Source: Nitrospira sp.
Lineage (GTDB): Bacteria > Nitrospirota > Nitrospiria > Nitrospirales > Nitrospiraceae
Direction of reading: 5' to 3'
NCBI GenBank assembly: GCA_018242665.1
Contig: JAFEBL010000017.1
Span: 62,001 to 126,000, forward strand
Length of the DNA stretch: 64,000 nucleotides
Positions 1 through 64,000 of the stretch are shown one piece after another (the first letter of the stretch is position 1; each line of letters begins with the position of its first letter). The notes beneath the pieces are model-generated. The model saw only the letters and a program-made list of their open reading frames with translations. It had not been told where the DNA came from and ran no database searches. Both the position numbers and the translations under genes were made by a program.

Positions 1-11
1 CCTTTCACGTT

Positions 12-575
12 TCACCTTTCACGCCCTACGCCCGACGATTCTTTCCACATCGACAAGTCCAGCTGTGCGGCGTTCGTCCCGTCTCCCATCAACACCTGCC
101 CATCTTGCATCGTGCAGTGCAGATCCATATTCCGCTGCGCCAGATTCGTCAGTCCGCGGCTTCCCTCCGCAGAAAGATTCACGATGGCAAGATTGTTCAA
201 TCGGTCGAGCGCCGCGACGTGATCCTTCCACCATTGATCTGCCGCACGACCGCCATAGGTGTAGACCCACACCTGCCTGGCGCGGCCGCAGGCGCGGCGA
301 ATCGTCTTTTCGTCCGGCAACCCGACTTCGATCCATAACTCGATCAGACCGGTGACATCTTTCTGCCACAACGCCGGCTCATCCTCGGTGCTCAATCCCC
401 GGCCGAACGACAAGGCTTCATGCGCGTGACGCGCGAACGCGAGCAGGCGCACCATCATGCGCTCGTCGGTTTCCGACGGATGCCGCGCCAGGGTGATACT
501 GTGGTCTTCGTAATACTGGCGATCCACGTCGGCAATATGGAGGACCGCCTTACAAATCGTCGCGTTGGGGGCCAT
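12..575 (-). CDS. yaeQ: YaeQ family protein
   Basis: 187 aa, full length for the family. It has the diagnostic N-terminal run ATICKAVLHIADVDRQYY, followed by SITLARHPSETDERMMVRLLAFA and FGRGLSTEDEPALW, all hallmarks of YaeQ. The family has a fold related to PD-(D/E)XK nucleases. E. coli YaeQ was first noted as a suppressor of an rfaH defect, but no biochemical role is settled. It lies 45 bp downstream of the mechanosensitive channel gene on the same strand and could be co-transcribed. Identity is secure, function is not. Confidence 0.93.
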   Translation of the reverse strand: MAPNATICKAVLHIADVDRQYYEDHSITLARHPSETDERMMVRLLAFARHAHEALSFGRGLSTEDEPALWQKDVTGLIELWIEVGLPDEKTIRRACGRARQVWVYTYGGRAADQWWKDHVAALDRLNNLAIVNLSAEGSRGLTNLAQRNMDLHCTMQDGQVLMGDGTNAAQLDLSMWKESSGVGRER

Positions 576-620
576 GCGATTCCTTGGGAAAGAGGGAGAA
601 GCTGATGACGCAGCCGGCTG

Positions 621-2975
621 TTACTTTCTCGCGATCTTCTCTTCAGCAAAGGTCCGTTCAATCATGAAGCGCAGATCACTGGCGACCATGGCCGCGTCGA
701 TACCGGGACTGATCTCGATCCAGTAGTGGAGGACAAACACTAGCGCCTGTTCGCTGAAATCTTCCATCAAGACATACGGCTCCGGCTCTTTGAGAATTTG
801 ACCGTGTTCACCGGCCAAGTCGCGAAGTTTCTCCTTCACCTGCCGCGCATCCGACCCGGTCGCCACCGCAATGCGCAGCGAATACCGTTTGCGAAAGCTG
901 GAATAGGTCCAGTTCGTCAGGTTCTTCTCGAGCAGATTGCTGTTGGGGATCAAGGTTTCCACGCCGTTCATATCCCGGATCGTCGACGAACGCAGACCGA
1001 TGGTGGTCACCATCCCTCTGATGCCATCCACCTCGATCACATCGCCGACGCGCAGAGGGCGTTCCATGAGCAGCAGCAGCCCGCTGATGACATTCTTCAG
1101 CAAATTTTGCGTGCCGAATCCCACCCCGATGGCCAGGGCGCCTCCGAGAAACGCGAAGGCGGTGATGGGAATTTTCACCGACATCAGGGTCACGATCACA
1201 AGAAGGAGGAAAAGACAGGCCAGGGCCCAGTGACGAATAATGTTGGCGACGTTGGGATCGAGTTGCAGCCTGGCGATGGCCTGGCGCTCGGCAAACCGGG
1301 CCATGATTCCCGCCAGCCAGTACCCGACGATCAACATCGCCAGCGCCGTCACGATCTTCCCGACCGTGACGCTCCGGCGGCCGGTGATATTCTTGCCATC
1401 CACTTCAATGGTGTCTTCAGCGGCAAATAACTCTATGTGCCACGCATTCCCCAACATCACCACGGAGGCTCGTCCCCATTCCTTCATACGCGCGAGCACG
1501 GACCGGGCCTGCTCTCGGCGGGCAAATTCCGCCTGCTTGTTGTCGATCAAACCCAATAGTGAATCCGTTCGCTGAAGCGCGCGCCGGTACAGATCTTCAC
1601 GGTGACGAAAGAGACGAAGCTTGTCACTGAACACTTGCGCCCTGGCCGCCGAAGGCGCCTCCGCAAGGCGGTCTTCCACATCGCTGATGTGATTGCCCAC
1701 CATGCTCAGTTGCTGGTTCCCATACTCCTTCCAGCCGCGAATTTGTTTGGCGGCCGCGGCAATTTTCGCATTCGCCTCTCGCTCCTCGACGACGGAGAGC
1801 CTGTCCTGGGCAATCGCGAAACGGACGTCCCAAATATGTCGCTCCTGCTCGAGGCCCGTCAGCATCTCGCGCAGCAACTCCACATGCAGATTGGCATTGT
1901 CGAATTGCAGACGCTTCAGTTCGACCGACTCGGTGAGCTGCGTCAGGCGGTCCGCCTTCGGCCTGGCTGGGGTACTCTTGGACGACGAGTGTTTTGCATC
2001 AGCGGCAGCGAGTGCGACTTCTCCAGTCGAGACCGCCTGGCGTTGCGTCGACTGTTCGGCGACCGCTCGCTCGATTTCATCCGTCAACGACTGGTGCTCA
2101 GCCTCCAACCGCTTTTTGATTTTGTCGTAATCCTGTTGCGTGAACGCAGGATCCTGTTCGGCCAGGGCGAGCTGGCGGGTGAGTAATGTCATGCGGTGAC
2201 GCGCTTCCGCCACCTCTTCCTGGATTTGCTGTTTCTCCGCTTCCAACATGCCGGCTCGCGCACCTTCGACTCGCTCGTGCAAGCGTGCGAGGTCCCGATC
2301 TCCTATGAGCGTCTCTCGTTTCGCAGGATCCTGGACCTCTTCGAGACGCTCCGACAATTGCCGGGCTTTTCCCTGCGAGGCCTTGAGACTCCGCTGCGTG
2401 CTCTCGGTCAGGCTTTCGGTCATGTTGAGTCTGGTTTGGGCGCCTTGTGACGAGAGGGTCATCGACCGAGCGGCATCACGCAGCTCATCGATTTTCAACA
2501 CCGAATAGGGCGCTGGCGTGGGAAATCCATCCCATTCCTTTTCCTGACGTTCAGCTTCCCGTACCCGTTGCCGCATCTGCTCGAGATTCCGCAACGCATC
2601 GAGATGTTGCTCATAGAGTTGCACCAACTGCTGCAGCAACGAGCGCCGCTCCGCCATGCGCCCATCAACCTGGCCCGCCGCTCCCTTGCGCTGGGCTTGT
2701 GGCGAGGTGATCTCCTTCAGTTCCTTTTCGGCCGCCGCACGTTTGTGTTGGAGATCCGTAGCGGCTGCATCGGGAGCGGATCCGTCGGCCGTCGGCTGAT
2801 CGAGCTTGACCCCGACCGTTTCCAACGTGGAGCGAACCGCCTTATCGGGAGACGAAGACGTAGCCTGAGTCGACGCAGCAGACATCTGCACCAGCGAGAG
2901 CAGGAACCACAGGCCAAGCGTGAGGGGAATCTGCACGAACATGAACCTCCGCGATCGTGAGGGTGTCTCCTTCAT
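621..2975 (-). CDS. Large MscS-family mechanosensitive channel with long periplasmic coiled coil
   Basis: 784 aa. An N-terminal signal/anchor (about residues 10-35) is followed by some 450 residues of Glu/Arg/Gln-rich coiled coil, predicted periplasmic. Membrane helices lie near 540-560 and 582-598. The pore-lining helix is at about 610-635 (GGALAIGVGFGTQNLLKNVISG region). It is followed by the MscS beta domain (RPLRVGDVIEVDGIRGMV) and the alpha/beta vestibule. This is the architecture of MscK/MscM-like or YbdG-type large MscS proteins, although only about three C-terminal TM helices are evident rather than eleven. It probably acts as a tension-gated osmotic safety valve in the inner membrane. 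Channel identity is firm, the exact subfamily is not. Confidence 0.9.
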   Translation of the reverse strand: MKETPSRSRRFMFVQIPLTLGLWFLLSLVQMSAASTQATSSSPDKAVRSTLETVGVKLDQPTADGSAPDAAATDLQHKRAAAEKELKEITSPQAQRKGAAGQVDGRMAERRSLLQQLVQLYEQHLDALRNLEQMRQRVREAERQEKEWDGFPTPAPYSVLKIDELRDAARSMTLSSQGAQTRLNMTESLTESTQRSLKASQGKARQLSERLEEVQDPAKRETLIGDRDLARLHERVEGARAGMLEAEKQQIQEEVAEARHRMTLLTRQLALAEQDPAFTQQDYDKIKKRLEAEHQSLTDEIERAVAEQSTQRQAVSTGEVALAAADAKHSSSKSTPARPKADRLTQLTESVELKRLQFDNANLHVELLREMLTGLEQERHIWDVRFAIAQDRLSVVEEREANAKIAAAAKQIRGWKEYGNQQLSMVGNHISDVEDRLAEAPSAARAQVFSDKLRLFRHREDLYRRALQRTDSLLGLIDNKQAEFARREQARSVLARMKEWGRASVVMLGNAWHIELFAAEDTIEVDGKNITGRRSVTVGKIVTALAMLIVGYWLAGIMARFAERQAIARLQLDPNVANIIRHWALACLFLLLVIVTLMSVKIPITAFAFLGGALAIGVGFGTQNLLKNVISGLLLLMERPLRVGDVIEVDGIRGMVTTIGLRSSTIRDMNGVETLIPNSNLLEKNLTNWTYSSFRKRYSLRIAVATGSDARQVKEKLRDLAGEHGQILKEPEPYVLMEDFSEQALVFVLHYWIEISPGIDAAMVASDLRFMIERTFAEEKIARK

Positions 2976-3125
2976 ATCTACAGAGGTGGGCGGGATTGAT
3001 CAAGTCGCAGGATATGGATAGGGACGAAGCGCAACTAGCTTAGCAGAGGCCTGCGGGACAAGTCGTGTGTCATTTGGCTTGTGTGGTATCGACGAAGAAC
3101 GGGTATCGCACGATAGGCTGCGCCA

Positions 3126-3356
3126 TCACTCCAGTTCCGCAATATACATGCCCTCCACCCGCTCGCGGGCCCACTGGGTCTTGCGGAGAAACGTGAGGCT
3201 CGATTTGACGCTCGGGTTATTCAGAAAGCAACGCACCGGCAAACGACGACCGAGTTCCGCCCACCCATGCCGCTCAACCAGCGTGGTGACAATCTTCTCC
3301 AGCGTAATGCCGTGTAACGGATCGCGGGGATGATGAATGGGAGGAACCTGAACCAT
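3126..3356 (-). CDS. VF530-family (DUF2132) DNA-binding protein
   Basis: 76 aa from the ATG at 3356. A GTG at 3380 would add 8 residues, and neither start has a clear ribosome site. The body has the family pattern: [21 protein letters not shown], then [31 protein letters not shown]. This matches the VF530/DUF2132 family, small helical proteins proposed from structure to bind DNA. The ATG start matches the usual short N-terminus before DPLHG. Its role is unknown. It is separated from the channel gene by 150 bp. Confidence 0.85.
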
Positions 3357-3380
3357 GCTGGAGCATACTGCGCCTTCCAC

Positions 3381-3805
3381 CAGGAAGTCATTTGGTGAAA
3401 TGAGTACCTTCCGACCATAGGAATCCTCCCGGTCTCTTTACTCCTTCCTCAGAACGGGCAGCCAGGTGCTCTGAGTGGACGCGCCCAACGAGGTATTTCT
3501 CAAGACACGCGTTACGCGAGCACAAAAACCACACGACTGCCCCACTGCTCTATTTCAAAACAGCATTCCGTCACGTAGAAAAGAAGACTATTGGAACGAG
3601 AATCTTGGAGTCCGTCTCATCAATAGCCCACCATGTCTGCATATGAGTCAAAATTGATGATGCACGAAATAATCGAACCATGCCCCCGCCAAGACTGCTA
3701 TAGTGACCAACCAGCAGCATGGCATCGGCTTGAGCAGCCGACCGTATGCGCAGGCCATGAATCCCCGTTGCAGTGCATGGTGCCCACTCACCCAGGAGGA
3801 TTGTT
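3381..3805. other. Intergenic region with a degenerate repeat copy
   Basis: 425 bp between the divergent VF530 gene and the small exported-protein gene. The only structure noticed is the repeat copy at 3455-3523, listed separately. No convincing ORF, RNA or strong promoter was seen. Confidence 0.5.
3455..3523 (+). repeat. Dispersed intergenic repeat, copy A
   Basis: This stretch aligns by eye with 4208-4282. Shared blocks are GGGCAGCC, CTC, AGTG, CGCG, CCAACGAG and CGCGTT-CGCGAG, in the same order with similar spacing. Both copies flank the small exported-protein gene and are not coding. The pattern fits a dispersed intergenic palindromic repeat of the host lineage, but the family is not one I can name. 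Confidence 0.5.
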
Positions 3806-4111
3806 ATGCAGAAATCATTGATCGTTGCAATCGCCGTCGCCGCCGGTCTCGGAGCCAGCTCGGTTTCGTCCTATCTGTCATTGGCCTATGCCGACGGTCT
3901 GGTCGCAGAGGGCAAGGAGGCGATGAAGGGCGCAGGTCAGTCGCTGACCGACGCCACGGGAAAACTCAAAACCGATGCGACGCAAACCAAAGATGATGCC
4001 AAGAAATTGGACCTTGAAAAAACCAAGCAAGGCGTCGGCCAGGTCAAGGGCGACGTCAAGGATATCAAGGAAGGGGCTAAGGGAGCATTGACCAATCCAC
4101 TGGGTAAATAA
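3806..4111 (+). CDS. Small exported Lys/Asp-rich helical protein
   Basis: 101 aa. The start at 3806 is chosen because AGGAGG lies 7 nt upstream and a Sec signal peptide follows at once (MQKSLIVAIAVAAGLGASS, cleavage near the AYA at about 27-30). The mature part is a run of charged amphipathic segments (KEAMKGAGQSL, KLKTDATQTKDDAKKL, GQVKGDVKDIKEGAKGAL), resembling LEA-like or CsbD-like stress proteins. It has no cysteines or catalytic motif. A protein with similar composition is encoded at 30859-31137. Likely periplasmic, function unknown. Confidence 0.75.
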   Translation: MQKSLIVAIAVAAGLGASSVSSYLSLAYADGLVAEGKEAMKGAGQSLTDATGKLKTDATQTKDDAKKLDLEKTKQGVGQVKGDVKDIKEGAKGALTNPLGK

Positions 4112-4487
4112 CGGCCCCGGCTCTTAGCCTCCAGGCTATCACCTCGACTGCAGCTGGTACTCCAAAGTACCCGCGTTCATCGGTATCGTCTCCTACCTTC
4201 CCCAGGGGCGGGCAGCCGGATACTCCTAAGTGCGCGCGTCCAACGAGGGGAGTCCGCGACCGCGCGTTGCGCGAGGTGCGCGATGCGAGGAATAACGAGC
4301 ATCACGATTGCGCACGCCGGCGAGTCGGTGAGCCGGCAGTGTCTTCTAGGAGCACCCGGCTACCCGCCCCCCTCCCCCCTTCTTGCCCCCACCCCACTCC
4401 GACTGATACAAGAAAGGATTAAAATTCAGCCACGTCAGGCGGCCAGAATGCCCCGCCCGTTGGCGCTCCATCACCAAGAGATCATCT
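4112..4487. other. Intergenic region with hairpins and a repeat copy
   Basis: 376 bp between the exported-protein gene and prfC. It contains two short hairpins just after the stop codon (AGCCT-cc-AGGCT and GGTACT-ccaa-AGTACC) and the repeat copy at 4208-4360, then a C-rich run near 4367-4395. No ORF is supported. Confidence 0.45.
4208..4360 (+). repeat. Dispersed intergenic repeat, copy B
   Basis: The left part (4208-4282) matches 3455-3523. The right part (about 4276-4360) matches 26405-26490 through the ordered blocks GCGCACG, GCGAG, CGGTGAGC and GTGTCTTC. The copy is not coding and lies in the leader region of prfC. A composite of two modules shared with two other intergenic regions suggests a mobile or structured element, not chance. 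Confidence 0.5.
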
Positions 4488-6122
<1,635 letters not shown>

Positions 6123-6422
6123 CGAAACCGCCGGCACCTTCCCTCCTTTCTATCTGCACCACGACACCGCATCCCGCTCGACACGCGACGGAACAACCTG
6201 CCGTTCCTCGTCGTCGGACAACGAGTACGGCCCTGTGACCCTAGCGTATAGCGCCATTCGACATGGTTCGTCATCAGGGTCGAGAAATCTTTGAGCAACC
6301 CGTTATTGACATCAACCAAACTGTCCAGTAAGACTGGACAGTCTCTCTGCTTTGCTTGACGCAGGGCGGTCCGCCTGTTCACGGCTGCTTCGTCATCAGG
6401 CGGGGGCCCCATAGGAACGATT
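6123..6422. other. Intergenic region between prfC and the SGNH gene
   Basis: 300 bp with no supported gene. It holds a perfect 10-bp inverted repeat at 6320-6342 (ACTGTCCAGT-aag-ACTGGACAGT). A second palindrome overlaps the start of the next gene. Confidence 0.5.
6320..6342. repeat. Perfect 10-bp inverted repeat (hairpin)
   Basis: ACTGTCCAGT, 3-nt loop, ACTGGACAGT. It lies about 200 bp after prfC and 80 bp before the SGNH-like gene. No T-run follows, so it is not a standard terminator. It may be an operator or an RNA hairpin in the leader of the downstream gene. Confidence 0.55.
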
Positions 6423-6435
6423 GTGACACGTCACA
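6422..6435. promoter_or_regulatory. Palindrome TGTGAC-AC-GTCACA at the SGNH start
   Basis: A perfect 6-bp inverted repeat with a 2-nt centre, overlapping the GTG (6423) and touching the ATG (6435) start candidates of the downstream gene. The half-site TGTGA is Crp-like, but the 14-bp overall size is shorter than a Crp site. If translation really begins at 6435 or 6441, the palindrome would lie just upstream of the coding region and could be an operator. Confidence 0.3.
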
Positions 6436-7781
6436 TGATTATGGGACAGGACGACCGCAGAGGATTCATTGTCGCGGCCGCGCTCGCCGTCTTTCTGGCG
6501 GGATATGGCCTGCTGATCCTCACGGGAGTAACCAATGTCCGGCACTTCCTCGACAATGCACTGTCGGCCTATCTGCTGGGGTGGGCCTTGTATGGCATGT
6601 TCGCGCGGGTGCCGTTGCAGGAGACGGGCGCGCGCTTTCTCCTCACGACGAGTGCGCTGATTTGCTGCTGGATACTCGCGGAAAGCGCCACGTTGCTTCG
6701 CGTCATTGACTATCGGGCCCTCTTCGGATCGCATGAATCGGGCACGGCGCTGAGCATGACAGGCCGACGGTTCGACAGCGAGCTAGTATGGCGACACGAT
6801 CCGCACTACCAGTATGAGGCGCCCTATCACGGGAATATCGGACGAGCGCTGTGCATGCCTCCGGATCCGACCCGAACCGTGGCCGTCCGATATGATCGCA
6901 ACGGATTCCGCAATGCGCGGGACCTTGAGACGGCCGACGTGGTCGTCATCGGCGATTCCTATGTCGAGGGCTACCTCATGCCGGACGAACAGATGCTCAC
7001 GACGCACCTGAGCAGATTGCAAGGACGATCCGTGGCGAATCTGGGACATTCAGGATACGGCCCACAACAGGAACTGGCCGTGCTGCGGCGATTCGGCCTC
7101 CCGCTCAACCCAAAGACCGTGGTCTGGGCGTTTTTTGAAGGCAACGATGTGTCCGACGCAGAAACGTACTGGAATCGCGGCAGCACGATCCCGCGCTCCG
7201 GTATCAATGGGTGGCATGAGGTCTGGCAGGATTTCTGGTTTCGCTCCTTGACCAGAAATGTCTCGACGCTGCTTCTCCGCACGAATCAAGGCTGTACGCC
7301 CGATCACTCCCTCGAAGAATACAGGGCCGAGTTTCTCGACGCGGGGCGCACCGCGACCACGGTGTTTTTCGCGTCTTCCGAAGTCGGTCCCGTCTCAGTC
7401 CGCGCGCTCCATAAGGCGGTCGCGCCGATTCTCCAAGCCGCGCAACTCTGTCATGAGCGGGGCATCCGTTTTCTTGTGGCGTTTGTGCCGGAGAAATTCC
7501 GCGTCTACCATGACCTGCACAACGTCTCCCTGGCGACCGCTACACTTCGCCAGTGGCATGTCAGCGATCTCCCTGTTCAACTGCAGGAGTTGCTGGAAGA
7601 ATCGCATCCACACCTGGAGTATGTGGATCTGACATCCGCACTGAAAGCCGCCGCGCGCGACGGCGTGCCGACCTATCTTTCCGACGATACTCATTGGACA
7701 GAGGCAGGCCATCGCGTGGCGGCTGAGAGTATTCACCGCGCATTACAAAAGCCGCCTCAAATCATGCCTTCGCGCACCTAA
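6423..7781 (+). CDS. Membrane-anchored SGNH/GDSL-hydrolase-like protein
   Basis: 452 aa. Three hydrophobic helices lie in the first about 105 residues. A soluble domain follows with SGNH blocks: VVIGDSYVEGY (nucleophile Ser in GDS), NLGHSGYGPQQEL, FFEGNDV (block III N) and, at the C-terminus, YLSDDTHWTEAGH, which supplies the D-x-x-H pair. This is the layout of AlgX/AlgJ- or PatB-like esterases that edit acyl groups on surface polysaccharides. The substrate cannot be told. GTG 6423 has AGGAA upstream; ATG 6435 is an alternative. It stands alone, with no polysaccharide genes adjacent. Confidence 0.75.
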   Translation: MTRHMIMGQDDRRGFIVAAALAVFLAGYGLLILTGVTNVRHFLDNALSAYLLGWALYGMFARVPLQETGARFLLTTSALICCWILAESATLLRVIDYRALFGSHESGTALSMTGRRFDSELVWRHDPHYQYEAPYHGNIGRALCMPPDPTRTVAVRYDRNGFRNARDLETADVVVIGDSYVEGYLMPDEQMLTTHLSRLQGRSVANLGHSGYGPQQELAVLRRFGLPLNPKTVVWAFFEGNDVSDAETYWNRGSTIPRSGINGWHEVWQDFWFRSLTRNVSTLLLRTNQGCTPDHSLEEYRAEFLDAGRTATTVFFASSEVGPVSVRALHKAVAPILQAAQLCHERGIRFLVAFVPEKFRVYHDLHNVSLATATLRQWHVSDLPVQLQELLEESHPHLEYVDLTSALKAAARDGVPTYLSDDTHWTEAGHRVAAESIHRALQKPPQIMPSRT

Positions 7782-8087
7782 GCCAGCACGTCGTTGCCCT
7801 CACCAGGCCCCACGGCCATGCGCAAATGTGTTATAAGGAGATATCGTCTCTCGGAGCGCCTGGCGGCCTCCGGAGAGATGACGCGAGCACGATCACACCT
7901 CTTGCTGCCCTTAGCGCCTCAGGCTAACCCGGCCTAGGTGCCTTGCCGCCCCCATAGGATAGATGTTCCCACGGCTTCCGTGCAGCAAGACGGCACGGAT
8001 TGCGACAGGCAGCGCACCGACGCCATCGGCGATCGGTCCGCCCTATAACCACGACAGACACTGAGACCGGTGTCGAGGAGAAGGACT
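7782..8087. other. Intergenic region with one long hairpin
   Basis: 306 bp. A hairpin at 7845-7883 pairs CGTCTCTCGGAG with CTCCGGAGAGATGACG, with small bulges. It has no T-run and may end or shield the upstream transcript. Nothing else was seen. Confidence 0.45.
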
Positions 8088-8258
8088 ATGCCGAAGGCAC
8101 GCACTGCAAAAAATTGTTACTGCTGCGAAGCGGAGGATCGAATCAAGATGACATACATGGTCTGCGCGTTGTGCCACCGCCCATTCTGCAGCGCCCATGG
8201 AGTGCCTGACCTGGAACAATGCACGAAGTGTCTGGAGGCGAGCGAAGAAACGGAATAG
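8088..8258 (+). CDS. Small zinc-ribbon-type protein
   Basis: 56 aa from the ATG at 8088, preceded by GAGGAGAAGG. Cysteine pairs CYCC, CALC and CTKC plus FCSAH give up to eight Cys/His ligands, enough for two zinc sites in a treble-clef or RING-like fold. It has no signal peptide or TM helix, so it is cytoplasmic. It converges with the helicase gene on the opposite strand. Function unknown; the fold assignment rests only on the Cys spacing. Confidence 0.7.
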   Translation: MPKARTAKNCYCCEAEDRIKMTYMVCALCHRPFCSAHGVPDLEQCTKCLEASEETE

Positions 8259-8313
8259 CCGCTATGTTCTCGATGCCCACCATCACCGGCGGCTGCGCCT
8301 GTGGTGGAAACAT

Positions 8314-9876
8314 TTACCGCTTTTTGTCAAAGCCGGAGTCCCGCCACTTCTCCAGCAGGGCGATCCGTCGTTCCAGTTGGGGGATGGTCGCCTGATCGAC
8401 GCGGCCGCCGGTTCGCTTGATCAGTTCCGCATTGAGCTGCCGGTGGTCCATCCCGCACTTTCGTGCCACGGCTCCGACAAGAAGACGATGCTTGTCCCGC
8501 AGGCTGTTCTTCTGGTCATGCAATGCCACCGCCGGCTCCGGCTGCCCCTTGCCGTCACTGGAGGGCTCCGCCTCATCCGCGCCAATCAGGGTGTCAAGCC
8601 GCGCCACACCATTGAGCGGGATATATTCCTTTAACGACGTCGCCGCAGTCCCGAACAACGTCCGCTGGACCGCCGGCATAATGTCTTCGAGCACGTGATC
8701 GCGCTCAACTTTGATCCGCTTGGCATAGTGGACTAGCGTAGCGTCCTTGGGCAGATAGAGCCAGGCCCGTTGCGGCTTCGGCACTTTCTCCTGCATCCGC
8801 ACAAAGCGCCCGACAACCTGGCGAAAATACATTTCCGTCAACACGTTGGTGGCATAGACCCCGACCCGGAGCCGCGGGATATCGACGCCTTCACTCACCA
8901 TGTTCACCGCCACCAGCCATTGCTGCGTTTTGTGGTGGGCAAAGGTTTCGATGGTTTTCGAGGCAGAGGGATCGTCCGAGACGGCGACCAGCGCGCGCGT
9001 GCCCGTGAGTCGATGAACTAGATCAGCCACTTGCCGCGCATGATCCTGGTTCATCGTCACGATGAGGCCCCCTGCATCCGCTTGCTCCTGCTTTCGCAGA
9101 CGCTGCAACTCGGCATGGGCATCACTCAACACCGGCCCCAGCCAGGTTTCCTGGAGCAACGCGGTTTTGAGCCGCTCGCGCTGCCGCTCGAAGGTCAGCC
9201 CGTCTTCAAACGTGGCCCGGTGCTCCCGACCGTCGGATAACCAGGTCAGCTCTCCCTCATAACTGGGAAACAGAATCGGCCGGCAGACCCCGTCCCGAAT
9301 CGAGTGCGAATAGCCATACGTAAAATCCGCCTGGCTTTCGCCTTGCTCATACCGCACAAACGGAATGGGATTATTGTCGGAGCGAAAAGGCGTGCCCGAC
9401 AGGGCGAGGCGAAACACGGCCTCGGCGAATGACTCACGCAGTGCCTTGCCCCAATCCTTGCCGTCTCCGGCATGGTGCAACTCGTCGAGAATCACCAAGG
9501 TCTTCCGGTTTCGGCAGGCGCGCCGGAACACATCCGGCGCCAGGCAGACCTGCTGATAGGTCACCACCGCGCCGTGATAATCACGCGCCTCGCAGGCCTG
9601 TTCATTGGACAAGGCCGGATCGAGCTGAATACCGACCTGGCCGGCGGCCGAGGCCCACTGTGTTCGGAGATGATTCGTCGGGCAGACGACCAACACGCGC
9701 CCGGCAAGGCGAGCGGCCAAATACTGATGGGCAATACGAAGCGCAAAGCGCGTTTTCCCCGCCGCCGGCGTCGCCGTGACGAGATAGTCCTCGCGCGGCT
9801 GGGCCAACACATCGGCCACCGCCCGGGCCTGCCAGTCGCGAAGCACGGCTTTCCAGGGGGCCAGCGTCACCGCCAT
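8314..9876 (-). CDS. Superfamily 2 DEAD/DEAH-type helicase
   Basis: 520 aa from the ATG at 9876, preceded by a GGGGGTGG purine run. A longer frame to 9966 has an unlikely Arg-rich N-terminus. Motifs: Walker A ATPAAGKT (35-42), DELH (131-134), SGTPFR (160-165), motif V-like VSEGVDIPRLRVGVYAT and motif VI-like RQVVGRFVRM. This is the ResIII/UvrB-like core found in type III restriction R subunits and RadD/YejH-like helicases, but no nuclease domain or methylase gene is present. The C-terminal about 90 residues are a helical accessory region (HRLLVGAVARKCGMDHRQL). Probably DNA repair or remodelling; partner unknown. Confidence 0.85.
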   Translation of the reverse strand: MAVTLAPWKAVLRDWQARAVADVLAQPREDYLVTATPAAGKTRFALRIAHQYLAARLAGRVLVVCPTNHLRTQWASAAGQVGIQLDPALSNEQACEARDYHGAVVTYQQVCLAPDVFRRACRNRKTLVILDELHHAGDGKDWGKALRESFAEAVFRLALSGTPFRSDNNPIPFVRYEQGESQADFTYGYSHSIRDGVCRPILFPSYEGELTWLSDGREHRATFEDGLTFERQRERLKTALLQETWLGPVLSDAHAELQRLRKQEQADAGGLIVTMNQDHARQVADLVHRLTGTRALVAVSDDPSASKTIETFAHHKTQQWLVAVNMVSEGVDIPRLRVGVYATNVLTEMYFRQVVGRFVRMQEKVPKPQRAWLYLPKDATLVHYAKRIKVERDHVLEDIMPAVQRTLFGTAATSLKEYIPLNGVARLDTLIGADEAEPSSDGKGQPEPAVALHDQKNSLRDKHRLLVGAVARKCGMDHRQLNAELIKRTGGRVDQATIPQLERRIALLEKWRDSGFDKKR

Positions 9877-10202
9877 GTCCACCCCCAACCCTGCCCGCTC
9901 GGCGCTTGGCCCGACCCGCTGCGCGGCTCCCGTTCTGCCTCGCCCATCTCTCCGGTCTCTGCGCACATCATAGAATTCCCAGCCGCAAAGATCCGCGGCG
10001 GGCCGCTTCCGCCAAGACGATCAGTGTGTCACGACGATGTAGATGAGGTGTGGCCTCTACCAGGCCGGCAGAGCCTCAGGTTGAGGAGGCAGCGCCGGCA
10101 GGGGCCTAGGAGAAACACATCCTAGCTGTGCGGAATGGTAGCCGAAACGCCGTCGGGCAACAAGGGCCGGACGGATCAGGACGAGCCAAGGCCCGCCCCC
10201 GT
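9877..10202. other. Intergenic region downstream of the RNA helicase
   Basis: 326 bp between two minus-strand helicase genes. A small hairpin GCCTCA-ggt-TGAGG at about 10073-10087 sits in a GC-rich run that could stall transcription leaving the RNA helicase. No ORF is supported. Confidence 0.4.
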
Positions 10203-11957
10203 TCAGTCTCTGAACAATCTGACCGGCACCTTCTGTCCTTTGATCCGCGTGCGCCCCAAGGCCTCGATGATCTGGCGAGCGGCTTCCTCCGGCACATCCA
10301 CCAGGGAAAACCGCTCCTCAACTTCGATGGCCCCGATCAGACGCGACGGCACCCCCGCTTCATTCGCGATGGCCCCGACCAGATCGCCGGGTCTGATTCC
10401 CGCCGCTCGCCCTGCGCCGACATAGACTCGCACGATTCCAGCAGCCCGACCACCGCGACTCGGACCACCCCGTGGCGCGCGGCCGCGATCCCCCGACGGA
10501 GCCGAGCCGTAAGACGGCCGTGCCGTCCGGGAGGGGTCAGGCGCTCGGACCGGCACCGCCGGGATTTCTTCATCCGCTTGATTCCCGCCGTGCGCGCCAT
10601 ACACCAACTTGATCGCCGCGGCCGCGACATCCGCCGGATCGGCCGAAGCAGACAGTGCCTCCACAACTCGGCGAAAATCTTCAAGCCCGCCCTCATCCAA
10701 GGTGCTTTGAATGGACGCCTTGGTACGCTCCAATCGCTTCGCCAGCAGATCCCCGAGCGACGGCACCGGCGCAAGCGTGATTCTGGCCTTGGTATGCTGC
10801 TCCACCGCGCGCAGCAACCGCTGTTCACGAGGCTCAATGATTGTGATCGCCGTCCCTTCGCGACCGGCCCGGCCGGTCCGGCCGATCCGATGCACGTAGA
10901 CTTCCAGCGAGGAGGGCAAATCGTAGTTGATCACGTGGGACACAGATGGAATATCCAGTCCACGCGCGGCGACATCGGTCGCCACGAGCAGTTCGGTCTG
11001 ACCGGAACGAAAGGCCTGCATGACGCGATCGCGCTGCACCTGGCTCATGCCGCCGTGAATCGCTTCGGCGCGATACCCCCGGCCGTTCAACGCCGCCGTC
11101 ACCTCGTCAACTTCTAACCGCGTCCGGCAAAAGACGAGCGTCGACTTGGGCGTCCCAATATCCAGCACACGGGCCAGCGCCGCAACTTTGTGCGGACGAT
11201 TCACCACATAGGCGGTCTGCTGGACACGCGGCGCCGCCCCGGCCTTCACCGGTTCGCGGGCGATGGTGACTTCGATGGGGTTTTTCAAATGCCGGCGTGC
11301 GATGGAGGCAATCCGCGGCGGCATGGTCGCGGAAAACAACGCGGTTTGTTTCGTCGCGGGGGTTTCTTCGAGAATGGCATCGAGGTCGTCGGCAAAGCCC
11401 ATGTCGAGCATCTCGTCCGCCTCATCCAACACTACCACTTGCAGATCGGCCAGCTTCAAGGTCTTGCGACGGAGATGATCCAACGCTCGGCCCGGCGTTG
11501 CCACAATCACTTCTACCCCGCGCCTGAGCGCCTGGAGCTGAGGCCCCATCGCCTGGCCGCCATAGATCGCCAACACCCCGATCCGCAATTCCTTGCCGTA
11601 CCGCTGTACCGCCTCGCTCACCTGCACGGCGAGTTCCCGCGTGGGCACCAACACCAGCGCCGTGGGACGTTGCCGTGGCCCATGGGCGATGCGCTGCAGC
11701 AGCGGCAACGCGAAGGCCGCCGTTTTTCCGGTTCCCGTGGCGGCCTGCCCTAGCAGGTCTCGCCCTTCCAACAACGGAGGAATGGCTTCCCGCTGAATCG
11801 GCGTGGGCTCTTCGTAGCCCAGGGCTTCAAGGGTGGTCAACAACGAGGCTTCTAATCCGAGCGCGGCAAACCCGGGGGAAAATCCCTTGGCGGCCGGCTC
11901 TGCCGGCGATGGCGTCGTGGTGTGTTTCATGAGGAGGGGCTGCACCTTTCTTGTCAT
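10203..11957 (-). CDS. DEAD-box ATP-dependent RNA helicase with DbpA-type C-terminal domain
   Basis: 584 aa. Q motif near 46-58 (GYEEPTPIQREAIP), Walker A AATGTGKT (72-79), PTRELA, DEAD (178-181), SATMP, RGLDIPSVSHVINYD and HRIGRTGRAG. After a linker rich in Gly/Arg/Ser/Pro, residues about 508-584 (VRVYVGAGRAAGIRPGDLVGAIANEAGV) form the RNA-binding domain seen in DbpA and CsdA/DeaD. This fits an RNA helicase for ribosome assembly or cold adaptation. It starts 1 nt after the pyrophosphatase stop, so the two are surely one transcript. Confidence 0.93.
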   Translation of the reverse strand: MTRKVQPLLMKHTTTPSPAEPAAKGFSPGFAALGLEASLLTTLEALGYEEPTPIQREAIPPLLEGRDLLGQAATGTGKTAAFALPLLQRIAHGPRQRPTALVLVPTRELAVQVSEAVQRYGKELRIGVLAIYGGQAMGPQLQALRRGVEVIVATPGRALDHLRRKTLKLADLQVVVLDEADEMLDMGFADDLDAILEETPATKQTALFSATMPPRIASIARRHLKNPIEVTIAREPVKAGAAPRVQQTAYVVNRPHKVAALARVLDIGTPKSTLVFCRTRLEVDEVTAALNGRGYRAEAIHGGMSQVQRDRVMQAFRSGQTELLVATDVAARGLDIPSVSHVINYDLPSSLEVYVHRIGRTGRAGREGTAITIIEPREQRLLRAVEQHTKARITLAPVPSLGDLLAKRLERTKASIQSTLDEGGLEDFRRVVEALSASADPADVAAAAIKLVYGAHGGNQADEEIPAVPVRAPDPSRTARPSYGSAPSGDRGRAPRGGPSRGGRAAGIVRVYVGAGRAAGIRPGDLVGAIANEAGVPSRLIGAIEVEERFSLVDVPEEAARQIIEALGRTRIKGQKVPVRLFRD

Positions 11958-11958
11958 T

Positions 11959-12645
11959 CTAGCTATTCATGCTGGGAGGCCACATAAATTCCAACTCGGG
12001 GAACTTGGCCTTGTAGTCGTCGTGGCTGGCGTGAATGACCTTGATGGCTTCATCGCGGCCGTACATGCTCGTAATCTCCACCTTATTGTGCTGGTTGGAG
12101 CCCGGCGCCTGCTTATAGGTCAGGAAATAGTGCTGCAACCGATCGAGGAGGGTCATGGGACATTCCTTAAGATCGGTCAACGTCCCGTAGACGGCGTCGT
12201 CCCGCATCACTGCGATGATCTTGTCGTCTGCCTCGCCACCGTCGGCCATACTGAATCCACCGATCGGCCTGGCGGTCAGCAAGATATCGCTGTGGGGAAT
12301 CGCCTTCTCGGTCAGCACGCAAATGTCGAGGGGATCGCCGTCGCCGATCATCTCCGGCCGGCCGGCGCGGGCGCCGAACAAGGTCGCCACCCGCTCGCCG
12401 CAGTAGGTTTGGGGGATGAGTCCGTAATACACGGGGCAAAAGTTGGAAAACCGCTGAGGACGGTCGACCTTCAGAAACCCGGTGGCCTTATCCACTTCAT
12501 ATTTCACCGTATCGCTCGGCACGATTTCGATATAGGCCGTCACCAGATCCGGGGCCTGGTCTCCCATCGACACCCCGTGCCAGGGATGCGCTTTGAACAT
12601 CAGGCTCATGAGCCGCCGCGCCGCATCGATTTCCTTCTTACTCAT
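11959..12645 (-). CDS. ppa: Inorganic pyrophosphatase
   Basis: 228 aa, family I soluble PPase; hydrolyses PPi to drive biosynthesis. Signature parts: KYEVDKATGFLKVDR, the FCPVYYGLIPQT segment, and the acidic metal site GDGDPLDICVL (D-x-D-P-L-D pattern). The N- and C-termini are slightly longer than the E. coli enzyme, as in other eukaryote-like or chlamydial-type variants. First gene of a two-gene unit with the DEAD-box helicase. Confidence 0.95.
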   Translation of the reverse strand: MSKKEIDAARRLMSLMFKAHPWHGVSMGDQAPDLVTAYIEIVPSDTVKYEVDKATGFLKVDRPQRFSNFCPVYYGLIPQTYCGERVATLFGARAGRPEMIGDGDPLDICVLTEKAIPHSDILLTARPIGGFSMADGGEADDKIIAVMRDDAVYGTLTDLKECPMTLLDRLQHYFLTYKQAPGSNQHNKVEITSMYGRDEAIKVIHASHDDYKAKFPELEFMWPPSMNS

Positions 12646-12957
12646 CCTGCTTCAGTCCCTCCTGTAGATGCCTTCGGAATTGACGGTCTGACGATCGTAC
12701 GATCCGGTAAGGTCTGGATGAAATCAACGACACACCCGCAATAAGGCAGGAGCATCAGGCTAGAGAAACAGACAGCTTATAACACATTGCGGAGGAAGGA
12801 AACAGGAGGACGCAAAAAGTCGCGCCCGGAGATGGCGCAGAGCCGATTGAATTTTGATTGGTGATCCACAGAAAACAGGGGCGAAGGGGCCGGGCCGTCA
12901 CGAGCAAAAGGAACGTCTCTGACAGCCCAGCATGTGGTGTAGAGGAATACGTGAGAA
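12646..12957. other. Intergenic region upstream of ppa
   Basis: 312 bp between ppa and the outer-membrane protein gene on the same strand. It should carry the ppa promoter, but I could not pick one with confidence, and no other structure stood out. Confidence 0.4.
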
Positions 12958-13545
12958 TTAAAACGTATGGCGCACACCGAAGATCAGGCCCATCGTCGAG
13001 CCGTCACCGTCCGAGGACGAATTGCGCTTCCAGGCAGTTTCCATATTCAACATGAGGCCTTTGGGGGCGCCTTGAAACAGGTTCGTCATCGGATAATCCA
13101 GACCTGCGCCAAATCGCCAGGCAAAGGAATCCGACACGTCCTTCGTATTGATGTTGACCCCGATGCCGGTGGTGAAATAGGGGATCAACGATCCCCAATG
13201 CCCGGGGCGATATTCCAAATTGACCGGCAGCACGGTGATCGTGTTGAGAGAGCCGCTCCGTGGCGAGTTAAACCCATGATTTTCCCACTCCACCATCATT
13301 CCGAAGCGGAACCATTTGTTGATGCCATACATGCCGTGGAAATTGAGCGCCGGTCCGACCGTCGACAACGCGTTGCTCTGCGTCATGAAACTCGGACCTA
13401 CCCGGAAGCCCACCGTCATCTTGTCTTCGTCAGCCATGCCCTCATGCACCCATTCTGCGGCCTGGGCGCGCAGGGGCATCACACCGAATGCCATAACCAG
13501 CATCAGCGCCCCCATCCCCATGCCCCACTCACGAATCCTGCGCAT
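12958..13545 (-). CDS. Outer-membrane beta-barrel protein
   Basis: 195 aa from the ATG at 13545, with GGAGGA just upstream. The signal peptide spans about 1-29 (MGALMLVMAFGVMPLRAQAA). The mature part alternates polar and hydrophobic residues in short strands (TVGFRVGPSFMTQS, FRFGMMVEWENHGF, IPYFTTGIGVNINTK) and ends in TMGLIFGVRHTF, a terminal Phe typical of BAM substrates. The size suggests an 8-stranded OmpW/OmpX-like barrel. Ligand unknown. Confidence 0.75.
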   Translation of the reverse strand: MRRIREWGMGMGALMLVMAFGVMPLRAQAAEWVHEGMADEDKMTVGFRVGPSFMTQSNALSTVGPALNFHGMYGINKWFRFGMMVEWENHGFNSPRSGSLNTITVLPVNLEYRPGHWGSLIPYFTTGIGVNINTKDVSDSFAWRFGAGLDYPMTNLFQGAPKGLMLNMETAWKRNSSSDGDGSTMGLIFGVRHTF

Positions 13546-13863
13546 ACGTCCTCCTTCGGTGATGTAAGAATTTCGGAATGGGCACTGTAGGCAAGCGCTG
13601 ACACAATTTTCAATATAAACTGTCCCGAAGAGCGGAAATAAAATGGTTCCAATGATTGTCGCAGATTGCGACGACACGCGCGGAGACTGGCTGAACCGAC
13701 TACCCGCTACCTACGTAGTGCTCTGTAGCATGCTCGAAACCGCGTCGAGCGCCCCTAGGCGGCCCGCGCGGAGCATCCGCTGCGAGCCGCCTGAGTCCGG
13801 CCTCCGAACGCACACGACGGCAGGATGAGACGAGAATGAACCCTATCGATGGACCGCGACGCC
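13546..13863. other. Intergenic region, nothing recognised
   Basis: 318 bp between the barrel gene and the downstream end of the lipoprotein gene, both on the minus strand. GC-rich with no convincing ORF, hairpin or promoter. Confidence 0.4.
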
Positions 13864-14514
13864 TTAAAACTTGGCTGGGAATTGCGCCGCCAAGGCCTGC
13901 GTCAGCGCATCAGCGACGACATAGATATGCTGCTTCATGCCTTTCCAGGTCTCTGCCTCCCGCGTATATTCGCCGTCCTTCAGCTGCTGAAATTGCGTGA
14001 GATGATGGGCAGCGTGGGCCATGAGCAATCCCATCACCGTGTCCTTCGGCAGATTCGGATTGGCACTGCTGAGGAAGGTGGCAATTTCAGCTGCATTGGC
14101 GGTCAACGCCTTCACGGCCGCATCCTGCTGGCTGGCCGATCCGGCGACAGTGGCATCCAAATGTTCCCGAATCCCCTGATAGTGGCCGGCCAATAGTGTA
14201 AAGAGTTGATCCGCCGCCGCCTTGCCATAAAACGGTTCGATCGACCGAGCAATCTGCTGGGCATTCGCCACCACATCGGCTTCAGCCGCACTCCGCGCAG
14301 CGGTATTTTTATCCATCGTCGCGACAGCCACATTCCGGATGGACAGGATATGCCCCAACCAGAGATCGCGAAGCGCCGCTTTCGTCTCCGCTACCTTGGC
14401 CTGGTGGCCTGCTGCTTGAGAGGCCGCAGGCGCCGGGGCATCCGTCGTATGGGCACAGGCCACGGTGGCCAGACTGAGCATGAGCACGGAACAGGCATGA
14501 ATCACCTTACGCAT
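13864..14514 (-). CDS. Helical lipoprotein of unknown function
   Basis: 216 aa from the ATG at 14514 (AAGGAGAG upstream). The lipobox is LATVAC, with the lipidated Cys near residue 19. The mature protein is all helical with scattered histidines (LGHILSIRN, LAGHYQGIREHLD, LLMAHAAHHLTQ), loosely like DinB-type four-helix bundles that bind a metal through His. That resemblance is only suggestive. Probably outer-membrane anchored. It sits 132 bp from the Crp/Fnr gene on the same strand. Confidence 0.7.
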   Translation of the reverse strand: MRKVIHACSVLMLSLATVACAHTTDAPAPAASQAAGHQAKVAETKAALRDLWLGHILSIRNVAVATMDKNTAARSAAEADVVANAQQIARSIEPFYGKAAADQLFTLLAGHYQGIREHLDATVAGSASQQDAAVKALTANAAEIATFLSSANPNLPKDTVMGLLMAHAAHHLTQFQQLKDGEYTREAETWKGMKQHIYVVADALTQALAAQFPAKF

Positions 14515-14646
14515 GTCTTCTCTCCTTGAAAAATAGTGAGGGTGCGCTGAATCGGCCGACATTGGCCGTAGCACTGGTAGGCAAGGATAGAGAACGGGAG
14601 CGGCCCTGTAAGTTAGCGCGATAACAGTGGAGGAAGAATGAGGCGG

Positions 14647-15378
14647 TTAAAAGCCGGAATCCGTGAGACGGGCAGAAGGTTGGGCCGTGGAACCCAGGAA
14701 CCGGTCGAGTTCGGCCCGACGGAGGAGCAACCCGTCTTTCCGCGCATAAGTGATCAGTCCCTGCTCGCGCAGCTGGTTCAGGAGGGTCGATACCACCTCC
14801 CGGCGCGCGCCGATCATCTGAGCCAGATCGTCCTGCCGGAAATAGTGCGTGAGACGAATCCACTCGCCGTCCGCTTCGCCGAATTCGTCGGCCAACCGGC
14901 CCAGCGTGCGCACCAAGCGCTCCATCGTGCTATTAAACGAGAGGGTCTGAATCTGATCATAGGCCGCCGACAGCTGTTGGGCGACATTGGACAAAAAGAG
15001 GAGGAACGCCGGACGGTTGCTTTGCAAATGGGCGATGAATTCATCGAAACTCAGTTCGACGATCTCACTGTCTTCCATCGCAAAGGCCTGCTCGCGGCGC
15101 TCGCCGGTGCAATGGCAGAGTTCACCGAACACTTCGCCGGTCTGGTGCAAACGCAAGATCAACTCACGCCCGTCCTCGGTGAGGGATGTCAGCTTCACGA
15201 ATCCCCGACGCAGATAGAACACGCTCTGCGCCGGATCACCCGGCCCATAGATGCGACTTCCCTTGGACACATGCTGCCCCGGGCGGTTCATCAATTGCTC
15301 ACAGAGCTTGCCGCGGAAACACCCGGACAACGCGATGCAGTGCCGGTGTTCGATCATATTCATGGAGGTATGAATCAT
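14647..15378 (-). CDS. Crp/Fnr-family transcriptional regulator
   Basis: 243 aa from the ATG at 15378 (GAGGAT upstream; the frame stays open to 15462). An N-terminal cyclic-nucleotide-binding-type beta-roll covers about 20-125 (KGSRIYGPGDPAQSVFYLRRGFVKL, LHQTGEVFGELCH). After the dimer helix comes the winged HTH at about 165-230 (DDLAQMIGARREVVSTLLNQLREQGLI). Cysteines CHC and others are present, but not in the FNR iron-sulfur spacing. The effector is unknown. The targets may include the lipoprotein gene just downstream. Confidence 0.92.
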   Translation of the reverse strand: MIHTSMNMIEHRHCIALSGCFRGKLCEQLMNRPGQHVSKGSRIYGPGDPAQSVFYLRRGFVKLTSLTEDGRELILRLHQTGEVFGELCHCTGERREQAFAMEDSEIVELSFDEFIAHLQSNRPAFLLFLSNVAQQLSAAYDQIQTLSFNSTMERLVRTLGRLADEFGEADGEWIRLTHYFRQDDLAQMIGARREVVSTLLNQLREQGLITYARKDGLLLRRAELDRFLGSTAQPSARLTDSGF

Positions 15379-15620
15379 GGGATCCTCACTGGGGGGCATT
15401 GTACTGGGATCACCACGCATCTGACCAGCCCCCTCCAAAACATCCCTCCACGTTTCGGCCATCGCTTCTCACACTGCCACGAGTGGTTTGGCTCCATCAC
15501 ACGCGTCCAACCCGCCACGACTATGTATCCGGAAGTGCTGCTGCGCGACGGCGACATTCGCAACCTCGTGGCCTACCTTGCCGTGCGTCGAGAAACGGTC
15601 CGATGATGGCAGGAACCGCG

Positions 15621-16481
15621 CTACCGTGACCGCCACGGGTCCGTGGCATTGGGCAACGTGGACAGATCGAGTTCCAGTTTGACCTGGCCATCGTCAGTCT
15701 CGGCCCCCGCGGTGAACGCCCCATACGAAATCACATTGAGATCGGCATGACCGTCTTTCACCGCAATCGTTCGTACATGTTGCGGAAAGGTCGGGTGCAG
15801 GTAGAACTGCACGGTCCCAGTTAAGGGATTGGCATGGTTCGTCGATGTGACGCGAAGATGGACCGCCATGAGTTGGGAGTCGCCATCTATGGGAGAAAGC
15901 GTCGCGTCCAGCTTTCGGTTGTTTGCCTCGGACAGACCTCCGAACGTTCCCTTCCAGGGATCACCCAACGCATCTCCAGCGCCTTTCAGAGAATCGGCAT
16001 CCGCATGAACAGGTGCATTCACTGTGCGACCAGGCGCCACGGTTTCGGCAGCAGCCGTCGCAACCCGAGCTGCGTGTTCGGCCTGCTGAGACACCTCTTG
16101 GGTCTCCTTCACGACGCCTTCCAGCTTATTCCGGGTTCTGGCGACCTCTTCCCGTGTTTCGCGAAGAAGTTTTTCGGACAGGCTTTCAATAAACTTTTTT
16201 GAAGAAATCGAGGCCAACAAACAAAACCCTCCAAACACAACGAGACTTTCTCCTTTGGCATCCGACGCAAGAACTTCAGTGAGCAATCCACTGGACACGG
16301 TTTTGAGAAACAGCGGCACCAGAAGCGCCGCGCCGACTCCAGCAATGGCGTTCCAGCGCCACCGTTCCCAGGGATCGGTATGTTCCGTGGCTGGCTCGGC
16401 AGTAGATTGAATTGACATGGCCACATTCACCGTTGCCCCCATCAACCCGGCACCAATCATGAGCACAATTAGAGTCAGCAT
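15621..16481 (-). CDS. Three-TM (YLATT-like) protein with C-terminal pYEATS domain
   Basis: 286 aa. Three membrane helices (about 2-22, 44-63, 79-95), a coiled coil (98-145) and a linker precede a C-terminal Ig-like domain (205-280). That domain has PLTGTVQFYLHPTFPQHV, ISYGAFTAGA and DDGQVKLELDLSTLP. The block pattern LHPTF / GAFT.GA / G....LELDL..LP is that of the prokaryotic YEATS (pYEATS) domain. pYEATS, linked with a three-TM module, has been described computationally in predicted conflict/immune signalling systems. No effector domain or NTPase is adjacent, so this could be a free-standing sensor. The family call is from memory of motifs; the function is inference. Confidence 0.65.
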   Translation of the reverse strand: MLTLIVLMIGAGLMGATVNVAMSIQSTAEPATEHTDPWERWRWNAIAGVGAALLVPLFLKTVSSGLLTEVLASDAKGESLVVFGGFCLLASISSKKFIESLSEKLLRETREEVARTRNKLEGVVKETQEVSQQAEHAARVATAAAETVAPGRTVNAPVHADADSLKGAGDALGDPWKGTFGGLSEANNRKLDATLSPIDGDSQLMAVHLRVTSTNHANPLTGTVQFYLHPTFPQHVRTIAVKDGHADLNVISYGAFTAGAETDDGQVKLELDLSTLPNATDPWRSR

Positions 16482-17027
16482 GCTGCCACTCCTCTAGTGT
16501 GTAGAATCTGTAGTCCCTTCCCGAGCCTCTGCTTCACGACTAGGTCTCACACCGCAGGTATTCCCTCGAGAACAGAATTTCCGACCCATTCGCGCCAACG
16601 TTCGCATACACGCACACGTTCAGTCTGCCACTGATCGACAAAGGGATTTTTGATGTGATCCCCCGATCGCACCAACCCGTTCTTCTCATAAATTCGCTTG
16701 CCGCCGGTCCAAACCATGTTCCCATGACGACTCGTCCTTGAATGACAATGGCGGCACGGCCTGGCGTGCCGAATAGCGTGACAGCAGGACATTACTTCAA
16801 GATGCGGACCATTCCATCGGAAGGAACCGTCATCTTTCTATTTCAGAGACTTGTGTATTGTACGTATTTATAAGGCACTGACGGGGGACTCACCTACATA
16901 TCCGAATGGATACAGGCGGACGTGCGGAGAGATACATACTAAGCGGAACTCGCGGAGGCAGCGACCACCTTACCTACCACTCACCGGCGGTCACCGCCCC
17001 CATGCCCGGAATATCCGGCGTACGCCG
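16482..17027. other. Intergenic region with one doubtful small ORF
   Basis: 546 bp. It contains two overlapping minus-strand frames near 16540-16792 (see the separate entry) and otherwise nothing recognisable. Lower GC near 16840-16880 (cttgtgtattgtacgtatttataagg) may hold a promoter. Confidence 0.4.
16547..16717 (-). CDS. Doubtful small ORF or gene remnant upstream of the pYEATS gene
   Basis: 56 aa from the ATG at 16717, reading MVWTGGKRIYEKNG and ending ...ERWREWVGNSVLEGIPAV. The composition is protein-like (Trp, charged residues) and the frame runs open further upstream to 16792. A competing frame, 16540-16725, has a better ribosome site (AAGGACGAG), so neither is proven. Codon third positions do not separate them clearly. 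It could be a decayed gene that once accompanied the pYEATS protein. Confidence 0.2.
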   Translation of the reverse strand: MVWTGGKRIYEKNGLVRSGDHIKNPFVDQWQTERVRVCERWREWVGNSVLEGIPAV

Positions 17028-17420
17028 TTAGCTGGGTCCGGGAGGATCTTCGTGATCCTCTCCCGTGAGTGCTTCGGCCTCTATCGCTTCAAGCCCCTGC
17101 AGGTCCGTCAAAATACTCTGCAACACCTGCCGGCGCTGCTGGAGGCCTTTCTTTGGCATATCCCGTGCCTGCGGTTCCTGCGCGGATTCAGGCAGGTTCA
17201 CAATCGCTTCGGCCTCGCCCACCGTGGCGTACTTGTACGATTCGACATACTGGTGCGTGCCGCCGAACATCCTGGCCAGAATCGCTTCGGTCTCTTCGTC
17301 AAATGCCTCGAAGGTCGGATGCACGCCCGTACGGTGCGCCAGCGCCTCGAGCTTCTCGATTTGCGCCCTGATGTCGTCGTGTCTCGTTCGGACCTGGTAC
17401 ATGGAATTGACTTCAACCAT
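17028..17420 (-). CDS. Conserved-looking cytoplasmic protein of unknown function
   Basis: 130 aa; GAGGAGG lies 8-9 nt before the ATG at 17420. There is no signal peptide or TM helix. It is acidic and mostly helical, with EEGTEAI-like charged segments, a central GGTHQYVESYKYATVGEAEAIV and a coiled-coil-like LQQRRQVLQSILTDLQGLEAIEAEAL near the end. I do not recognise the family. The strong ribosome site and codon use support a real gene. It lies about 100 bp after DUF2127 on the same strand. Confidence 0.7.
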   Translation of the reverse strand: MVEVNSMYQVRTRHDDIRAQIEKLEALAHRTGVHPTFEAFDEETEAILARMFGGTHQYVESYKYATVGEAEAIVNLPESAQEPQARDMPKKGLQQRRQVLQSILTDLQGLEAIEAEALTGEDHEDPPGPS

Positions 17421-17522
17421 AGCGTGGCCTCCTCTCGTGTCCTTTTCTATACCCCTTCCTTGAGGGACTGCGAGCTAGGCATTCCCCGAGGGGACGCCTG
17501 TCGGTCGGTCGCATGAGGGGGA

Positions 17523-17990
17523 TCAGCGTAAGGTCTCGTCGGCCAGCCGGCGTAAGAGGTACGCCACAATGACAATGTTCACCGCCAGCACCGCCGCGCC
17601 CGACATCGACCAGTCGCGCATGACCAGATGCCATTCCCCCGGCAGCAGAACACAGGTGGAAATGACCGTCAGGTAGGCGGCCCACGACGCCTCACTCCAC
17701 AGGCCGAATCCTTCGATCAACAGCAAAGCGGCATAGCCCAAGCTGACCAGGCTCATCACCACCACGCTATGGCGTGGCAGTGCGTCAACCGTGAGCACCA
17801 ACGCATGCAGCAGCCGTTGGTGGGCCGTCACATGCAGTCCGTCGAGCAGGGGGGACAAGAAGGCGTCGATCTCCGGGTCGATCCAGCGGAGAAAGCCTGA
17901 GCCCGCAAGCAGGACTAATAACCCTTTCCACACCTTGAAGAGCGCAATGGGCGCAAGGCTCGACCGGTGCGGCGGGTCGCTCATCTGCAT
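17523..17990 (-). CDS. DUF2127 membrane protein
   Basis: 155 aa. The ATG at 17990 has GGAG 9 nt upstream. Four hydrophobic helices are seen (VWKGLLVLLAGSGFL, VVMSLVSLGYAALLLIEGFGLW, WAAYLTVISTCVLLPGEWHLV, GAAVLAVNIVIVAYLL). The motifs IALFKVWKGLL and LIEGFGLW..W.AY....T..LLP.E are those of DUF2127 inner-membrane proteins. No function is known for the family. Confidence 0.85.
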   Translation of the reverse strand: MQMSDPPHRSSLAPIALFKVWKGLLVLLAGSGFLRWIDPEIDAFLSPLLDGLHVTAHQRLLHALVLTVDALPRHSVVVMSLVSLGYAALLLIEGFGLWSEASWAAYLTVISTCVLLPGEWHLVMRDWSMSGAAVLAVNIVIVAYLLRRLADETLR

Positions 17991-18070
17991 CGCGCAATCT
18001 CCGGCAGCACGCTGGCCATTAGCCCTTGCTCATGGAGCCTCTCTTCCCCTAAGCTACTTCCGATACCCGC

Positions 18071-18460
18071 GTGACTCACCATGAAAGGTTCGCCCTCATG
18101 CACGAGCACTTCGCCCAGCGCCTGGCTGACGATTGGATCGCAGCCTGGAACCGGCACGACCTCCAGGCCATTCTGAGCCACTATGCACCGGACATCGAGT
18201 TTACCAGCCCGTTTGTATCCGCGCTATCCGCAGATGCGTCCGGTACAATCCGAGGCCTCGACCGGGTGCGGACGTATTTTCGACAGGGACTCACCGCCTA
18301 TCCGGACCTGCGCTTTGAGCTCGTCCGAGTCCTCGTAGGTGTGGGCAGCCTCGTCTTGTACTATCGCAGCAGCGTGCAGGGATTGCTGGCGGCGGAAATG
18401 ATGATCGTCAACGGCGAGGGCCTGATTCAAACGGTCCGCGTGCACTATGTGAAGGAATAA
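18071..18460 (+). CDS. Nuclear-transport-factor-2/SnoaL-like protein
   Basis: 129 aa from the GTG at 18071; the Met at 18098 is an alternative. The NTF2-like fold is indicated by DDWIAAWNRHDLQAILSHYAPDIEFTSPFV, then GLDRVRTYFRQGLTAYPDLRFELVRVLVG and a final beta sheet. These cone-shaped domains include ketosteroid-isomerase-like enzymes and non-catalytic ligand binders, so no reaction can be assigned. It is divergent from DUF2127 with an 80-bp shared upstream region. Confidence 0.82.
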   Translation: MTHHERFALMHEHFAQRLADDWIAAWNRHDLQAILSHYAPDIEFTSPFVSALSADASGTIRGLDRVRTYFRQGLTAYPDLRFELVRVLVGVGSLVLYYRSSVQGLLAAEMMIVNGEGLIQTVRVHYVKE

Positions 18461-18602
18461 GCCGCTCACGGGCAATTCACCTGTTTTTCAGGGAATTCCC
18501 TATTCCCTTCACCGCACCGGTCAGGCATAGTGGGCGCGACCGTATCAAACCCCATCGGCACGTCGCCTGTCATGGACACCGTCACCAATGCCTGAGCTGA
18601 TC

Positions 18603-18764
18603 ATGCCGACCCGTCGTGTGCGCAAATCCAGCATGTATCGCTTTCACGATTCAGCACGTAAAGATCGAAAGTTTATGCTGGCCGCGCTGGCGGCCGCACT
18701 CATCCTCGCCGCCCTGCTCCTTTCACATCTGGGGCTGGACCTGTTCCCTACCACGGCCAAATAG
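18603..18764 (+). CDS. Small single-TM protein
   Basis: 53 aa. A basic N-terminus (MPTRRVRKSSMYRFHDSARK) is followed by one strong membrane helix (MLAALAAALILAALLLSHL) and a short tail, so it probably inserts with the N-terminus inside. The ribosome site is weak (GAGCTGATC). Support comes from the sharp basic/hydrophobic layout and its place between two same-strand genes. Function unknown. Confidence 0.5.
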   Translation: MPTRRVRKSSMYRFHDSARKDRKFMLAALAAALILAALLLSHLGLDLFPTTAK

Positions 18765-18860
18765 TCGCGTTTTACGGCGCGTTCAGCTATCTTCGCATCA
18801 GCGCCGCCAGAGCCCTTCTGCCTGGAGCCCTATGCCCGGCACGGCCCGCCGTCGCAACAT

Positions 18861-19109
18861 ATGATGTGGATCGTCTATATTCTGGAATGCGCCGATGGCA
18901 GCCTCTACACAGGCATCACAAACGACTTGGCGCGGCGCCTGCGCGCGCATGCCAGCGGGAGGGGCGCGAAGTACACGAAACGGCGGGGACCGTTTACGGT
19001 GCGGTACACCGAATCGTGGGAAAGCAAGGGTGCAGCCTTGCAACGTGAGGCCGCGATCAAATCATTGGATCGGGCGGCCAAGCAGGCGCTGCTGGCTGCT
19101 GGTCCCTAA
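18861..19109 (+). CDS. GIY-YIG nuclease-domain protein (YhbQ/UPF0213-like)
   Basis: 82 aa, normal for the stand-alone family. GIY-YIG motif in VYILECADGSLYTGITNDLARRL; the catalytic Arg follows in the RR pair; then RAHASGRGAKYTKRRGPFTVRYTES and a conserved Glu in QREAAIKSLDRAAK. UPF0213/YhbQ proteins are proposed DNA-repair nucleases. ATG 18861 or 18864. Confidence 0.92.
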   Translation: MMWIVYILECADGSLYTGITNDLARRLRAHASGRGAKYTKRRGPFTVRYTESWESKGAALQREAAIKSLDRAAKQALLAAGP

Positions 19110-19135
19110 CGCCGTCGCGAAACCGGCAGGAATCT

Positions 19136-19714
19136 TCATCTTGTGCGCGGCGCCTTCTTCTTGGATGTTGCCGCTGGTGTAGTCGGCTTCTTCTTCGACG
19201 ACGATCTTTTCGCAGTTCCCCCCAAGACAATCACAGGCTTTTCCGGAGAGAAGGCGTCCTCGATCCGACTCTTGCCGTTTGTCGCAACAATGACGAGCCC
19301 CTGATGCTTTTCGATGCTCTGCAAGAGGTACGATACGTCAGCCTGTGCGAACCGATCCCGCGCATCCTGGACCCGGCTGCGCTTCCCGAACAGGGCATCC
19401 GCCTCGTCGAAAAACAGAATCGATCCATGGCGATTCGCCATGTCAAACACGCGTGTCACGTTTTTTTCTGTCTCGCGGGCATGGGCACTCACGACCGCCG
19501 ACAAATCCACGCTGGCAAGGTGCAATTGCAGCTCCTCCGCCAACACCTCCGCCGCTTTTTGCCGGCGGAGTGGGGTGGCTCCGGACAACACGATCACCGC
19601 ACCGGATGGTTGGCCGGCACGTGCGCTCCTGGTCTTCTTCGCAGGCCTGGTCTGCTTTGGTTGCGAGGCCTGCTTCTTTTGCCGGGGCCCTGTTGCACCT
19701 GCCATGGTCTTCAT
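19136..19714 (-). CDS. AAA-like ATPase core with degenerate P-loop, truncated
   Basis: 192 aa from 19714 (189 aa from the ATG at 19705, which has the better spaced AAAGGGATG). A Lys/Arg/Pro-rich N-tail of about 38 residues leads to an AAA core. An intact Walker B ILFFDEADALFG (99-110), a pore/SRH-like RDRFAQADVSYLLQSIE and sensor-1 VIVATN (141-146) are clear. The P-loop position reads GATPLRRQK (45-53) with no Gly-Lys-Thr/Ser. No C-terminal lid helix domain follows; the chain ends in a Lys/Ser/Thr-rich tail. It is probably unable to bind ATP normally. It resembles the ATPase module of FtsH/spastin-like proteins. Confidence 0.7.
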   Translation of the reverse strand: MKTMAGATGPRQKKQASQPKQTRPAKKTRSARAGQPSGAVIVLSGATPLRRQKAAEVLAEELQLHLASVDLSAVVSAHARETEKNVTRVFDMANRHGSILFFDEADALFGKRSRVQDARDRFAQADVSYLLQSIEKHQGLVIVATNGKSRIEDAFSPEKPVIVLGGTAKRSSSKKKPTTPAATSKKKAPRTR

Positions 19715-19960
19715 CCCTTTCCGCGTCTAAGTTGCCGCTTGTCACACTTCCGTCAGAGAAACAGGCGCTGAGTATAACTGGTTCTTGGATTTGTCGCTGA
19801 ATTTCTTCGTCGCTGATCAGAATGTGGTCGATCCAGGCAGATGTGAGCGAAGCGGACAACCTCAGCATACCTGCTTGACCTCACCGGGACGCAGATGCAA
19901 AGGTACGTGCCGGTTCACTCCCATAGAGACCCCCATTCTACGGCTTGATGGAGACGCAGT

Positions 19961-20911
19961 ATGATCGGTTTCTGGTTCCTCTTCCTTTGGTGCCTGCCGG
20001 CTCAGGTCTGGGCCGTTTCGCCGGGAGAGGTCACGCCTGCCGCCTCGCCGAACCAGCTCTCCGGCCATGAATTGCTTCGCATCGGCGAGGTTCACGACAA
20101 ACAGGAACATTGGCCCGAGACGTTGACCTATTACCAACTCGCCTTGTCGAAGTTCCGGGAGAAGAAGCAACAGCAGGGCATTGCCACCGCCCTCATGAAG
20201 ATCGCGCGCGTGCATGAGCGGCAAGGCAAACTGCAAGAGGCCCATACATCGTTGCAGGAGGCCGAGCACTTGTTCGCGCAGGCTGCTGATCGATCCGCTC
20301 ATGCCGAAGCGCTGCTGGCGATGGGTCGTGTGGCCGCACAACTGGGACAACGTGAGGAGTCTCGCGACGCGCTGATGAGAGCCGCCGCTCTCTTCACCCG
20401 CGTGAGGAATGCAAGAGGGTGGAACGAAACGATGGTGCAGTTGGGACTGCTGCAGGTCGTCGAAGGCTCGGCCGATGCCGGTCTCTCGTCCTTGCAGCAG
20501 GCGGCGGAGGAGGCTCGCACTCGACGCCATGTCGATCAGCAGTTCACCGCGACCGTCGCGCTCGGAGACGCTTATTGGCTGCTGGGGCGACTCGAAGACG
20601 CACGCACGCACTACCTGGACGCACTGGCGCTGGCCCAGACGGAGCATCACCTGCCGTTCGAAGGCATGCTGCATCTGCGGCTCGCCCGACTCGATCAAGG
20701 GAAGGAGACGCTGAATGACCGCGTGGCGCTGGGGAAACGCGCCATTCAAATTGCGCAGGCGATACACGATACCGCCGCGGAGGCCGAGGCCTGGTCGCTC
20801 CTCGCAGACCTTCACCGGCAATCAGGGCAGCAAGCGGAAGCGGACGCGGCGGAGACGCGGGCACTGGCTCTCTATCGTAGCCGGGAACTCTTCGTGCACG
20901 GCGTGCAGTAG
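19961..20911 (+). CDS. Exported TPR-repeat protein
   Basis: 316 aa; GGAGACGCAGT precedes the ATG at 19961. The signal peptide is 1-18 (MIGFWFLFLWCLPAQVWA). Six or so tetratricopeptide units run from residue 35 to the end (ELLRIGEVHDKQEHWPETLTYYQLAL, ALMKIARVHERQGKLQEAHTSLQEAE, ALLAMGRVAAQLGQREESRDAL). It is a periplasmic or cell-surface scaffold. Partner unknown; the neighbours give no hint. Confidence 0.85.
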   Translation: MIGFWFLFLWCLPAQVWAVSPGEVTPAASPNQLSGHELLRIGEVHDKQEHWPETLTYYQLALSKFREKKQQQGIATALMKIARVHERQGKLQEAHTSLQEAEHLFAQAADRSAHAEALLAMGRVAAQLGQREESRDALMRAAALFTRVRNARGWNETMVQLGLLQVVEGSADAGLSSLQQAAEEARTRRHVDQQFTATVALGDAYWLLGRLEDARTHYLDALALAQTEHHLPFEGMLHLRLARLDQGKETLNDRVALGKRAIQIAQAIHDTAAEAEAWSLLADLHRQSGQQAEADAAETRALALYRSRELFVHGVQ

Positions 20912-20970
20912 CCAAAGGCCTGCCCGAACACCTGCCCAAACCTGCTCGCGTTCAACGCCACCCAGGCCGA

Positions 20971-22209
20971 TCACACCGGCCTGGTCGCGCGCCAGGCGGT
21001 CCCCGCCCCGATCAACAGCAGCACCGTCGAGAGCAAATAGGGCGCGCCCGGTAGGTGCCAGTCGGCTTGCGGGCCGATGAAGGCCGCAAACGTCTGTGTG
21101 AACAACGTCGGCCCGAGTAGCCCCGCGATGCCGGTCAGGCACGCAATCGCCCCTTGCAACTGTCCCTGTTCTGATGCGCTCACCCGGCGCGTCATGAAGA
21201 CCTGCGCGGAGGGACCGGCGAGCCCCCAAAACGCCATCACCGGAATACCCAGGCAATAGACAAACGGCGTGGGCGCAAGGCCGTAGATGGCAAAGCCGGT
21301 CGCGCCACACAGGAGTCCCGTGAGCAATGTCCGGCGCTCTCCCAGTTTCGCCGTGATGGGCCGCACCAATGTGCCTTGGACGATCATGGCGCAGATCCCG
21401 ACCGCCGCCAGCGTGAAGCCGACCGCCGACGGACCCCAGCCGTACCGATACCCCAGATACAACACGGCCACGCTGGGCAACACGGCGTGCGCCAGATTCA
21501 TCAGAAAATTGGCCGTCGCGAGGCCGAAGAGTTCGTGATGGGAGCGCAGCAGGATCAATGCCCCGACCGGATTGGCTCGGCGCCATTGAAACGGCGCCCG
21601 TTTTTCAACCGCGAGTGATTCCGGCAACACAAAAAATCCATAACAGGCATTGAGCAGACTGGTCGCCGCCGCTCCCCAAAAGGGCCAGCGTGGATCGATG
21701 GCGCCCAAGAGTCCCCCCACGGCCGGGCCCAACACGAAACCGAGTCCGAACGAGGCGCCCATCATGCCGAATGCCGCAGCCCGTTTCTCCGGAGGCGTTA
21801 CATCGGCGATGTAGGCGCCCGCCGTGCTGAAGCTCGATGACGCGATGCCGGAAATCACCCGTCCGGCGAACAGCCAGGAGACAGTCGGCGCCAAGGCCAT
21901 CAGAATGAAATCGAGGCCGAGACCAAGATTAGACAGGAGGACAACCGGACGACGCCCGAACCGATCCGATAGAGCGCCTTGAATCGGTGAGCAGACAAAC
22001 TGCATCAACGCCCATGCCGTGCCCATGAGGCCATAAATCTCTGCCGCCTGCGCCGTGTCACCGCCGAGAAACTCCTCGACCAGCTTCGGCAGCACGGGAA
22101 TGATGATCCCGAACGACAACATGTCGAGCACGACGGTCACGAGGATAAAATAGATCGCCGCTTGGCGCGGGTGAGGTGAAGGCGGAATGTGCGTCATAAC
22201 CGGCGCCAT
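20971..22209 (-). CDS. MFS transporter, TCR/Tet family
   Basis: 412 aa with 12 predicted TM helices. The DHA1 motif is GALSDRFGRRPVVLLS between TM2 and TM3, with TM5 motif C-like GASFGLGFVLGPAVGGLLG. Closest in pattern to TetA/TCR-type drug:H+ antiporters. TCR-type proteins are often just multidrug or metabolite exporters, so tetracycline should not be assumed. No TetR gene is adjacent. It converges with the TPR gene and is divergent from the AEC permease. Confidence 0.9.
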   Translation of the reverse strand: MAPVMTHIPPSPHPRQAAIYFILVTVVLDMLSFGIIIPVLPKLVEEFLGGDTAQAAEIYGLMGTAWALMQFVCSPIQGALSDRFGRRPVVLLSNLGLGLDFILMALAPTVSWLFAGRVISGIASSSFSTAGAYIADVTPPEKRAAAFGMMGASFGLGFVLGPAVGGLLGAIDPRWPFWGAAATSLLNACYGFFVLPESLAVEKRAPFQWRRANPVGALILLRSHHELFGLATANFLMNLAHAVLPSVAVLYLGYRYGWGPSAVGFTLAAVGICAMIVQGTLVRPITAKLGERRTLLTGLLCGATGFAIYGLAPTPFVYCLGIPVMAFWGLAGPSAQVFMTRRVSASEQGQLQGAIACLTGIAGLLGPTLFTQTFAAFIGPQADWHLPGAPYLLSTVLLLIGAGTAWRATRPV

Positions 22210-22277
22210 CGTAACAGGCCGGCCGCACCGGCGGATACAAAAAGGCGCGGGCTCGGCTACTCAGCGATTTTCACGAC

Positions 22278-23240
22278 GTGACCAACCCTTCCTCCTCTTG
22301 CCCCTGGCTTTCTGGTACCCTGCTGCCGATGCCCGCCACCCTCCAAGCCTTTATCGCCGTCTTTCTCCTTGGCGCGATACTCCGCTCCTCCGGACTGCTG
22401 GGAAAGCCTCATACGGAACGGCTTGCTGCGTTCGTGTTTTCAATCAGCCTTCCAGCCACCATTGTCGTCTCACTCGACCATGTCGTGATTGGTGCCGGCG
22501 CATGGAAACTGCCGGCGGCAGCATGCCTCATCACCCTCTCCATGCTGGTCTGCGCGTGGCCGCTCACACGCCTCCTGCACCTGCCACGCGCGTCGCAGGG
22601 CGGATTCCTCCTCGGCACCGGCTGTATTAATTCCGTCTACTTTGCCTATCCCGTCGTGCTGGCCACGTTCGGCGCCGGCGGACTCGCACAGGCGATCCTG
22701 TTCGACTTAGGCCAAACCACGCTGACACTCACCCTGCTCTATGCCATTGCCGTGTGGCACGGGACCAAGAGCGCGACCGCTCGATCGGCACTCGCGCGAT
22801 TCGTCTCCTCGCCGCCCTTGTGGGCCCTCGGCGTCAGTCTCCTCTGTTCGCTGGCGCAGTGGCATCTCCCGACCTGGCTGCGGGAGCTCCTCATGCCCGT
22901 TCACTTGACCACGACACCACTGGCGAGCCTGGTTCTGGGCCTGTCGAGTAGTTTCACCACACTGCGCCGCACCTGGCTCCTCGCGCTGGCCGGCGTCTCG
23001 ATGCGGATGCTTGGCGGCTTGCTTCTTGGACTGGGTGTGACCGCCGCCTTACAGCTCGCGGGGATGGAGCGGGCGATCGTCATCCTGATTGCCGCGATGC
23101 CGTCGGCCGTCACCGCCGTGATCTTCGCCGCAGACACGGGGCTCGACGAAGACCTGGTCACGTCGATCGTCGCACTCTCTATTTGTTTCGGCATCGCCCT
23201 GCTTCCGTGGTTGCCGCAACTGATCCGGTTGTTGGAATAA
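22278..23240 (+). CDS. AEC-family (auxin efflux carrier-like) permease
   Basis: 320 aa with about 10 TM helices. An N-terminal bundle (MPATLQAFIAVFLLGAILRSSGLL) and a C-terminal bundle (MLGGLLLGLGVTAALQLAG, AIVILIAAMPSAVTAVIFA) show the AEC/PIN layout. Bacterial members export malonate, malate or amino acids. Start uncertain: GTG 22278 or ATG 22329, the latter beginning directly at TM1. Neither has a good ribosome site. Confidence 0.88.
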   Translation: MTNPSSSCPWLSGTLLPMPATLQAFIAVFLLGAILRSSGLLGKPHTERLAAFVFSISLPATIVVSLDHVVIGAGAWKLPAAACLITLSMLVCAWPLTRLLHLPRASQGGFLLGTGCINSVYFAYPVVLATFGAGGLAQAILFDLGQTTLTLTLLYAIAVWHGTKSATARSALARFVSSPPLWALGVSLLCSLAQWHLPTWLRELLMPVHLTTTPLASLVLGLSSSFTTLRRTWLLALAGVSMRMLGGLLLGLGVTAALQLAGMERAIVILIAAMPSAVTAVIFAADTGLDEDLVTSIVALSICFGIALLPWLPQLIRLLE

Positions 23241-23251
23241 GACTCTCAGCA

Positions 23252-23269
23252 TTCCCACAGCTGTGGGAA
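23252..23269. repeat. Perfect 18-bp palindrome after the permease gene
   Basis: TTCCCACAG-CTGTGGGAA, 12 nt past the permease stop codon. It could end transcription as an RNA hairpin, though there is no T-run, or serve as a protein site. Confidence 0.5.
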
Positions 23270-23466
23270 CAGCATCACGCCTTGTGAGCTTTTTGCGACG
23301 GCAAAAATTGCCGACGGCATCGTGCAACCAAGCGCCACGCCGCTGCAGGCTCCGATCCCGGCACATTTCCTGACGATTTTTGGGGCGACGACACGACCCT
23401 TCGGGAACACGGTCTACGGTATGGTGCTTGCTCTTTCCATCAGTACACAGACTGGAGGATTCCATC

Positions 23467-23598
23467 ATGCATGACGCCGCACTCTGGGTCAGTTGGTATG
23501 TCTGGCTGCTGGCCGTTCCCGTTCTGGTCATCGGCACGCTCATTCGAGACTGGTTACACCGGCGTGATCCGGTGCGACTGCGCAAGCGATCGTCGTAG
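23467..23598 (+). CDS. Small single-TM protein
   Basis: 43 aa from the ATG at 23467, with GGAGG 8 nt upstream. A single helix (LWVSWYVWLLAVPVLVIGTLI) is followed by a basic tail (RDWLHRRDPVRLRKRSS), giving a C-in topology. Its clear ribosome site argues that it is real. Function unknown. Confidence 0.6.
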   Translation: MHDAALWVSWYVWLLAVPVLVIGTLIRDWLHRRDPVRLRKRSS

Positions 23599-23944
23599 AG
23601 GACCATCGACCTCGATCCTGCTTGTTTCACTCAGCGCGGTCAGGACTCCACGCAGCACGCCACACTCCATCAACCGCATGTCATTCCGATAGTCAGCAAC
23701 CATTCATTGCAGGCTACCTAGTCGTATCGGATGGGATACGACTCTGTATCGTATGTGATACCTGCGCCTGCACGCCCCGACACGACGCATCGAGCTGACA
23801 CCAATCAAAGCGCTTGTTATTGTGTACGAATGGGCGCCCTCTGGCCTCATGGCCCAAAGGTTGCCCTTCCTGTTTTCAGCATGAATACCGATCTAAACCC
23901 GGCACGTGGCGAGCCGTACACAAGACTGTGAACAGGAGGTCGTC
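23599..23944. other. Intergenic region carrying tandem palindromes
   Basis: 346 bp ahead of a lipoprotein gene. Apart from the two 16-bp palindromes at 23724-23761 (separate entry) no gene or RNA was recognised. Confidence 0.5.
23724..23761. promoter_or_regulatory. Two tandem 16-bp palindromes, 22 bp apart (operator candidate)
   Basis: GTATCGGATGGGATAC at 23724-23739 and GTATCGTATGTGATAC at 23746-23761 differ at only two positions. Both have GTATC/GATAC arms around a 6-bp centre. Their repeat distance is 22 bp, two DNA turns, so two dimers would sit on one face. The first copy has a longer arm (GTCGTATC...GATACGAC). It is located 184-221 bp upstream of the lipoprotein start at 23945. The regulator is not identifiable here. 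Confidence 0.6.
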
Positions 23945-24346
23945 ATGAATAGTGTTTCGTATCGATCATGCATCGCACTTGTCAGCCCATACGTGATCGT
24001 CATACCTGTGGCGATCCTGTCCGGCTGTGTCCCTCCACCGCCCCATCAGTTCGTGCCCGGAGGCCCGGTCGGGGAAGCAGGAGAAACCGTGCCAGGTCCC
24101 CGGCAAGCCAGCGACGACGAGGTGCGCGCCATGCTGGCAGAATCTTCGCTGCACCACCAGAATCCTTCCGAGCGAGTCGATCTGAATGGACTGCTCACAC
24201 AAATTTCTCAAGCCACCACCTTCCGGCAGAAGCAGCGTTTGGTGGATCAATACCACCATGCGGCCCTGCTTCTGCCGGAAGCCGACCGCAATCAAGCCTT
24301 TCAACGGTTACGAGACCTGGGGAATCAGAAGAAAATGACCCAGTGA
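23945..24346 (+). CDS. Lipoprotein of unknown function
   Basis: 133 aa; AGGAGG lies 7 nt before the ATG at 23945. A signal peptide with lipobox AILSGC is followed by a Pro-rich linker (CVPPPPHQFVPGGPVG). The small helical domain includes DDEVRAMLAESSLHHQ and RQKQRLVDQYHHAALLLPEADRNQAFQRLRD. Not a family I recognise. It lies upstream of, and probably co-transcribed with, the secreted protein 60 bp downstream; tandem palindromes precede it. Confidence 0.7.
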   Translation: MNSVSYRSCIALVSPYVIVIPVAILSGCVPPPPHQFVPGGPVGEAGETVPGPRQASDDEVRAMLAESSLHHQNPSERVDLNGLLTQISQATTFRQKQRLVDQYHHAALLLPEADRNQAFQRLRDLGNQKKMTQ

Positions 24347-24406
24347 CGGCACGCATGAGTCGATTCGAATCGTTCGAGCCTGCTCACACAGAGAAAGGAC
24401 GTCACC

Positions 24407-25126
24407 ATGAAGCCACGACGAATCCTCGCCCTGCTACTGCTCGGCCTGACCGTCATCATGGGCGCGAGGCTCCTCACTGCCGAGCCGGCCTCAGCGCATA
24501 ACTGGCTCGGAGATTGCGTCGTCGATTTCGATAATACCTTCGCCTTGACCTACATCTACGGACAAGCGAGGGGCAACTTCGGCGTCCCCACAGGCATCGA
24601 TAATTCCGGGGAGCTGCAACCCTGTAATGCGACCCATCAAGCCTGTTGGACCTATCGCCATCGCTGCTTCGGCAACTACATCAACGTCGAAGATATGACC
24701 TATGGCCATATCCATCTGACGTTCGAAAGCCCGAGTCTCCTCACGCCTTGCTTTGTCGATCCGGGGGACGGTCCCGGCGCCGGATATGGCCGCTCGGTGG
24801 GAAATGATTGCGTGGCAGCCGACTGGATCCATGAACCACGAACACTCGGCACACATGGGAAAGATCACTGGATCAAAATCTGGATGGAAGATCGGGTAAG
24901 CCACCAACCGCGCGTCTTCGATATGCCGATCATCAGAGTGACGGGCACCGAGCCGATTCAATTGTGGTTCAAGAAGAGCAACGGCACCTGGTGGTATTGG
25001 TCGAGCCTCGCGCCCAACCCCTGGCTGGTCGGCGGATGGGTGCAGGATGTGATTGAAGTGCGGATTCGAGGAGCTCAGGCTGCGATGGGCCCGTACTTTA
25101 TCGGCGCCTTCTCGATCCTGGATTAA
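24407..25126 (+). CDS. Secreted Trp/Cys-containing protein of unknown function
   Basis: 239 aa with a classical signal peptide (cleavage at about ASA-HN, residues 29-31). The mature chain has cysteines at intervals (GDCVV, QPCNATHQACWTYRHRCFG, TPCFVD, GNDCVAA), consistent with disulfides. It is rich in Trp and aromatic residues, with HIHLTFESPS and IKIWMEDRV strands, suggesting a beta-rich extracytoplasmic domain. No family is recognised. Likely in one unit with the preceding lipoprotein gene. Confidence 0.65.
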   Translation: MKPRRILALLLLGLTVIMGARLLTAEPASAHNWLGDCVVDFDNTFALTYIYGQARGNFGVPTGIDNSGELQPCNATHQACWTYRHRCFGNYINVEDMTYGHIHLTFESPSLLTPCFVDPGDGPGAGYGRSVGNDCVAADWIHEPRTLGTHGKDHWIKIWMEDRVSHQPRVFDMPIIRVTGTEPIQLWFKKSNGTWWYWSSLAPNPWLVGGWVQDVIEVRIRGAQAAMGPYFIGAFSILD

Positions 25127-25255
25127 CGGCTGTTGATGCAGCCCGCCAGCAGCGTGCTCGCTTCGTTGAGGACTCACCGTACGGCATATGTACGATTGCT
25201 GTTGTCTCTCGCTGCGGGTACGCTGGGCAGATGTTGCGAGAAGAAGGTTCGAGCG

Positions 25256-25543
25256 TCATTCAGGAATTTGCACCTTAATGCTGAGCGCCTTACGATCGTC
25301 GGTGATCTGTGCCACGATCTTGTCGCCGGTCTTTAACCGTCCGCCCACCACACCTTCGATTTTCGTCTCAGGCGTCACCTTTAGACGTTCTTCGTGACCG
25401 GAAAATTCTTTGACGACCAGTTCGCCCTCATCCCAATAGAGCACATCGGCCTTGATCACCATGGCCGTGGCCTGTGTCCCTTCAACGGCTGCTGCGGGAA
25501 CGATTGAGACAAAGAAGAGATAGACTGCGAGAAGAAGTACCAT
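25256..25543 (-). CDS. Small exported beta-rich protein
   Basis: 95 aa from the ATG at 25543, with GGAGG 7 nt upstream. Signal peptide 1-20 (MVLLLAVYLFFVSIVPAAA). The mature part is about 70 residues of short strands (TAMVIKADVLYWDEGELVVKEFSGHEERLKVTPETKIEG, DKIVAQITDDRKALSIKV). It looks like a small OB- or DUF5666-like periplasmic domain. Function unknown. Convergent with the secreted protein. Confidence 0.65.
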   Translation of the reverse strand: MVLLLAVYLFFVSIVPAAAVEGTQATAMVIKADVLYWDEGELVVKEFSGHEERLKVTPETKIEGVVGGRLKTGDKIVAQITDDRKALSIKVQIPE

Positions 25544-25641
25544 CACGGATCCTCCCGTTTTTTCTCTTAGACTACCGATCGACAAAGACCACTGTCAATC
25601 GGTGAGCGTTCAGCATCGCTCCACTCTAAAGCGGTGATCCT

Positions 25642-26166
25642 CTAGGGATTCGATGGCGGGAGCCCTGAGACCTTTCCGGTGGACTGAGGAGGAAACGGTT
25701 CTGACCGTTCCCCCGCTCGTCTGGAGATAATAGTCCCACCACTCCATTTAATGATCTCATTAATTTGGTCGTTCATGGTCGGCTTCAGCGCAACCCCGAA
25801 TACTCCTGACTCTGCATCGATCGAAAATGGAATCCATTGCCTCATGATCGCAAACGCTCTGAAGTAATACTGCACATTCAGTTCGGAAGCGGTAGGGTCG
25901 AAAACCAAATTGGCATAAGACGCGCCATAACCCAATGCCCCAAAGCTATACATCGGCCATGCGTCGCTCAGCTTTAACGTATTGGCATCCACCCTCTCGA
26001 TGGACCATTGCTCTTGGGATTGCTGTGCGATCCGGTCAAGGGGATGGTCAGGAACCGTCGCCCTGATGTATGTCGCAGACGACGAGCAACCGACCGTACA
26101 CAACCCCATCAGCAACATACAAATCCCGAACAGGCGTCGACTTCGCGTACGCACTCCTTCTGCCAT
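25642..26166 (-). CDS. Lipoprotein of unknown function
   Basis: 174 aa. Signal peptide with lipobox CTVGC (Cys 27), then an extracytoplasmic domain without recognisable motif (SIERVDANTLKLSDAWPMYSFGALGYGASYANLVF). The tail is Pro/Ser-rich and probably disordered. Possibly outer-membrane anchored. Same strand as the small exported protein, 98 bp apart. Confidence 0.6.
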   Translation of the reverse strand: MAEGVRTRSRRLFGICMLLMGLCTVGCSSSATYIRATVPDHPLDRIAQQSQEQWSIERVDANTLKLSDAWPMYSFGALGYGASYANLVFDPTASELNVQYYFRAFAIMRQWIPFSIDAESGVFGVALKPTMNDQINEIIKWSGGTIISRRAGERSEPFPPQSTGKVSGLPPSNP

Positions 26167-26303
26167 AGGATAGAAACCAAAAGTGGCTGAGCCTCAACAC
26201 AAAAAAAGGTCTGTGAGTCAGCTCATCACCCAGTCTATCTCCGGCATTCAGTGCCTCCTAGAGAAACAGGAAATTTCTGCGAAGTTGGGGCAAGGCGCGG
26301 GGT

Positions 26304-26401
26304 AGGCCTCGACTACGCACGTCGATCGAGGCTTTTCTGAAAGAGTCTACCTAGGAGTGGGCAAGCAGCCTTGACTACGAACATGGGCCGAGCACATTCT
26401 G
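26304..26401 (+). repeat. Two tandem degenerate 37-bp repeats, first with terminator-like hairpin
   Basis: Unit 1 (26304-26340) and unit 2 (26365-26401) share GCC-T-GACTACG-AC, CGAG and TTCTGA in order. Unit 1 forms the stem GCCTCGA/TCGAGGC followed by TTTT on the plus strand, like an intrinsic terminator, but no plus-strand gene lies directly upstream. This suggests a dispersed structured repeat. Confidence 0.45.
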
Positions 26402-26404
26402 ATC

Positions 26405-26490
26405 GTACGCGCGACGCGACGAAGAAGGAGCGTCATGTTTGCGCACGGGCGCGAGACGGTGAGCGCCCCGTGTCTTCGGGGACTTACCCA
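26405..26490 (+). repeat. Dispersed intergenic repeat, copy C
   Basis: Aligns by eye with about 4276-4360 (copy B): GCGCACG, GCGAG, CGGTGAGC and GTGTCTTC occur in the same order and similar spacing. It is non-coding, and ends just before the downstream end of the TPR lipoprotein gene. Confidence 0.45.
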
Positions 26491-26503
26491 TGCCGCCCCT
26501 CTC

Positions 26504-27397
26504 CTAACATTTCGATCCATCCATCCGACACGCTTCCGCACGATCGTTAAAACCTGAATTGCGTAAGCTTTCGTAGACATTCTGCTGCCGTTCCATGTCC
26601 CGATCGTACTGAGTCTTTTCCCGCACATCCGACTGATACCCGCCACCGGAATTCGGCCTTGGCTGTCGCGCCACGAGCACTTTGCGCACCTCGGTCTCGT
26701 AATACCCGCGGGTTTGAGGGTCTGGATCTTTCTGGTAACAGGTGTTCAAGAGCTTGCGCCCTTCAGTGTCATGTCCGAGCGCGTAATGAGCAAATCCAAC
26801 GTTGCAGTAGGCATTCGGCGTGTCCGGGTCGAGCTTCAGGACGATTTCAGCATCCTGCAGGGCATTCTGAAACTGTTCGTGGCGGCTGTAGATTTCCGCG
26901 CGGGCTTTGTAGGCGCCGACATGTTTGGGATCGAAACGGATTGCAGCGGTGAAATCGTCGAGGGCTTCGCCGTCCTTCCCCTGATACTCGCGTACATAGG
27001 TCAATCCGCGGCCATAGTGCGCTTCGGCACTGGGACGAAGACGAATCGAGGTCGAATAGTCATCCAGGGCCTGCGGAATCTGACCGAGCATCTTACCGGC
27101 CTTGGCGCGGACGAGATAGGCGTCGGCTTTGTTCGGCAGGCGGCGAATGACTTCCGACGCATCCTGCAGCGCCTGCGCGTAGGACCCGAGATAGTAATAA
27201 CAGCGGGCCCGCGCGAGATACAGACCGGTCTGATTGCGTTTTTGTTCGAGTACGTGAGTGAGGAGGTCGAGGGTGGACTGATTGTGCTTGCCATTCAGCT
27301 CGCAGTTGGCGTCCGCGGATGGACCGCCACAGGCCGCTGTCAGGAGGAGACCGCACAGCGCGACGATCATGCCCGCACAACGACCGGCTTGTCCCAT
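26504..27397 (-). CDS. TPR-repeat lipoprotein
   Basis: 297 aa; GGAGGTGG precedes the ATG at 27397. Lipobox LTAAC (Cys 23). TPR units run from about 55 to 230 (YLARARCYYYLGSYAQALQDASEVI, AYLVRAKAGKMLGQIPQALDDYSTSI, AYKARAEIYSRHEQFQNALQDAEIVL). The end is a charged tail (REKTQYDRDMERQQNVYESLRN). A probable outer-membrane scaffold. The adjacent barrel gene and large lipoprotein gene on the same strand suggest a joint envelope function. Confidence 0.8.
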   Translation of the reverse strand: MGQAGRCAGMIVALCGLLLTAACGGPSADANCELNGKHNQSTLDLLTHVLEQKRNQTGLYLARARCYYYLGSYAQALQDASEVIRRLPNKADAYLVRAKAGKMLGQIPQALDDYSTSIRLRPSAEAHYGRGLTYVREYQGKDGEALDDFTAAIRFDPKHVGAYKARAEIYSRHEQFQNALQDAEIVLKLDPDTPNAYCNVGFAHYALGHDTEGRKLLNTCYQKDPDPQTRGYYETEVRKVLVARQPRPNSGGGYQSDVREKTQYDRDMERQQNVYESLRNSGFNDRAEACRMDGSKC

Positions 27398-27484
27398 GGC
27401 CCACCTCCGGAGACGGGCGCATTATCCACTTGTCGAACAAACCACGTCAACGTTTTACTGGAGCCAATTGGACCGGGCCATTCG

Positions 27485-28249
27485 CTAAAATCCGACTGAA
27501 ACGCCGGCGGTCCCGAGCAATGCCGCTCGGTCGGCAGGCCCCAGAAATTCGGTGCCGAGTCCACCATCCAGCACGACCCGCGAGGTCAGTTGATGTCGGA
27601 TTCCAACCTCCACTCCGGTATGGTTCTGTTGTCCGCGCAAATCCGACTGCCTGGTATAGACACTCACGATAAGCGTATCGCGGAAGCTGTTCGGATACCC
27701 CAGCGGATAGCTGACGGCCGCCACCGCACGATAGGTGCCGGGCCGCTCCTGCCCCTGCGGTGAGCCAAGCAGACCGTATCCGGCATTGAGATGGACCCGG
27801 AGGCGCCCGAAGGATCGGGTCAGAATCCCGGTGAGTTGCGTATCCACGCCTTGCGAATTCACACCGGTCGGCAGATCGACTTCCACCCGCACGGCCATAG
27901 CCGGCAGGGCCAGAGTCTCGGTGTTGAAGTTGTATAAAACACCGAGATGAAAGTCGCCGGACTTGTTCGCGCCGACCAAGGAATGGGGCTCAGTGAACAG
28001 ATCGCCCTGAATTTCGATCTGGGTATTGGCGAACGCGCCATAAATAATTTGCGGCTGGAATGCAACATTGGTACGCCCCTGGCGGCGGTCGTTGAATCGC
28101 ACGCCACCTTCTAGGCCGATTTCTCCTTTGGGAATGGCATAGGCATCCTCCATCCCGATCGGGCGATTCGGATCGAGGTTGTCATGGTCCAACGCCAGAG
28201 CAGGTAGCGCTACCCACGCCAGCCATGCGCAGAGCAGCCACCGCACCAT
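27485..28249 (-). CDS. Outer-membrane channel-like beta-barrel protein
   Basis: 254 aa from the ATG at 28249, which follows the upstream stop by about 17 nt. Signal peptide 1-18 (MVRWLLCAWLAWVALPALA). Strand-like repeats follow (EIGLEGGVRFNDRRQGRTNVAFQPQIIYG, IEIQGDLFTEPH, FHLGVLYNFNTETL, DTLIVSVYTRQSD). The final VSVGF ends in Phe, the BAM signal. It resembles the phenol-degradation MetA/SphA-like transporter or neuromodulin-like barrel families in pattern, but I cannot assign one. Tight spacing ties it to the large lipoprotein gene. Confidence 0.72.
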   Translation of the reverse strand: MVRWLLCAWLAWVALPALALDHDNLDPNRPIGMEDAYAIPKGEIGLEGGVRFNDRRQGRTNVAFQPQIIYGAFANTQIEIQGDLFTEPHSLVGANKSGDFHLGVLYNFNTETLALPAMAVRVEVDLPTGVNSQGVDTQLTGILTRSFGRLRVHLNAGYGLLGSPQGQERPGTYRAVAAVSYPLGYPNSFRDTLIVSVYTRQSDLRGQQNHTGVEVGIRHQLTSRVVLDGGLGTEFLGPADRAALLGTAGVSVGF

Positions 28250-28266
28250 TCGTGTGCCAGTTGTTT

Positions 28267-29205
28267 TCAATGGTGATGCTCCCCTGCCGTCTGGACGATC
28301 ATGGGATTCGCCGTATCCGCCGTCGCCAGATAATAGGAATTCACCACGCGATAAATCTCCGCCCGCTTTGCCTCCCAAGTCGGAAGCTGTTCGCTCGTGA
28401 GAATATCGCTGATATTGTCATGCAGCATGTGAAGATTGTCGAAGATATGCGCGACTTCCGGATACCGCGCGGCAAACTGCGGGCTCAGCTCTGCGGTCAG
28501 CGGCATGAACGTCCACTCCACAGGCGGCTGGTCGAGATACCGGCGATAGGTCGTGAGAATGGGACGCATCGCTTGGGTTTTCGCTGCCAGGTCTTGGGCC
28601 GCCAGCAACGGATCGTATACCGCGACTTGCAGATAGTGGTACGACCAGATAGTGGCGTTGAAGAGGGGGAACCGCTGCCGGAAGGCTTTGGAATAGGGAA
28701 ACGAGTCCAGACGGCGGTGGTCCAGTTGCTTGGACGTGATCGCGTAGGCGCTCTCCTTGTAATAGGCCAACACGTTCTTGATCGCACGATCCTTGTCCGG
28801 CTCATCCGACACCGCAATGTCATAGGTGGCGCGGTGCAGGGCATGCGCTTCATCGAACGTGTTCTGCGCGCGCCAGGCCAGTTTCATGTAGGTGGGAGCG
28901 ATCGCTTCTTCGTTGGGATTCAGCCGCGGTTTGGTCGCGATGAACGCGAGAGTTTCTTTACGCGCCCGATCCTCGATGGCCGCCACATCCTGCCCGCCGG
29001 TCAGCAACAGATTCTCATACAAATTGGAATGGCCGAAGTCGACGCCGTTAAACTCACTGTCCAGTTCGGCCAGATCTTCCCGCAACGAAAAATTCCACAA
29101 GGCGCGATAGTAAAACCGCTTGTCGCGCGGCTCAAACTGGCCACAGGCTGAGAGCGCCCCCACCATCATCGCCAGCGCCACACATGTGGCCATACGCAGA
29201 GTCAT
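28267..29205 (-). CDS. Large helical lipoprotein of unknown function
   Basis: 312 aa. Lipobox LSAC (Cys 21). The mature domain is helical with many aromatic residues (FYYRALWNFSLREDLAELDSEF, LHRATYDIAVSDEPDKDRAIKNVLAYYKES, WSYHYLQVAVYDPLLAAQDL). It ends in GEHHH, a natural histidine tail that could touch metal. No family recognised. First gene of a probable three-gene set (this lipoprotein, barrel, TPR lipoprotein). Confidence 0.7.
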   Translation of the reverse strand: MTLRMATCVALAMMVGALSACGQFEPRDKRFYYRALWNFSLREDLAELDSEFNGVDFGHSNLYENLLLTGGQDVAAIEDRARKETLAFIATKPRLNPNEEAIAPTYMKLAWRAQNTFDEAHALHRATYDIAVSDEPDKDRAIKNVLAYYKESAYAITSKQLDHRRLDSFPYSKAFRQRFPLFNATIWSYHYLQVAVYDPLLAAQDLAAKTQAMRPILTTYRRYLDQPPVEWTFMPLTAELSPQFAARYPEVAHIFDNLHMLHDNISDILTSEQLPTWEAKRAEIYRVVNSYYLATADTANPMIVQTAGEHHH

Positions 29206-29271
29206 AGCACCCTTGGTCTCACCACATAGACATGAGAGGCAATTCGCGACATAGCGGAGAATACGTGCATT

Positions 29272-29287
29272 TGTGACTCACTTTACA
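29272..29287. promoter_or_regulatory. Third Crp-type palindrome TGTGA-N6-TTACA
   Basis: TGTGActcactTTACA in the divergent region between the large lipoprotein gene and the DUF1579-like gene. It has the same half-sites as the two elements flanking the bufferin cluster, but no -10 element at the class II distance could be seen for either neighbour. Functional status doubtful. Confidence 0.3.
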
Positions 29288-29396
29288 CCGAAATGTGTGT
29301 CGTCATGCGACAGCCTCGGGAAAACTCTTGATCTGGACCTTGGAGACATGCTTGACTGACATTCTTCGTCATTTTGCTGTTTGATGGAGGGTTTTC

Positions 29397-29900
29397 ATGC
29401 CGCGTGGAATCAGTCGCACGCTTTGTAGTGTTATCTTATTTCTTCTCCCCGTCTCCGTCCAAGCCGCCGATAGTCCGCACACCAGCCTCGCTCCGCTTAA
29501 GTTTCTCGTCGGGGAATGGAAGGGCACCGACGCCGAAGGTAAACCCCATAAAATCTCGTTTACACTCAGTTCCGGGGAAACCAGCCTGACCGAAACCCTC
29601 ATCCCGCCTGACACTCCCCCGATGACCACCATGTACTATAGCGACGGGGACCAACTGATGTTGACCCACTATTGCTCATTGAACAATCAGCCACGTATGC
29701 GGACCTCCGGCATCAAGGAGGGGGACAAGACCCTGACGTTCGTGTTCGTCGATGCCACGAATCTCACGAACCCCACCGATGTGCATATGCACCAGCTGGT
29801 CATCGAATTGAAAGATCACGATCACTTCTCGCAGACCTGGACCTTGAGCAAAGCAGGGAAAGACGTCCCGAAAAGTTTTTCCTTTGAACGTGTGAAGTAA
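29397..29900 (+). CDS. Exported DUF1579/lipocalin-like protein
   Basis: 167 aa; GGAGGG upstream of ATG 29397. Signal peptide 1-23 (cleavage VQA-AD). The mature part opens with LAPLKFLVGEWKGTDAEGKPHKISF, the start pattern of small beta-barrel, lipocalin-like DUF1579/THAP4-type proteins, followed by eight or so strands. Histidines in DVHMHQLVIELKDHDHF could bind haem or metal, but nitrobindin-type residues are not verified. Likely periplasmic. Confidence 0.65.
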   Translation: MPRGISRTLCSVILFLLPVSVQAADSPHTSLAPLKFLVGEWKGTDAEGKPHKISFTLSSGETSLTETLIPPDTPPMTTMYYSDGDQLMLTHYCSLNNQPRMRTSGIKEGDKTLTFVFVDATNLTNPTDVHMHQLVIELKDHDHFSQTWTLSKAGKDVPKSFSFERVK

Positions 29901-29936
29901 CCGCCGCCGCATCCGGCGCCACAGGGAGTGGGACAT

Positions 29937-30794
29937 ATGCCGACACCATCACCGGAAGCTGTCATCGAAGCGCAACGTCAAGATTGGAACCGCGTCGCGC
30001 CAGGGTGGGACAAGTGGGATGAGTTTTTCAATCGTACCATGGCGTTCATCAATCATCGCCTGGTCGCCGATGCTCGGGTTCGCCCCGGCCTCCGGGTGTT
30101 AGACCTTGGCTCAGGGACAGGATATCCGGCGCTCCTCGCCGGCGAGGTGGTCGGAGCGAAGGGTACGGTCGTCGGCATCGATCTGGCCGAATCCATGCTC
30201 GCCGTGGCCACACGCAAAGCTAAGAGGGCGGGATTGCAGCAGGTGAGTTTTCGCACCGGAGATGTGACCTCGCTGCCGTTCGACAGGGAATCGATCGATG
30301 CGGTGATCAGCCGGTTTTGCCTGATGTTCTTGCCCGACATTCCCAAAGCCGCCAAGGAAATCGCCCGCGTCCTGACGCCCGGAGGATATGTGGCGACGGC
30401 AGTCTGGGGGGCGCCTGAAAAGAATCCGTTCATCCGCATTCCCATGGATGTCATCACATCCATCATCTCCCTGCCTCCACCGGAGCCCGATGCACCAGGG
30501 ATCTTTCGCCTGGCCAAACCCGGCGACCTGGCAGGCATGCTGCAGCAGGCGGGTCTCACTCCATTGGACGATGAAGAATTTACAGCGGAAGTGGCATATG
30601 AATCCGGAGAAGAATTCTTTCGCGGCCTGATGGATATTGCCGCGCCGATACAGAATCTGTTTGCGAAATTGACAGCAGCGCAACAGGTGGAAGCGGAACG
30701 GGGCATCATCGCGACCGTGAACGACTATCGCGGGCCACAGGGCGTGGCCCTCCCGATCGCAGTGCGCATGGTCAGCGCGAGAAAACCCCGTTAA
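29937..30794 (+). CDS. Class I SAM-dependent methyltransferase (UbiE/Methyltransf_11 type)
   Basis: 285 aa from the ATG at 29937 (AGGGAG 9 nt upstream; GTG 29928 is less likely). SAM-binding motif I VLDLGSGTGYPALLAG, acidic motif GIDLAESML, motif II SFRTGDVTSLPFDRESIDAVISRFCLMFLPD, and post motif ARVLTPGGYVATAVWG. Closest in pattern to UbiE/COQ5-like enzymes. The methyl acceptor is unknown. 36 bp downstream of the exported DUF1579-like gene. Confidence 0.88.
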   Translation: MPTPSPEAVIEAQRQDWNRVAPGWDKWDEFFNRTMAFINHRLVADARVRPGLRVLDLGSGTGYPALLAGEVVGAKGTVVGIDLAESMLAVATRKAKRAGLQQVSFRTGDVTSLPFDRESIDAVISRFCLMFLPDIPKAAKEIARVLTPGGYVATAVWGAPEKNPFIRIPMDVITSIISLPPPEPDAPGIFRLAKPGDLAGMLQQAGLTPLDDEEFTAEVAYESGEEFFRGLMDIAAPIQNLFAKLTAAQQVEAERGIIATVNDYRGPQGVALPIAVRMVSARKPR

Positions 30795-30858
30795 CCTTGT
30801 CGCGGGCCCATGACCAGTGACAGGCCCGTGCATCATGGATGGCTCGGGATGAGGGACG

Positions 30859-31137
30859 TTAGTTGGTGGCTTTTTCCTTTAACTCCTTCATCTTTCCCTT
30901 TGCCCGCTCCCCGGCTCCCTTCATGTTGCCCTTTGCCCGTTCCATGTCAGCCTTCGTGTCATTTCCCTTTATTTCCTCCTGCATCGCCTTCGTCTCGCCC
31001 TTCATCTCCTCGACATTGCCCTTCATGTCGCCCTTGGCCTTCTCCATCTTCGCTTTGGCCTCGCTGGCCTCCGCGGGCCACATCATGCCACCCGAAATGA
31101 ACAGACCGATGACCACGAGTGTGATGAATGTACGCAT
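30859..31137 (-). CDS. Small exported CsbD/LEA-like charged protein
   Basis: 92 aa from the ATG at 31137, with CGGAGGA 8 nt upstream. Signal peptide 1-25 (MRTFITLVVIGLFISGGMMWPAEAS). The remaining 65 residues are almost wholly Lys, Glu, Met, Gly and Ala in 11-residue amphipathic repeats (AKMEKAKGDMKGNVEEMKGE, ADMERAKGNMKGAGERAKGK). Similar in design to the product of 3806-4111. CsbD-like and LEA-like proteins are stress-induced; a periplasmic protective role is inference. Confidence 0.72.
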   Translation of the reverse strand: MRTFITLVVIGLFISGGMMWPAEASEAKAKMEKAKGDMKGNVEEMKGETKAMQEEIKGNDTKADMERAKGNMKGAGERAKGKMKELKEKATN

Positions 31138-31355
31138 ACCCATCCTCCGTGTGTGGGTGAACTGCCAGGAGTTACTATGCGCCTGTTCCATTTCTTGCCC
31201 CACTAGACAATCCCCGAGTTTCGCCTGGGGCGGGTTGCTTCGCCACCCGCCTAGGGAGACCGCCAGTTGCACTATTCCTTCGCGCCGAGACACACTCGAG
31301 TGTGAGACCTCAGTTCCATGATCCTGTGCGCACTCAATGAGAAAGGAGAGTGGTC

Positions 31356-31790
31356 ATGCGACAACTCGTGCTGAGCAGCCTATTGGGCTTCGTGCTCGTC
31401 ATCACCGGCGGATGCAGCTATCTGTTCTATCCTCACGCCAAGGATTTCACCGAGAAAGCCAAGGGCGGCACCACAGTGGAGACCTTGGTCAACCTGACCA
31501 ACATGATGGAGGCGTCGGCCAAGGCCGGCCAACAAGGCACAGGGAAGGATCAGGCGTTTGACGATTTGCACAATCAGCTCCACGCCTTTGACAACAACCT
31601 CTGCGACATCGACAAACATAAGCGCGATCTGCCGGCCTATGACTTAGCGGTCACCCACAACAAGGAACTATGGGCAATCTTCAAACGAGTCTGGAAGTTC
31701 AAGGATGATCAGCCCCAGCGCAGCCAGCATCTGGAACTCTTTGCCACCGAAGTCAGGGAAACTCGGGACTCGCTCCAGGCATTGAAATGA
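31356..31790 (+). CDS. Small lipoprotein of unknown function
   Basis: 144 aa from the ATG at 31356 (AAGGAGAG upstream; GTG 31350 is too close to it). Lipobox ITGGC, then a helical domain (TVETLVNLTNMMEASAKAGQ, FDDLHNQLHAFDNNLCDIDKHKRDL, QRSQHLELFATEVRETRDSLQAL). No family recognised. It is divergent from the small LEA-like gene. Confidence 0.68.
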   Translation: MRQLVLSSLLGFVLVITGGCSYLFYPHAKDFTEKAKGGTTVETLVNLTNMMEASAKAGQQGTGKDQAFDDLHNQLHAFDNNLCDIDKHKRDLPAYDLAVTHNKELWAIFKRVWKFKDDQPQRSQHLELFATEVRETRDSLQALK

Positions 31791-31947
31791 AGACCGGAAT
31801 GTTGCACAGTGCGCGACGGCGGAGGGGTCGGCTCGAGGACTCCCCGCCGCAACATTTCACGGCGCTTCGCTGGACTTTCGATCAGTCCCCTGTCGACTCG
31901 ACAGGCCAAACGATCCAGTTCGCGCGGAGGGCGCCAAAGGCTGGCGC

Positions 31948-32319
31948 ATGCGTGTCGACAGTTTCAAAGACTTTGTCCTGGATCAACTCGACCGTATCCC
32001 CGCGCTCTCATGGAAAGCCATGTTCGGCGGCTACGGTCTCTATCAACGGGAGACGTTCTTTGGAATCATTCACAAAGGCCGGTTGTATCTGAAGACGAAC
32101 ACCATCACGCAACCGGCCTATGCCTCACGCGGCATGCATCCGTTTCGCCCGAACAGCAGGCAATTGCTCAAACACTATTTCGAAGTGCCGGTCGATGTTC
32201 TCGAAGATGCCGAACAGTTGGAGGTCTGGGCGAACCAGGCCATTGCCCTACCGACTGCGCAATTGACACTTCCGTTTTACGACATGGCTTCGGCCCGGGA
32301 CGTTCTCGCACACATGTGA
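31948..32319 (+). CDS. TfoX/Sxy N-terminal-domain protein
   Basis: 123 aa. Pattern FKDFVLDQLDRIPALSWKAMFGGYGLYQRETFFGIIHKGRLYLKT is the TfoX N-terminal fold. In gamma-proteobacteria TfoX/Sxy controls competence genes, but stand-alone N-domain proteins are common and uncharacterised. AAAGG lies 8 nt upstream. Stop and next start overlap (TGATGA), so it is translationally coupled to the DUF488 gene. Confidence 0.85.
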   Translation: MRVDSFKDFVLDQLDRIPALSWKAMFGGYGLYQRETFFGIIHKGRLYLKTNTITQPAYASRGMHPFRPNSRQLLKHYFEVPVDVLEDAEQLEVWANQAIALPTAQLTLPFYDMASARDVLAHM

Positions 32320-32888
32320 TGAACCAGTCGCTTGCCATTCCCACTCGACGCCTCTGGACGATCGGTCACTCGACTCGGTCAAGCGAGGAGTTTCTCGCAC
32401 TCCTCCAAAACCAGGACATCCAACGACTGGTTGATATTCGTCGCTACCCTGCCTCGCGACGCTCTCCCCATTTTGATACAGCGGCCTTGGCCAAGAGCCT
32501 TCCCATGTCGGGAGTCTGGTACGAAACGATGCCGACGCTCGGTGGGCGTCGAACGGCACGATCCGACTCGCCCAACGGCGGATGGAAGAACGCCGGTTTC
32601 CGAGGGTATGCCGATTACATGCAGACAGAAGCATTTGAGCAGGCGTTGGACGAGCTGATGGCTCATGGGGAACATGAACGAACGGCGATCATGTGCGCCG
32701 AAGCGGTCCCCTGGCGATGCCATCGTTCGCTGGTCGCCGACGCGCTTGTCGTGCATGGATGGGAGGTGACCCATATCCTGGGCGCCGGCCAGGTGAAGCC
32801 ACACCATCTCACGACATTTGCGATGGTCCAGTCCGGACGTCTGATCTATCCCGCCTCTGATCCACACACCACGCTCCCAATGTTGTAG
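32319..32888 (+). CDS. DUF488 family protein
   Basis: 189 aa from the ATG at 32319, which overlaps the TfoX-like stop by one base. The frame is open much further upstream, but that region is the TfoX gene. Family motifs: LWTIGHSTRSSEEFLALL, LVDIRRYPASRRSPHF, MCAEAVPWRCHRSLVADAL and HIL..G. DUF488 proteins have no proven reaction; the conserved Cys/His/Arg patch (CAEAVPWRCHR) suggests a catalytic or nucleic-acid site. Confidence 0.9.
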   Translation: MNQSLAIPTRRLWTIGHSTRSSEEFLALLQNQDIQRLVDIRRYPASRRSPHFDTAALAKSLPMSGVWYETMPTLGGRRTARSDSPNGGWKNAGFRGYADYMQTEAFEQALDELMAHGEHERTAIMCAEAVPWRCHRSLVADALVVHGWEVTHILGAGQVKPHHLTTFAMVQSGRLIYPASDPHTTLPML

Positions 32889-32939
32889 CGGCTCTACAGC
32901 TCATTGTGTTCAGCGCAACGTTGTTGCAGACTTTCCGCC

Positions 32940-33311
32940 ATGGGGTATCGAATCGGTGCCGATTTCGTCCTGCTGGTGCATCTGGGCTTTGTCTTGTTCG
33001 TGATAACAGGCGGGCTGCTGTTGTTGAAATGGCGGAAGATGGTGTGGATCCATCTGCCGGCCGCGATCTGGGGCTCGTTAGTCGAATTCACCGGGTGGAT
33101 CTGCCCGCTGACGCCACTGGAGAATCATTTGCGACGCCTGGCTGGAGAATCGGCGGCAGACGCCGACTTCATCGGCCGCTACCTCCCGTCCCTCCTGTAT
33201 CCCGCCACACTGACGCGCGAGATTCAAGTGCTGCTGGGCATGGCCGTGGTGATGGTCAACCTGGCGCTCTACTGGCGGGCCTTTTTCAGGGGTTTGGAAA
33301 AGAATGGGTAG
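32940..33311 (+). CDS. DUF2784 membrane protein
   Basis: 123 aa from the ATG at 32940. Four helices; family pattern ADFVLLVHLGFVLFVITGGLLLLKW, IHLPAAIWGSLVEFTGWICPLTPLEN and PATLTREIQVLLGMAVVMVNLALYWRAF. The conserved CPLTPLEN near the middle marks the family. Function unknown. Converges with the anti-sigma gene. Confidence 0.88.
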   Translation: MGYRIGADFVLLVHLGFVLFVITGGLLLLKWRKMVWIHLPAAIWGSLVEFTGWICPLTPLENHLRRLAGESAADADFIGRYLPSLLYPATLTREIQVLLGMAVVMVNLALYWRAFFRGLEKNG

Positions 33312-33322
33312 CGATCGGCTCG

Positions 33323-33907
33323 CTAGCGGATGGGCTCGTTCTTGGACGAGGTCATAATAAGGGCGAGGCACCCCTCCTCGCTTGACGTAACGGGATGGAC
33401 GGTCCCCGCTTCCGCTCGATGGTAGTCCCCGGCTTGCAGGAACTCTCCGGCGCAGACACAACTGCCTTCCAGCACATACAACTCTTCGAGTTGCGGGTGG
33501 CGGTGCCCGATCAATGTGCCACCGGGCGCCAATCTCAACAACATGGTCGTGCGCGCCGCCGCAGCATCGTGAAACAGCACTTTCATCGATAATCCCGGCG
33601 CCAATTCCCGCCACGCCAGTCCCTTGCTTCGAACGAACGTGAACCCGGTTCCCTCCGCCGCCTCCTGCGGTTCCTGGGCGATTCGCGCCATGAGCCGCTC
33701 CTTGAGAGAGGCCGGGGGAGCGATGGCCGGGCCGCTGAAAGCCAACTCCTGCACGACGTCTTGAAACGACGCCACCTCTTCTCTCGTGGAAGCTGAGGCC
33801 GTTTCCAACGAGCGAGCGAACTGCCGCTGCGCCTCGTCGCCAAGCGCGTCCAATGCATAGAGCGCCGCGAGTTCGGTTACGTCTTCGTCGTGCCGAGGAT
33901 CGGTCAT
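33323..33907 (-). CDS. ChrR-like cupin anti-sigma factor
   Basis: 194 aa. The N-terminal anti-sigma domain (about 1-75: ELAALYALDALGDEAQRQFARSLE) lacks the His-x3-Cys-x2-Cys zinc motif of ZAS proteins. The C-terminal cupin (about 90-190) has GTLIGHRHPQLEELYVLEGS (HxH...E) and a later TVHPV His, a complete metal site. In ChrR, the cupin senses singlet oxygen or organic peroxide and releases the sigma factor. The start overlaps the sigma stop by 4 nt, so the pair is coupled. Confidence 0.85.
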   Translation of the reverse strand: MTDPRHDEDVTELAALYALDALGDEAQRQFARSLETASASTREEVASFQDVVQELAFSGPAIAPPASLKERLMARIAQEPQEAAEGTGFTFVRSKGLAWRELAPGLSMKVLFHDAAAARTTMLLRLAPGGTLIGHRHPQLEELYVLEGSCVCAGEFLQAGDYHRAEAGTVHPVTSSEEGCLALIMTSSKNEPIR

Positions 33908-34509
33908 GACAACAACCCTTCCCCGTGGGGCGCGAGTACTTCGCGCAACTTGATCATGCCCAGTCTTATCCGGGTCTTCACCGTCCCCAGCGGCAACTGC
34001 AACTGATCGGCAATTTCACTCTGACTCATGCCCCAGTAATAGGCCAATGCGATCGCCTGCCGCTGGTCAGCAGAAAGACTGCCCAAGGCCTCCTGCACCA
34101 GACGTTGCCGCTCCAAGCCCGCGCTGTATTGCTCCGGCGTCTCTTCATGACCCGGCAACTCGGCCGCCTGTTCGAGCGGGACCTGCCTGCCTCGCTCCAG
34201 GACACTGCTCCGGAATCGATCGATGGCGCGATGCTTCGCAAGCGTCATGAGCCAACTGCCCGGCGTGCCCCGCTCCGCGTCATAGGTCGAGATCCGTCGC
34301 CACACCTGCGTATACACATCGAGCGTCGTCTCTTCGGCCGCCGCATGATCCCCGATAATCTTCATCGCCAGGCCGAACACCTTGGCACTGCTGGCATCAT
34401 AGAGCTCCGCCAGTGCCGATTGATCTCCCACGGCAATGCGCGCGAGGAGCCCTGCCCATTCCTGCTCGTGAATCGATGGTGCGTTGGCCACGGTCTGGAT
34501 ATCACACAT
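33904..34509 (-). CDS. ECF-type RNA polymerase sigma factor
   Basis: 201 aa; GAGGAC precedes the ATG. Region 2 covers about 30-100 (ALAELYDASSAKVFGLAMKIIGDHAAAEETTLDVYTQVWRR, then GSWLMTLAKHRAIDRFR). Region 4 covers about 135-190 (ALGSLSADQRQAIALAYYWGMSQSEIADQLQLPLGTVKTRIRLGMIKLRE). Pairing with a cupin anti-sigma points to an oxidative or electrophile signal. Its targets could include the divergent globin, but no ECF promoter was demonstrated. Confidence 0.93.
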   Translation of the reverse strand: MCDIQTVANAPSIHEQEWAGLLARIAVGDQSALAELYDASSAKVFGLAMKIIGDHAAAEETTLDVYTQVWRRISTYDAERGTPGSWLMTLAKHRAIDRFRSSVLERGRQVPLEQAAELPGHEETPEQYSAGLERQRLVQEALGSLSADQRQAIALAYYWGMSQSEIADQLQLPLGTVKTRIRLGMIKLREVLAPHGEGLLS

Positions 34510-34580
34510 GAGTGTCCTCGTAGACTGTTACGAGTGCACCCGTATTCTTGGATGTTCGATCGTTGCCCGAATCTGGCGGA

Positions 34581-34609
34581 ACTGTAGCACCAGGCCCCCC
34601 ATGGTGCAA
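34581..34609 (-). promoter_or_regulatory. Candidate sigma-70-type promoter with palindromic spacer for the sigma/anti-sigma pair
   Basis: On the minus strand, TTGCAC (34609-34604) and TACAGT (34586-34581) are 17 bp apart. The spacer contains the inverted repeat GCACCA...TGGTGC (34587-34607), an operator-like arrangement. Each hexamer matches consensus only partly. The transcript would have a leader of about 65 nt before the sigma ATG. Confidence 0.35.
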
Positions 34610-34720
34610 CGACACTTTTTCCGCCGACCGTAGATCCAATCGCCTGCTGTCATCGTAATCACAGACAGAGAGGCCGATACGACGGCCCACCACACAGATT
34701 CTTAACCCGGAGGAAACATC

Positions 34721-35197
34721 ATGACTCACCGCATTGCATCCCTCGCCATGGTCCTCGGTCTTGCCCTGAGCGTCTCAGCATGCAACAGCATGGGCTCGTC
34801 GCCCGCCGCCATGCCCGCCGCGGAGAAATCTTTGTACGACCGCTTGGGCGGGAAAACCGCCATCACCGCCGTCGTGGATGATTTTGTCGGACGCGTGGCC
34901 GCCGATAGCCGCATCAACGGAAAGTTCGCCAACGCCAATATTCCACGCCTGAAATCGATGCTGGTCGATCAGATTTGCCAAGCGTCTGGCGGTCCCTGCA
35001 CCTACACCGGCCGCGACATGAAGAGCACCCATGCGGGCATGGGCGTTAGCAGCAGCGACTTCGATGCGCTGGTCGGCGACCTCGTCGCCACGCTGAACAA
35101 GTTCAAGGTGCCGGAACGAGAGAAGAACGAGTTGCTCGGCGCGCTCGGCCCGATGAAGGGGGATATCGTCGAGAAGCCGATGGCCTCGATGCGGTAG
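34721..35197 (+). CDS. Group I truncated haemoglobin, lipoprotein form
   Basis: 158 aa; GGAGGAA 8 nt upstream. Signal peptide with Cys 21 in SVSAC, predicted lipidation; most truncated globins are cytoplasmic. The globin domain follows at about 36-155: LYDRLGGKTAITAVVDDFVGRV, NIPRLKSMLVDQICQASGGPCTYTGRDMKSTHAGMGV, with proximal His 104. TrHb group I proteins bind O2 and detoxify NO. Here the haem would face the periplasm. Divergent from the ECF sigma pair. The identity is secure, the location is predicted. Confidence 0.93.
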   Translation: MTHRIASLAMVLGLALSVSACNSMGSSPAAMPAAEKSLYDRLGGKTAITAVVDDFVGRVAADSRINGKFANANIPRLKSMLVDQICQASGGPCTYTGRDMKSTHAGMGVSSSDFDALVGDLVATLNKFKVPEREKNELLGALGPMKGDIVEKPMASMR

Positions 35198-35297
35198 TTG
35201 CTGTTGCCTCCCCTGTGATGCTGGCCGGGGCAGCTGCTCGCTGACCCGGCACCATCACACAACTACCGGCTCAATGACCTTTCATGATCCAGAGTCT

Positions 35298-35315
35298 CTG
35301 TAACGCTCCTTACAG
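35298..35315. promoter_or_regulatory. Crp/Fnr-type palindrome upstream of the thioredoxin-fold gene
   Basis: CTGTAA-cgctcc-TTACAG, perfect 6-bp arms around a 6-bp centre (midpoint 35306.5). The right arm overlaps the -35 position of a promoter whose -10 would be TATATC at 35334-35339. The midpoint is 41.5 bp from position 35348, the A of the gene's ATG. This is the class II activator spacing if transcription starts there. Confidence 0.6.
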
Positions 35316-35347
35316 ATTGTCAGGCCCGCATTCTATATCGTAGCCGT

Positions 35348-35587
35348 ATGGCTCGTTTGACGATCTTGATCCATCGGGGCTGTCTCAGCGACACCGCCGT
35401 GGAGAGGCTGGCGGAAGACATTCGGCACCAGCTTCCCGACTGGACCATTGAGCTGATACCGGCAGAGCTCAGTACCGAGTCCAGCGGGCTCGTGGCGTTC
35501 CCGGCGTTCCTCGTCGACGGGATTGTGGTCGCCACAGGGCTGCCTGAACGAGAATGGCTACTGAAGCGACTCCGAGCGCACAGATGA
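35348..35587 (+). CDS. Small thioredoxin-fold protein with a single cysteine
   Basis: 79 aa. It reads LTILIHRGCLSDTAVERLAEDI, then FPAFLVDGIVVATGLPEREWLLKRLR, the beta-alpha-beta...cis-Pro-like layout of glutaredoxin/thioredoxin-fold proteins. The active-site position has one Cys (C12, HRGC) and no CxxC, so it would act, if at all, as a monothiol carrier or metal-binding protein. No ribosome site precedes the ATG and the predicted promoter ends almost at the start codon, suggesting a leaderless mRNA. Likely regulated by the Crp/Fnr protein encoded next door. Confidence 0.7.
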   Translation: MARLTILIHRGCLSDTAVERLAEDIRHQLPDWTIELIPAELSTESSGLVAFPAFLVDGIVVATGLPEREWLLKRLRAHR

Positions 35588-35647
35588 AAGAGGAAGTATC
35601 ACCGCGAGCAGACTATCGCCTATGGCGAGGCTGACCAACGGACGGTG

Positions 35648-36355
35648 TTACGAGGCCAGTCGAACCAGCGCGTCCGGCTGGAGAATGACGACCGTGCGCC
35701 CGTCAGTCTGAATCAGGCCTTCTTCCCTGAACTGCCCCAATGTTGTGCTCACCGTTTCCCGACTGCAGCCGATTAGGTTGGCCATTTCCTGATGGGTCAA
35801 CTTTACTTTCAGACGCACCCCCTGCGGGTCCGGATCGCCTTCGTTCTTACCCAACTCGGACAGCAGATGCGCCAGCCGGGCCGGCACATCGCGGAACACA
35901 AGGTCCTCCACACGACTCTGAATCTTCTTCAGCCTCAATCCGATCAGTTTCGTCAGGTTGATGGTCACATTCGGATGCATGGCCAGGTACTGGTCGAACT
36001 CCTTGCGAGGAATCACACAAATCAACGCATCGTCGAGAGTCTCCGCTGAAGTAGACCTGGGAGTGTCCTGCAGCACGTCGAGTTCCCCAAAGACTTCGCC
36101 GGCCTCGATGATCTCGAACGTGACTTCTTTTCCATTGGGCGCCGTGTTGGCGATTTTGACGCGGCCCCGCTTGAGCAAATACACGCTGCTGCTCGGATCA
36201 CCCGGAAGATACAGGGGCTGCCGTTTCTTGATTTCCTCCATGCGGGTAATCTTCTCCATCTCATGCATCGCTGAGGAAGAGATCCCGTCAAACAGGCGAA
36301 TGTGTTTCAGGAACCACAGTTTATTTGGAATGGATGGCAACCGTTCCATGTGCAT
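35648..36355 (-). CDS. Crp/Fnr-family regulator of the bufferin region
   Basis: 235 aa (ATG 36355 or 36349). The cNMP-type sensor domain covers about 15-130 (RQPLYLPGDPSSSVYLLKRGRVKI, FEIIEAGEVFGELDVL). The winged HTH is at about 160-225 (LTHQEMANLIGCSRETVSTTLGQFREEGLI), with the E-R of the recognition helix (CSRETV) that reads TGTGA-type half-sites in Crp. No N-terminal iron-sulfur cysteines. It is the last gene of the minus-strand bufferin series, 68 bp after the DoxX gene. It is the obvious candidate to bind the CTGTRA-N6-TTACAG palindromes on either side of the cluster. Confidence 0.92.
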   Translation of the reverse strand: MHMERLPSIPNKLWFLKHIRLFDGISSSAMHEMEKITRMEEIKKRQPLYLPGDPSSSVYLLKRGRVKIANTAPNGKEVTFEIIEAGEVFGELDVLQDTPRSTSAETLDDALICVIPRKEFDQYLAMHPNVTINLTKLIGLRLKKIQSRVEDLVFRDVPARLAHLLSELGKNEGDPDPQGVRLKVKLTHQEMANLIGCSRETVSTTLGQFREEGLIQTDGRTVVILQPDALVRLAS

Positions 36356-36423
36356 CCCTCATGATGATCTTCGCATACGGTACCCATCTATCCCCGACAA
36401 GGCAACGGCTCGCAAGACCCCGT

Positions 36424-36993
36424 TCAATTCTCGTCTCTCCCGCAACACGTCACTCCGCCCTTGCCCCTCTGTGGAACTTGCGCAGCAATGGGACCATCCG
36501 CGGCATGGCTGCATTTCCGCCATCTCCGGTAGAGCATCTGCAGAAGACCATCCGCCGACAGCTGCCCGGGGCCGTGCAACACGAAATAGAGAAAAAGAAT
36601 CCCCCAATAAAACGCCTCTTGGAGCGCAGCTTCTGATAGTTGCCCGTAGGATGTCACCGCCACAATGTTCAGGCCAAAGAGTGAAAGCGCCGCCCAACGC
36701 CCGGCGAGGCCGATCGCCAGGAGGATCGAGCCGCCCAATTCGACGGCGGTGGCCAGGTAGGCCGCGATTTCCGGCGGCAGGACCGGCACATCGTAGACCA
36801 TGGTAAAGAGCATGACGGTCGACATCCAGCTGGCCAACTTGACCATGCCGCCCTTCCAAAAGATGTGCGCCAAGTAAAGACGGACGGACAGGTCGAAAAA
36901 CGGCACCAAGGCCTCCAGTCCAAAAATTAATCGATGGTGCATGAGCATGACACGGTTGACGATATGCGAAAAGAATCCGTCGTGTGTTGTCAT
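36424..36993 (-). CDS. DoxX family membrane protein (BufD-like)
   Basis: 189 aa. Four TM helices with DoxX features: VRLYLAHIFWKGGMVKLASW, EIAAYLATAVELGGSILLAIGLAGRWAAL, and FYWGILFLYFVLHGPGQLSADGLL. DoxX members are frequent in bufferin clusters, where their exact role is open (a membrane or redox partner is proposed). Its start overlaps the BufC stop by 4 nt, so it is coupled. The C-terminus ends with CCGRDEN, a cysteine pair outside the family core. Confidence 0.88.
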   Translation of the reverse strand: MTTHDGFFSHIVNRVMLMHHRLIFGLEALVPFFDLSVRLYLAHIFWKGGMVKLASWMSTVMLFTMVYDVPVLPPEIAAYLATAVELGGSILLAIGLAGRWAALSLFGLNIVAVTSYGQLSEAALQEAFYWGILFLYFVLHGPGQLSADGLLQMLYRRWRKCSHAADGPIAAQVPQRGKGGVTCCGRDEN

Positions 36994-37787
36994 GCCCGCA
37001 CCGTTGTCTCGACGCTACCCAACAGGCCCAACCGGAGCATGAATCTCATGAAGCGCGTGAAATCAAACTCGCGGTCTACCCGTAGGGCGATCTGCTCCAG
37101 CTCGGCCACAGTCTTTCGCTCGGCTATGGCTTCCAGCAATCGATAGTCAAGCGTTGCGAGCGCTCTCACCTCAATCGTTCCTCCGGCCCGTACAACCGCC
37201 ACGCCCGTCTCTTCATCATCGAGGAATAGGTCAGCCTGCTGGTTTGCCGGGGACTCTGCCTGGAACGAGAACCAGAGACGATGGACCGGCTGCGAGAGAC
37301 GCAGCCATCGAACCGTTGGGCTCAGAACAAGGACGACTTGCGATGGATCGGCTGAAGCGATAGTTTCGAGTTGATCGTGGGATATCGGCGGAGCATCGGC
37401 TGCCTGATGCACGTCATGACAGGCCCATTCCAATCGCGCGAGTTCGGCCAGCAGGGCAGGGAGTTGTAATTCACGCAGCAGCGCCGGCAGAGACCGCCCA
37501 TAGGCAAACAGGTCGCCGCTGGTCGAGGGATACTTCCGCATATAGCCACACGCCAGGACGTCGAAGTACCGAGATCCGACAAGCCGCCGAAGAATGGGAT
37601 ATGTCACTTGGAGTACCTGCGTATAGTTGGTGCGGATCAAACGGCGATAGAGGGCCAGCCCTCGCAGGGGTGAGTCGCCAGCTACCATGTTGGCCGCCAC
37701 GACCTGGTACTTTCCCGCCGTCATCCCCTCGGCAAAGACTTCCTGAATCTCACGAAGCCGAAGCATGGCACGCTCCAAGCATCGCAT
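36990..37787 (-). CDS. bufC: BufC-type partner protein (DUF2063 DNA-binding-like domain)
   Basis: 265 aa from 37787 (Met 37766 is an alternative). The N-terminal helical domain about 10-100 (LREIQEVFAEGMTAG, LYRRLIRTNYTQVLQVTYPILRRLVGSRYFDVL) is the DUF2063 family, named DNA-binding-like from structure. In MNIO systems it delivers the precursor peptide to the enzyme. The C-terminal half is beta-rich. Its start lies inside the MNIO gene (38-nt overlap), showing tight coupling. Confidence 0.88.
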   Translation of the reverse strand: MRCLERAMLRLREIQEVFAEGMTAGKYQVVAANMVAGDSPLRGLALYRRLIRTNYTQVLQVTYPILRRLVGSRYFDVLACGYMRKYPSTSGDLFAYGRSLPALLRELQLPALLAELARLEWACHDVHQAADAPPISHDQLETIASADPSQVVLVLSPTVRWLRLSQPVHRLWFSFQAESPANQQADLFLDDEETGVAVVRAGGTIEVRALATLDYRLLEAIAERKTVAELEQIALRVDREFDFTRFMRFMLRLGLLGSVETTVRA

Positions 37788-38595
37788 CCGCCTGCTTGGC
37801 CTGGTCGACCAGGACGGATAGCGGCGGCATGTTGGTATCCCATTCGATCAACGTCGGCCGTGGCCCAAACCGATGAATCGCCCACTGATACAGGTTCCAG
37901 ACTTCCGGAGAGACCGTCTCGCCATGGGTATCGATCAGCCACTTCCCGAAGCGATCGAATCCAGCCAGATGGATTTCCCAGACCGCCTCGGACGGAATCT
38001 TGTCCAGGAACTCGAACGGGTCCAGATGAAAGTTGACCGCGTTGACATACACATTGTTGAGATCGAGCAGGATGCCGCAACCGGTCCGTTCGGCAATCTC
38101 AGCCAGAAACTCCCCTTCCGGAATCATGCAGTCACGCCAGGTCAGATACCGCGTGATGTTTTCGATCAGGAGGGGCCGCTGCAACACGGTCTGAACGTCG
38201 TCGATCCTGGCGCAGATGTGATCCAGGCTTTCCTCCGTGTAGGGAAGCGGCAACAACTCATTGAAGAAACGACCACCGACGGAACTCCACGAGAGATGCT
38301 CCGACAGGAACGCCGGTCCAAATCGGTCGATCAAACACTTGAGTTTTGCGAGATGGATCCGGTCGAGCGGATCGGTCGAGCCCAACGACAAGCCGACCCC
38401 GTGAAAACTTAATGGGTACTGGGATCTGATCCGCTCGAGGATGCGAAGCGGCGCCCCGCCCTCGCCGAAATAATTCTCCGGATGGGTTTCCATCCAAGCG
38501 ACTGCTGGGACCGAATCCAGAATCTCTCGAAAATGCTGCGATCGCAGTCCGATCCCGGCCTGAGCCGGGATCGGGGTTGGATATGAGCAAGACAT
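37750..38595 (-). CDS. bufB: MNIO (DUF692) multinuclear iron oxygenase, BufB
   Basis: 281 aa. TIM-barrel DUF692 motifs with the metal ligands: THPENYF, FHGVGLSLG, SEHLSWS, IENITRYL, LDLNNVYVNA, EIHLAGF, DTHGETV and EWDTN. MNIO enzymes use two or three irons to rewrite cysteines in RiPP precursors; in bufferins they form thiooxazole rings that bind copper. It lies 11 bp downstream of the precursor gene, and overlaps bufC. Family and role are well supported by context. Confidence 0.95.
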   Translation of the reverse strand: MSCSYPTPIPAQAGIGLRSQHFREILDSVPAVAWMETHPENYFGEGGAPLRILERIRSQYPLSFHGVGLSLGSTDPLDRIHLAKLKCLIDRFGPAFLSEHLSWSSVGGRFFNELLPLPYTEESLDHICARIDDVQTVLQRPLLIENITRYLTWRDCMIPEGEFLAEIAERTGCGILLDLNNVYVNAVNFHLDPFEFLDKIPSEAVWEIHLAGFDRFGKWLIDTHGETVSPEVWNLYQWAIHRFGPRPTLIEWDTNMPPLSVLVDQAKQADAMLGACHASAS

Positions 38596-38606
38596 CGCCG
38601 TCCGTC

Positions 38607-38942
38607 CTACATCTTCTTCATCATCATGTCTTTCATTTTCGCCAAATCATCCTTGGTGATGGCCAGCACCGTGCCCTTCACGATCTTGGCGCAAAGGCCT
38701 TTCGGCAAAAACACATAGGAATCGGCTTCATTGTCGGTCTTCGCCATCCCGACACAGGAATGAAGACTGGTCTTGACGGCGCAATCGTTCATGCCGGCCT
38801 TGGCGACGCCGCCGCAGGCTTCCCAGCCGCTGGGCAACTCCGGCATCTTGGGCTCGGCACTCGCCGCTTCGGCCCCTACCAGACTCAAGGCGATCAACAA
38901 TGCGGACTGGGCCGTAGCGCTTTTCTTCGTTTTTGTGTTCAT
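38607..38942 (-). CDS. bufA1: BufA1-type bufferin precursor (DUF2282)
   Basis: 111 aa from the ATG at 38942 (AAGGAGA upstream). Signal peptide 1-29 (SALLIALSLVGAEAASA). The mature core has four cysteines at 43, 54, 63 and 84 in WEACGGVAKAGMNDC, LHSCVG and PKGLCAKIVKG, the BufA1/DUF2282 pattern. The tail is Met/Lys-rich (DMMMKKM). Bufferins are MNIO-modified RiPPs exported intact to the periplasm, where they chelate copper. Directly followed by bufB. Confidence 0.93.
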   Translation of the reverse strand: MNTKTKKSATAQSALLIALSLVGAEAASAEPKMPELPSGWEACGGVAKAGMNDCAVKTSLHSCVGMAKTDNEADSYVFLPKGLCAKIVKGTVLAITKDDLAKMKDMMMKKM

Positions 38943-39086
38943 CTGAATCTCCTTATGAGGTGTCATACCATCGTGAAAAAATTTCAGTACCGACCATCTG
39001 CGCACTGACTCATTCAGCACTCGCTCATGTGAATTCCCCCTTTCCGCCGTAGAGGATGTCTCAAGGACCAGCCGACGACCAGCCCA

Positions 39087-39215
39087 TCACCTACCCAACA
39101 GCCAATAGGCCGTTCCGCCAACCATGAGCATGAGCATCACCACCATCATCATTTTCTCGTGGCCACACATCCCAGGCTTCTCCGTACATCCCTTGATCGA
39201 ACACATCATCGCCAT
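39087..39215 (-). CDS. Small Cys/Met-rich single-TM protein at the head of the bufferin operon
   Basis: 42 aa from the ATG at 39215; AAAGGAG lies 9-10 nt upstream. The N-terminal half is MAMMCSIKGCTEKPGMCGHEK, with three Cys, Met and His. A Met-rich helix MMMVVMLMLMVGGTAYWLLG follows. The residue choice suggests copper(I) handling at the membrane. It is 145 bp upstream of bufA1 on the same strand, and downstream of the Crp-type palindrome. I know no family for it. Confidence 0.6.
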   Translation of the reverse strand: MAMMCSIKGCTEKPGMCGHEKMMMVVMLMLMVGGTAYWLLGR

Positions 39216-39301
39216 CCTCGTTTCTCCTTTGTGAAAGGCCTCTGGCAGCGTCACCCGGTCTCTGCAGACGGAACTGCACCAACCCACCTATCGTGTGGCT
39301 A

Positions 39302-39345
39302 ACTGTATCCGCACCAAGCCGATCGGTCTGTGAGCTGTCTTACAG
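39302..39345 (-). promoter_or_regulatory. Crp/Fnr-type palindrome and promoter of the bufferin operon
   Basis: CTGTGA-gctgtc-TTACAG at 39328-39345 (plus-strand reading; midpoint 39336.5), nearly identical to the 35298-35315 site. On the minus strand a -10 hexamer TACAGT lies at 39307-39302, placing the transcription start at about 39295, 41.5 bp from the palindrome centre. The leader before the small membrane protein would be about 80 nt. Confidence 0.55.
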
Positions 39346-39789
39346 TTGGGCGAGGAGAGCAGAGGGACCCGGCCAGGCCACCACCCGGCGGGCTCACATC
39401 CTGAGGGTACGCCATCGCAAGGCACACCTTCGTTCTGTGGGCACCTCACGGCTGAAAGAAACCGTGGAGAGGTCTGTACGCCACCCCACAGATGAGATGG
39501 GAGACGACGCAGTAGGGTCCCGTTCATTGCGGCGCATTGACGGGTCCGCCCGAAGTCTGAAGCGAGTCGTCCTTCCGTTCACCTGAACGTTGGCAGAAGA
39601 GTGCATGATGTCAAAGTGTCGTGTTGGCCGACACGGAGACGCAGGAAGGATTATGGTCCGGCAGAGAAACGAACTCCGCGCCTTGGGATTGACCAGATTC
39701 TCCGACGCACAGTTGCCGATTAGCCGGGCTCATGCAAAATGTGTTACATAAAGTTCACTCCATAGTATCCAGCGGAAACACGAGGGGAA
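39346..39789. other. Intergenic region before arsM
   Basis: 444 bp between the bufferin promoter and arsM. A small hairpin GTGTCG-N7-CGACAC is at 39616-39634. Short frames of 32-48 codons end near 39750 but have no support. The arsM promoter should lie in the AT-richer stretch 39730-39775; no arsenic-repressor site could be recognised. Confidence 0.4.
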
Positions 39790-40977
39790 ATGCCCACCGA
39801 CGACATAATCCAGAAAGTCAGCGATCGCTATGCCCGCGCCGCCTCCACTGGGGAGCAGATGTGTTGTCCGACGGGTTACAACTTTGAGGATCTACGCTCG
39901 TTCATTCCGGATGCCGTTCTGAACATTTCCTACGGCTGCGGCACTCCAGCAGGATTGGACACGGTGCAGACCGGTGAAACCGTCCTGGACATCGGCTCCG
40001 GCGGCGGGATCGATTGCTTCGAAGCCGCGCGCCGTGTGGGCCCTACTGGGCATGTCATTGGAATCGACATGACGGACACCATGCTGGAGATCGCCCGCCA
40101 ACATGCCCCCATCGTCGCCGCAAATCTCGGGTTTCCCCAATCGAACACCGAGTTTCGCAAGGGCATGGCCGATGCGATGCCGGTGGAGGACGCCACCATC
40201 GACGTGATCATCTCTAACTGCGTCATCAACCTCGCCCCTCATAAGTGTAAGGTCTTCCACGAGATGTACCGCGTCCTAAAGCCAGGTGGTCGCTTCACGA
40301 TCTCCGATATCGTATCCGACCAAGTCGTTCCGCAATACATGGTGCACGATGCCGCCAAGTGGGGCGACTGCCTCTCTGGAGCCCTGCAGGTTCAAGATTA
40401 CATCGGCGGAATGGTGGAGGCGGGTTTTCGCGCCGTGCACCAGATCAAGTCCGGTACCTGGCAATCGATCGACGGCGTGCATTTTCTGTCCGTCACCCTG
40501 ACCGGGTACAAGCTCTCGGATACGGTGGACAACGAAGCCCCGCTCTATGCGACACTGTGCGGACCGTTTTCAACCGTGACCGACGAACTGGGCCAGCAGT
40601 ACCGACGCGGCGTGCCACAGCCGATCGATGCACAGTCTGCACAACTGTTACGGAGTGCGCCGCTGCGCCCGCTGTTCCTCATCGGTCCGGCGCCAATCAC
40701 GCTTGTTGAGGCCGATCCACGCTGGTGCGCCATCCTGCCAGAGCCGACTCCCTGCGTCTGGCAGGGCGCCTACGCCATTCTTACCGGACCCATCATCAGC
40801 GCCGAGGATGACGATCATCATCAGTTCTATCGGGGAGTGCCGCTGGAAATCTGCTCGAAGACCCAGCATGTCCTAATCCAGGACCCATACCAATCTCACT
40901 TCACGATCTACCACCGAAGCTCGCACGTCGTGGAGGGCGAACCGGTGAGGTGTTCGCCTGAAGGGAACTGCTGCTGA
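39790..40977 (+). CDS. arsM: Arsenite methyltransferase with C-terminal extension
   Basis: 395 aa; GAGGGGAA precedes the ATG. The SAM core covers about 30-215 with VLDIGSGGGIDCFEAA and GIDMTDTM. Conserved cysteines match ArsM: C50 in YGCGTP, C144 in ISNCVINL, C194 in WGDCLSGAL; an extra pair C25-C26 lies before them. Residues about 240-395 form an added domain ending CSPEGNCC. ArsM converts As(III) to methylated arsenicals. Pairing with arsS suggests organoarsenical synthesis rather than simple volatilisation. Divergent from the bufferin operon. Confidence 0.88.
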   Translation: MPTDDIIQKVSDRYARAASTGEQMCCPTGYNFEDLRSFIPDAVLNISYGCGTPAGLDTVQTGETVLDIGSGGGIDCFEAARRVGPTGHVIGIDMTDTMLEIARQHAPIVAANLGFPQSNTEFRKGMADAMPVEDATIDVIISNCVINLAPHKCKVFHEMYRVLKPGGRFTISDIVSDQVVPQYMVHDAAKWGDCLSGALQVQDYIGGMVEAGFRAVHQIKSGTWQSIDGVHFLSVTLTGYKLSDTVDNEAPLYATLCGPFSTVTDELGQQYRRGVPQPIDAQSAQLLRSAPLRPLFLIGPAPITLVEADPRWCAILPEPTPCVWQGAYAILTGPIISAEDDDHHQFYRGVPLEICSKTQHVLIQDPYQSHFTIYHRSSHVVEGEPVRCSPEGNCC

Positions 40978-41126
40978 TGCCGGTCTCCGCTGGACATGTG
41001 ACCTCATCTCTTGATGCTTCGCTGCAGGCCCGACTCGCCTGGCTCAGCCGCAGCAGAACCATTGAGGCCGCAACACCAACGATGAATGCACTTCAAACGA
41101 CTGGCGATGGTCAACCATGGCCCTGA
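40977..41126 (+). CDS. 49-codon ORF bridging arsM and arsS
   Basis: Starts ATG at 40977, overlapping the arsM stop (ATGA), and ends at 41124-41126, 10 nt inside arsS. The reading MPVSAGHVTSSLDASLQ... ending TTGDGQPWP has no hydrophobic core or motif. It may be a real coupling peptide, a decayed gene, or just open sequence. The overlaps on both sides are what make it worth listing. Confidence 0.3.
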   Translation: MPVSAGHVTSSLDASLQARLAWLSRSRTIEAATPTMNALQTTGDGQPWP

Positions 41127-42154
41127 CACTGTCGGGTCAACACAAACCGCTCGCCTCTTCTGCCGAACAATTGAAGGTGCTCGCAGACATCGGGAGCTGC
41201 ATGCCGTTTGACGAGCAACTTCGCCGCAGCGGACTGTCTCCACTCCATGCGACCGGCATCACGGTATTTCAGATCAATGTGGGCAAGCTCTGCAACCAAA
41301 CCTGCCGCCATTGCCATGTGGATGCAGGTCCGGACCGCACCGAACGCATGACACGGGAGACTGCGGAGCACTGCATCGCGGCCTTGGCACAGACTGACAT
41401 TCCAACCGTCGACATCACCGGCGGGGCGCCGGAGCTCAATCCCAATTTCCGCTGGCTGGTCGAGCAGACTCATGCCTTGAACCGACACGTGATGGACCGC
41501 TGCAATCTGTCGGTGCTGCTGTTGCCTTCGCAGGCGGACCTGGCAACCTTCCTCGCGGCGCATCGGGTGGAGATCGTCGCCTCACTGCCGTATTACCGTG
41601 CCGCGCAAACTGACGCGCAACGCGGGGATGGCGTCTTCGACAAATCCATCGAGGCACTGCGCCTGCTGAATAGGCTCGGCTACGGCCGTGAGGACAGCGG
41701 ACTGCTCTTGAATCTCGTGCACAATCCCGTCGGCGCCTTCCTGCCGCCTAAACAGGACGCGATCGAGGCGCAGTTCCGGAAAGAGCTCCGCACCAAGCAT
41801 GGCGTGGAATTCAACCATCTCTACACAATCACCAACATGCCGGTGAGCCGCTTCCTCGAATTTTTGCTAGAGAGCGGCAACTACCAGGGATACATGGAGC
41901 GGCTGGCGAATGCGTACAATCCGGCTGCCGCCACCGGCGTGATGTGCCGCTATACGCTCTCCGTCGGATGGGACGGCACCCTCTACGATTGCGATTTCAA
42001 CCAGATGCTGGAACTACCGCTGCATCCAAGCGTCCCTACGCACATCCGCAACTGTGATCTCGCGCGGCTCCATCACCGGCACATCACCACAGGCAATCAT
42101 TGTTACGGGTGTACGGCGGGAGCGGGATCGTCCTGCGGCGGTGCGGTGACCTGA
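41117..42154 (+). CDS. arsS: Arsenosugar-biosynthesis radical SAM protein ArsS
   Basis: 345 aa. Radical SAM cluster C59-x3-C63-x2-C66 in VGKLCNQTCRHCHVDAG, then TVDITGGAPELNPNFRWLVEQ. The C-terminal DUF3641-like part has NMPVSRFLEFL, GVMCRYTLSVGWDGTLYDCDFNQML and HCYGCTAGAGSSCGGAV. ArsS adds a 5'-deoxyadenosyl group to dimethylarsinous acid, leading to arsenosugars. Its neighbour arsM supplies methylated arsenic. No deglycosylating partner gene is in the window. Confidence 0.93.
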   Translation: MALTLSGQHKPLASSAEQLKVLADIGSCMPFDEQLRRSGLSPLHATGITVFQINVGKLCNQTCRHCHVDAGPDRTERMTRETAEHCIAALAQTDIPTVDITGGAPELNPNFRWLVEQTHALNRHVMDRCNLSVLLLPSQADLATFLAAHRVEIVASLPYYRAAQTDAQRGDGVFDKSIEALRLLNRLGYGREDSGLLLNLVHNPVGAFLPPKQDAIEAQFRKELRTKHGVEFNHLYTITNMPVSRFLEFLLESGNYQGYMERLANAYNPAAATGVMCRYTLSVGWDGTLYDCDFNQMLELPLHPSVPTHIRNCDLARLHHRHITTGNHCYGCTAGAGSSCGGAVT

Positions 42155-42326
42155 ATGGTACGCCCTTCGCCGAACTGCTGGCTTCACCACGGGGCCCGGT
42201 GCGCTGAACCCAGCGCCTCACGCCCATCATCGTGCCCTCGGGCATCTTAAGTATTGCTCACACGTCCCCACTTTGCTAAGGTGGCGCGTCGGCATCCACT
42301 GCTTTCCTGTACAACTGAGCCACACG

Positions 42327-43364
42327 ATGGTCTGGGACCCGAAAGACCCTTGGAGCAAGAAGGGCGACGATTTGGATCAGGCCTTCAAGCAGGCCCAGGG
42401 TCAACTACGCAACCTGCTGCCCACCGGCGGGTTCCGCAATCTGCTCTTCGTCGCCTTCACCGTCTTCCTCATCTGGCAAAGCGCATTCATCGTGGCTCCT
42501 GATGAAGAAGGGGTCGTCAAACGATTCGGGATTCCGGTTCGAGTCGTAGAACCGGGCCCACACATGAAAATTCCGGTGGTCGAAAGCGTGCTGCAGCCCA
42601 AGGTGGCAAAATTGCACCGGGTGGAAATTGGGTTTCGTACCGACCGGCAGGGGCGTCAGCAGATGATTCCGCAGGAAGCCTTGATGCTGACCGGCGATAT
42701 GAACATCCTCGCCATCGAATTCATTGTTCAATACAAGATCAAAAGTTCACGCGAGTATCTATTCAATGTCGCCGACATCGACGATACGATCGGCAAGGCG
42801 GCTGAAGCTTCCATGCGGGAGGTCATCGGGAAGAGCAAAATCGACGAGGCGCTGACCACCGGCAAAGCACAGATCCAGCATGACACCCAGGAGCTGCTTC
42901 AGCACATTCTGGATGAATACAAGACCGGCGTGCAGGTAGCTGCCGTCCAATTGCAGGACGTCGACCCCCCCGAAGCCGTGGCCGCCGCATTTAAAGACGT
43001 GACCAATGCCAAGGAAGATCGTGAAAAACTGATCAACCAGGCGCAGGGATATCGAAATGATATCACCCCTAAAGCCAAGGGAGAGGCGGCCCAATTGGTG
43101 AATCAGGCCAAGGGGTATGCGCAAGCGCGATTGAACCGCGCCCAGGGGGAAGCCAATCGCTTCCTTGCCACCCTCAAAGAATACAACCAGTCGAAAGATA
43201 TCATCAGCAAGCGAATCTACATCGAAACGCTCGAAGACGTGCTTCCCCACATCGACAAATTCGTGCTGGATGGCAAAGGTGGAGAGCGAGCCCTGCCCTA
43301 TCTCCCGTTGGATCGTTTCAGTAAACCGGCCCCCGCCGGCACGACGCAGGAGCGCACGCCATGA
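42327..43364 (+). CDS. hflK: HflK, FtsH-regulating SPFH protein
   Basis: 345 aa from the ATG at 42327 (MVWDPKDPWSKKG start, typical of HflK). One TM helix at about 38-58 (LLFVAFTVFLIWQSAFIV), then the SPFH/band-7 domain (AFIVAPDEEGVVKRFGIPVRVVEPGPHMKIP). A long coiled coil with NQAQGYRNDITPKAKGEA and LNRAQGEANRF leads to the C-terminus. With HflC it forms the periplasm-facing cage around FtsH. The stop overlaps the hflC start by 4 nt. Confidence 0.95.
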   Translation: MVWDPKDPWSKKGDDLDQAFKQAQGQLRNLLPTGGFRNLLFVAFTVFLIWQSAFIVAPDEEGVVKRFGIPVRVVEPGPHMKIPVVESVLQPKVAKLHRVEIGFRTDRQGRQQMIPQEALMLTGDMNILAIEFIVQYKIKSSREYLFNVADIDDTIGKAAEASMREVIGKSKIDEALTTGKAQIQHDTQELLQHILDEYKTGVQVAAVQLQDVDPPEAVAAAFKDVTNAKEDREKLINQAQGYRNDITPKAKGEAAQLVNQAKGYAQARLNRAQGEANRFLATLKEYNQSKDIISKRIYIETLEDVLPHIDKFVLDGKGGERALPYLPLDRFSKPAPAGTTQERTP

Positions 43365-44221
43365 GCAAGCAGGGATTTGCGGTCGCGTTTGTCGGCATTG
43401 TCATCGGCTTGCTGGTGCTTGGCGCGTCGCCCTTTTACATTGTCGACGTGACCCAAAACGCCATCGTGGTGCAGCTCGGCAAACCAGTCCGCAATGTCAC
43501 CGAAGGCGGCCTGTATCTGAAAGTGCCGTTCATCGAAGAAGTCACCTATTTCGATAAGCGGCTGCTGGATTATGACTCCAACGCTCAGGACGTGATCACG
43601 CAGGACAAAAAGACTCTCCTGCTCGACAACTTTGCCAAATGGCGGATCACAGATCCCCTCAAGGTCTATCAAGCATTCCAAAGCCAGCGCGGCGCGTTGC
43701 AGCGCTTGCATGACATCATCTATTCGGAATTGCGTGTTGAGCTGGGCCGTCACGAACTGGCGGAAATTGTCTCGTCGGCTCGGGCGCAACTCATGGCTGT
43801 GGTCACACAACGCGCGAATGAAAAGGCCTCGGCGTACGGCATTGAGATTCAAGATGTGCGGATCAAACGGGCAGACCTTCCCGAACAAAACGAGAAAGCC
43901 GTCTTTTCACGCATGCAGGCAGAGCGGGAACGACAAGCCAAGCAATATCGAGCGGAAGGCGCGGAAGAGGCGCAGAAAATTAAATCGGAAGCCGAAAAAG
44001 ATCGGGAAATTATCCTGGCCGAAGCCTATCGTGAATCAGAAGAACTTCGTGGCGGCGGCGATGCCAAGGCCTTCAAGATCTACGCGGATGCGTACCGCCA
44101 GGACCCGCACTTCTTTGAGTTCACCCGCACGATGGAAGCCTATCGCAAAACCCTCAAAGACAAAACCACCATCCTCGTCAGCCCTGACTCCGAATACTTC
44201 CGTTTCCTCAAGCAACGTTAG
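43361..44221 (+). CDS. hflC: HflC, FtsH-regulating SPFH protein
   Basis: 286 aa. N-terminal TM helix 6-27 (AVAFVGIVIGLLVLGASPFYIV), SPFH domain (VTQNAIVVQLGKPVRNVTEGGLYLKVPF), coiled coil (MQAERERQAKQYRAEGAEEAQKIKSEAEKDR) and the HflC-type end FFEFTRTMEAYRKTLKDKTTILVSPDSEYFRFL. Translationally coupled to hflK. Its stop codon TAG lies inside the left arm of the 194-bp palindrome that follows. Confidence 0.95.
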   Translation: MSKQGFAVAFVGIVIGLLVLGASPFYIVDVTQNAIVVQLGKPVRNVTEGGLYLKVPFIEEVTYFDKRLLDYDSNAQDVITQDKKTLLLDNFAKWRITDPLKVYQAFQSQRGALQRLHDIIYSELRVELGRHELAEIVSSARAQLMAVVTQRANEKASAYGIEIQDVRIKRADLPEQNEKAVFSRMQAERERQAKQYRAEGAEEAQKIKSEAEKDREIILAEAYRESEELRGGGDAKAFKIYADAYRQDPHFFEFTRTMEAYRKTLKDKTTILVSPDSEYFRFLKQR

Positions 44222-44412
44222 CCCGCATTATTCATGACGGTTCGTCGCGAAATTGCCAAGTCACGTGGCGAGACCGGCGCGCGGAGCCGGGAGGACCCGA
44301 ATCGTACTCGTGCAGTACGGTGAGGATCCGATAGGCGAGCTCGCCGGCCGAAGGCCCGTCGCAGCAGTGAATTGGCGATTGCAGCAGAAGCGCTCATGAA
44401 TAATTCGGGCTA
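44219..44412. repeat. 194-bp full-length imperfect palindrome between hflC and fhs (MITE-like)
   Basis: Terminal inverted repeats TAGCCCGCATTATTCATGA (44219-44237) and TCATGAATAATTCGGGCTA (44394-44412) match at 18 of 19 positions. Inner arms also pair (GTTCGTCGCGAAATTGCCAAGTCAC with GTGAATTGGCGATTGCAGCAG, about two thirds). The apex is CGTACT-cgtgc-AGTACG (44303-44319). The whole region can fold as one long hairpin. It may be a miniature inverted-repeat element or a bidirectional terminator between the convergent genes. Confidence 0.65.
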
Positions 44413-44419
44413 GGAAGCA

Positions 44420-46102
44420 TCACGCCAGCCCGACGATCTCGCCAGACCGAGGATCGATATCGATGCGCTCGCCGGCCGGCTTTTTGGGTAGCCCAGGCAT
44501 GAGTTGAATGCCCGAACAGACCGCTGTGAGAAAGCCCGCCCCGGACAGAATTCGCAACTCTTGGATGGGCACGGTAAATCCGGATGGCCGTCCTTTGAGA
44601 GCCGGGTCGTGAGAGAGCGACAGGGGCGTCTTGGCCATACAGATAGGAAATTGCTCGAATCCCAAGCTTGCCGCCAATTCCATATCCTTTTCCGCCTTCG
44701 GTGAATACGACACGTCGGCTGCGCCATACATCCTCGTGGCAATGGTCTCGATCTTCTTCTTGATAGGCCAGGTCGCATCATAGAGGTGCGTGAAGGTCGA
44801 TCCTTGCGCCGCCACCTTCACGACCGCGCGAGCCAGTTCTTCCGCGCCTTTTCCGCCATCAGCCCAATGGGTGGACACAGCCGCCGCTGAGGCCCCCGCC
44901 GTCAGGGCGCGCTCACATACCCACTCCAATTCTTTCTGTGAATCATCCTGAAAGGCATTGACGGCCACCACCACGGGCACGCCGTGTGCTCGCACGTTCG
45001 CAATGTGCTGCTCGAGATTGGCGAACCCCCGTTCCAGCGCCGCCTGGTTCGGTCCTGTCAGTCCCGGGGGAAGCGGTAATCCTGATTTCACCGTGCCGCC
45101 GCCACCGTGCAACTTGAGTGCACGCAACGTCGCAACGACTACACCTGCGTCCGGACGAAGTCCTGACGTGCGGCACTTGATGTTGAAAAACTTTTCTGCG
45201 CCCAAATCGCTGCCGAATCCGGCTTCCGTCACCACATACTCCGCACAACGTAGCGCCAGCTGATCTGAGACCACCGAGCAGTTTCCATGAGCAATGTTGC
45301 CGAACGGTCCGGCATGGACAAACGCGGGCGTGCCTTCCAGGGTCTGCACCAGATTTGGAAGCAAGGCATCTTTGAGCAGCACCGCCATCGACCCGGTACA
45401 ACCGAATGCATCGGCTGTGGTCATGGCGCCACTCTCTGTCAGACCGACCAGGATTCTGCCGAGGCGCTGACGCAGGTCAGCATGATCCGTCGCCAGCGCC
45501 AACACCGCCATGATCTCCGACGCCTCCGTAATGACAAACTGCCCAGGCCGCGGGCCCGCTTCCGCACTCAATACGATATCGCGGAGTGCTCGGTCACTCA
45601 CACCCAGCGTGCGAGGCCATCTGATCGTGTGCGGATCTAGGTTGAGCGCATTCCCGTGGAACAGGTGATTGTCCACAAATGCCGAGAGCAGATTGTGGCT
45701 GGCGGATACAGCATGGGCATCGCCGGTGAAATGCAGATTGATATCTTCCATAGGCCAGACCTGGGCTCGTCCTCCGCCTGTCCCTCCACCTTTGATGCCA
45801 AACACCGGTCCAAGAGATGGCTGCCTCAAGGTGACCGCCGCACGGTGGCCCAGCCGACATAACGCCATGCTTAATCCAACCGACGTCGTCGTCTTCCCCT
45901 CGCCCAACGGTGTAGGATTGATCGCAGTCACCAGGACGTACCGACCAAGAGGCCTCTGTTGTACCCGTTCTGCAAAGTTGAGAGAAATTTTGGCTTTATA
46001 CCGACCAAATGGAATGAGATCGTCAGAATGAATGCCCAATGCTTGCGCGACTTCGAAAATATGCCTGTGCGGCACTGAACGAGCTATCTCCAAGTCAGTC
46101 AT
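44420..46102 (-). CDS. fhs: Formate-tetrahydrofolate ligase
   Basis: 560 aa. Joins formate to THF with ATP, giving 10-formyl-THF for purines, fMet or C1 assimilation. The P-loop-like PTPLGEGKTTTSVGLSMAL, the FGIKGGGTGGGRAQVWPMEDINLHFTGD block, FVHAGPFGNIAHG and ATVRALKLHGGGG are diagnostic. Full length. It stands alone, convergent with hflC. Confidence 0.97.
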   Translation of the reverse strand: MTDLEIARSVPHRHIFEVAQALGIHSDDLIPFGRYKAKISLNFAERVQQRPLGRYVLVTAINPTPLGEGKTTTSVGLSMALCRLGHRAAVTLRQPSLGPVFGIKGGGTGGGRAQVWPMEDINLHFTGDAHAVSASHNLLSAFVDNHLFHGNALNLDPHTIRWPRTLGVSDRALRDIVLSAEAGPRPGQFVITEASEIMAVLALATDHADLRQRLGRILVGLTESGAMTTADAFGCTGSMAVLLKDALLPNLVQTLEGTPAFVHAGPFGNIAHGNCSVVSDQLALRCAEYVVTEAGFGSDLGAEKFFNIKCRTSGLRPDAGVVVATLRALKLHGGGGTVKSGLPLPPGLTGPNQAALERGFANLEQHIANVRAHGVPVVVAVNAFQDDSQKELEWVCERALTAGASAAAVSTHWADGGKGAEELARAVVKVAAQGSTFTHLYDATWPIKKKIETIATRMYGAADVSYSPKAEKDMELAASLGFEQFPICMAKTPLSLSHDPALKGRPSGFTVPIQELRILSGAGFLTAVCSGIQLMPGLPKKPAGERIDIDPRSGEIVGLA

Positions 46103-46286
46103 GTGCGGTCCCCTGTCAACACATAGAGATTGAGAAACACATCGGCACTGGAGCCGGACGCAGTGGTGGACCTATGGCAGAAATGCGTTGCCGCAACAAG
46201 TGGGAAAGCTAGATACAGGAGAGGAAGACGACGACCTGGCGGGACACACACATTCAGCCCCGGTGAAGGCTGAGCAGGTTTCGGGC

Positions 46287-47306
46287 TTAATCCAAAATGA
46301 ATTTGGTTGGGTCAAGGGCCTGGCCGTTCTTCTTCACCATATAGTGAAGGTGCGGGCCTGTGGACAAGCCGGTACTGCCGACCAATGCCACCACATCGCC
46401 CCGCTTGACCCGCTGCCCTTCCTTGACGAGTGATTTCGCCAAGTGGCCGTACACCGTTTCAATACCGTAGCCATGGTCAAGTTTGACCATATTTCCCATT
46501 TTGGAATCAAAGCTCACGGTGACCACTCGGCCGAGCGCCGGCGCCTGAACCGGAGAATTGGCCTGAGCCCCGATGTCCAAACCATCATGCCAGGCCGGCT
46601 TTTCCGTAAATGGGGACACTCTTGGCCCAAACCCCGAGGTCACCCACCCACGCACAGGCCAGATTGAGGGGGTGGAGGCCCACTGGGCTGAGCGTTGCTC
46701 CGCAACCTGCGTGAGGTTTTCCAAGGCTTCTTCCTGCTGGGTGGCTTCCCGAGTCAGCGCTTCCAAGCTTTCACGGACCTGCAGGGTCACTTCTTCGATG
46801 CTTTCTGTGGAGAAATCCAAACCTGGCTGCATATTGTCTCGCAGCTCAGACATCTGTTGCCGATTCTCGCCCACTGCGCCTATGGTCCCATTCCCCTGAA
46901 CACCGGTTTTGCCATCCGGTAAAGGCCCATCTTCACCGCCTCGGCCATTGGCAAGGTCTCCGGCCGGCTTGGTCGCATCGATACCAAGCATGACGCGGAG
47001 GCGCTGGTTGACTTCGCCCATCGCCGAAATTCGCTTCTTCAAGTCATCGATGGCGGCCGAAAAGGCAGCAGTCTGCTCCCGGGCACCCATGGCTTCGGCC
47101 CGAAACGCCGACAATTGCCACACTTCGCCGGTGCGAATCACATAATGGGAGACGACCAGGAGGTCGGCGACGATTAAAATCGCAGCCAAAATCAGAAGCT
47201 TACGTACGAATTTCCGTGGAAAACTAAACCGCAGGGGCTTCGAGGACGATCCCCGAAACACGACGACGGTGTAGGCATCACTGGTTTCGGCCGTTTGCTG
47301 GCTCAT
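46287..47306 (-). CDS. M23-family (LytM) peptidase, membrane anchored
   Basis: 339 aa. One N-terminal TM helix (about 30-52), a coiled-coil periplasmic region (60-215), then a LytM domain at about 230-335. It contains HDGLDIGAQANSPVQAPALGRVV (His and Asp zinc ligands), LDHGYGIETVYGHLAKSLVKEGQ and GSTGLSTGPHLHYMVKKNG (HxH). All four metal/catalytic residues are present, so it is probably an active endopeptidase on peptidoglycan crosslinks. GGGGAG upstream of ATG 47306. Confidence 0.93.
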   Translation of the reverse strand: MSQQTAETSDAYTVVVFRGSSSKPLRFSFPRKFVRKLLILAAILIVADLLVVSHYVIRTGEVWQLSAFRAEAMGAREQTAAFSAAIDDLKKRISAMGEVNQRLRVMLGIDATKPAGDLANGRGGEDGPLPDGKTGVQGNGTIGAVGENRQQMSELRDNMQPGLDFSTESIEEVTLQVRESLEALTREATQQEEALENLTQVAEQRSAQWASTPSIWPVRGWVTSGFGPRVSPFTEKPAWHDGLDIGAQANSPVQAPALGRVVTVSFDSKMGNMVKLDHGYGIETVYGHLAKSLVKEGQRVKRGDVVALVGSTGLSTGPHLHYMVKKNGQALDPTKFILD

Positions 47307-47425
47307 AGGACGCTCTCCCCTTCACTGATACACCCATCAGTTTCGACCACTGACTTTTTGCAGTGTACTGATCTCACGCGCGATGGTCAACCCTTTGTTT
47401 TCAAAAGACCGTGTCGCAATTTCAA

Positions 47426-47767
47426 CTACTTATCTGTTTCACTCCTGATCCAGTTCAAATAGGCTTCAGATCCGGCAATCAGCGGAAGGGCGACGATTTC
47501 CGGCACCGTGTAACTGTGATGTTGCCGCACCACCGATTCCAGCTCTGCGAAACGCATTCTCGTAGTTTTGATGATCATCAAACATTCGGTTTCAGTGCTG
47601 ACCCGATTGTCCCACCGGAAAATTGAGCGGATGCCGCTCACCACGTTTGCGCAAGCCGCCAACTTGGCTTCCACGAGAATCCGGCCGATTTTCTCCGCTT
47701 CTTCGGGTGTCGCGGTCGTCACCATCACCGCGATCGCAGCACATTCCTCGTCCAACGTCTCCCTCAC
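47426..47767 (-). CDS. cutA: CutA divalent-cation tolerance protein
   Basis: 113 aa from the GTG at 47767. Family pattern VMVTTATPEEAEKIGRILVEAKLAACANVVSGIRSIFRWDNRV, ETECLMIIKTTRMRFAELESVVRQHHSYTVPEIVALPLIAGSEAYLNWI. It forms a very stable trimer; originally tied to copper tolerance, its true function is unsettled. Separated from the M23 gene by 119 bp. Confidence 0.95.
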   Translation of the reverse strand: MRETLDEECAAIAVMVTTATPEEAEKIGRILVEAKLAACANVVSGIRSIFRWDNRVSTETECLMIIKTTRMRFAELESVVRQHHSYTVPEIVALPLIAGSEAYLNWIRSETDK

Positions 47768-48099
47768 TCAAAGCAAATTGCGTGCCTTCACGTGCTCGAC
47801 AGAATCGCAATACGGAAACAATTCAACGGGTTAGATGAAATTTCACGCTCTTTTCGCCCTGGAACCGTCAGGTCGACCGGACAAGATTTGCACACTTCGT
47901 CGAAAAACGGGCAGGATGCGCGGCACAATCTGCCGACCATTGGTCATATTCGACCTGCTCGTCCTAGCCACAACAGTGTCTCGGTCCATTTTTCCCAACT
48001 CTTGAGCGACAGAGGCATGTCGACACCTGCCAGGATTGACACCACCTCTGCTTGCTTCTTAAGATTCCGCCACAGCCTAACTAGATGGAGGTACCGCCG
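47768..48099. other. Intergenic region, nothing recognised
   Basis: 332 bp between the divergent cutA and rhodanese genes. Must contain promoters for both. Possible frames are not protein-like. No repeat or RNA structure stood out. Confidence 0.4.
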
Positions 48100-48420
48100 A
48101 TGAGCTTCACCATTACGCCAACCGAATTGAAATCACGACTGGATAAAGGCGACAAACTCGTGCTTGTGGATGTTCGCGAGCCGTGGGAATATGCGATCGC
48201 CAAGCTGGACGGTTCCGTCCTCGTCCCGTTGGCAACGCTCCAGCAATCCCTTGGAAAGTTGGATCGGAACGCTGAGATTGTCGCCCTATGCCATCACGGG
48301 ATGAGAAGCGCGGATGCAACGGGTTTTTTGCTACAGCAAGGGTTTGGAAACGTGAAAAACCTGATCGGGGGAATCGACGCCTGGTCCGCCCAAATTGATC
48401 CGTCGGTCCCGCGATACTAA
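48100..48420 (+). CDS. Single-domain rhodanese
   Basis: 106 aa from the ATG at 48100, with GGAGGT 7-8 nt upstream. Rhodanese fold with VLVDVREPWEYAIAKLDGSVLVPLATL and the active-site loop around C64 (ALCHHGMRSADATGFLLQQGF), then NLIGGIDAWSAQIDP. Transfers sulfane sulfur to thiols or cyanide, or handles sulfur for cofactor synthesis. The acceptor is unknown. Confidence 0.93.
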   Translation: MSFTITPTELKSRLDKGDKLVLVDVREPWEYAIAKLDGSVLVPLATLQQSLGKLDRNAEIVALCHHGMRSADATGFLLQQGFGNVKNLIGGIDAWSAQIDPSVPRY

Positions 48421-48435
48421 ACCCGGGATACTGGA

Positions 48436-49359
48436 CTAGACCACTCCGTCACGGAAAAAGTCGACGGTACGCCGCAGTCCTTCGCGCAAATCCACCTTGG
48501 GATCCCATCCCAAGCTCCGATGGAGCTTGGTGCAGTCAATCACGCTGCGGGCCTGCTCGCCTCGCTTGGCAGGCCCGTGCACTTCTCGGAACTCCACCTT
48601 GGTCAGGTCTACGACAATCCGGAAGAGGTCGTTGACTGACGTCTCAATTCCGGTCCCGACGTTGTAGACACCTTCCACGTCAGGGCCCATCGCCATGAGA
48701 TTCGCCTCGACCACGTCTTCGACATAGACGAAATCACGAGTTTGGCGTCCATTGCCGTTGACTACGGCTTGCTCACCACGCAGCATCTTTTGAATAAAAA
48801 TCGCCACGACACCCGCCTCGCCCTCTGGATCCTGCCGAGGCCCATAGACATTCGCATACCGCAAGCTGACGACCTGAATGCCGCTCATGCGCTGGTAATA
48901 GAACAGATAATGCTCGCCGCACAATTTGCTGATTCCGTAGGGAGAGAGCGGTTGCGTGACGTGAGTTTCCGGAGCGGGAAAGGTCAGCTGCTCCCCGTAA
49001 ATCGCCCCGCCGGACGATGAAAAGATCACCTTGCGCGCACCATGCTTGGAAGCCTGCTCCAATACGTTCAACGTGCCCAACACATTGACCTGCGCGTCGA
49101 ACATCGGATCTTCTACTGAACGCCTGACGTTCATCTGCGCAGCGAGGTGGAAGACCACCGCCGGTCGTTCGTTGCGGAACACCCGCTCTAACTTTGGATT
49201 CTCGATGTCCAGCTTGTAGAATTGCGCCGCCTTGGGAACATTTTTCCGCTTACCCGTGACAAGATTATCGACCACCACCACGTCATGCCCTTCTTGCAGT
49301 AACCGATCCACGACGTGCGACCCGATGAATCCCGCCCCTCCAGTCACCAAGACTTTCAT
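48436..49359 (-). CDS. NAD-dependent sugar epimerase/dehydratase (GalE-like)
   Basis: 307 aa from the ATG at 49359 (GAGGAGA upstream). Extended SDR: GGAGFIG (7-13), NVRRSVEDP, the catalytic Ser in FSSSGGAIYGE, YGISK (Tyr-x3-Lys), and the Y-N-VGTG and RDFVYVEDVVEA blocks. Most like UDP-glucose/UDP-GlcNAc 4-epimerases. The substrate is not certain. 61 bp downstream of tlyA, so possibly in the same transcript. Confidence 0.9.
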   Translation of the reverse strand: MKVLVTGGAGFIGSHVVDRLLQEGHDVVVVDNLVTGKRKNVPKAAQFYKLDIENPKLERVFRNERPAVVFHLAAQMNVRRSVEDPMFDAQVNVLGTLNVLEQASKHGARKVIFSSSGGAIYGEQLTFPAPETHVTQPLSPYGISKLCGEHYLFYYQRMSGIQVVSLRYANVYGPRQDPEGEAGVVAIFIQKMLRGEQAVVNGNGRQTRDFVYVEDVVEANLMAMGPDVEGVYNVGTGIETSVNDLFRIVVDLTKVEFREVHGPAKRGEQARSVIDCTKLHRSLGWDPKVDLREGLRRTVDFFRDGVV

Positions 49360-49420
49360 ACGTCTCCTCGCTCCCCCTTCATCAACCACGCACTGAACCT
49401 CCAGACCCGCAGGTCGAGGA

Positions 49421-50236
49421 TCAGCCTACACCTTCTCCAGACTTCCGCAAAGTATTTTCGTCAGGCCTGGGAGTCTTGGGTGACGCCTTGGGTCGGAACC
49501 ACGCAAGGATCTCCCGATTCCCCTTCCGCCCTTCAATGGGCGACTCCATGCGGCCTGCCAGATCCAAACCCAGAGAGCGGGCGCAGGCAATCACCTTGTC
49601 TGCGGATCCTTCCCGTAGGCCATCGTCACGCACAATCCCTCCCCGCCCGACCAGGCCCTTTCCCACCTCAAATTGCGGTTTGATCAGGGTAATGACAGAA
49701 CCCGGGCCGGTGAGATAGGGCACGACGCACGGCAATACCAACGTGAGAGAAATGAACGACACATCAATCACAATCAAATCGATTGGCTCCGGGATCGCCT
49801 GAGGAGGCAGATGCCGAACGTTGGTCCGTTCCATGAGGACCACTCGTGGATCCTGGCGAAGCCGCCACTCAAATTGTCCATACCCGACATCCACCGCATA
49901 GACACGACTTGCGCCACGCTGCAGCAGGCAATCCGTAAAGCCACCCGTGGAGCAGCCCACATCGAAACAGGTCATGCCCGTCGGGTCGACCTGAAATTGA
50001 TCCAGCGCGCCAGCTAGCTTTTCTCCCCCGCGCCCCACATAGGGTGACCCAGGCCCCGTCACCTCCACGGATGCATCCGGCAACGTGAGCTTCGCGGCCT
50101 TATCGACCACCGCCCCGTCCACCCGGACCAACCCCGCCAGGATCAGGCGAGCCGCATCCTCCCGGCTAGCCACTAATCCACGATTGACCAGCACGCGATC
50201 GAGCCGTTCTCGCTCTGGGCGGATTTTTTGAACCAT
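49421..50236 (-). CDS. tlyA: TlyA-family 2'-O-ribose rRNA methyltransferase
   Basis: 271 aa from the ATG at 50236. N-terminal S4 RNA-binding domain (about 10-65: RLDRVLVNRGLVASREDAARLILAGLVRVDG), then a FtsJ-like SAM domain: CFDVGCSTGGFTDCLLQRGASRVYAVDVGYGQ, DLIVIDVSFISL and LIKPQFEVGK. The K-D-K-E-type residues fit a 2'-O-methylase. TlyA methylates 16S and 23S rRNA cytidines in mycobacteria. End of the rny-ymdB-xseA-xseB series. Confidence 0.92.
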   Translation of the reverse strand: MVQKIRPERERLDRVLVNRGLVASREDAARLILAGLVRVDGAVVDKAAKLTLPDASVEVTGPGSPYVGRGGEKLAGALDQFQVDPTGMTCFDVGCSTGGFTDCLLQRGASRVYAVDVGYGQFEWRLRQDPRVVLMERTNVRHLPPQAIPEPIDLIVIDVSFISLTLVLPCVVPYLTGPGSVITLIKPQFEVGKGLVGRGGIVRDDGLREGSADKVIACARSLGLDLAGRMESPIEGRKGNREILAWFRPKASPKTPRPDENTLRKSGEGVG

Positions 50237-50302
50237 AGGTTGCGATGGGAATTCAGCGACGACGGAGGCGGGCCACGGTGAACCCACAGATTGATGCGGC
50301 TG

Positions 50303-50551
50303 CTACTGAGATGTCTCCGATTCACCCTCGCCGGGGGAAAAGGCTTGAATCCGTTTTTTGCCGTCTTTGTCCTGCACCAGGATTTCAACCTTACGCTCCG
50401 CGTCTTCTAACATCTTGAGACAGGTCTTGGACAACCGGATCCCCTCTTCGAAAATTTTCAACGAATCGTCGAGCGGCAGATCGCCCTTTTCCAATTCGGC
50501 GACAATCGTCTCCAACCTCGCCATGGCATATTCAAATTTTACTGCAGCCAC
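50303..50551 (-). CDS. xseB: Exodeoxyribonuclease VII small subunit
   Basis: 82 aa from the GTG at 50551, chosen because AAAGGGAG lies 5 nt upstream; a GTG at 50557 overlaps that site. Pattern FEYAMARLETIVAELEKGDLPLDDSLKIFEEGIRLSKTCLKMLEDAERKVEIL is the XseB coiled coil. Binds XseA to make the single-strand nuclease. 57 bp after xseA. Confidence 0.94.
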   Translation of the reverse strand: MAAVKFEYAMARLETIVAELEKGDLPLDDSLKIFEEGIRLSKTCLKMLEDAERKVEILVQDKDGKKRIQAFSPGEGESETSQ

Positions 50552-50608
50552 AAGCACTCCCTTTGCTCAGTCACCGATCGCGCATTATTGCCCGCGCCTG
50601 TGGCGGGG

Positions 50609-51967
50609 TCAAGATGCCGTCTGTTCGATGGTCTCGCGCACCACACAGACCAACTGCCCCTCCCCGAGCCTGGCCCGAACCGTCTGACCGACAACCACGT
50701 CCGATGACTGTCGCACCATCCTTCCCTCAGGCACCGTTCGTAAGATGCTAAATCCCCGCGCCAGGATGGCCAAGGGACTGAGGGCATCCAGCGTGGCCAC
50801 CAACGCCGCAACCGATTGCCTCCGCGAAACAATCCCGCGACGCGCCTCCTGCTCCAACCGCTTGGATAGTTGTGGGAGCAGGACGAGTGACGCTCGAATC
50901 CGGCTGTACGGGCCCTGGTTCAAGAGGGCATGCCGGTGCTCCACCACGCTACGGTGCCGCGCTGTCAGACGCTCGATCAACCTGCGCGTCAATCGATCAT
51001 GGAGATCGTCCAGATGCTGGGCCTGCCCGTGAACCCGAAACCGCATCTCCCCGAGTCCTCCGATCGACCGATCGAGCCGATGCCGCTGAATCTGCACCCC
51101 GGTGTCCATGAGGCGGCACAGGCGACTCTCCAGTTCGCCCAGTCGCGCCAGAATCTCGTCCAGTACGGGCACCACTGCCTCGGCCGCCGCCGAGGGGGTC
51201 GGGGCCCGATAGTCTGCCGCAAAATCCGACAGCGTGACGTCGATTTCATGTCCGACAGCCGAGACCACCGGCACTCTTGACCCGGCAATGGCTCGGACCA
51301 CCGCTTCGTCGTTGAAGGCCCAGAGATCCTCCGACGCCCCTCCGCCACGCCCGACAATCAGCACGTCCACCTGTGGCAACTCGTTTACGGCCCGAATCGC
51401 CTCCGCGATGTGCTCGCCGGCTCCTTCGCCCTGCACCGGAACGGGAGCAATGAGGAGATTGACGACCGGGCAGCGACGCCGAAGCACCGCCACGATATCG
51501 CGGATCGCGGCCCCTGTGATCGAGGTCACCACGCCAACCGTTTTGGGAAACTCCGGCAATGGCCGCTTCCTGCTTTCGTCAAACAATCCCTCACGTGACA
51601 GTCGCTCCTTGAGCTGCTCGAAGGCCAACTGCAAGGACCCGATTCCCTTCGGCTCAAGCGTATCTACGATGAGTTGATACTCACCGCGTGGCTCGTAGAC
51701 GGAAATGCGTCCGCGTGCGACAACTGCCAACCCCTCCTGAAGCGCAAATCGAAGGCGCATGGCTCCGGACCGGAAGAGCACACCACGCAGCTGGCTCTGC
51801 GCATCTTTCAGCGTGAAATAGAGATGACCCGACGTGGGGGCGCGGAGATTGGAGATTTCGCCTTCGACCCAGACCTCGCAAAACTGGTCTTCCAACGATT
51901 CTCGAATGAGCCGTGTCACATCGGACACGGAGAGCAGCAGCGGCAGCGAAAGATTGTGCCCGGTCAT
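50609..51967 (-). CDS. xseA: Exodeoxyribonuclease VII large subunit
   Basis: 452 aa. N-terminal OB fold (about 10-105: VSDVTRLIRESLEDQFCEVWVEGEISNLRAPTSGHLYFTLKD), then the catalytic domain with VGVVTSITGAAIRDI, VDVLIVGRGGGASEDLWAFNDEAVVRAIAGSRVPVVSAVGHEIDVTLSDFAADYRAPTPSAAAE, then the long coiled coil to the C-terminus. Degrades single-stranded DNA in both directions. 37 bp downstream of ymdB. Confidence 0.96.
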   Translation of the reverse strand: MTGHNLSLPLLLSVSDVTRLIRESLEDQFCEVWVEGEISNLRAPTSGHLYFTLKDAQSQLRGVLFRSGAMRLRFALQEGLAVVARGRISVYEPRGEYQLIVDTLEPKGIGSLQLAFEQLKERLSREGLFDESRKRPLPEFPKTVGVVTSITGAAIRDIVAVLRRRCPVVNLLIAPVPVQGEGAGEHIAEAIRAVNELPQVDVLIVGRGGGASEDLWAFNDEAVVRAIAGSRVPVVSAVGHEIDVTLSDFAADYRAPTPSAAAEAVVPVLDEILARLGELESRLCRLMDTGVQIQRHRLDRSIGGLGEMRFRVHGQAQHLDDLHDRLTRRLIERLTARHRSVVEHRHALLNQGPYSRIRASLVLLPQLSKRLEQEARRGIVSRRQSVAALVATLDALSPLAILARGFSILRTVPEGRMVRQSSDVVVGQTVRARLGEGQLVCVVRETIEQTAS

Positions 51968-52004
51968 ACGGTGCCGAGGCAGCGGAGGGTGGTGCGCGGA
52001 GAGA

Positions 52005-52784
52005 TCAATCCATTACTCGGATACGTTCAACTGACAGGGCCTTGCCCAGCGTCGCGTCGAGGTCGACAAGGAGGGCACAGAAGACTGTCGGCCCCGAAGC
52101 CACCTCAAATCGACGGGGCATGCCGGTCAGAAACTTTTCAATCGCCAGTTCTTTTTTGATCCCGATGACCGAATGCAGCGGCCCCGTCATGCCAATGTCG
52201 GTGATGTAGGCCGTCCCTTTCGGAAGGATCTGCTCGTCAGCCGTCTGCACGTGCGTGTGCGTACCGGCCACGACCGTGACCAACCCGTCCAGATAATGGC
52301 CCATGGCCATTTTTTCCGAGGTGGCCTCGGCGTGCATATCGACCACAATGGCCGAGACCTGCGTCTTAAGCCGCTCCACCTCACGTTTCGCGACCTGAAA
52401 CGGGCAATCGATGGTCGGCATAAACGCCCGCCCCATCAAATGAAGAATGCCCAGAGACTCCCCGCCTGGGGTTGTGAAGACATAGCTGCCTCGTCCAGGC
52501 ACCCCGGCGGGATAGTTGGCCGGGCGCAACAGGCGGGGCTCCCTGGGAAACACGTCCAAGATTTCTTTTTTATCCCAAGCATGGTTGCCCGTGGTGATGA
52601 CGGACACCCCGAGGTCAAAGAGATCATCCACCAGATCAGGCGTGATGCCGAATCCGCCGGCGACATTTTCGCCGTTGCCGACCACGACATCGATCGCATG
52701 ATTGGCAATGAGCTTCGGCAGGAGGCGAGCCACGGACCGTCGTCCCGGCTCGCCCATGATATCTCCGATCATTAAGACTTTCAT
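52005..52784 (-). CDS. ymdB: YmdB-family metallophosphoesterase (TIGR00282)
   Basis: 259 aa. Dinuclear-metal motifs: MIGDIMGEPGR, VGNGENVAGGFG, TTGNHAWDKKE, VVDMHAEATSEKMA and VAGTHTHVQTADE. The family hydrolyses 2',3'-cyclic nucleotides. In many bacteria ymdB follows rny, as here (10-bp gap), which points to a joint role in RNA turnover or signalling. Confidence 0.95.
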   Translation of the reverse strand: MKVLMIGDIMGEPGRRSVARLLPKLIANHAIDVVVGNGENVAGGFGITPDLVDDLFDLGVSVITTGNHAWDKKEILDVFPREPRLLRPANYPAGVPGRGSYVFTTPGGESLGILHLMGRAFMPTIDCPFQVAKREVERLKTQVSAIVVDMHAEATSEKMAMGHYLDGLVTVVAGTHTHVQTADEQILPKGTAYITDIGMTGPLHSVIGIKKELAIEKFLTGMPRRFEVASGPTVFCALLVDLDATLGKALSVERIRVMD

Positions 52785-52794
52785 GCCCAGTCAC

Positions 52795-54372
52795 TCACTT
52801 CGCAAAATCGACGAACCGGCTCTCGCGGATGACCGTCACCTTAATTTGACCCGGATAGGTCAATTCTTGTTCGATCTTCTTTGCCAGATCTCGCGACAGC
52901 TGGAAACACTCCGGATCCGTGAGATCTTCCTGCTTCACAATGACGCGGATCTCACGCCCGGCTTGGATCGCGTAGGCTTTCTGCACACCTTTGTGGACAG
53001 TCGCCAGGGATTCGAGCTTTTCCAACCGCTTCACATATGACTCCAAGGCCTCGCGGCGTGCCCCAGGCCGCGCAGCCGACAGCGCCTCCGCAGCTGCGAC
53101 CAGCACCGTCTCCGGGCAGATCGGCTCCACCTGCTCGTGATGCGCCGCAATGGCGTTCACGACCTTGACGTTTTCGCCGTACTTTTTCGCGATCTCCGCA
53201 CCCAGCATGGCATGCGGGCCTTCCTCTTCATGACTGACCGCCTTCCCAATATCATGAAGCAGCGCCCCGCGCTTCGCGAGTTTGACGTCTAACTTCAATT
53301 CCGACGCCATGATTCCGCAAATGTAGGCCGCTTCACGAGCATGGTACAGATTGTTCTGCCCGTAGCTGGTTCGATACTTGAGCCGCCCCAGCACCTTGAC
53401 CAATTCGGGATGGAAATCAGACAAGCCGACCTCAAAGATGACCTTCTCTGCCTCTTCGATCATCAGCTTCTCGATATCGACCTTCACCTTTTCAACGATT
53501 TCTTCGATACGGGTGGGGTGGATTCGGCCATCGTGCATCAGCCGCTCCAGCGACACTTTGGCAATCTCCCGTCGCAGAGGGTCGAACCCTGAAATGATGA
53601 CCGCCTCCGGAGTCTCGTCGATGATCAGGTCGATCCCGGTAGCAGCCTCGATCGCGCGGATGTTCCGTCCCTCCCGACCGATGATCCGCCCCTTCATGGC
53701 GTCATTGGCAATAGGCACGACGGAGATCGTCGCCTCATTCACATAATCCCGTGTGACTCGCTGGATCGAGCAGGCGATAATCTCGCGGGCCTCACGTTCG
53801 GCATTCTCCTTCGCCTCTTCGAGCAACCGCTTCGCCAAGCCGGCCGCTTCCAACCGGGCCTGGCTATCCATTTCCTGAATGAGTTGCCGTTTGGCCTCGT
53901 CGGCCGTGAGCCCGGCGACCCGCTCGAGTGCATCACGATGCTGTTTGAGCGCCTGCGCACAAGCGGCATCCTTTTGCGACAAGACTTCCTCCCGCTTGAG
54001 GAGTTCCTGCTCACGCTTCAGGACCTCCTGATCACGCTTGTCGAGCGCACCGAGTTTTCGATCCAGTCCCTCTTCTCGCTGGGCAACCCGCCGTTCCGTG
54101 TTGGCGACATCGGCGAGTTTGGCTTTCTGTTCCTTTTCCAGTTCAATACGGGATTGGAATACGAGATCCTTGGCTTCTAACTTGGCTTCTTTGAGCAAAT
54201 TCTCCGCTTCACGCTGAGCAGACTGAATCACCTGAGTCGATTGGTCTTCGGCCTCCGCCCGGCGGGCAAGCGCCGACCGGCGGCGCAGCATTTCAAACAG
54301 GCCGGCGCCAAGCGCCGCCCCGAGTAATCCCACAATAATGTACGCAACAACGCTGAGAGAAATGGGAACCAC
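52795..54372 (-). CDS. rny: Ribonuclease Y
   Basis: 525 aa. N-terminal membrane anchor (about 5-28: LSVVAYIIVGLLGAALGAGLFEML), a long coiled coil to residue about 200, a KH domain (MKGRIIGREGRNIRAIEAATGIDLIIDETP) and an HD domain (KRGALLHDIGKAVSHEEEGPHAMLGAEIA) with its His-Asp pair. Endoribonuclease that starts mRNA decay at the membrane. Heads the rny-ymdB-xseA-xseB-tlyA series. Confidence 0.97.
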   Translation of the reverse strand: MVPISLSVVAYIIVGLLGAALGAGLFEMLRRRSALARRAEAEDQSTQVIQSAQREAENLLKEAKLEAKDLVFQSRIELEKEQKAKLADVANTERRVAQREEGLDRKLGALDKRDQEVLKREQELLKREEVLSQKDAACAQALKQHRDALERVAGLTADEAKRQLIQEMDSQARLEAAGLAKRLLEEAKENAEREAREIIACSIQRVTRDYVNEATISVVPIANDAMKGRIIGREGRNIRAIEAATGIDLIIDETPEAVIISGFDPLRREIAKVSLERLMHDGRIHPTRIEEIVEKVKVDIEKLMIEEAEKVIFEVGLSDFHPELVKVLGRLKYRTSYGQNNLYHAREAAYICGIMASELKLDVKLAKRGALLHDIGKAVSHEEEGPHAMLGAEIAKKYGENVKVVNAIAAHHEQVEPICPETVLVAAAEALSAARPGARREALESYVKRLEKLESLATVHKGVQKAYAIQAGREIRVIVKQEDLTDPECFQLSRDLAKKIEQELTYPGQIKVTVIRESRFVDFAK

Positions 54373-54925
54373 CTCCCTTACAGCAGCGGGACAGCACGCT
54401 GTCGCCCTGCAAATAATCGCAACCAGTGTAGTGAGGGAGAGCGGAGAGGCGAAGGAATGCCGACGAGAGAAGAGAAATGCCTGACTACCGGAGCCGGCTC
54501 AAACAGCAGTGTGGAATCGCGCTCGCTGACTCAAGTGGAGGAGTGGTCGGCCTCGCCCCGAATCCTGGTGCCGGTCCGCCCCTGTGGCGCAGACCTCAAC
54601 CGCTTGGGCTGATGACCCGACTGTTCGGCGTCCCTGGCACGCCACGCGGTGTTGAGCGCCTTCTGTCTAAGAACCGCCAACACTCGATGATGACGCACCC
54701 GACGCACACACATACGGGGCTGAGTAACCTGCCCCATCCACGCAACCGTGACCACCATGAGAACCAGAACAAAAACCAGCGATTCCATATCGTTAGTGCC
54801 CAGAGACCGTCGTCAGAATTTCCGTCCTTGTCTGAAGCGTTCTTTCTTCTCCTGCTCTTGTTGACCCTCAGGTCAAGACAACGGAGAAACGATAACAAAG
54901 CACTACCATGAAAGCAAGGCGAAAC
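54373..54925. other. Intergenic region between zapA and rny, site of a candidate small RNA
   Basis: 553 bp. A structured stretch at about 54520-54720 is listed separately as a candidate RNA. An 85-codon minus-strand frame (54531-54788) overlaps it; its start is hydrophobic but the rest is Arg-rich and unlike a protein. Confidence 0.4.
54520..54720 (-). ncRNA. Candidate 6S-like regulatory RNA between zapA and rny
   Basis: Limits approximate. On the minus strand GGCGCTCAACACCGC (54660-54646) can pair with GCGGTTGAGGTCTGCGCC (54604-54587), forming a long stem that encloses about 40 nt with a further hairpin (GGCGTGCCAGGGACGCC). Outer segments GTCGG and CCGAC can also pair. 6S RNA genes are commonly next to zapA, which is the main reason for the name. 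I could not verify the 6S central bubble, so the family is a guess by synteny. Confidence 0.35.
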
Positions 54926-55222
54926 TCACCGCGACAGAATCGACGGCATCTGCTGATCGATAGATTCCATGAGGGAGGCTACGCGGCGGTCGGCATCCGC
55001 CGCATCCTGCCGAAACCGGCGTTCCGATTCCATCAGTTCATGGGCAAGATTAAATGCGGCAAGAACGGCCAGCTTAGCCGGGGTGGCCGACCGCATACCG
55101 GCCGCCACCTGCTTCATCTGCTTGTCGACCATCTCGGCCAGTTTCTTCACGTAGGACTCGTCGGCCTCACCATTGACACTGTACCGTTGGCCGTAGATCT
55201 CCACGTCGATGGTTTTAGTCAA
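54926..55222 (-). CDS. zapA: Cell division protein ZapA
   Basis: 98 aa from a TTG at 55222, chosen because AAGGAGGTGG lies 4-5 nt upstream and ZapA homology starts there (TKTIDVEIYGQRYSVNGEADESYVKKLAEMVDKQMKQVA). The frame upstream of it is non-homologous. A coiled coil follows (FNLAHELMESERRFRQDAADADRRVASLMESID). ZapA bundles FtsZ protofilaments. The start lies 8 nt inside the upstream zapB-like gene. Confidence 0.92.
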   Translation of the reverse strand: MTKTIDVEIYGQRYSVNGEADESYVKKLAEMVDKQMKQVAAGMRSATPAKLAVLAAFNLAHELMESERRFRQDAADADRRVASLMESIDQQMPSILSR

Positions 55223-55469
55223 ACGCCACCTCCTTGGGTTCATCCAAACATTCCAACAGATCAATTTCTCCCAGCACTTTTTCAATGCGCGCCCGGATAT
55301 CCAGACGTTCCTGCTCCCAGCGGCGGTTTTCGTCATCGCGAACGGCAACCCGCTCGCGCGCCAAACGCAGTTCGTCCTCAAGCGAGCTATTCTTCCGCTT
55401 GAGATCCTGAACCAGTTTCACGAGGTCACGAATGCGAAGTTCAAGGGCGTCGAGACGATCTAAAGTCAT
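55215..55469 (-). CDS. ZapB-like cell-division coiled-coil protein
   Basis: 84 aa, almost wholly coiled coil (LDALELRIRDLVKLVQDLKRKNSSLEDELRLARERVAVRDDENRRWEQERLDIRARIEKVLGEID). Size and position directly upstream of zapA, with an 8-nt overlap, match ZapB-type FtsZ-ring factors. Coiled coils give little sequence specificity, so the name rests on context. Confidence 0.75.
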   Translation of the reverse strand: MTLDRLDALELRIRDLVKLVQDLKRKNSSLEDELRLARERVAVRDDENRRWEQERLDIRARIEKVLGEIDLLECLDEPKEVAFD

Positions 55470-55563
55470 GGTATGTCCTCATCACAAAGTGGTGGTTCTC
55501 TGCTGGCTGAATGGGGGCGAAATATAGAAAGTTCATCTCCCCTTGTCAAGAAAACGGCTCCTG

Positions 55564-57801
55564 TTACGAGGTCCCGTTATGGAGCCGGTGATATTCCCCA
55601 TAACTGCGCAGCACTCGTTTCACATACAGCCGCGTTTCCTGGTAGGGGATCAGTTCCACGAACTCATCTTGCTCCCGCCCCCGATGGACGGCAATCCAAT
55701 TGTTCACGGCGATCGGTCCGGCATTGTACGCGGCCACGGCATGGGCCTGGTTTCCGCCGTATTGTTCCAGCAACTGGCCCAGATAGCGTACGCCCAGGCG
55801 AATATTCGTTTCCTGATCGAACAACTCTTCCCGCCCGACGGTGGGAAAGCCATATCGCTGTGCCACCGCATTGGCCGTCACCGGCATGAGCTGCATCAAC
55901 CCAACAGCTCCAACCACCGACACGGCCTTCTCGTCATACTGACTTTCTTCGCGGATGATCGCAGCAGCCAGATAGGGATCCACTGCGGCGACGCCTTGTG
56001 CCGCAATGGTTGGCACCAGACCGACCGGGTAGGCCACGGTCCAGAGAGCCGGCGCGGTCGGGAGTCCACTTCGCTCCAGCTTGTCCTTAAAATGCACCTT
56101 GGCGACTCGTAGTGCCGGATGGTAGGCCCCCACTTCGCTCAACATGGTCGAAAAGGCCAGTAAGACATCCTGATCTCTGCTGTATTGCTCGGTGAGCGCG
56201 CCTAACTCGCGAGCCGCATCCTGGCCGAAGCCAAGCAACTTCAATTCGATGCCTCGTTGGTAGAAGGCATGCTTTTCAATTTCGGGGCGACGATTCTGCG
56301 GCAACCGTTCCGCCTCATCCGCCACAGGAGACTCCAGTGCGGCGACCGGTGCTGCGGCCGGGGGCAGCGAGACACGGCGCGAGGCCAGCTGGCAGTAGTA
56401 ACTATACGCATGCCGCTGGCATATCCGGGCATATTGCTCCGCAACGGTCGCCGACTTGCCATGTTCATCCGCCCGCGCAGCCCAATACATGGCCTGTGGC
56501 TCAAAGCCATTGATGTGCAACTCGACAACGGCACGAAACGTCTCAGCGGCCTCCCGATATCGCGCCGTGCGGTATTGCGCCCAACCGGCACGCCACAGCC
56601 CCTCCGCCCGCTGGCTCGCTGAGTCACCCAGTTTCGCCACCTGCCTGAACATGCCGATGGCGTCGTCGAACTTGCCCTGATCCTCCAGCCATACCCCGGC
56701 AAACAAGTGCACCATCGCGCGCTGGTCGCCGGCCAACGTGCCCTGGGCCACCGATCGGGCCAATTCAATCAATTTCTCGCCCTGACTCTGCCGCAGATAC
56801 ACCCTGGCCAGCCAGACAGACGCTTCGGCCGATTCCTGCACCCGATCGGCAACTAAGGCTCGGAAGGTTTCCCGAGCCTGGTCATACTGCTTCAGACGGA
56901 CATAGGCCACGCCGAGTTTCAGGCGGGCATCGAACCGGCGAGGATGGCCGGGCGCCATCGCGAGGAATCGACGCAATTCCTCCACCGCTTCCGCCTGCAT
57001 CGAGAGGCCGAGAAAGGCTTGTGCGCGAATCGCATAATCATCGGCGGTCGGAACCCAAGATTCTCCATTCAACGCCGCATCCAATCGCGCCTTCGCCTCT
57101 TTCGCCTCGGAAGACTGGGGATAGCGCAGCCAGAGCTGCTTTAAGACCGTACGGGCCTCGGGCAGTCGATTCTCCCGGATGTGACAGTCGGCCTGGTGCC
57201 ACAAGGCCACCGGGGCGCCCGCATCTTTATCGGCCAGCGACACCGCGCGTTCCAACCATTCGACCGCGCGAGCACAGACGTTGCCGCTGTACCACGACTC
57301 GCCCGTGCGATAGGCCGCCTTGGCGATCAGGTTGGAATCCGGCACGATCTTGGGAAGGGTCTCCAATACTTCGGCAGCCTGAGCTGGCTCGTTCTGCTTC
57401 AACAACGACTCGGCCATCCAGAGCCGGAGATAATCGTCGAGAACCGGCAGGTCCGGTTGCGCGGCGCGAAGCAGTTTCACGGACTCGACCGGATCGCGCT
57501 CGGTCAACAGCACGCCTAGGGCCACCCCCGCCCGTTTCGCCCAGATGGTCGAGGGGAAAAGGTCCATCACCACACGCAGTTGATCGATCTTCAGTAGGAG
57601 CGCCTGATCGCGCTGAGCCGTCGTACCGGAACGCTCATTGATGGCAATGGCCGAACGAAAACAGTCTTCAGCAGAGACGCACAGCGGCGGGGCGACAGGA
57701 AGAGGGCGCGGTGACTCGGCCGTGGCCGTCCAGACTAGGCTCGACACGAGAAGCCACAAGGCAAGGGCCGCCAAACTGGTCCGCCAAGGAAGTGCGGTCA
57801 C
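55564..57801 (-). CDS. Soluble lytic transglycosylase (Slt70-like)
   Basis: 745 aa. Signal peptide about 1-28, then a long helical superhelix of TPR-like hairpins (residues 60-560) as in the Slt70 ring. The C-terminal GH23 domain has the catalytic Glu at about 619 in AIIREESQYDEKAVSVVGAVGLMQLMPVTA, then NIRLGVRYLGQLLEQYGGNQAHAVAAYNAGP. Cleaves peptidoglycan with 1,6-anhydro product. Divergent from rlmN. Confidence 0.93.
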   Translation of the reverse strand: MTALPWRTSLAALALWLLVSSLVWTATAESPRPLPVAPPLCVSAEDCFRSAIAINERSGTTAQRDQALLLKIDQLRVVMDLFPSTIWAKRAGVALGVLLTERDPVESVKLLRAAQPDLPVLDDYLRLWMAESLLKQNEPAQAAEVLETLPKIVPDSNLIAKAAYRTGESWYSGNVCARAVEWLERAVSLADKDAGAPVALWHQADCHIRENRLPEARTVLKQLWLRYPQSSEAKEAKARLDAALNGESWVPTADDYAIRAQAFLGLSMQAEAVEELRRFLAMAPGHPRRFDARLKLGVAYVRLKQYDQARETFRALVADRVQESAEASVWLARVYLRQSQGEKLIELARSVAQGTLAGDQRAMVHLFAGVWLEDQGKFDDAIGMFRQVAKLGDSASQRAEGLWRAGWAQYRTARYREAAETFRAVVELHINGFEPQAMYWAARADEHGKSATVAEQYARICQRHAYSYYCQLASRRVSLPPAAAPVAALESPVADEAERLPQNRRPEIEKHAFYQRGIELKLLGFGQDAARELGALTEQYSRDQDVLLAFSTMLSEVGAYHPALRVAKVHFKDKLERSGLPTAPALWTVAYPVGLVPTIAAQGVAAVDPYLAAAIIREESQYDEKAVSVVGAVGLMQLMPVTANAVAQRYGFPTVGREELFDQETNIRLGVRYLGQLLEQYGGNQAHAVAAYNAGPIAVNNWIAVHRGREQDEFVELIPYQETRLYVKRVLRSYGEYHRLHNGTS

Positions 57802-57911
57802 AATCCCGTCCTGAACAGCAGGTGAACCGCTCCATTATAGCCTACTGGCGTACAAACGCGACGAAGATCGCCTTGCTTGTCAGCAGTTTTTTCCCTGTGC
57901 TAGGCTCCGGC

Positions 57912-59000
57912 ATGATCGAGCCACGCTCCACCCGCACCAATCTCCTCGCGTTGACCGAGTCAGGCATGATCGCGTACGTCGCCTCGCTCGGGTGGCCGGC
58001 CTATCGCGCGTCACAAATCCTGCGCTGGCTCTATCAGGAGCGGGCCCGCACCTTCGCCGCGATGAGCAATCTTTCGCACAACGACCGTGAATACCTCACC
58101 GCCAACTGCAGCATCGAACGGTCCTCTGACGTCCAGGTGTTCTCGTCACAGGATGGCACGAAAAAATACGTCCTGGCGCTCGCCGACGGGCATCAAGTCG
58201 AATGTGTCCTCATTCCCGACGAAGACCGGCTCACGCTCTGCTTGTCCACCCAGGTCGGCTGTACCCTCGATTGCGGATTCTGTCTGACCGGAACGCTGGG
58301 GCTCCGGCGCAATCTTCGGGCGCATGAGATCCTCGATCAGGTCCTGCTCGCCCAGGACCATTTGAGCGCAGGGGAACGGTTGACGAACTTAGTGTTCATG
58401 GGCATGGGGGAACCTCTGGCCAATCTCGAGGCGGTGGCCGACGCCGTTACCCGCCTCACTGATCAGGACTGGGGCCTGGGATTCTCCGGTCGCCGCATCA
58501 CGATTTCGACGGCAGGACTCGCCTCACGGATCAAAGACGTGGCTCCGCTAAAAGTGAATCTCGCGATCTCCCTCAATGCCACCACCGACGAACTCCGGCA
58601 ACAGATCATGCCGGCCGCCAACCGGCTCCATTCGCTGCAGGCTCTGCTCGACGCATGCCGCGCCTACCCGCTCGCAGACCGGGATCGCCTCACGTTCGAG
58701 TATGTTCTGCTTGCCGACGTGAACGACCGGGCCGAAGATGCCGCCCGGCTGGTCAAACTGCTGCGCGGCCTGCGTTGCAAGGTCAACCTCATTGCCTTCA
58801 ACCCCTTCCCGGGGAGTGCCTACCGGCGTCCATCCGATGAGGCCATCGACACCTTTCAGCATATCCTCCGCCGGGGCCATGTCGATGCCTACCTCCGTCG
58901 CAGCCGAGGCCGCGACGTCCTCGGCGCCTGCGGCCAACTCGGTCGCCTGGATACCGGCAAGGGCGCGGTTGCCTTGACACAGATTCAGGCCCGTTGTTAG
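57912..59000 (+). CDS. rlmN: Dual-specificity RNA methyltransferase RlmN
   Basis: 362 aa from the ATG at 57912; the frame is open to 57711 but that part overlaps the transglycosylase start region and is not RlmN-like. Radical SAM cysteines C117, C121 and C124 in STQVGCTLDCGFCLTG; NLVFMGMGEPLANLEAV; ITISTAGLASRI; NLIAFNPFPGSAY; and the late Cys in DVLGACGQL that forms the methyl intermediate. Makes m2A in 23S rRNA (2503) and some tRNAs. Confidence 0.96.
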   Translation: MIEPRSTRTNLLALTESGMIAYVASLGWPAYRASQILRWLYQERARTFAAMSNLSHNDREYLTANCSIERSSDVQVFSSQDGTKKYVLALADGHQVECVLIPDEDRLTLCLSTQVGCTLDCGFCLTGTLGLRRNLRAHEILDQVLLAQDHLSAGERLTNLVFMGMGEPLANLEAVADAVTRLTDQDWGLGFSGRRITISTAGLASRIKDVAPLKVNLAISLNATTDELRQQIMPAANRLHSLQALLDACRAYPLADRDRLTFEYVLLADVNDRAEDAARLVKLLRGLRCKVNLIAFNPFPGSAYRRPSDEAIDTFQHILRRGHVDAYLRRSRGRDVLGACGQLGRLDTGKGAVALTQIQARC

Positions 59001-59014
59001 CATGAAATCCGTAC

Positions 59015-60406
59015 ATGACTAACCAGAGAGCATCCTTCCACTCAGCGCGCCTGCATCGTTCCATTCTCGCGTGTTCGCTGCTCGGTCTCTTCTTCACGAT
59101 CAGTCAGCCATCCCTCACCCACGCCGTCGAACCCAAGGAATACACCCTGTCCAACGACATGAAGGTGATTCTCGTGGAGGTCCCGAAAGCCCCCGTCGCA
59201 ACGGTACAGGTCTGGTACAAGGTCGGGTCGCGCAATGAGGTCATGGGCCGGGCCGGGCTCTCGCACATGCTGGAACATATGATGTTCAAGGGCACGACGA
59301 AGTACCCCAAGGGCACATTCTCCCGCTTGGTTCGCAAGAACGGCGGCATGGACAACGCGTTTACCAGCCAGGACTTCACGGCTTACTTTGAAAATCTCGC
59401 GGCCGATCGCGTGACTTTGGCCCTCGAACTTGAAGCCGATCGGATGCAGGGGCTCATTCTCGACGCCAACGAATTCAAAACGGAGCGGGAAGTGGTCAAA
59501 GAAGAGCGGCGTCTCAGGAACGAAGACGATCCTCAAGGCGCATTGGTCGAGGCCCTCTTCGCCCAGGCCTTCATGAGCCACCCCTACCATTGGCCCGTGA
59601 TCGGCTGGTTTTCCGACCTCGATGCCATGAATCTCGACGACCTTCAACGCCACTACGACACCTACTACTCGCCGAACAACGCCACGCTGGTGGTGGTCGG
59701 CGACATCAAGGCGGAGACATTGCTCCCGGTTATCGCCCGACTGTTCGAGCCGATCCCCAAGGGGCCATCCCCGAAACCGTTGACCGTCGCCGAGGGTCCT
59801 CAACGGGGAGAGCGCCGCTTCCTCCTCAAGCGTGAAGCCCAAGTCCCCTTTGTCATGATGGGATATCGGGTGCCCAATTACACCAGCGATGATTCCTACG
59901 CCTTGAACGTCCTCGAATCCATTCTGTCCCACGGCAAAAGCGCCCGGCTCTATCAAAGCCTCGTCTACGAACAGAAATCGGCTCTGGCGGTGGGCGCCGA
60001 CTATGGATTGATGCAGGCTGACCCGGGACTGTTTTATTTTTATGCCGTGGTAAAACCGGGTGAAAAAGTCGAAGCCGTCGAGGATGCCGTATTGAAAGAG
60101 ATTCAACGCGTGCAGGCTGAGCCACCCAGCGAGCTCGAATTACAGCGGGCGAAAAATCAAATCGAGGCAGCGCATATTTTTGAGCAGGATTCCAACTTCC
60201 GGCAGGCCATGCTCTTGGGAGAAGCTGAAACGATCGGCGCCGGTTGGCGAAAAGTCAGCCAATTTGTCGAACGGACCAGGGCCGTGACCGCTCAGGACGT
60301 GCAACGGGTGGCCTCACAATACCTGACCGCCGACATGCGGACGACGGGCACACTGATCCCGCTCCCTCCGCAAACCCAGTCGGCATTGCCGCCGCCATCC
60401 CACTAA
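59015..60406 (+). CDS. M16 zinc peptidase, catalytic member
   Basis: 463 aa. Signal peptide about 1-36. Inverted zinc motif H84-x2-E87-H88 (LSHMLEHMMFKGT), with a downstream Glu in the EREVVKEERRLRNEDDPQG segment, so it is catalytically complete. Second M16 half with YTSDDSYALNVLESILSHGKSARLYQSLVYEQ. A periplasmic pitrilysin/MPP-like peptidase. 8 bp before its non-catalytic partner. Confidence 0.93.
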   Translation: MTNQRASFHSARLHRSILACSLLGLFFTISQPSLTHAVEPKEYTLSNDMKVILVEVPKAPVATVQVWYKVGSRNEVMGRAGLSHMLEHMMFKGTTKYPKGTFSRLVRKNGGMDNAFTSQDFTAYFENLAADRVTLALELEADRMQGLILDANEFKTEREVVKEERRLRNEDDPQGALVEALFAQAFMSHPYHWPVIGWFSDLDAMNLDDLQRHYDTYYSPNNATLVVVGDIKAETLLPVIARLFEPIPKGPSPKPLTVAEGPQRGERRFLLKREAQVPFVMMGYRVPNYTSDDSYALNVLESILSHGKSARLYQSLVYEQKSALAVGADYGLMQADPGLFYFYAVVKPGEKVEAVEDAVLKEIQRVQAEPPSELELQRAKNQIEAAHIFEQDSNFRQAMLLGEAETIGAGWRKVSQFVERTRAVTAQDVQRVASQYLTADMRTTGTLIPLPPQTQSALPPPSH

Positions 60407-60413
60407 TGAGCCG

Positions 60414-61805
60414 ATGCAGATGACGATGCAACGACAAGGTTTCGTTCCGCCACACAGTCAGCATAGGAGCCGGTCTATCGCATGGAGCCTAGTCGGGCTG
60501 CTCTGCTTGGCACTCTGTCTACCCGCAGCCTGGGCACAGGCCGCCGACATCACGCCGACACGCTCCGTCACGGCCAACGGCATGACCCTGTTGTTCCTGG
60601 AACAGCACTTTATTCCCACGGTCGAAATCCACGCGCTGGTCAAAGTCGGCTCGGCCCAGGACCCGCCGGACAAGGCCGGCCTGGCTAATCTTACCGCCAG
60701 CCTGTTGGATGAAGGCACGCTCACCCGAACGTCTCGCCAGATCGCCGAACAAATCGATTTCGTCGGAGGGTCACTCGAGGCGCATGCCGCGGAAGATTAC
60801 ACCACGGCGTCGGCGCGCGTCCTCAAGAAGGATGCAGATCTCGGATTCGCTCTTCTGGCCGACATGCTCCAACACCCGGCGTTTCACAAACAGGAATTTG
60901 AGCGAGTGCGGACGCAGATTCTCGGCGAAATCGTCAGTGATGACGACGATCCCGGGAACGTGGCCATGAAGGCCTTCCACCAGTTGGTGTTCCACGGCCA
61001 CCCCTACAGCTGGCCGGCTCACGGCACAGAAGACACCCTCAACAAGATCACCATGGCGGACGTGCAACAATTTCACGCCCGTGAATATGTACCCAACCAG
61101 ACGATTCTCGTCGTGGTCGGAGACTTGACGCAGGAACAGGCCGCGACCCTGGTGCAGACCCATTTCGGTGCCTGGAAGAAAGGCGCCCCGTCCGCTGCTC
61201 AACTGAAAAAGCCGACCGTCATCGACAGGAAAATGGTCCAGCTGATCGAAAAGGACCTGACGCAATCCACGATCGTGCTCGGCCACACGGGAATCAGCCG
61301 GACGAACCCGGACTACTACGCAATCACGGTCATGAATTATATTCTTGGCGCCGGAGGATTTTCTTCCCGCCTCATGGATTCGATTCGGGACAAACAGGGG
61401 CTGGCCTACGGCATCATGAGTCAGTTCGATTCCCGGGTGATGCCGGGCGCCTTCTTCATCAGCTTGCAGACCAGGACCGACGTCACGAACCAGGCTATTA
61501 CCAGTGTGCTGGCGGAGGTCAAGGCCATCCGCGAGGCCCCCGTTACGGACCAAGAGATCAATGAAGCCAAGTCCTTCATCGTCGGAAGTTTCCCGTTGCG
61601 GATCGATTCCAGCGCAAAGCTAGCCAATGTGCTCGCCCAGGTCGAGCTATACAATCTCGGGATGGACTATTTCACGAGTTATCCCAAAGCTATCGAGAAG
61701 GTCACCAAAGACGATGTGCTCCGCGTGGCCAAACAATACCTCGACCCGCAACATTACGCCCTGGTTGTCGTCGGGTCGATTGCCAAGGCCAAGGTCAAAC
61801 AATAA
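60414..61805 (+). CDS. M16 peptidase-like partner without zinc motif
   Basis: 463 aa. Signal peptide within about 1-42 (WSLVGLLCLALCLPAAWAQA). The position of the HxxEH reads ANLTASLLDEGTLTR, so zinc binding is lost. It retains the M16 C-terminal motif with SSRLMDSIRDKQGLAYGIMSQF (Arg/Tyr substrate-holding pair). Such proteins form heterodimers with the catalytic subunit. Likely co-transcribed with the preceding gene. Confidence 0.92.
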   Translation: MQMTMQRQGFVPPHSQHRSRSIAWSLVGLLCLALCLPAAWAQAADITPTRSVTANGMTLLFLEQHFIPTVEIHALVKVGSAQDPPDKAGLANLTASLLDEGTLTRTSRQIAEQIDFVGGSLEAHAAEDYTTASARVLKKDADLGFALLADMLQHPAFHKQEFERVRTQILGEIVSDDDDPGNVAMKAFHQLVFHGHPYSWPAHGTEDTLNKITMADVQQFHAREYVPNQTILVVVGDLTQEQAATLVQTHFGAWKKGAPSAAQLKKPTVIDRKMVQLIEKDLTQSTIVLGHTGISRTNPDYYAITVMNYILGAGGFSSRLMDSIRDKQGLAYGIMSQFDSRVMPGAFFISLQTRTDVTNQAITSVLAEVKAIREAPVTDQEINEAKSFIVGSFPLRIDSSAKLANVLAQVELYNLGMDYFTSYPKAIEKVTKDDVLRVAKQYLDPQHYALVVVGSIAKAKVKQ

Positions 61806-61849
61806 TCCACGGCCTGCGATTCGCGCCTATCCACACTCCCTGGACTGTT

Positions 61850-62677
61850 ATGCTTTCCACACATGCCGTGACCGAGAAGATTGTGCGAGCTCGGCAGATT
61901 CTCCGGGAGATGGGCTCGGTGATCGTCGCGTTCTCCGGCGGAGTCGACAGCTCGCTGGTCCTCAAATTGGCCCATGACGAACTGGGCGCGCAGGCCATCG
62001 GCGTGACCGCCGTCTCCCCTACCCTCCCTGCATCCGAATTGGCACTGACGCGGCAACTCGCGACGGAAATCGGCGCACAGCATCGCGTGGTCGAGACGGA
62101 CCAGCTGGAGATCCCCGACTTCGTTCGGAACGATGCCACTCGCTGCTATCACTGCAAAACGGATCTGTACTCCCTGCTCGGCTCGCTCCAGCCCGAGTAC
62201 GGATCGGCCTGTATTGTCGATGGCACCAATATCGACGATTTGGGAGATGATCGACCGGGACTTAGGGCCGCGCGCGAACGTGGAGTCCGCAGCCCCTTGC
62301 TGGAAGCCGGCTTCTCAAAGGCCGACATCCGCGAAGCGGCGCAATTGCTGACGCTCTCAAATTGGGACAAACCTGCCGCGGCGTGCCTCTCATCGCGTGT
62401 GCCGCGCGGCATCACCATCACGCGAAGTACGCTCTCACGCGTCGAGCGTGCAGAAGCAGCCTTGATGGAGGAAGGTTTTCGTCACTGCCGAGTACGGGAC
62501 TACGATGACCTCGCCCGGATCGAACTCGCCGTGGAAGACATGTCGAGAATGCTGGAGGGCGGCCAACGGGAACGGCTGGTGGCAGCCATGAAGGCGGTGG
62601 GCTACCGTTTCGTCACCCTGGACTTAGAAGGGTACCGCCAGGGGGGTGTCAGTCTCCCCCCCGGCAGGATCGATTAG
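61850..62677 (+). CDS. larE: LarE-type sulfur transferase
   Basis: 275 aa. PP-loop SGGVDSS (29-35), RCYHCKTDLYSLL (C99, C102), DGTNIDDLGDDRPGLRAARERGVRSPL, and AACLSSRVPRG with C179. The three cysteines fit the [4Fe-4S]-type LarE, which takes sulfide, rather than the sacrificial-Cys form. It makes the thio groups of the nickel-pincer cofactor. larA, larB and larC are not in the window, so the client enzyme is unknown. Last 4 nt overlap the convergent atpF stop. Confidence 0.93.
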   Translation: MLSTHAVTEKIVRARQILREMGSVIVAFSGGVDSSLVLKLAHDELGAQAIGVTAVSPTLPASELALTRQLATEIGAQHRVVETDQLEIPDFVRNDATRCYHCKTDLYSLLGSLQPEYGSACIVDGTNIDDLGDDRPGLRAARERGVRSPLLEAGFSKADIREAAQLLTLSNWDKPAAACLSSRVPRGITITRSTLSRVERAEAALMEEGFRHCRVRDYDDLARIELAVEDMSRMLEGGQRERLVAAMKAVGYRFVTLDLEGYRQGGVSLPPGRID

Positions 62678-63183
62678 TTTCGGTGATAGGCCTTCGCGAG
62701 GGCGTCCAGGGCTTCGTCGGCAAGACGGCGATGGTCGCCATCGTTCAATGCGCGCCCGACGACCTTTTCCGCCACCATCATCGCCAACTCCGTCGTCTGT
62801 GAGCGGATGTCCTGCACGGCCTTGCGGCGCTCCGCCTCAATTTCTCGAGTCGCATCGCCTTTGATACGCTCGGCATCCGCGGTCATGCGCTGCTCGTTTT
62901 CGTCCATCATGCGCTGGGCACGGTCTTTTGCCTGGGCCAACAACCCCTCGGCTTCTTTAGCAGCGGCGGCCAGCTTCGCTTCGTATTCTTTGAGCTTGCG
63001 CTCGGCCTCTGTACGATGCCGCTCGGCCTGATCGAGACTGTCCTTGATCTTTTTCTCCCGCTCTTCCAACATGCCCAACAAGCTCGGGAACGCATACTTG
63101 TAGAGCAGAAAGAAGAGGACCCCGAAGGAGAGAATCTCCCAGAAGATCAACGACGAAAAGAAATGTGATTCAAATTGAGGCAT
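62674..63183 (-). CDS. atpF: ATP synthase F0 subunit b
   Basis: 169 aa. N-terminal membrane helix (about 9-30: SSLIFWEILSFGVLFFLLYKYAF) and a long dimerising helix (EREKKIKDSLDQAERHRTEAERKLKEYEAKLAAAAKEAEGLL...) to the end. Peripheral stalk of F1F0. Last gene of the atpB-atpE-atpF series; 74 bp after atpE. Confidence 0.95.
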   Translation of the reverse strand: MPQFESHFFSSLIFWEILSFGVLFFLLYKYAFPSLLGMLEEREKKIKDSLDQAERHRTEAERKLKEYEAKLAAAAKEAEGLLAQAKDRAQRMMDENEQRMTADAERIKGDATREIEAERRKAVQDIRSQTTELAMMVAEKVVGRALNDGDHRRLADEALDALAKAYHRN

Positions 63184-63257
63184 AGTCTGTTACCCAAATG
63201 AGTTGAGGGTTCTGAGCCGGGCATGGCCCCAGCATCAAGGCTCGACCGTCGATGCGC

Positions 63258-63488
63258 TTATTTGCGCAAGCCCATGATGATGAACGCAATGACCAGTCCG
63301 TACAAGGCGATGGCTTCGACCAACGCGAAACCGATCCACATGTACTTCCCGACGCGACCTTCCGCTTCCGGCTGCCGAGCCACGGCCTCGATCATTTTTC
63401 CAAAGATGTATCCGATCCCCACGCCGGCTCCGGCAAATCCCGCCGCCGCCAATCCCATACCCACCAACGCTGCTGCTGCTGCATCCAT
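63258..63488 (-). CDS. atpE: ATP synthase F0 subunit c
   Basis: 76 aa hairpin: TM1 AALVGMGLAAAGFAGAGVGIGYIFG, polar loop with RQPEAEG (38-44), TM2 WIGFALVEAIALYGLVIAFIIM with the ion-carrying Glu 58. The residue after Glu is Ala, and no Na+-type Gln/Glu-Thr set is present, so a proton-driven ring is expected. Confidence 0.97.
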   Translation of the reverse strand: MDAAAAALVGMGLAAAGFAGAGVGIGYIFGKMIEAVARQPEAEGRVGKYMWIGFALVEAIALYGLVIAFIIMGLRK

Positions 63489-63522
63489 TGTTTAACCTCT
63501 CCTCCGTTTATAGACAACGAAC

Positions 63523-64000
63523 CTAGTGTGCGTGCTCGCTATGACCGTGCAACGTCACGGCATCCCCTAAATAGACACAGCTCAGCACGGTAAAGATGTA
63601 GGCTTGAATAAAGGCAATGCCGACTTCCAGCCCGTTCATGGCGATCGTAAACGCAAACGGCAACCAGCCGATCAGCAACCCGCCGCTGATCGCCAGGCCG
63701 AATAACACGCCCAGGATGACGTGCCCGGCGGTCATGTTCGCAAACAACCGCACTGCCAACGAGATGGGTCGAGCCAACTGGCTGATCAACTCAATGGGAA
63801 TCATCAATGGCAGGAGCCAACCCGGCGTGCCCGGCGGAACCAGAATACCCAGGAATTTTGCGCCGTGCAGCGAAAAGCCCAGCACCAGACTGAGTCCGTA
63901 AATCCCGACTGCGAACACCGCGGTCACAATAATCTGGCTGGTGACGGTATAGGATCCGGGAATCAAACCCAGCAGATTGGCAAACAAAATGAAGAGGAAC
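63523..64000 (-). CDS. atpB: ATP synthase F0 subunit a, partial (N-terminus beyond window)
   Basis: The C-terminal about 159 residues are present; the frame is open to the window end. It includes the essential Arg in ISQLARPISLAVRLFANMTAGH and the last helices LIGWLPFAFTIAMNGLEVGIAFIQAYIFTVLSCVYLGDAV, then a His-rich tail (HGHSEHAH). Works with the c ring for proton passage. Heads the visible F0 series with atpE 34 bp downstream. Confidence 0.96.
   Translation of the reverse strand, partial: FLFILFANLLGLIPGSYTVTSQIIVTAVFAVGIYGLSLVLGFSLHGAKFLGILVPPGTPGWLLPLMIPIELISQLARPISLAVRLFANMTAGHVILGVLFGLAISGGLLIGWLPFAFTIAMNGLEVGIAFIQAYIFTVLSCVYLGDAVTLHGHSEHAH

Follow-up and report, generated by a model that had tools for sequence, protein, structure and literature searches.

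A conserved palindrome at class II promoter spacing associates bufferin and thioredoxin-fold genes with a probable Crp/Fnr activator in Nitrospira

Two 18-basepair palindromes flank a block of genes in the 64-kb stretch of Nitrospira DNA analyzed here (‘the window’, meaning that stretch at its full length), and raise the question of whether they are genuine binding sites and, if so, which protein reads them and what that protein controls. An earlier note on the same DNA had described the two as nearly identical 18-mers, and both are indeed present as described. The first (CTGTAACGCTCCTTACAG; CTGTAA-CGCTCC-TTACAG; 35298–35315, plus strand, centre 35306.5) is the predicted class II site of a thioredoxin-fold gene promoter. 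The second (CTGTGAGCTGTCTTACAG; 39328–39345, minus strand, centre 39336.5), which reads CTGTAA-GACAGC-TCACAG along the direction of transcription, is the predicted class II site of a small-protein/bufferin operon, a role based on the presence of an upstream site at 15/15 bufferin loci examined. Their arms match at 11 of 12 positions but the whole 18-mers at only 12 of 18, and therefore the near identity holds for the arms and not for the complete sites.

Read along the minus strand, the block between the palindromes encodes a 42-residue Cys/Met-rich small protein (MAMMCSIKGCTEKPGMCGHEKMMM...; 39087–39215), a DUF2282 bufferin precursor (38607–38942; PF10048; start at MNTKTKK), the MNIO-family bufferin maturase BufB (37750–38595; PF05114; 367 bits against the NF050167 MNIO_BufB equivalog cut-off of 310), a BufC-like DUF2063 partner protein (36990–37787; PF09836; HvfC family model match below cut-off), a DoxX-family membrane protein (36424–36993; PF07681, HvfX-like) and finally a Crp/Fnr-family regulator (35648–36355), the last located between the palindromes as had been proposed. 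With its precursor, maturase, DUF2063 and DoxX genes, the bufferin operon appears, from gene content, to be a set of copper-buffering genes. Since nitrifiers depend on copper enzymes, the way they handle copper matters for nitrification. Most Nitrospira bufferin operons begin with a conserved gene for this 42-residue peptide (pattern MCSxxxC...MCGHE; 55–76% identity among relatives), which gave no family match and is a possible metal-binding partner.

The remaining gene of the block, on the plus strand at 35348–35587, encodes a 79-residue protein with a single invariant cysteine (C12) and an invariant histidine (H9). An AlphaFold2 model (pLDDT 88) gave Foldseek matches to thioredoxins and SelW-like proteins, in agreement with the label ‘thioredoxin-fold’ assigned previously; that label refers to the predicted fold only, because a Pfam search with the protein returned no match.

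In class II activation, as described for E. coli CRP, the site is centred at −41.5 from the transcription start and no −35 box is needed. The spacing calculated in the earlier note for both window promoters is correct: 41.5 bp separate centre 35306.5 from the predicted start at 35348, and centre 39336.5 from the predicted start near 39295. The bufferin-operon −10 hexamer that it had named, TACAGT, is found at 39302–39307 on the minus strand, exactly at −12 to −7. For the thioredoxin-fold gene its choice of TATATC must be replaced by TATCGT (35336–35341, plus strand; −12 to −7 relative to the ATG), which fits the class II position and a TANNNT conserved in relatives, with TATATC lying 2 bp upstream. 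Since each palindrome fills the −35 position, no −35 hexamer is left.

We examined conservation at loci that were fetched by the regulator protein, BufB and the thioredoxin-fold protein, rather than by the site itself; site searches brought in further copies of these promoters, and identical ones were collapsed. The palindrome is present, with at most one mismatch and ending 32–34 nucleotides before the ATG, in all 25 distinct thioredoxin-fold promoters, even where the encoded protein shares as little as 29% identity with that of the window; these promoters belong to related genomes and are only partly independent of one another. Each also has a TANNNT following the palindrome, at bases 21–26 in 21 promoters and at bases 22–27 in the other four. 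One or two palindromes were found upstream at each of the 15 bufferin loci, and the earlier prediction that the sites would be conserved upstream of orthologous operons is thus borne out. TANNNT at the class II offset (within bases 21–27) is present in 15 of 19 bufferin promoters, with CAAGTT in most of the rest; in several relatives it is the further-upstream bufferin site that has CAAGTT in place of TANNNT, which counts against the regulon interpretation. Across these promoters the site centre falls at −41.5 or −42.5 from the predicted start, and TANNNT 20–21 bp beyond the palindrome. The palindromes are, as judged from sequence, real and evolutionarily conserved predicted binding sites.

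At six loci (L112, L113, L115, L118, L120 and L140) the bufferin operon contains two tandem sites separated by ∼275–410 bp. The small gene has one of them upstream and the bufferin precursor the other, which would give the operon two class II promoters.

The predicted start at 35348 coincides with the A of the thioredoxin-fold gene's ATG, and therefore implies an mRNA without a leader. The same arrangement is found in all 25 promoters: the −10 element ends 6–7 nucleotides before the ATG, so that transcription would begin at, or about one base before, the A of the start codon, and no room is left for a Shine-Dalgarno sequence. The thioredoxin-fold message thus seems to start directly at its start codon.

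We then compared sites with the regulator across 29 congeneric genomes, 13 with the regulator and 16 without. Exact CTGTRA-N6-TYACAG sites number 42 in the former and 6 in the latter (Mann-Whitney p = 1.2e-4), as compared to 9 and 11 for the reversed control pattern. A composite signature, in which the site is followed after 20 bases by TANNNT and a single mismatch is tolerated, gave 62 versus 14 matches (p = 5.5e-5; control 4 versus 10). Half of those 14 (7) come from a single genome, G019, in which target genes and sites are present and the regulator was not found in an assembly that is 88% complete and divided among about 1030 contigs. Three genomes (G010, G011 and G025) carry the regulator yet have 0, 0 and 1 exact sites, respectively; at their targets the palindrome deviates at one position. 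G010, the nearest relative, with a regulator 95% identical, lacks a bufferin operon; sites with a single mismatch precede both its thioredoxin-fold gene and crp. The regulator there thus has a site of its own, whereas in the window it is separated from the site by the bufferin operon. Both the thioredoxin-fold gene (Fisher p = 2.4e-5) and BufB (p = 1e-3) co-occur with the regulator.

The regulator belongs to the Crp/Fnr superfamily (PF00027, E 1.4e-20; PF13545, E 6.9e-21), with cNMP-binding and HTH_Crp domains. Its best matches are in N. moscoviensis (86%) and many Nitrospira MAGs (69–86%). It was rejected as an orthologue of the cAMP receptor CRP (equivalog NF008732; 110 bits versus a cut-off of 266) and as an FNR-type 4Fe-4S oxygen sensor, having only C113 and C197 among 235 residues and no N-terminal cysteine cluster. 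E. coli CRP reads TGTGA through R180 and E181, and its R185 reads the fourth base of the half-site. In the recognition helix of the Nitrospira protein (SRETVSTTL) the equivalent Arg and Glu are invariant and the position of R185 (T204 in the window protein) is occupied by T, A, S, M, N or H among regulator sequences, in agreement with a motif in which TGT and A are fixed and the base that R185 would read is relaxed to R. The T127/S128 pair of E. coli CRP contacts adenine; reading of the sequences indicates that its equivalents are not conserved in the regulator. The regulator keeps a phosphate-cassette-like FGEL...PRS, and 28 of the 29 genomes encode a class III cyclase, so a cyclic nucleotide is a possible ligand. 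More distant relatives of the regulator include 4 Nitrospirota loci at 51–54% identity and 44 others at 37–44%, mostly from Myxococcota. Among these the motif was found only at L099, itself a Nitrospira locus, and it therefore seems to be limited to the regulator in its Nitrospira form.

We consider it very probable that the palindromes are operators of the intervening Crp/Fnr activator, which would act in class II fashion to drive both window targets. A regulator dimer, once triggered by a signal, would bind CTGTRA-N6-TYACAG centred 41.5 bp upstream of the start and recruit RNA polymerase as a class II activator, replacing the −35 box beside a TANNNT −10 element. One window target would be the operon of the 42-residue protein, bufferin, BufB, BufC and DoxX, whose last co-oriented gene is that of the regulator (providing positive feedback); the other would be the monothiol thioredoxin-fold gene, with an mRNA predicted to begin at its ATG. 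Other metal- or thiol-detoxification genes would fall under the same regulator across the genus. We infer binding by the 35648–36355 protein, activation rather than repression, the transcription start sites and a metal/thiol stress signal.

That the palindromes are simply a chance pair is hardly credible. With two mismatches allowed the window does contain 8 matches against 3 expected, but the exact pattern occurs twice in the window, versus a mean of 0.000 and a maximum of 0 in 300 first-order Markov sequences; the earlier assertion that the pair is hard to explain by chance agrees with this near-zero expectation, and the retention of sites upstream of orthologues contradicts a chance origin. 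The sites might instead be read by a different Crp/Fnr protein of the same genome, with the linked gene a bystander or one of several readers. That genome encodes four other such proteins (26–30% identity), G019 retains sites with no detected orthologue, and the two paralogues of the regulator described below, 72% identical, presumably share the motif. The recognition helices of those four proteins (TVETAIRLL, TPETLARLL, RREVVSTLL and STETAIRIM) nevertheless differ from that of the regulator, genomes lacking the orthologue contain further Crp/Fnr-like candidates and yet have no more exact sites than control, and the sites flank the regulator gene in both paralogous blocks, which together make a different reader very unlikely.

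Repression from the palindromes, of which Crp/Fnr proteins are capable, would account poorly for a centre fixed at −41.5/−42.5 from a conserved −10 element with no −35 hexamer, the geometry of class II activation, and we regard it as highly improbable. A separate question is whether the thioredoxin-fold message is leaderless. A promoter further upstream might instead yield a longer transcript and leave the palindrome with another role, and read-through from the upstream, co-oriented globin gene is possible. This seems unlikely given the position of TANNNT described above; moreover, the start codon is ATG in 25/25 cases and the conserved protein sequence begins at that methionine, leaving no room for a later start.

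If the linked regulator activates from these sites, its regulon in its own genome would be small, as the earlier note had predicted in naming the bufferin operon and the thioredoxin-fold gene; across the genus it extends further than that prediction. The composite signature is found in the 4.06-Mb genome at five promoters, corresponding to two bufferin blocks, two thioredoxin-fold genes and one DsrE-like gene. Exact sites likewise number five (reversed control, 0), and four of these belong to the window block and a paralogous copy of the whole block. That copy occupies a 13-kb contig (C9, L022; 1–12984) carrying DsrE, the small protein, bufferin, BufB, BufC, DoxX, a Crp paralogue and a divergent thioredoxin-fold gene. 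The contig also has unannotated genes, among them a 362-residue reading frame that is replication-like by eye (no Pfam match) and one for a weak MerR-like protein, and is possibly a mobile element or plasmid; a plasmid search for the regulator gave no match.

Two further matches in this genome were set aside. The fifth exact site (contig C54) has no −10 element at the class II offset, and the identical sequence is present in G006, a genome without the regulator. A palindrome with one mismatch at 34647–34664, between the ECF sigma and truncated-globin genes, is probably a product of chance, because it lacks a TANNNT at class II spacing and a similar site is absent upstream of globin in L143, L144, L047, L052, L060, L062 or L055.

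Elsewhere in the genus the site lies directly upstream of crp in many relatives, before an operon in which the gene for a VTT-domain protein precedes that for a MerA-like flavoprotein (its score under the cut-off of the MerA equivalog), and before an ArsM-like methyltransferase (a homologue of the window gene at 39790–40977) with a divergent MerR gene; in G010 a thioredoxin-like gene and a MerF gene come after this MerR gene. This gene content points to metals and thiols as the common theme of the regulon. A broader proposal, offered tentatively, is that a so far undescribed Crp/Fnr subfamily, specific for CTGTRA, serves Nitrospira as a dedicated activator under multi-metal/thiol stress, uniting copper-buffering bufferins, the ArsM-like methyltransferase, mer genes and the MerA-like reductase, with the leaderless monothiol thioredoxin-fold gene as its fixed core member.

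An identical site-bearing region lies beside a MerR/MerF cluster in G010 (L204), G022 (L197) and G019 (C359), with a DDE transposase gene after it (shown in L204); G022 lacks the regulator. The recurrence in three genomes and the transposase suggest that this metal island moves with an insertion sequence.

Comparison with E. coli CRP class II promoters indicates a shared Crp fold with cNMP-binding and winged-helix domains, a 6-bp spacer, a centre at −41.5 and no need for a −35 element; the Nitrospira system differs in its half-site (CTGTRA, not TGTGA), in the loss of the R185 equivalent, and in a regulon that is small, local and related to metals and thiols rather than global, with one target whose mRNA is predicted to lack a leader. 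By sequence, M. tuberculosis CRP (3D0S) is the closest relative of solved structure, and it resembles the regulator in the FGEL...PR-S/T phosphate-cassette region. FNR and NnrR-type regulators of the same superfamily have been reported for the same genus (PMC8510549, PMC5596200), with targets predicted using matrices from other bacteria (PMC8510549); unlike those, the present protein has no N-terminal cysteine cluster and combines a CRP-like recognition helix with a different motif. A linkage to NirK, suggested for Nitrospira Fnr (PMC5596200), was not seen by eye around L048 and L055.

Bufferin gene clusters have been described with the same DUF2282 precursor, MNIO maturase, DUF2063 and DoxX genes, in association with sigma factor and NrsF anti-sigma genes and with Crp unmentioned (PMC12452194), whereas the Nitrospira operon is linked to a Crp/Fnr protein. 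We searched the open literature for this motif, for the regulon and for Crp/Fnr control of bufferins, and found none of them described. Crp/Fnr class II regulons are well known as a kind; this one, and its leaderless core promoter, appear to be new. The analysis supplies a candidate regulator, operator and regulon for the bufferins of an important genus of nitrifiers; the bufferin survey (PMC12452194) describes only associated sigma factors. The precise motif (site-N20-TANNNT) can be scanned for in any Nitrospira genome, and the signal and the leaderless class II promoter become directly testable.

An ECF sigma/ChrR-type cupin anti-sigma pair (33323–34509) is located near the window's bufferin operon, and we saw no link between the two. 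The pair adjoins the truncated globin gene (34721–35197), and this ECF sigma/ChrR/globin arrangement is conserved beside the thioredoxin-fold/Crp pair in L052, L062, L143 and L144.
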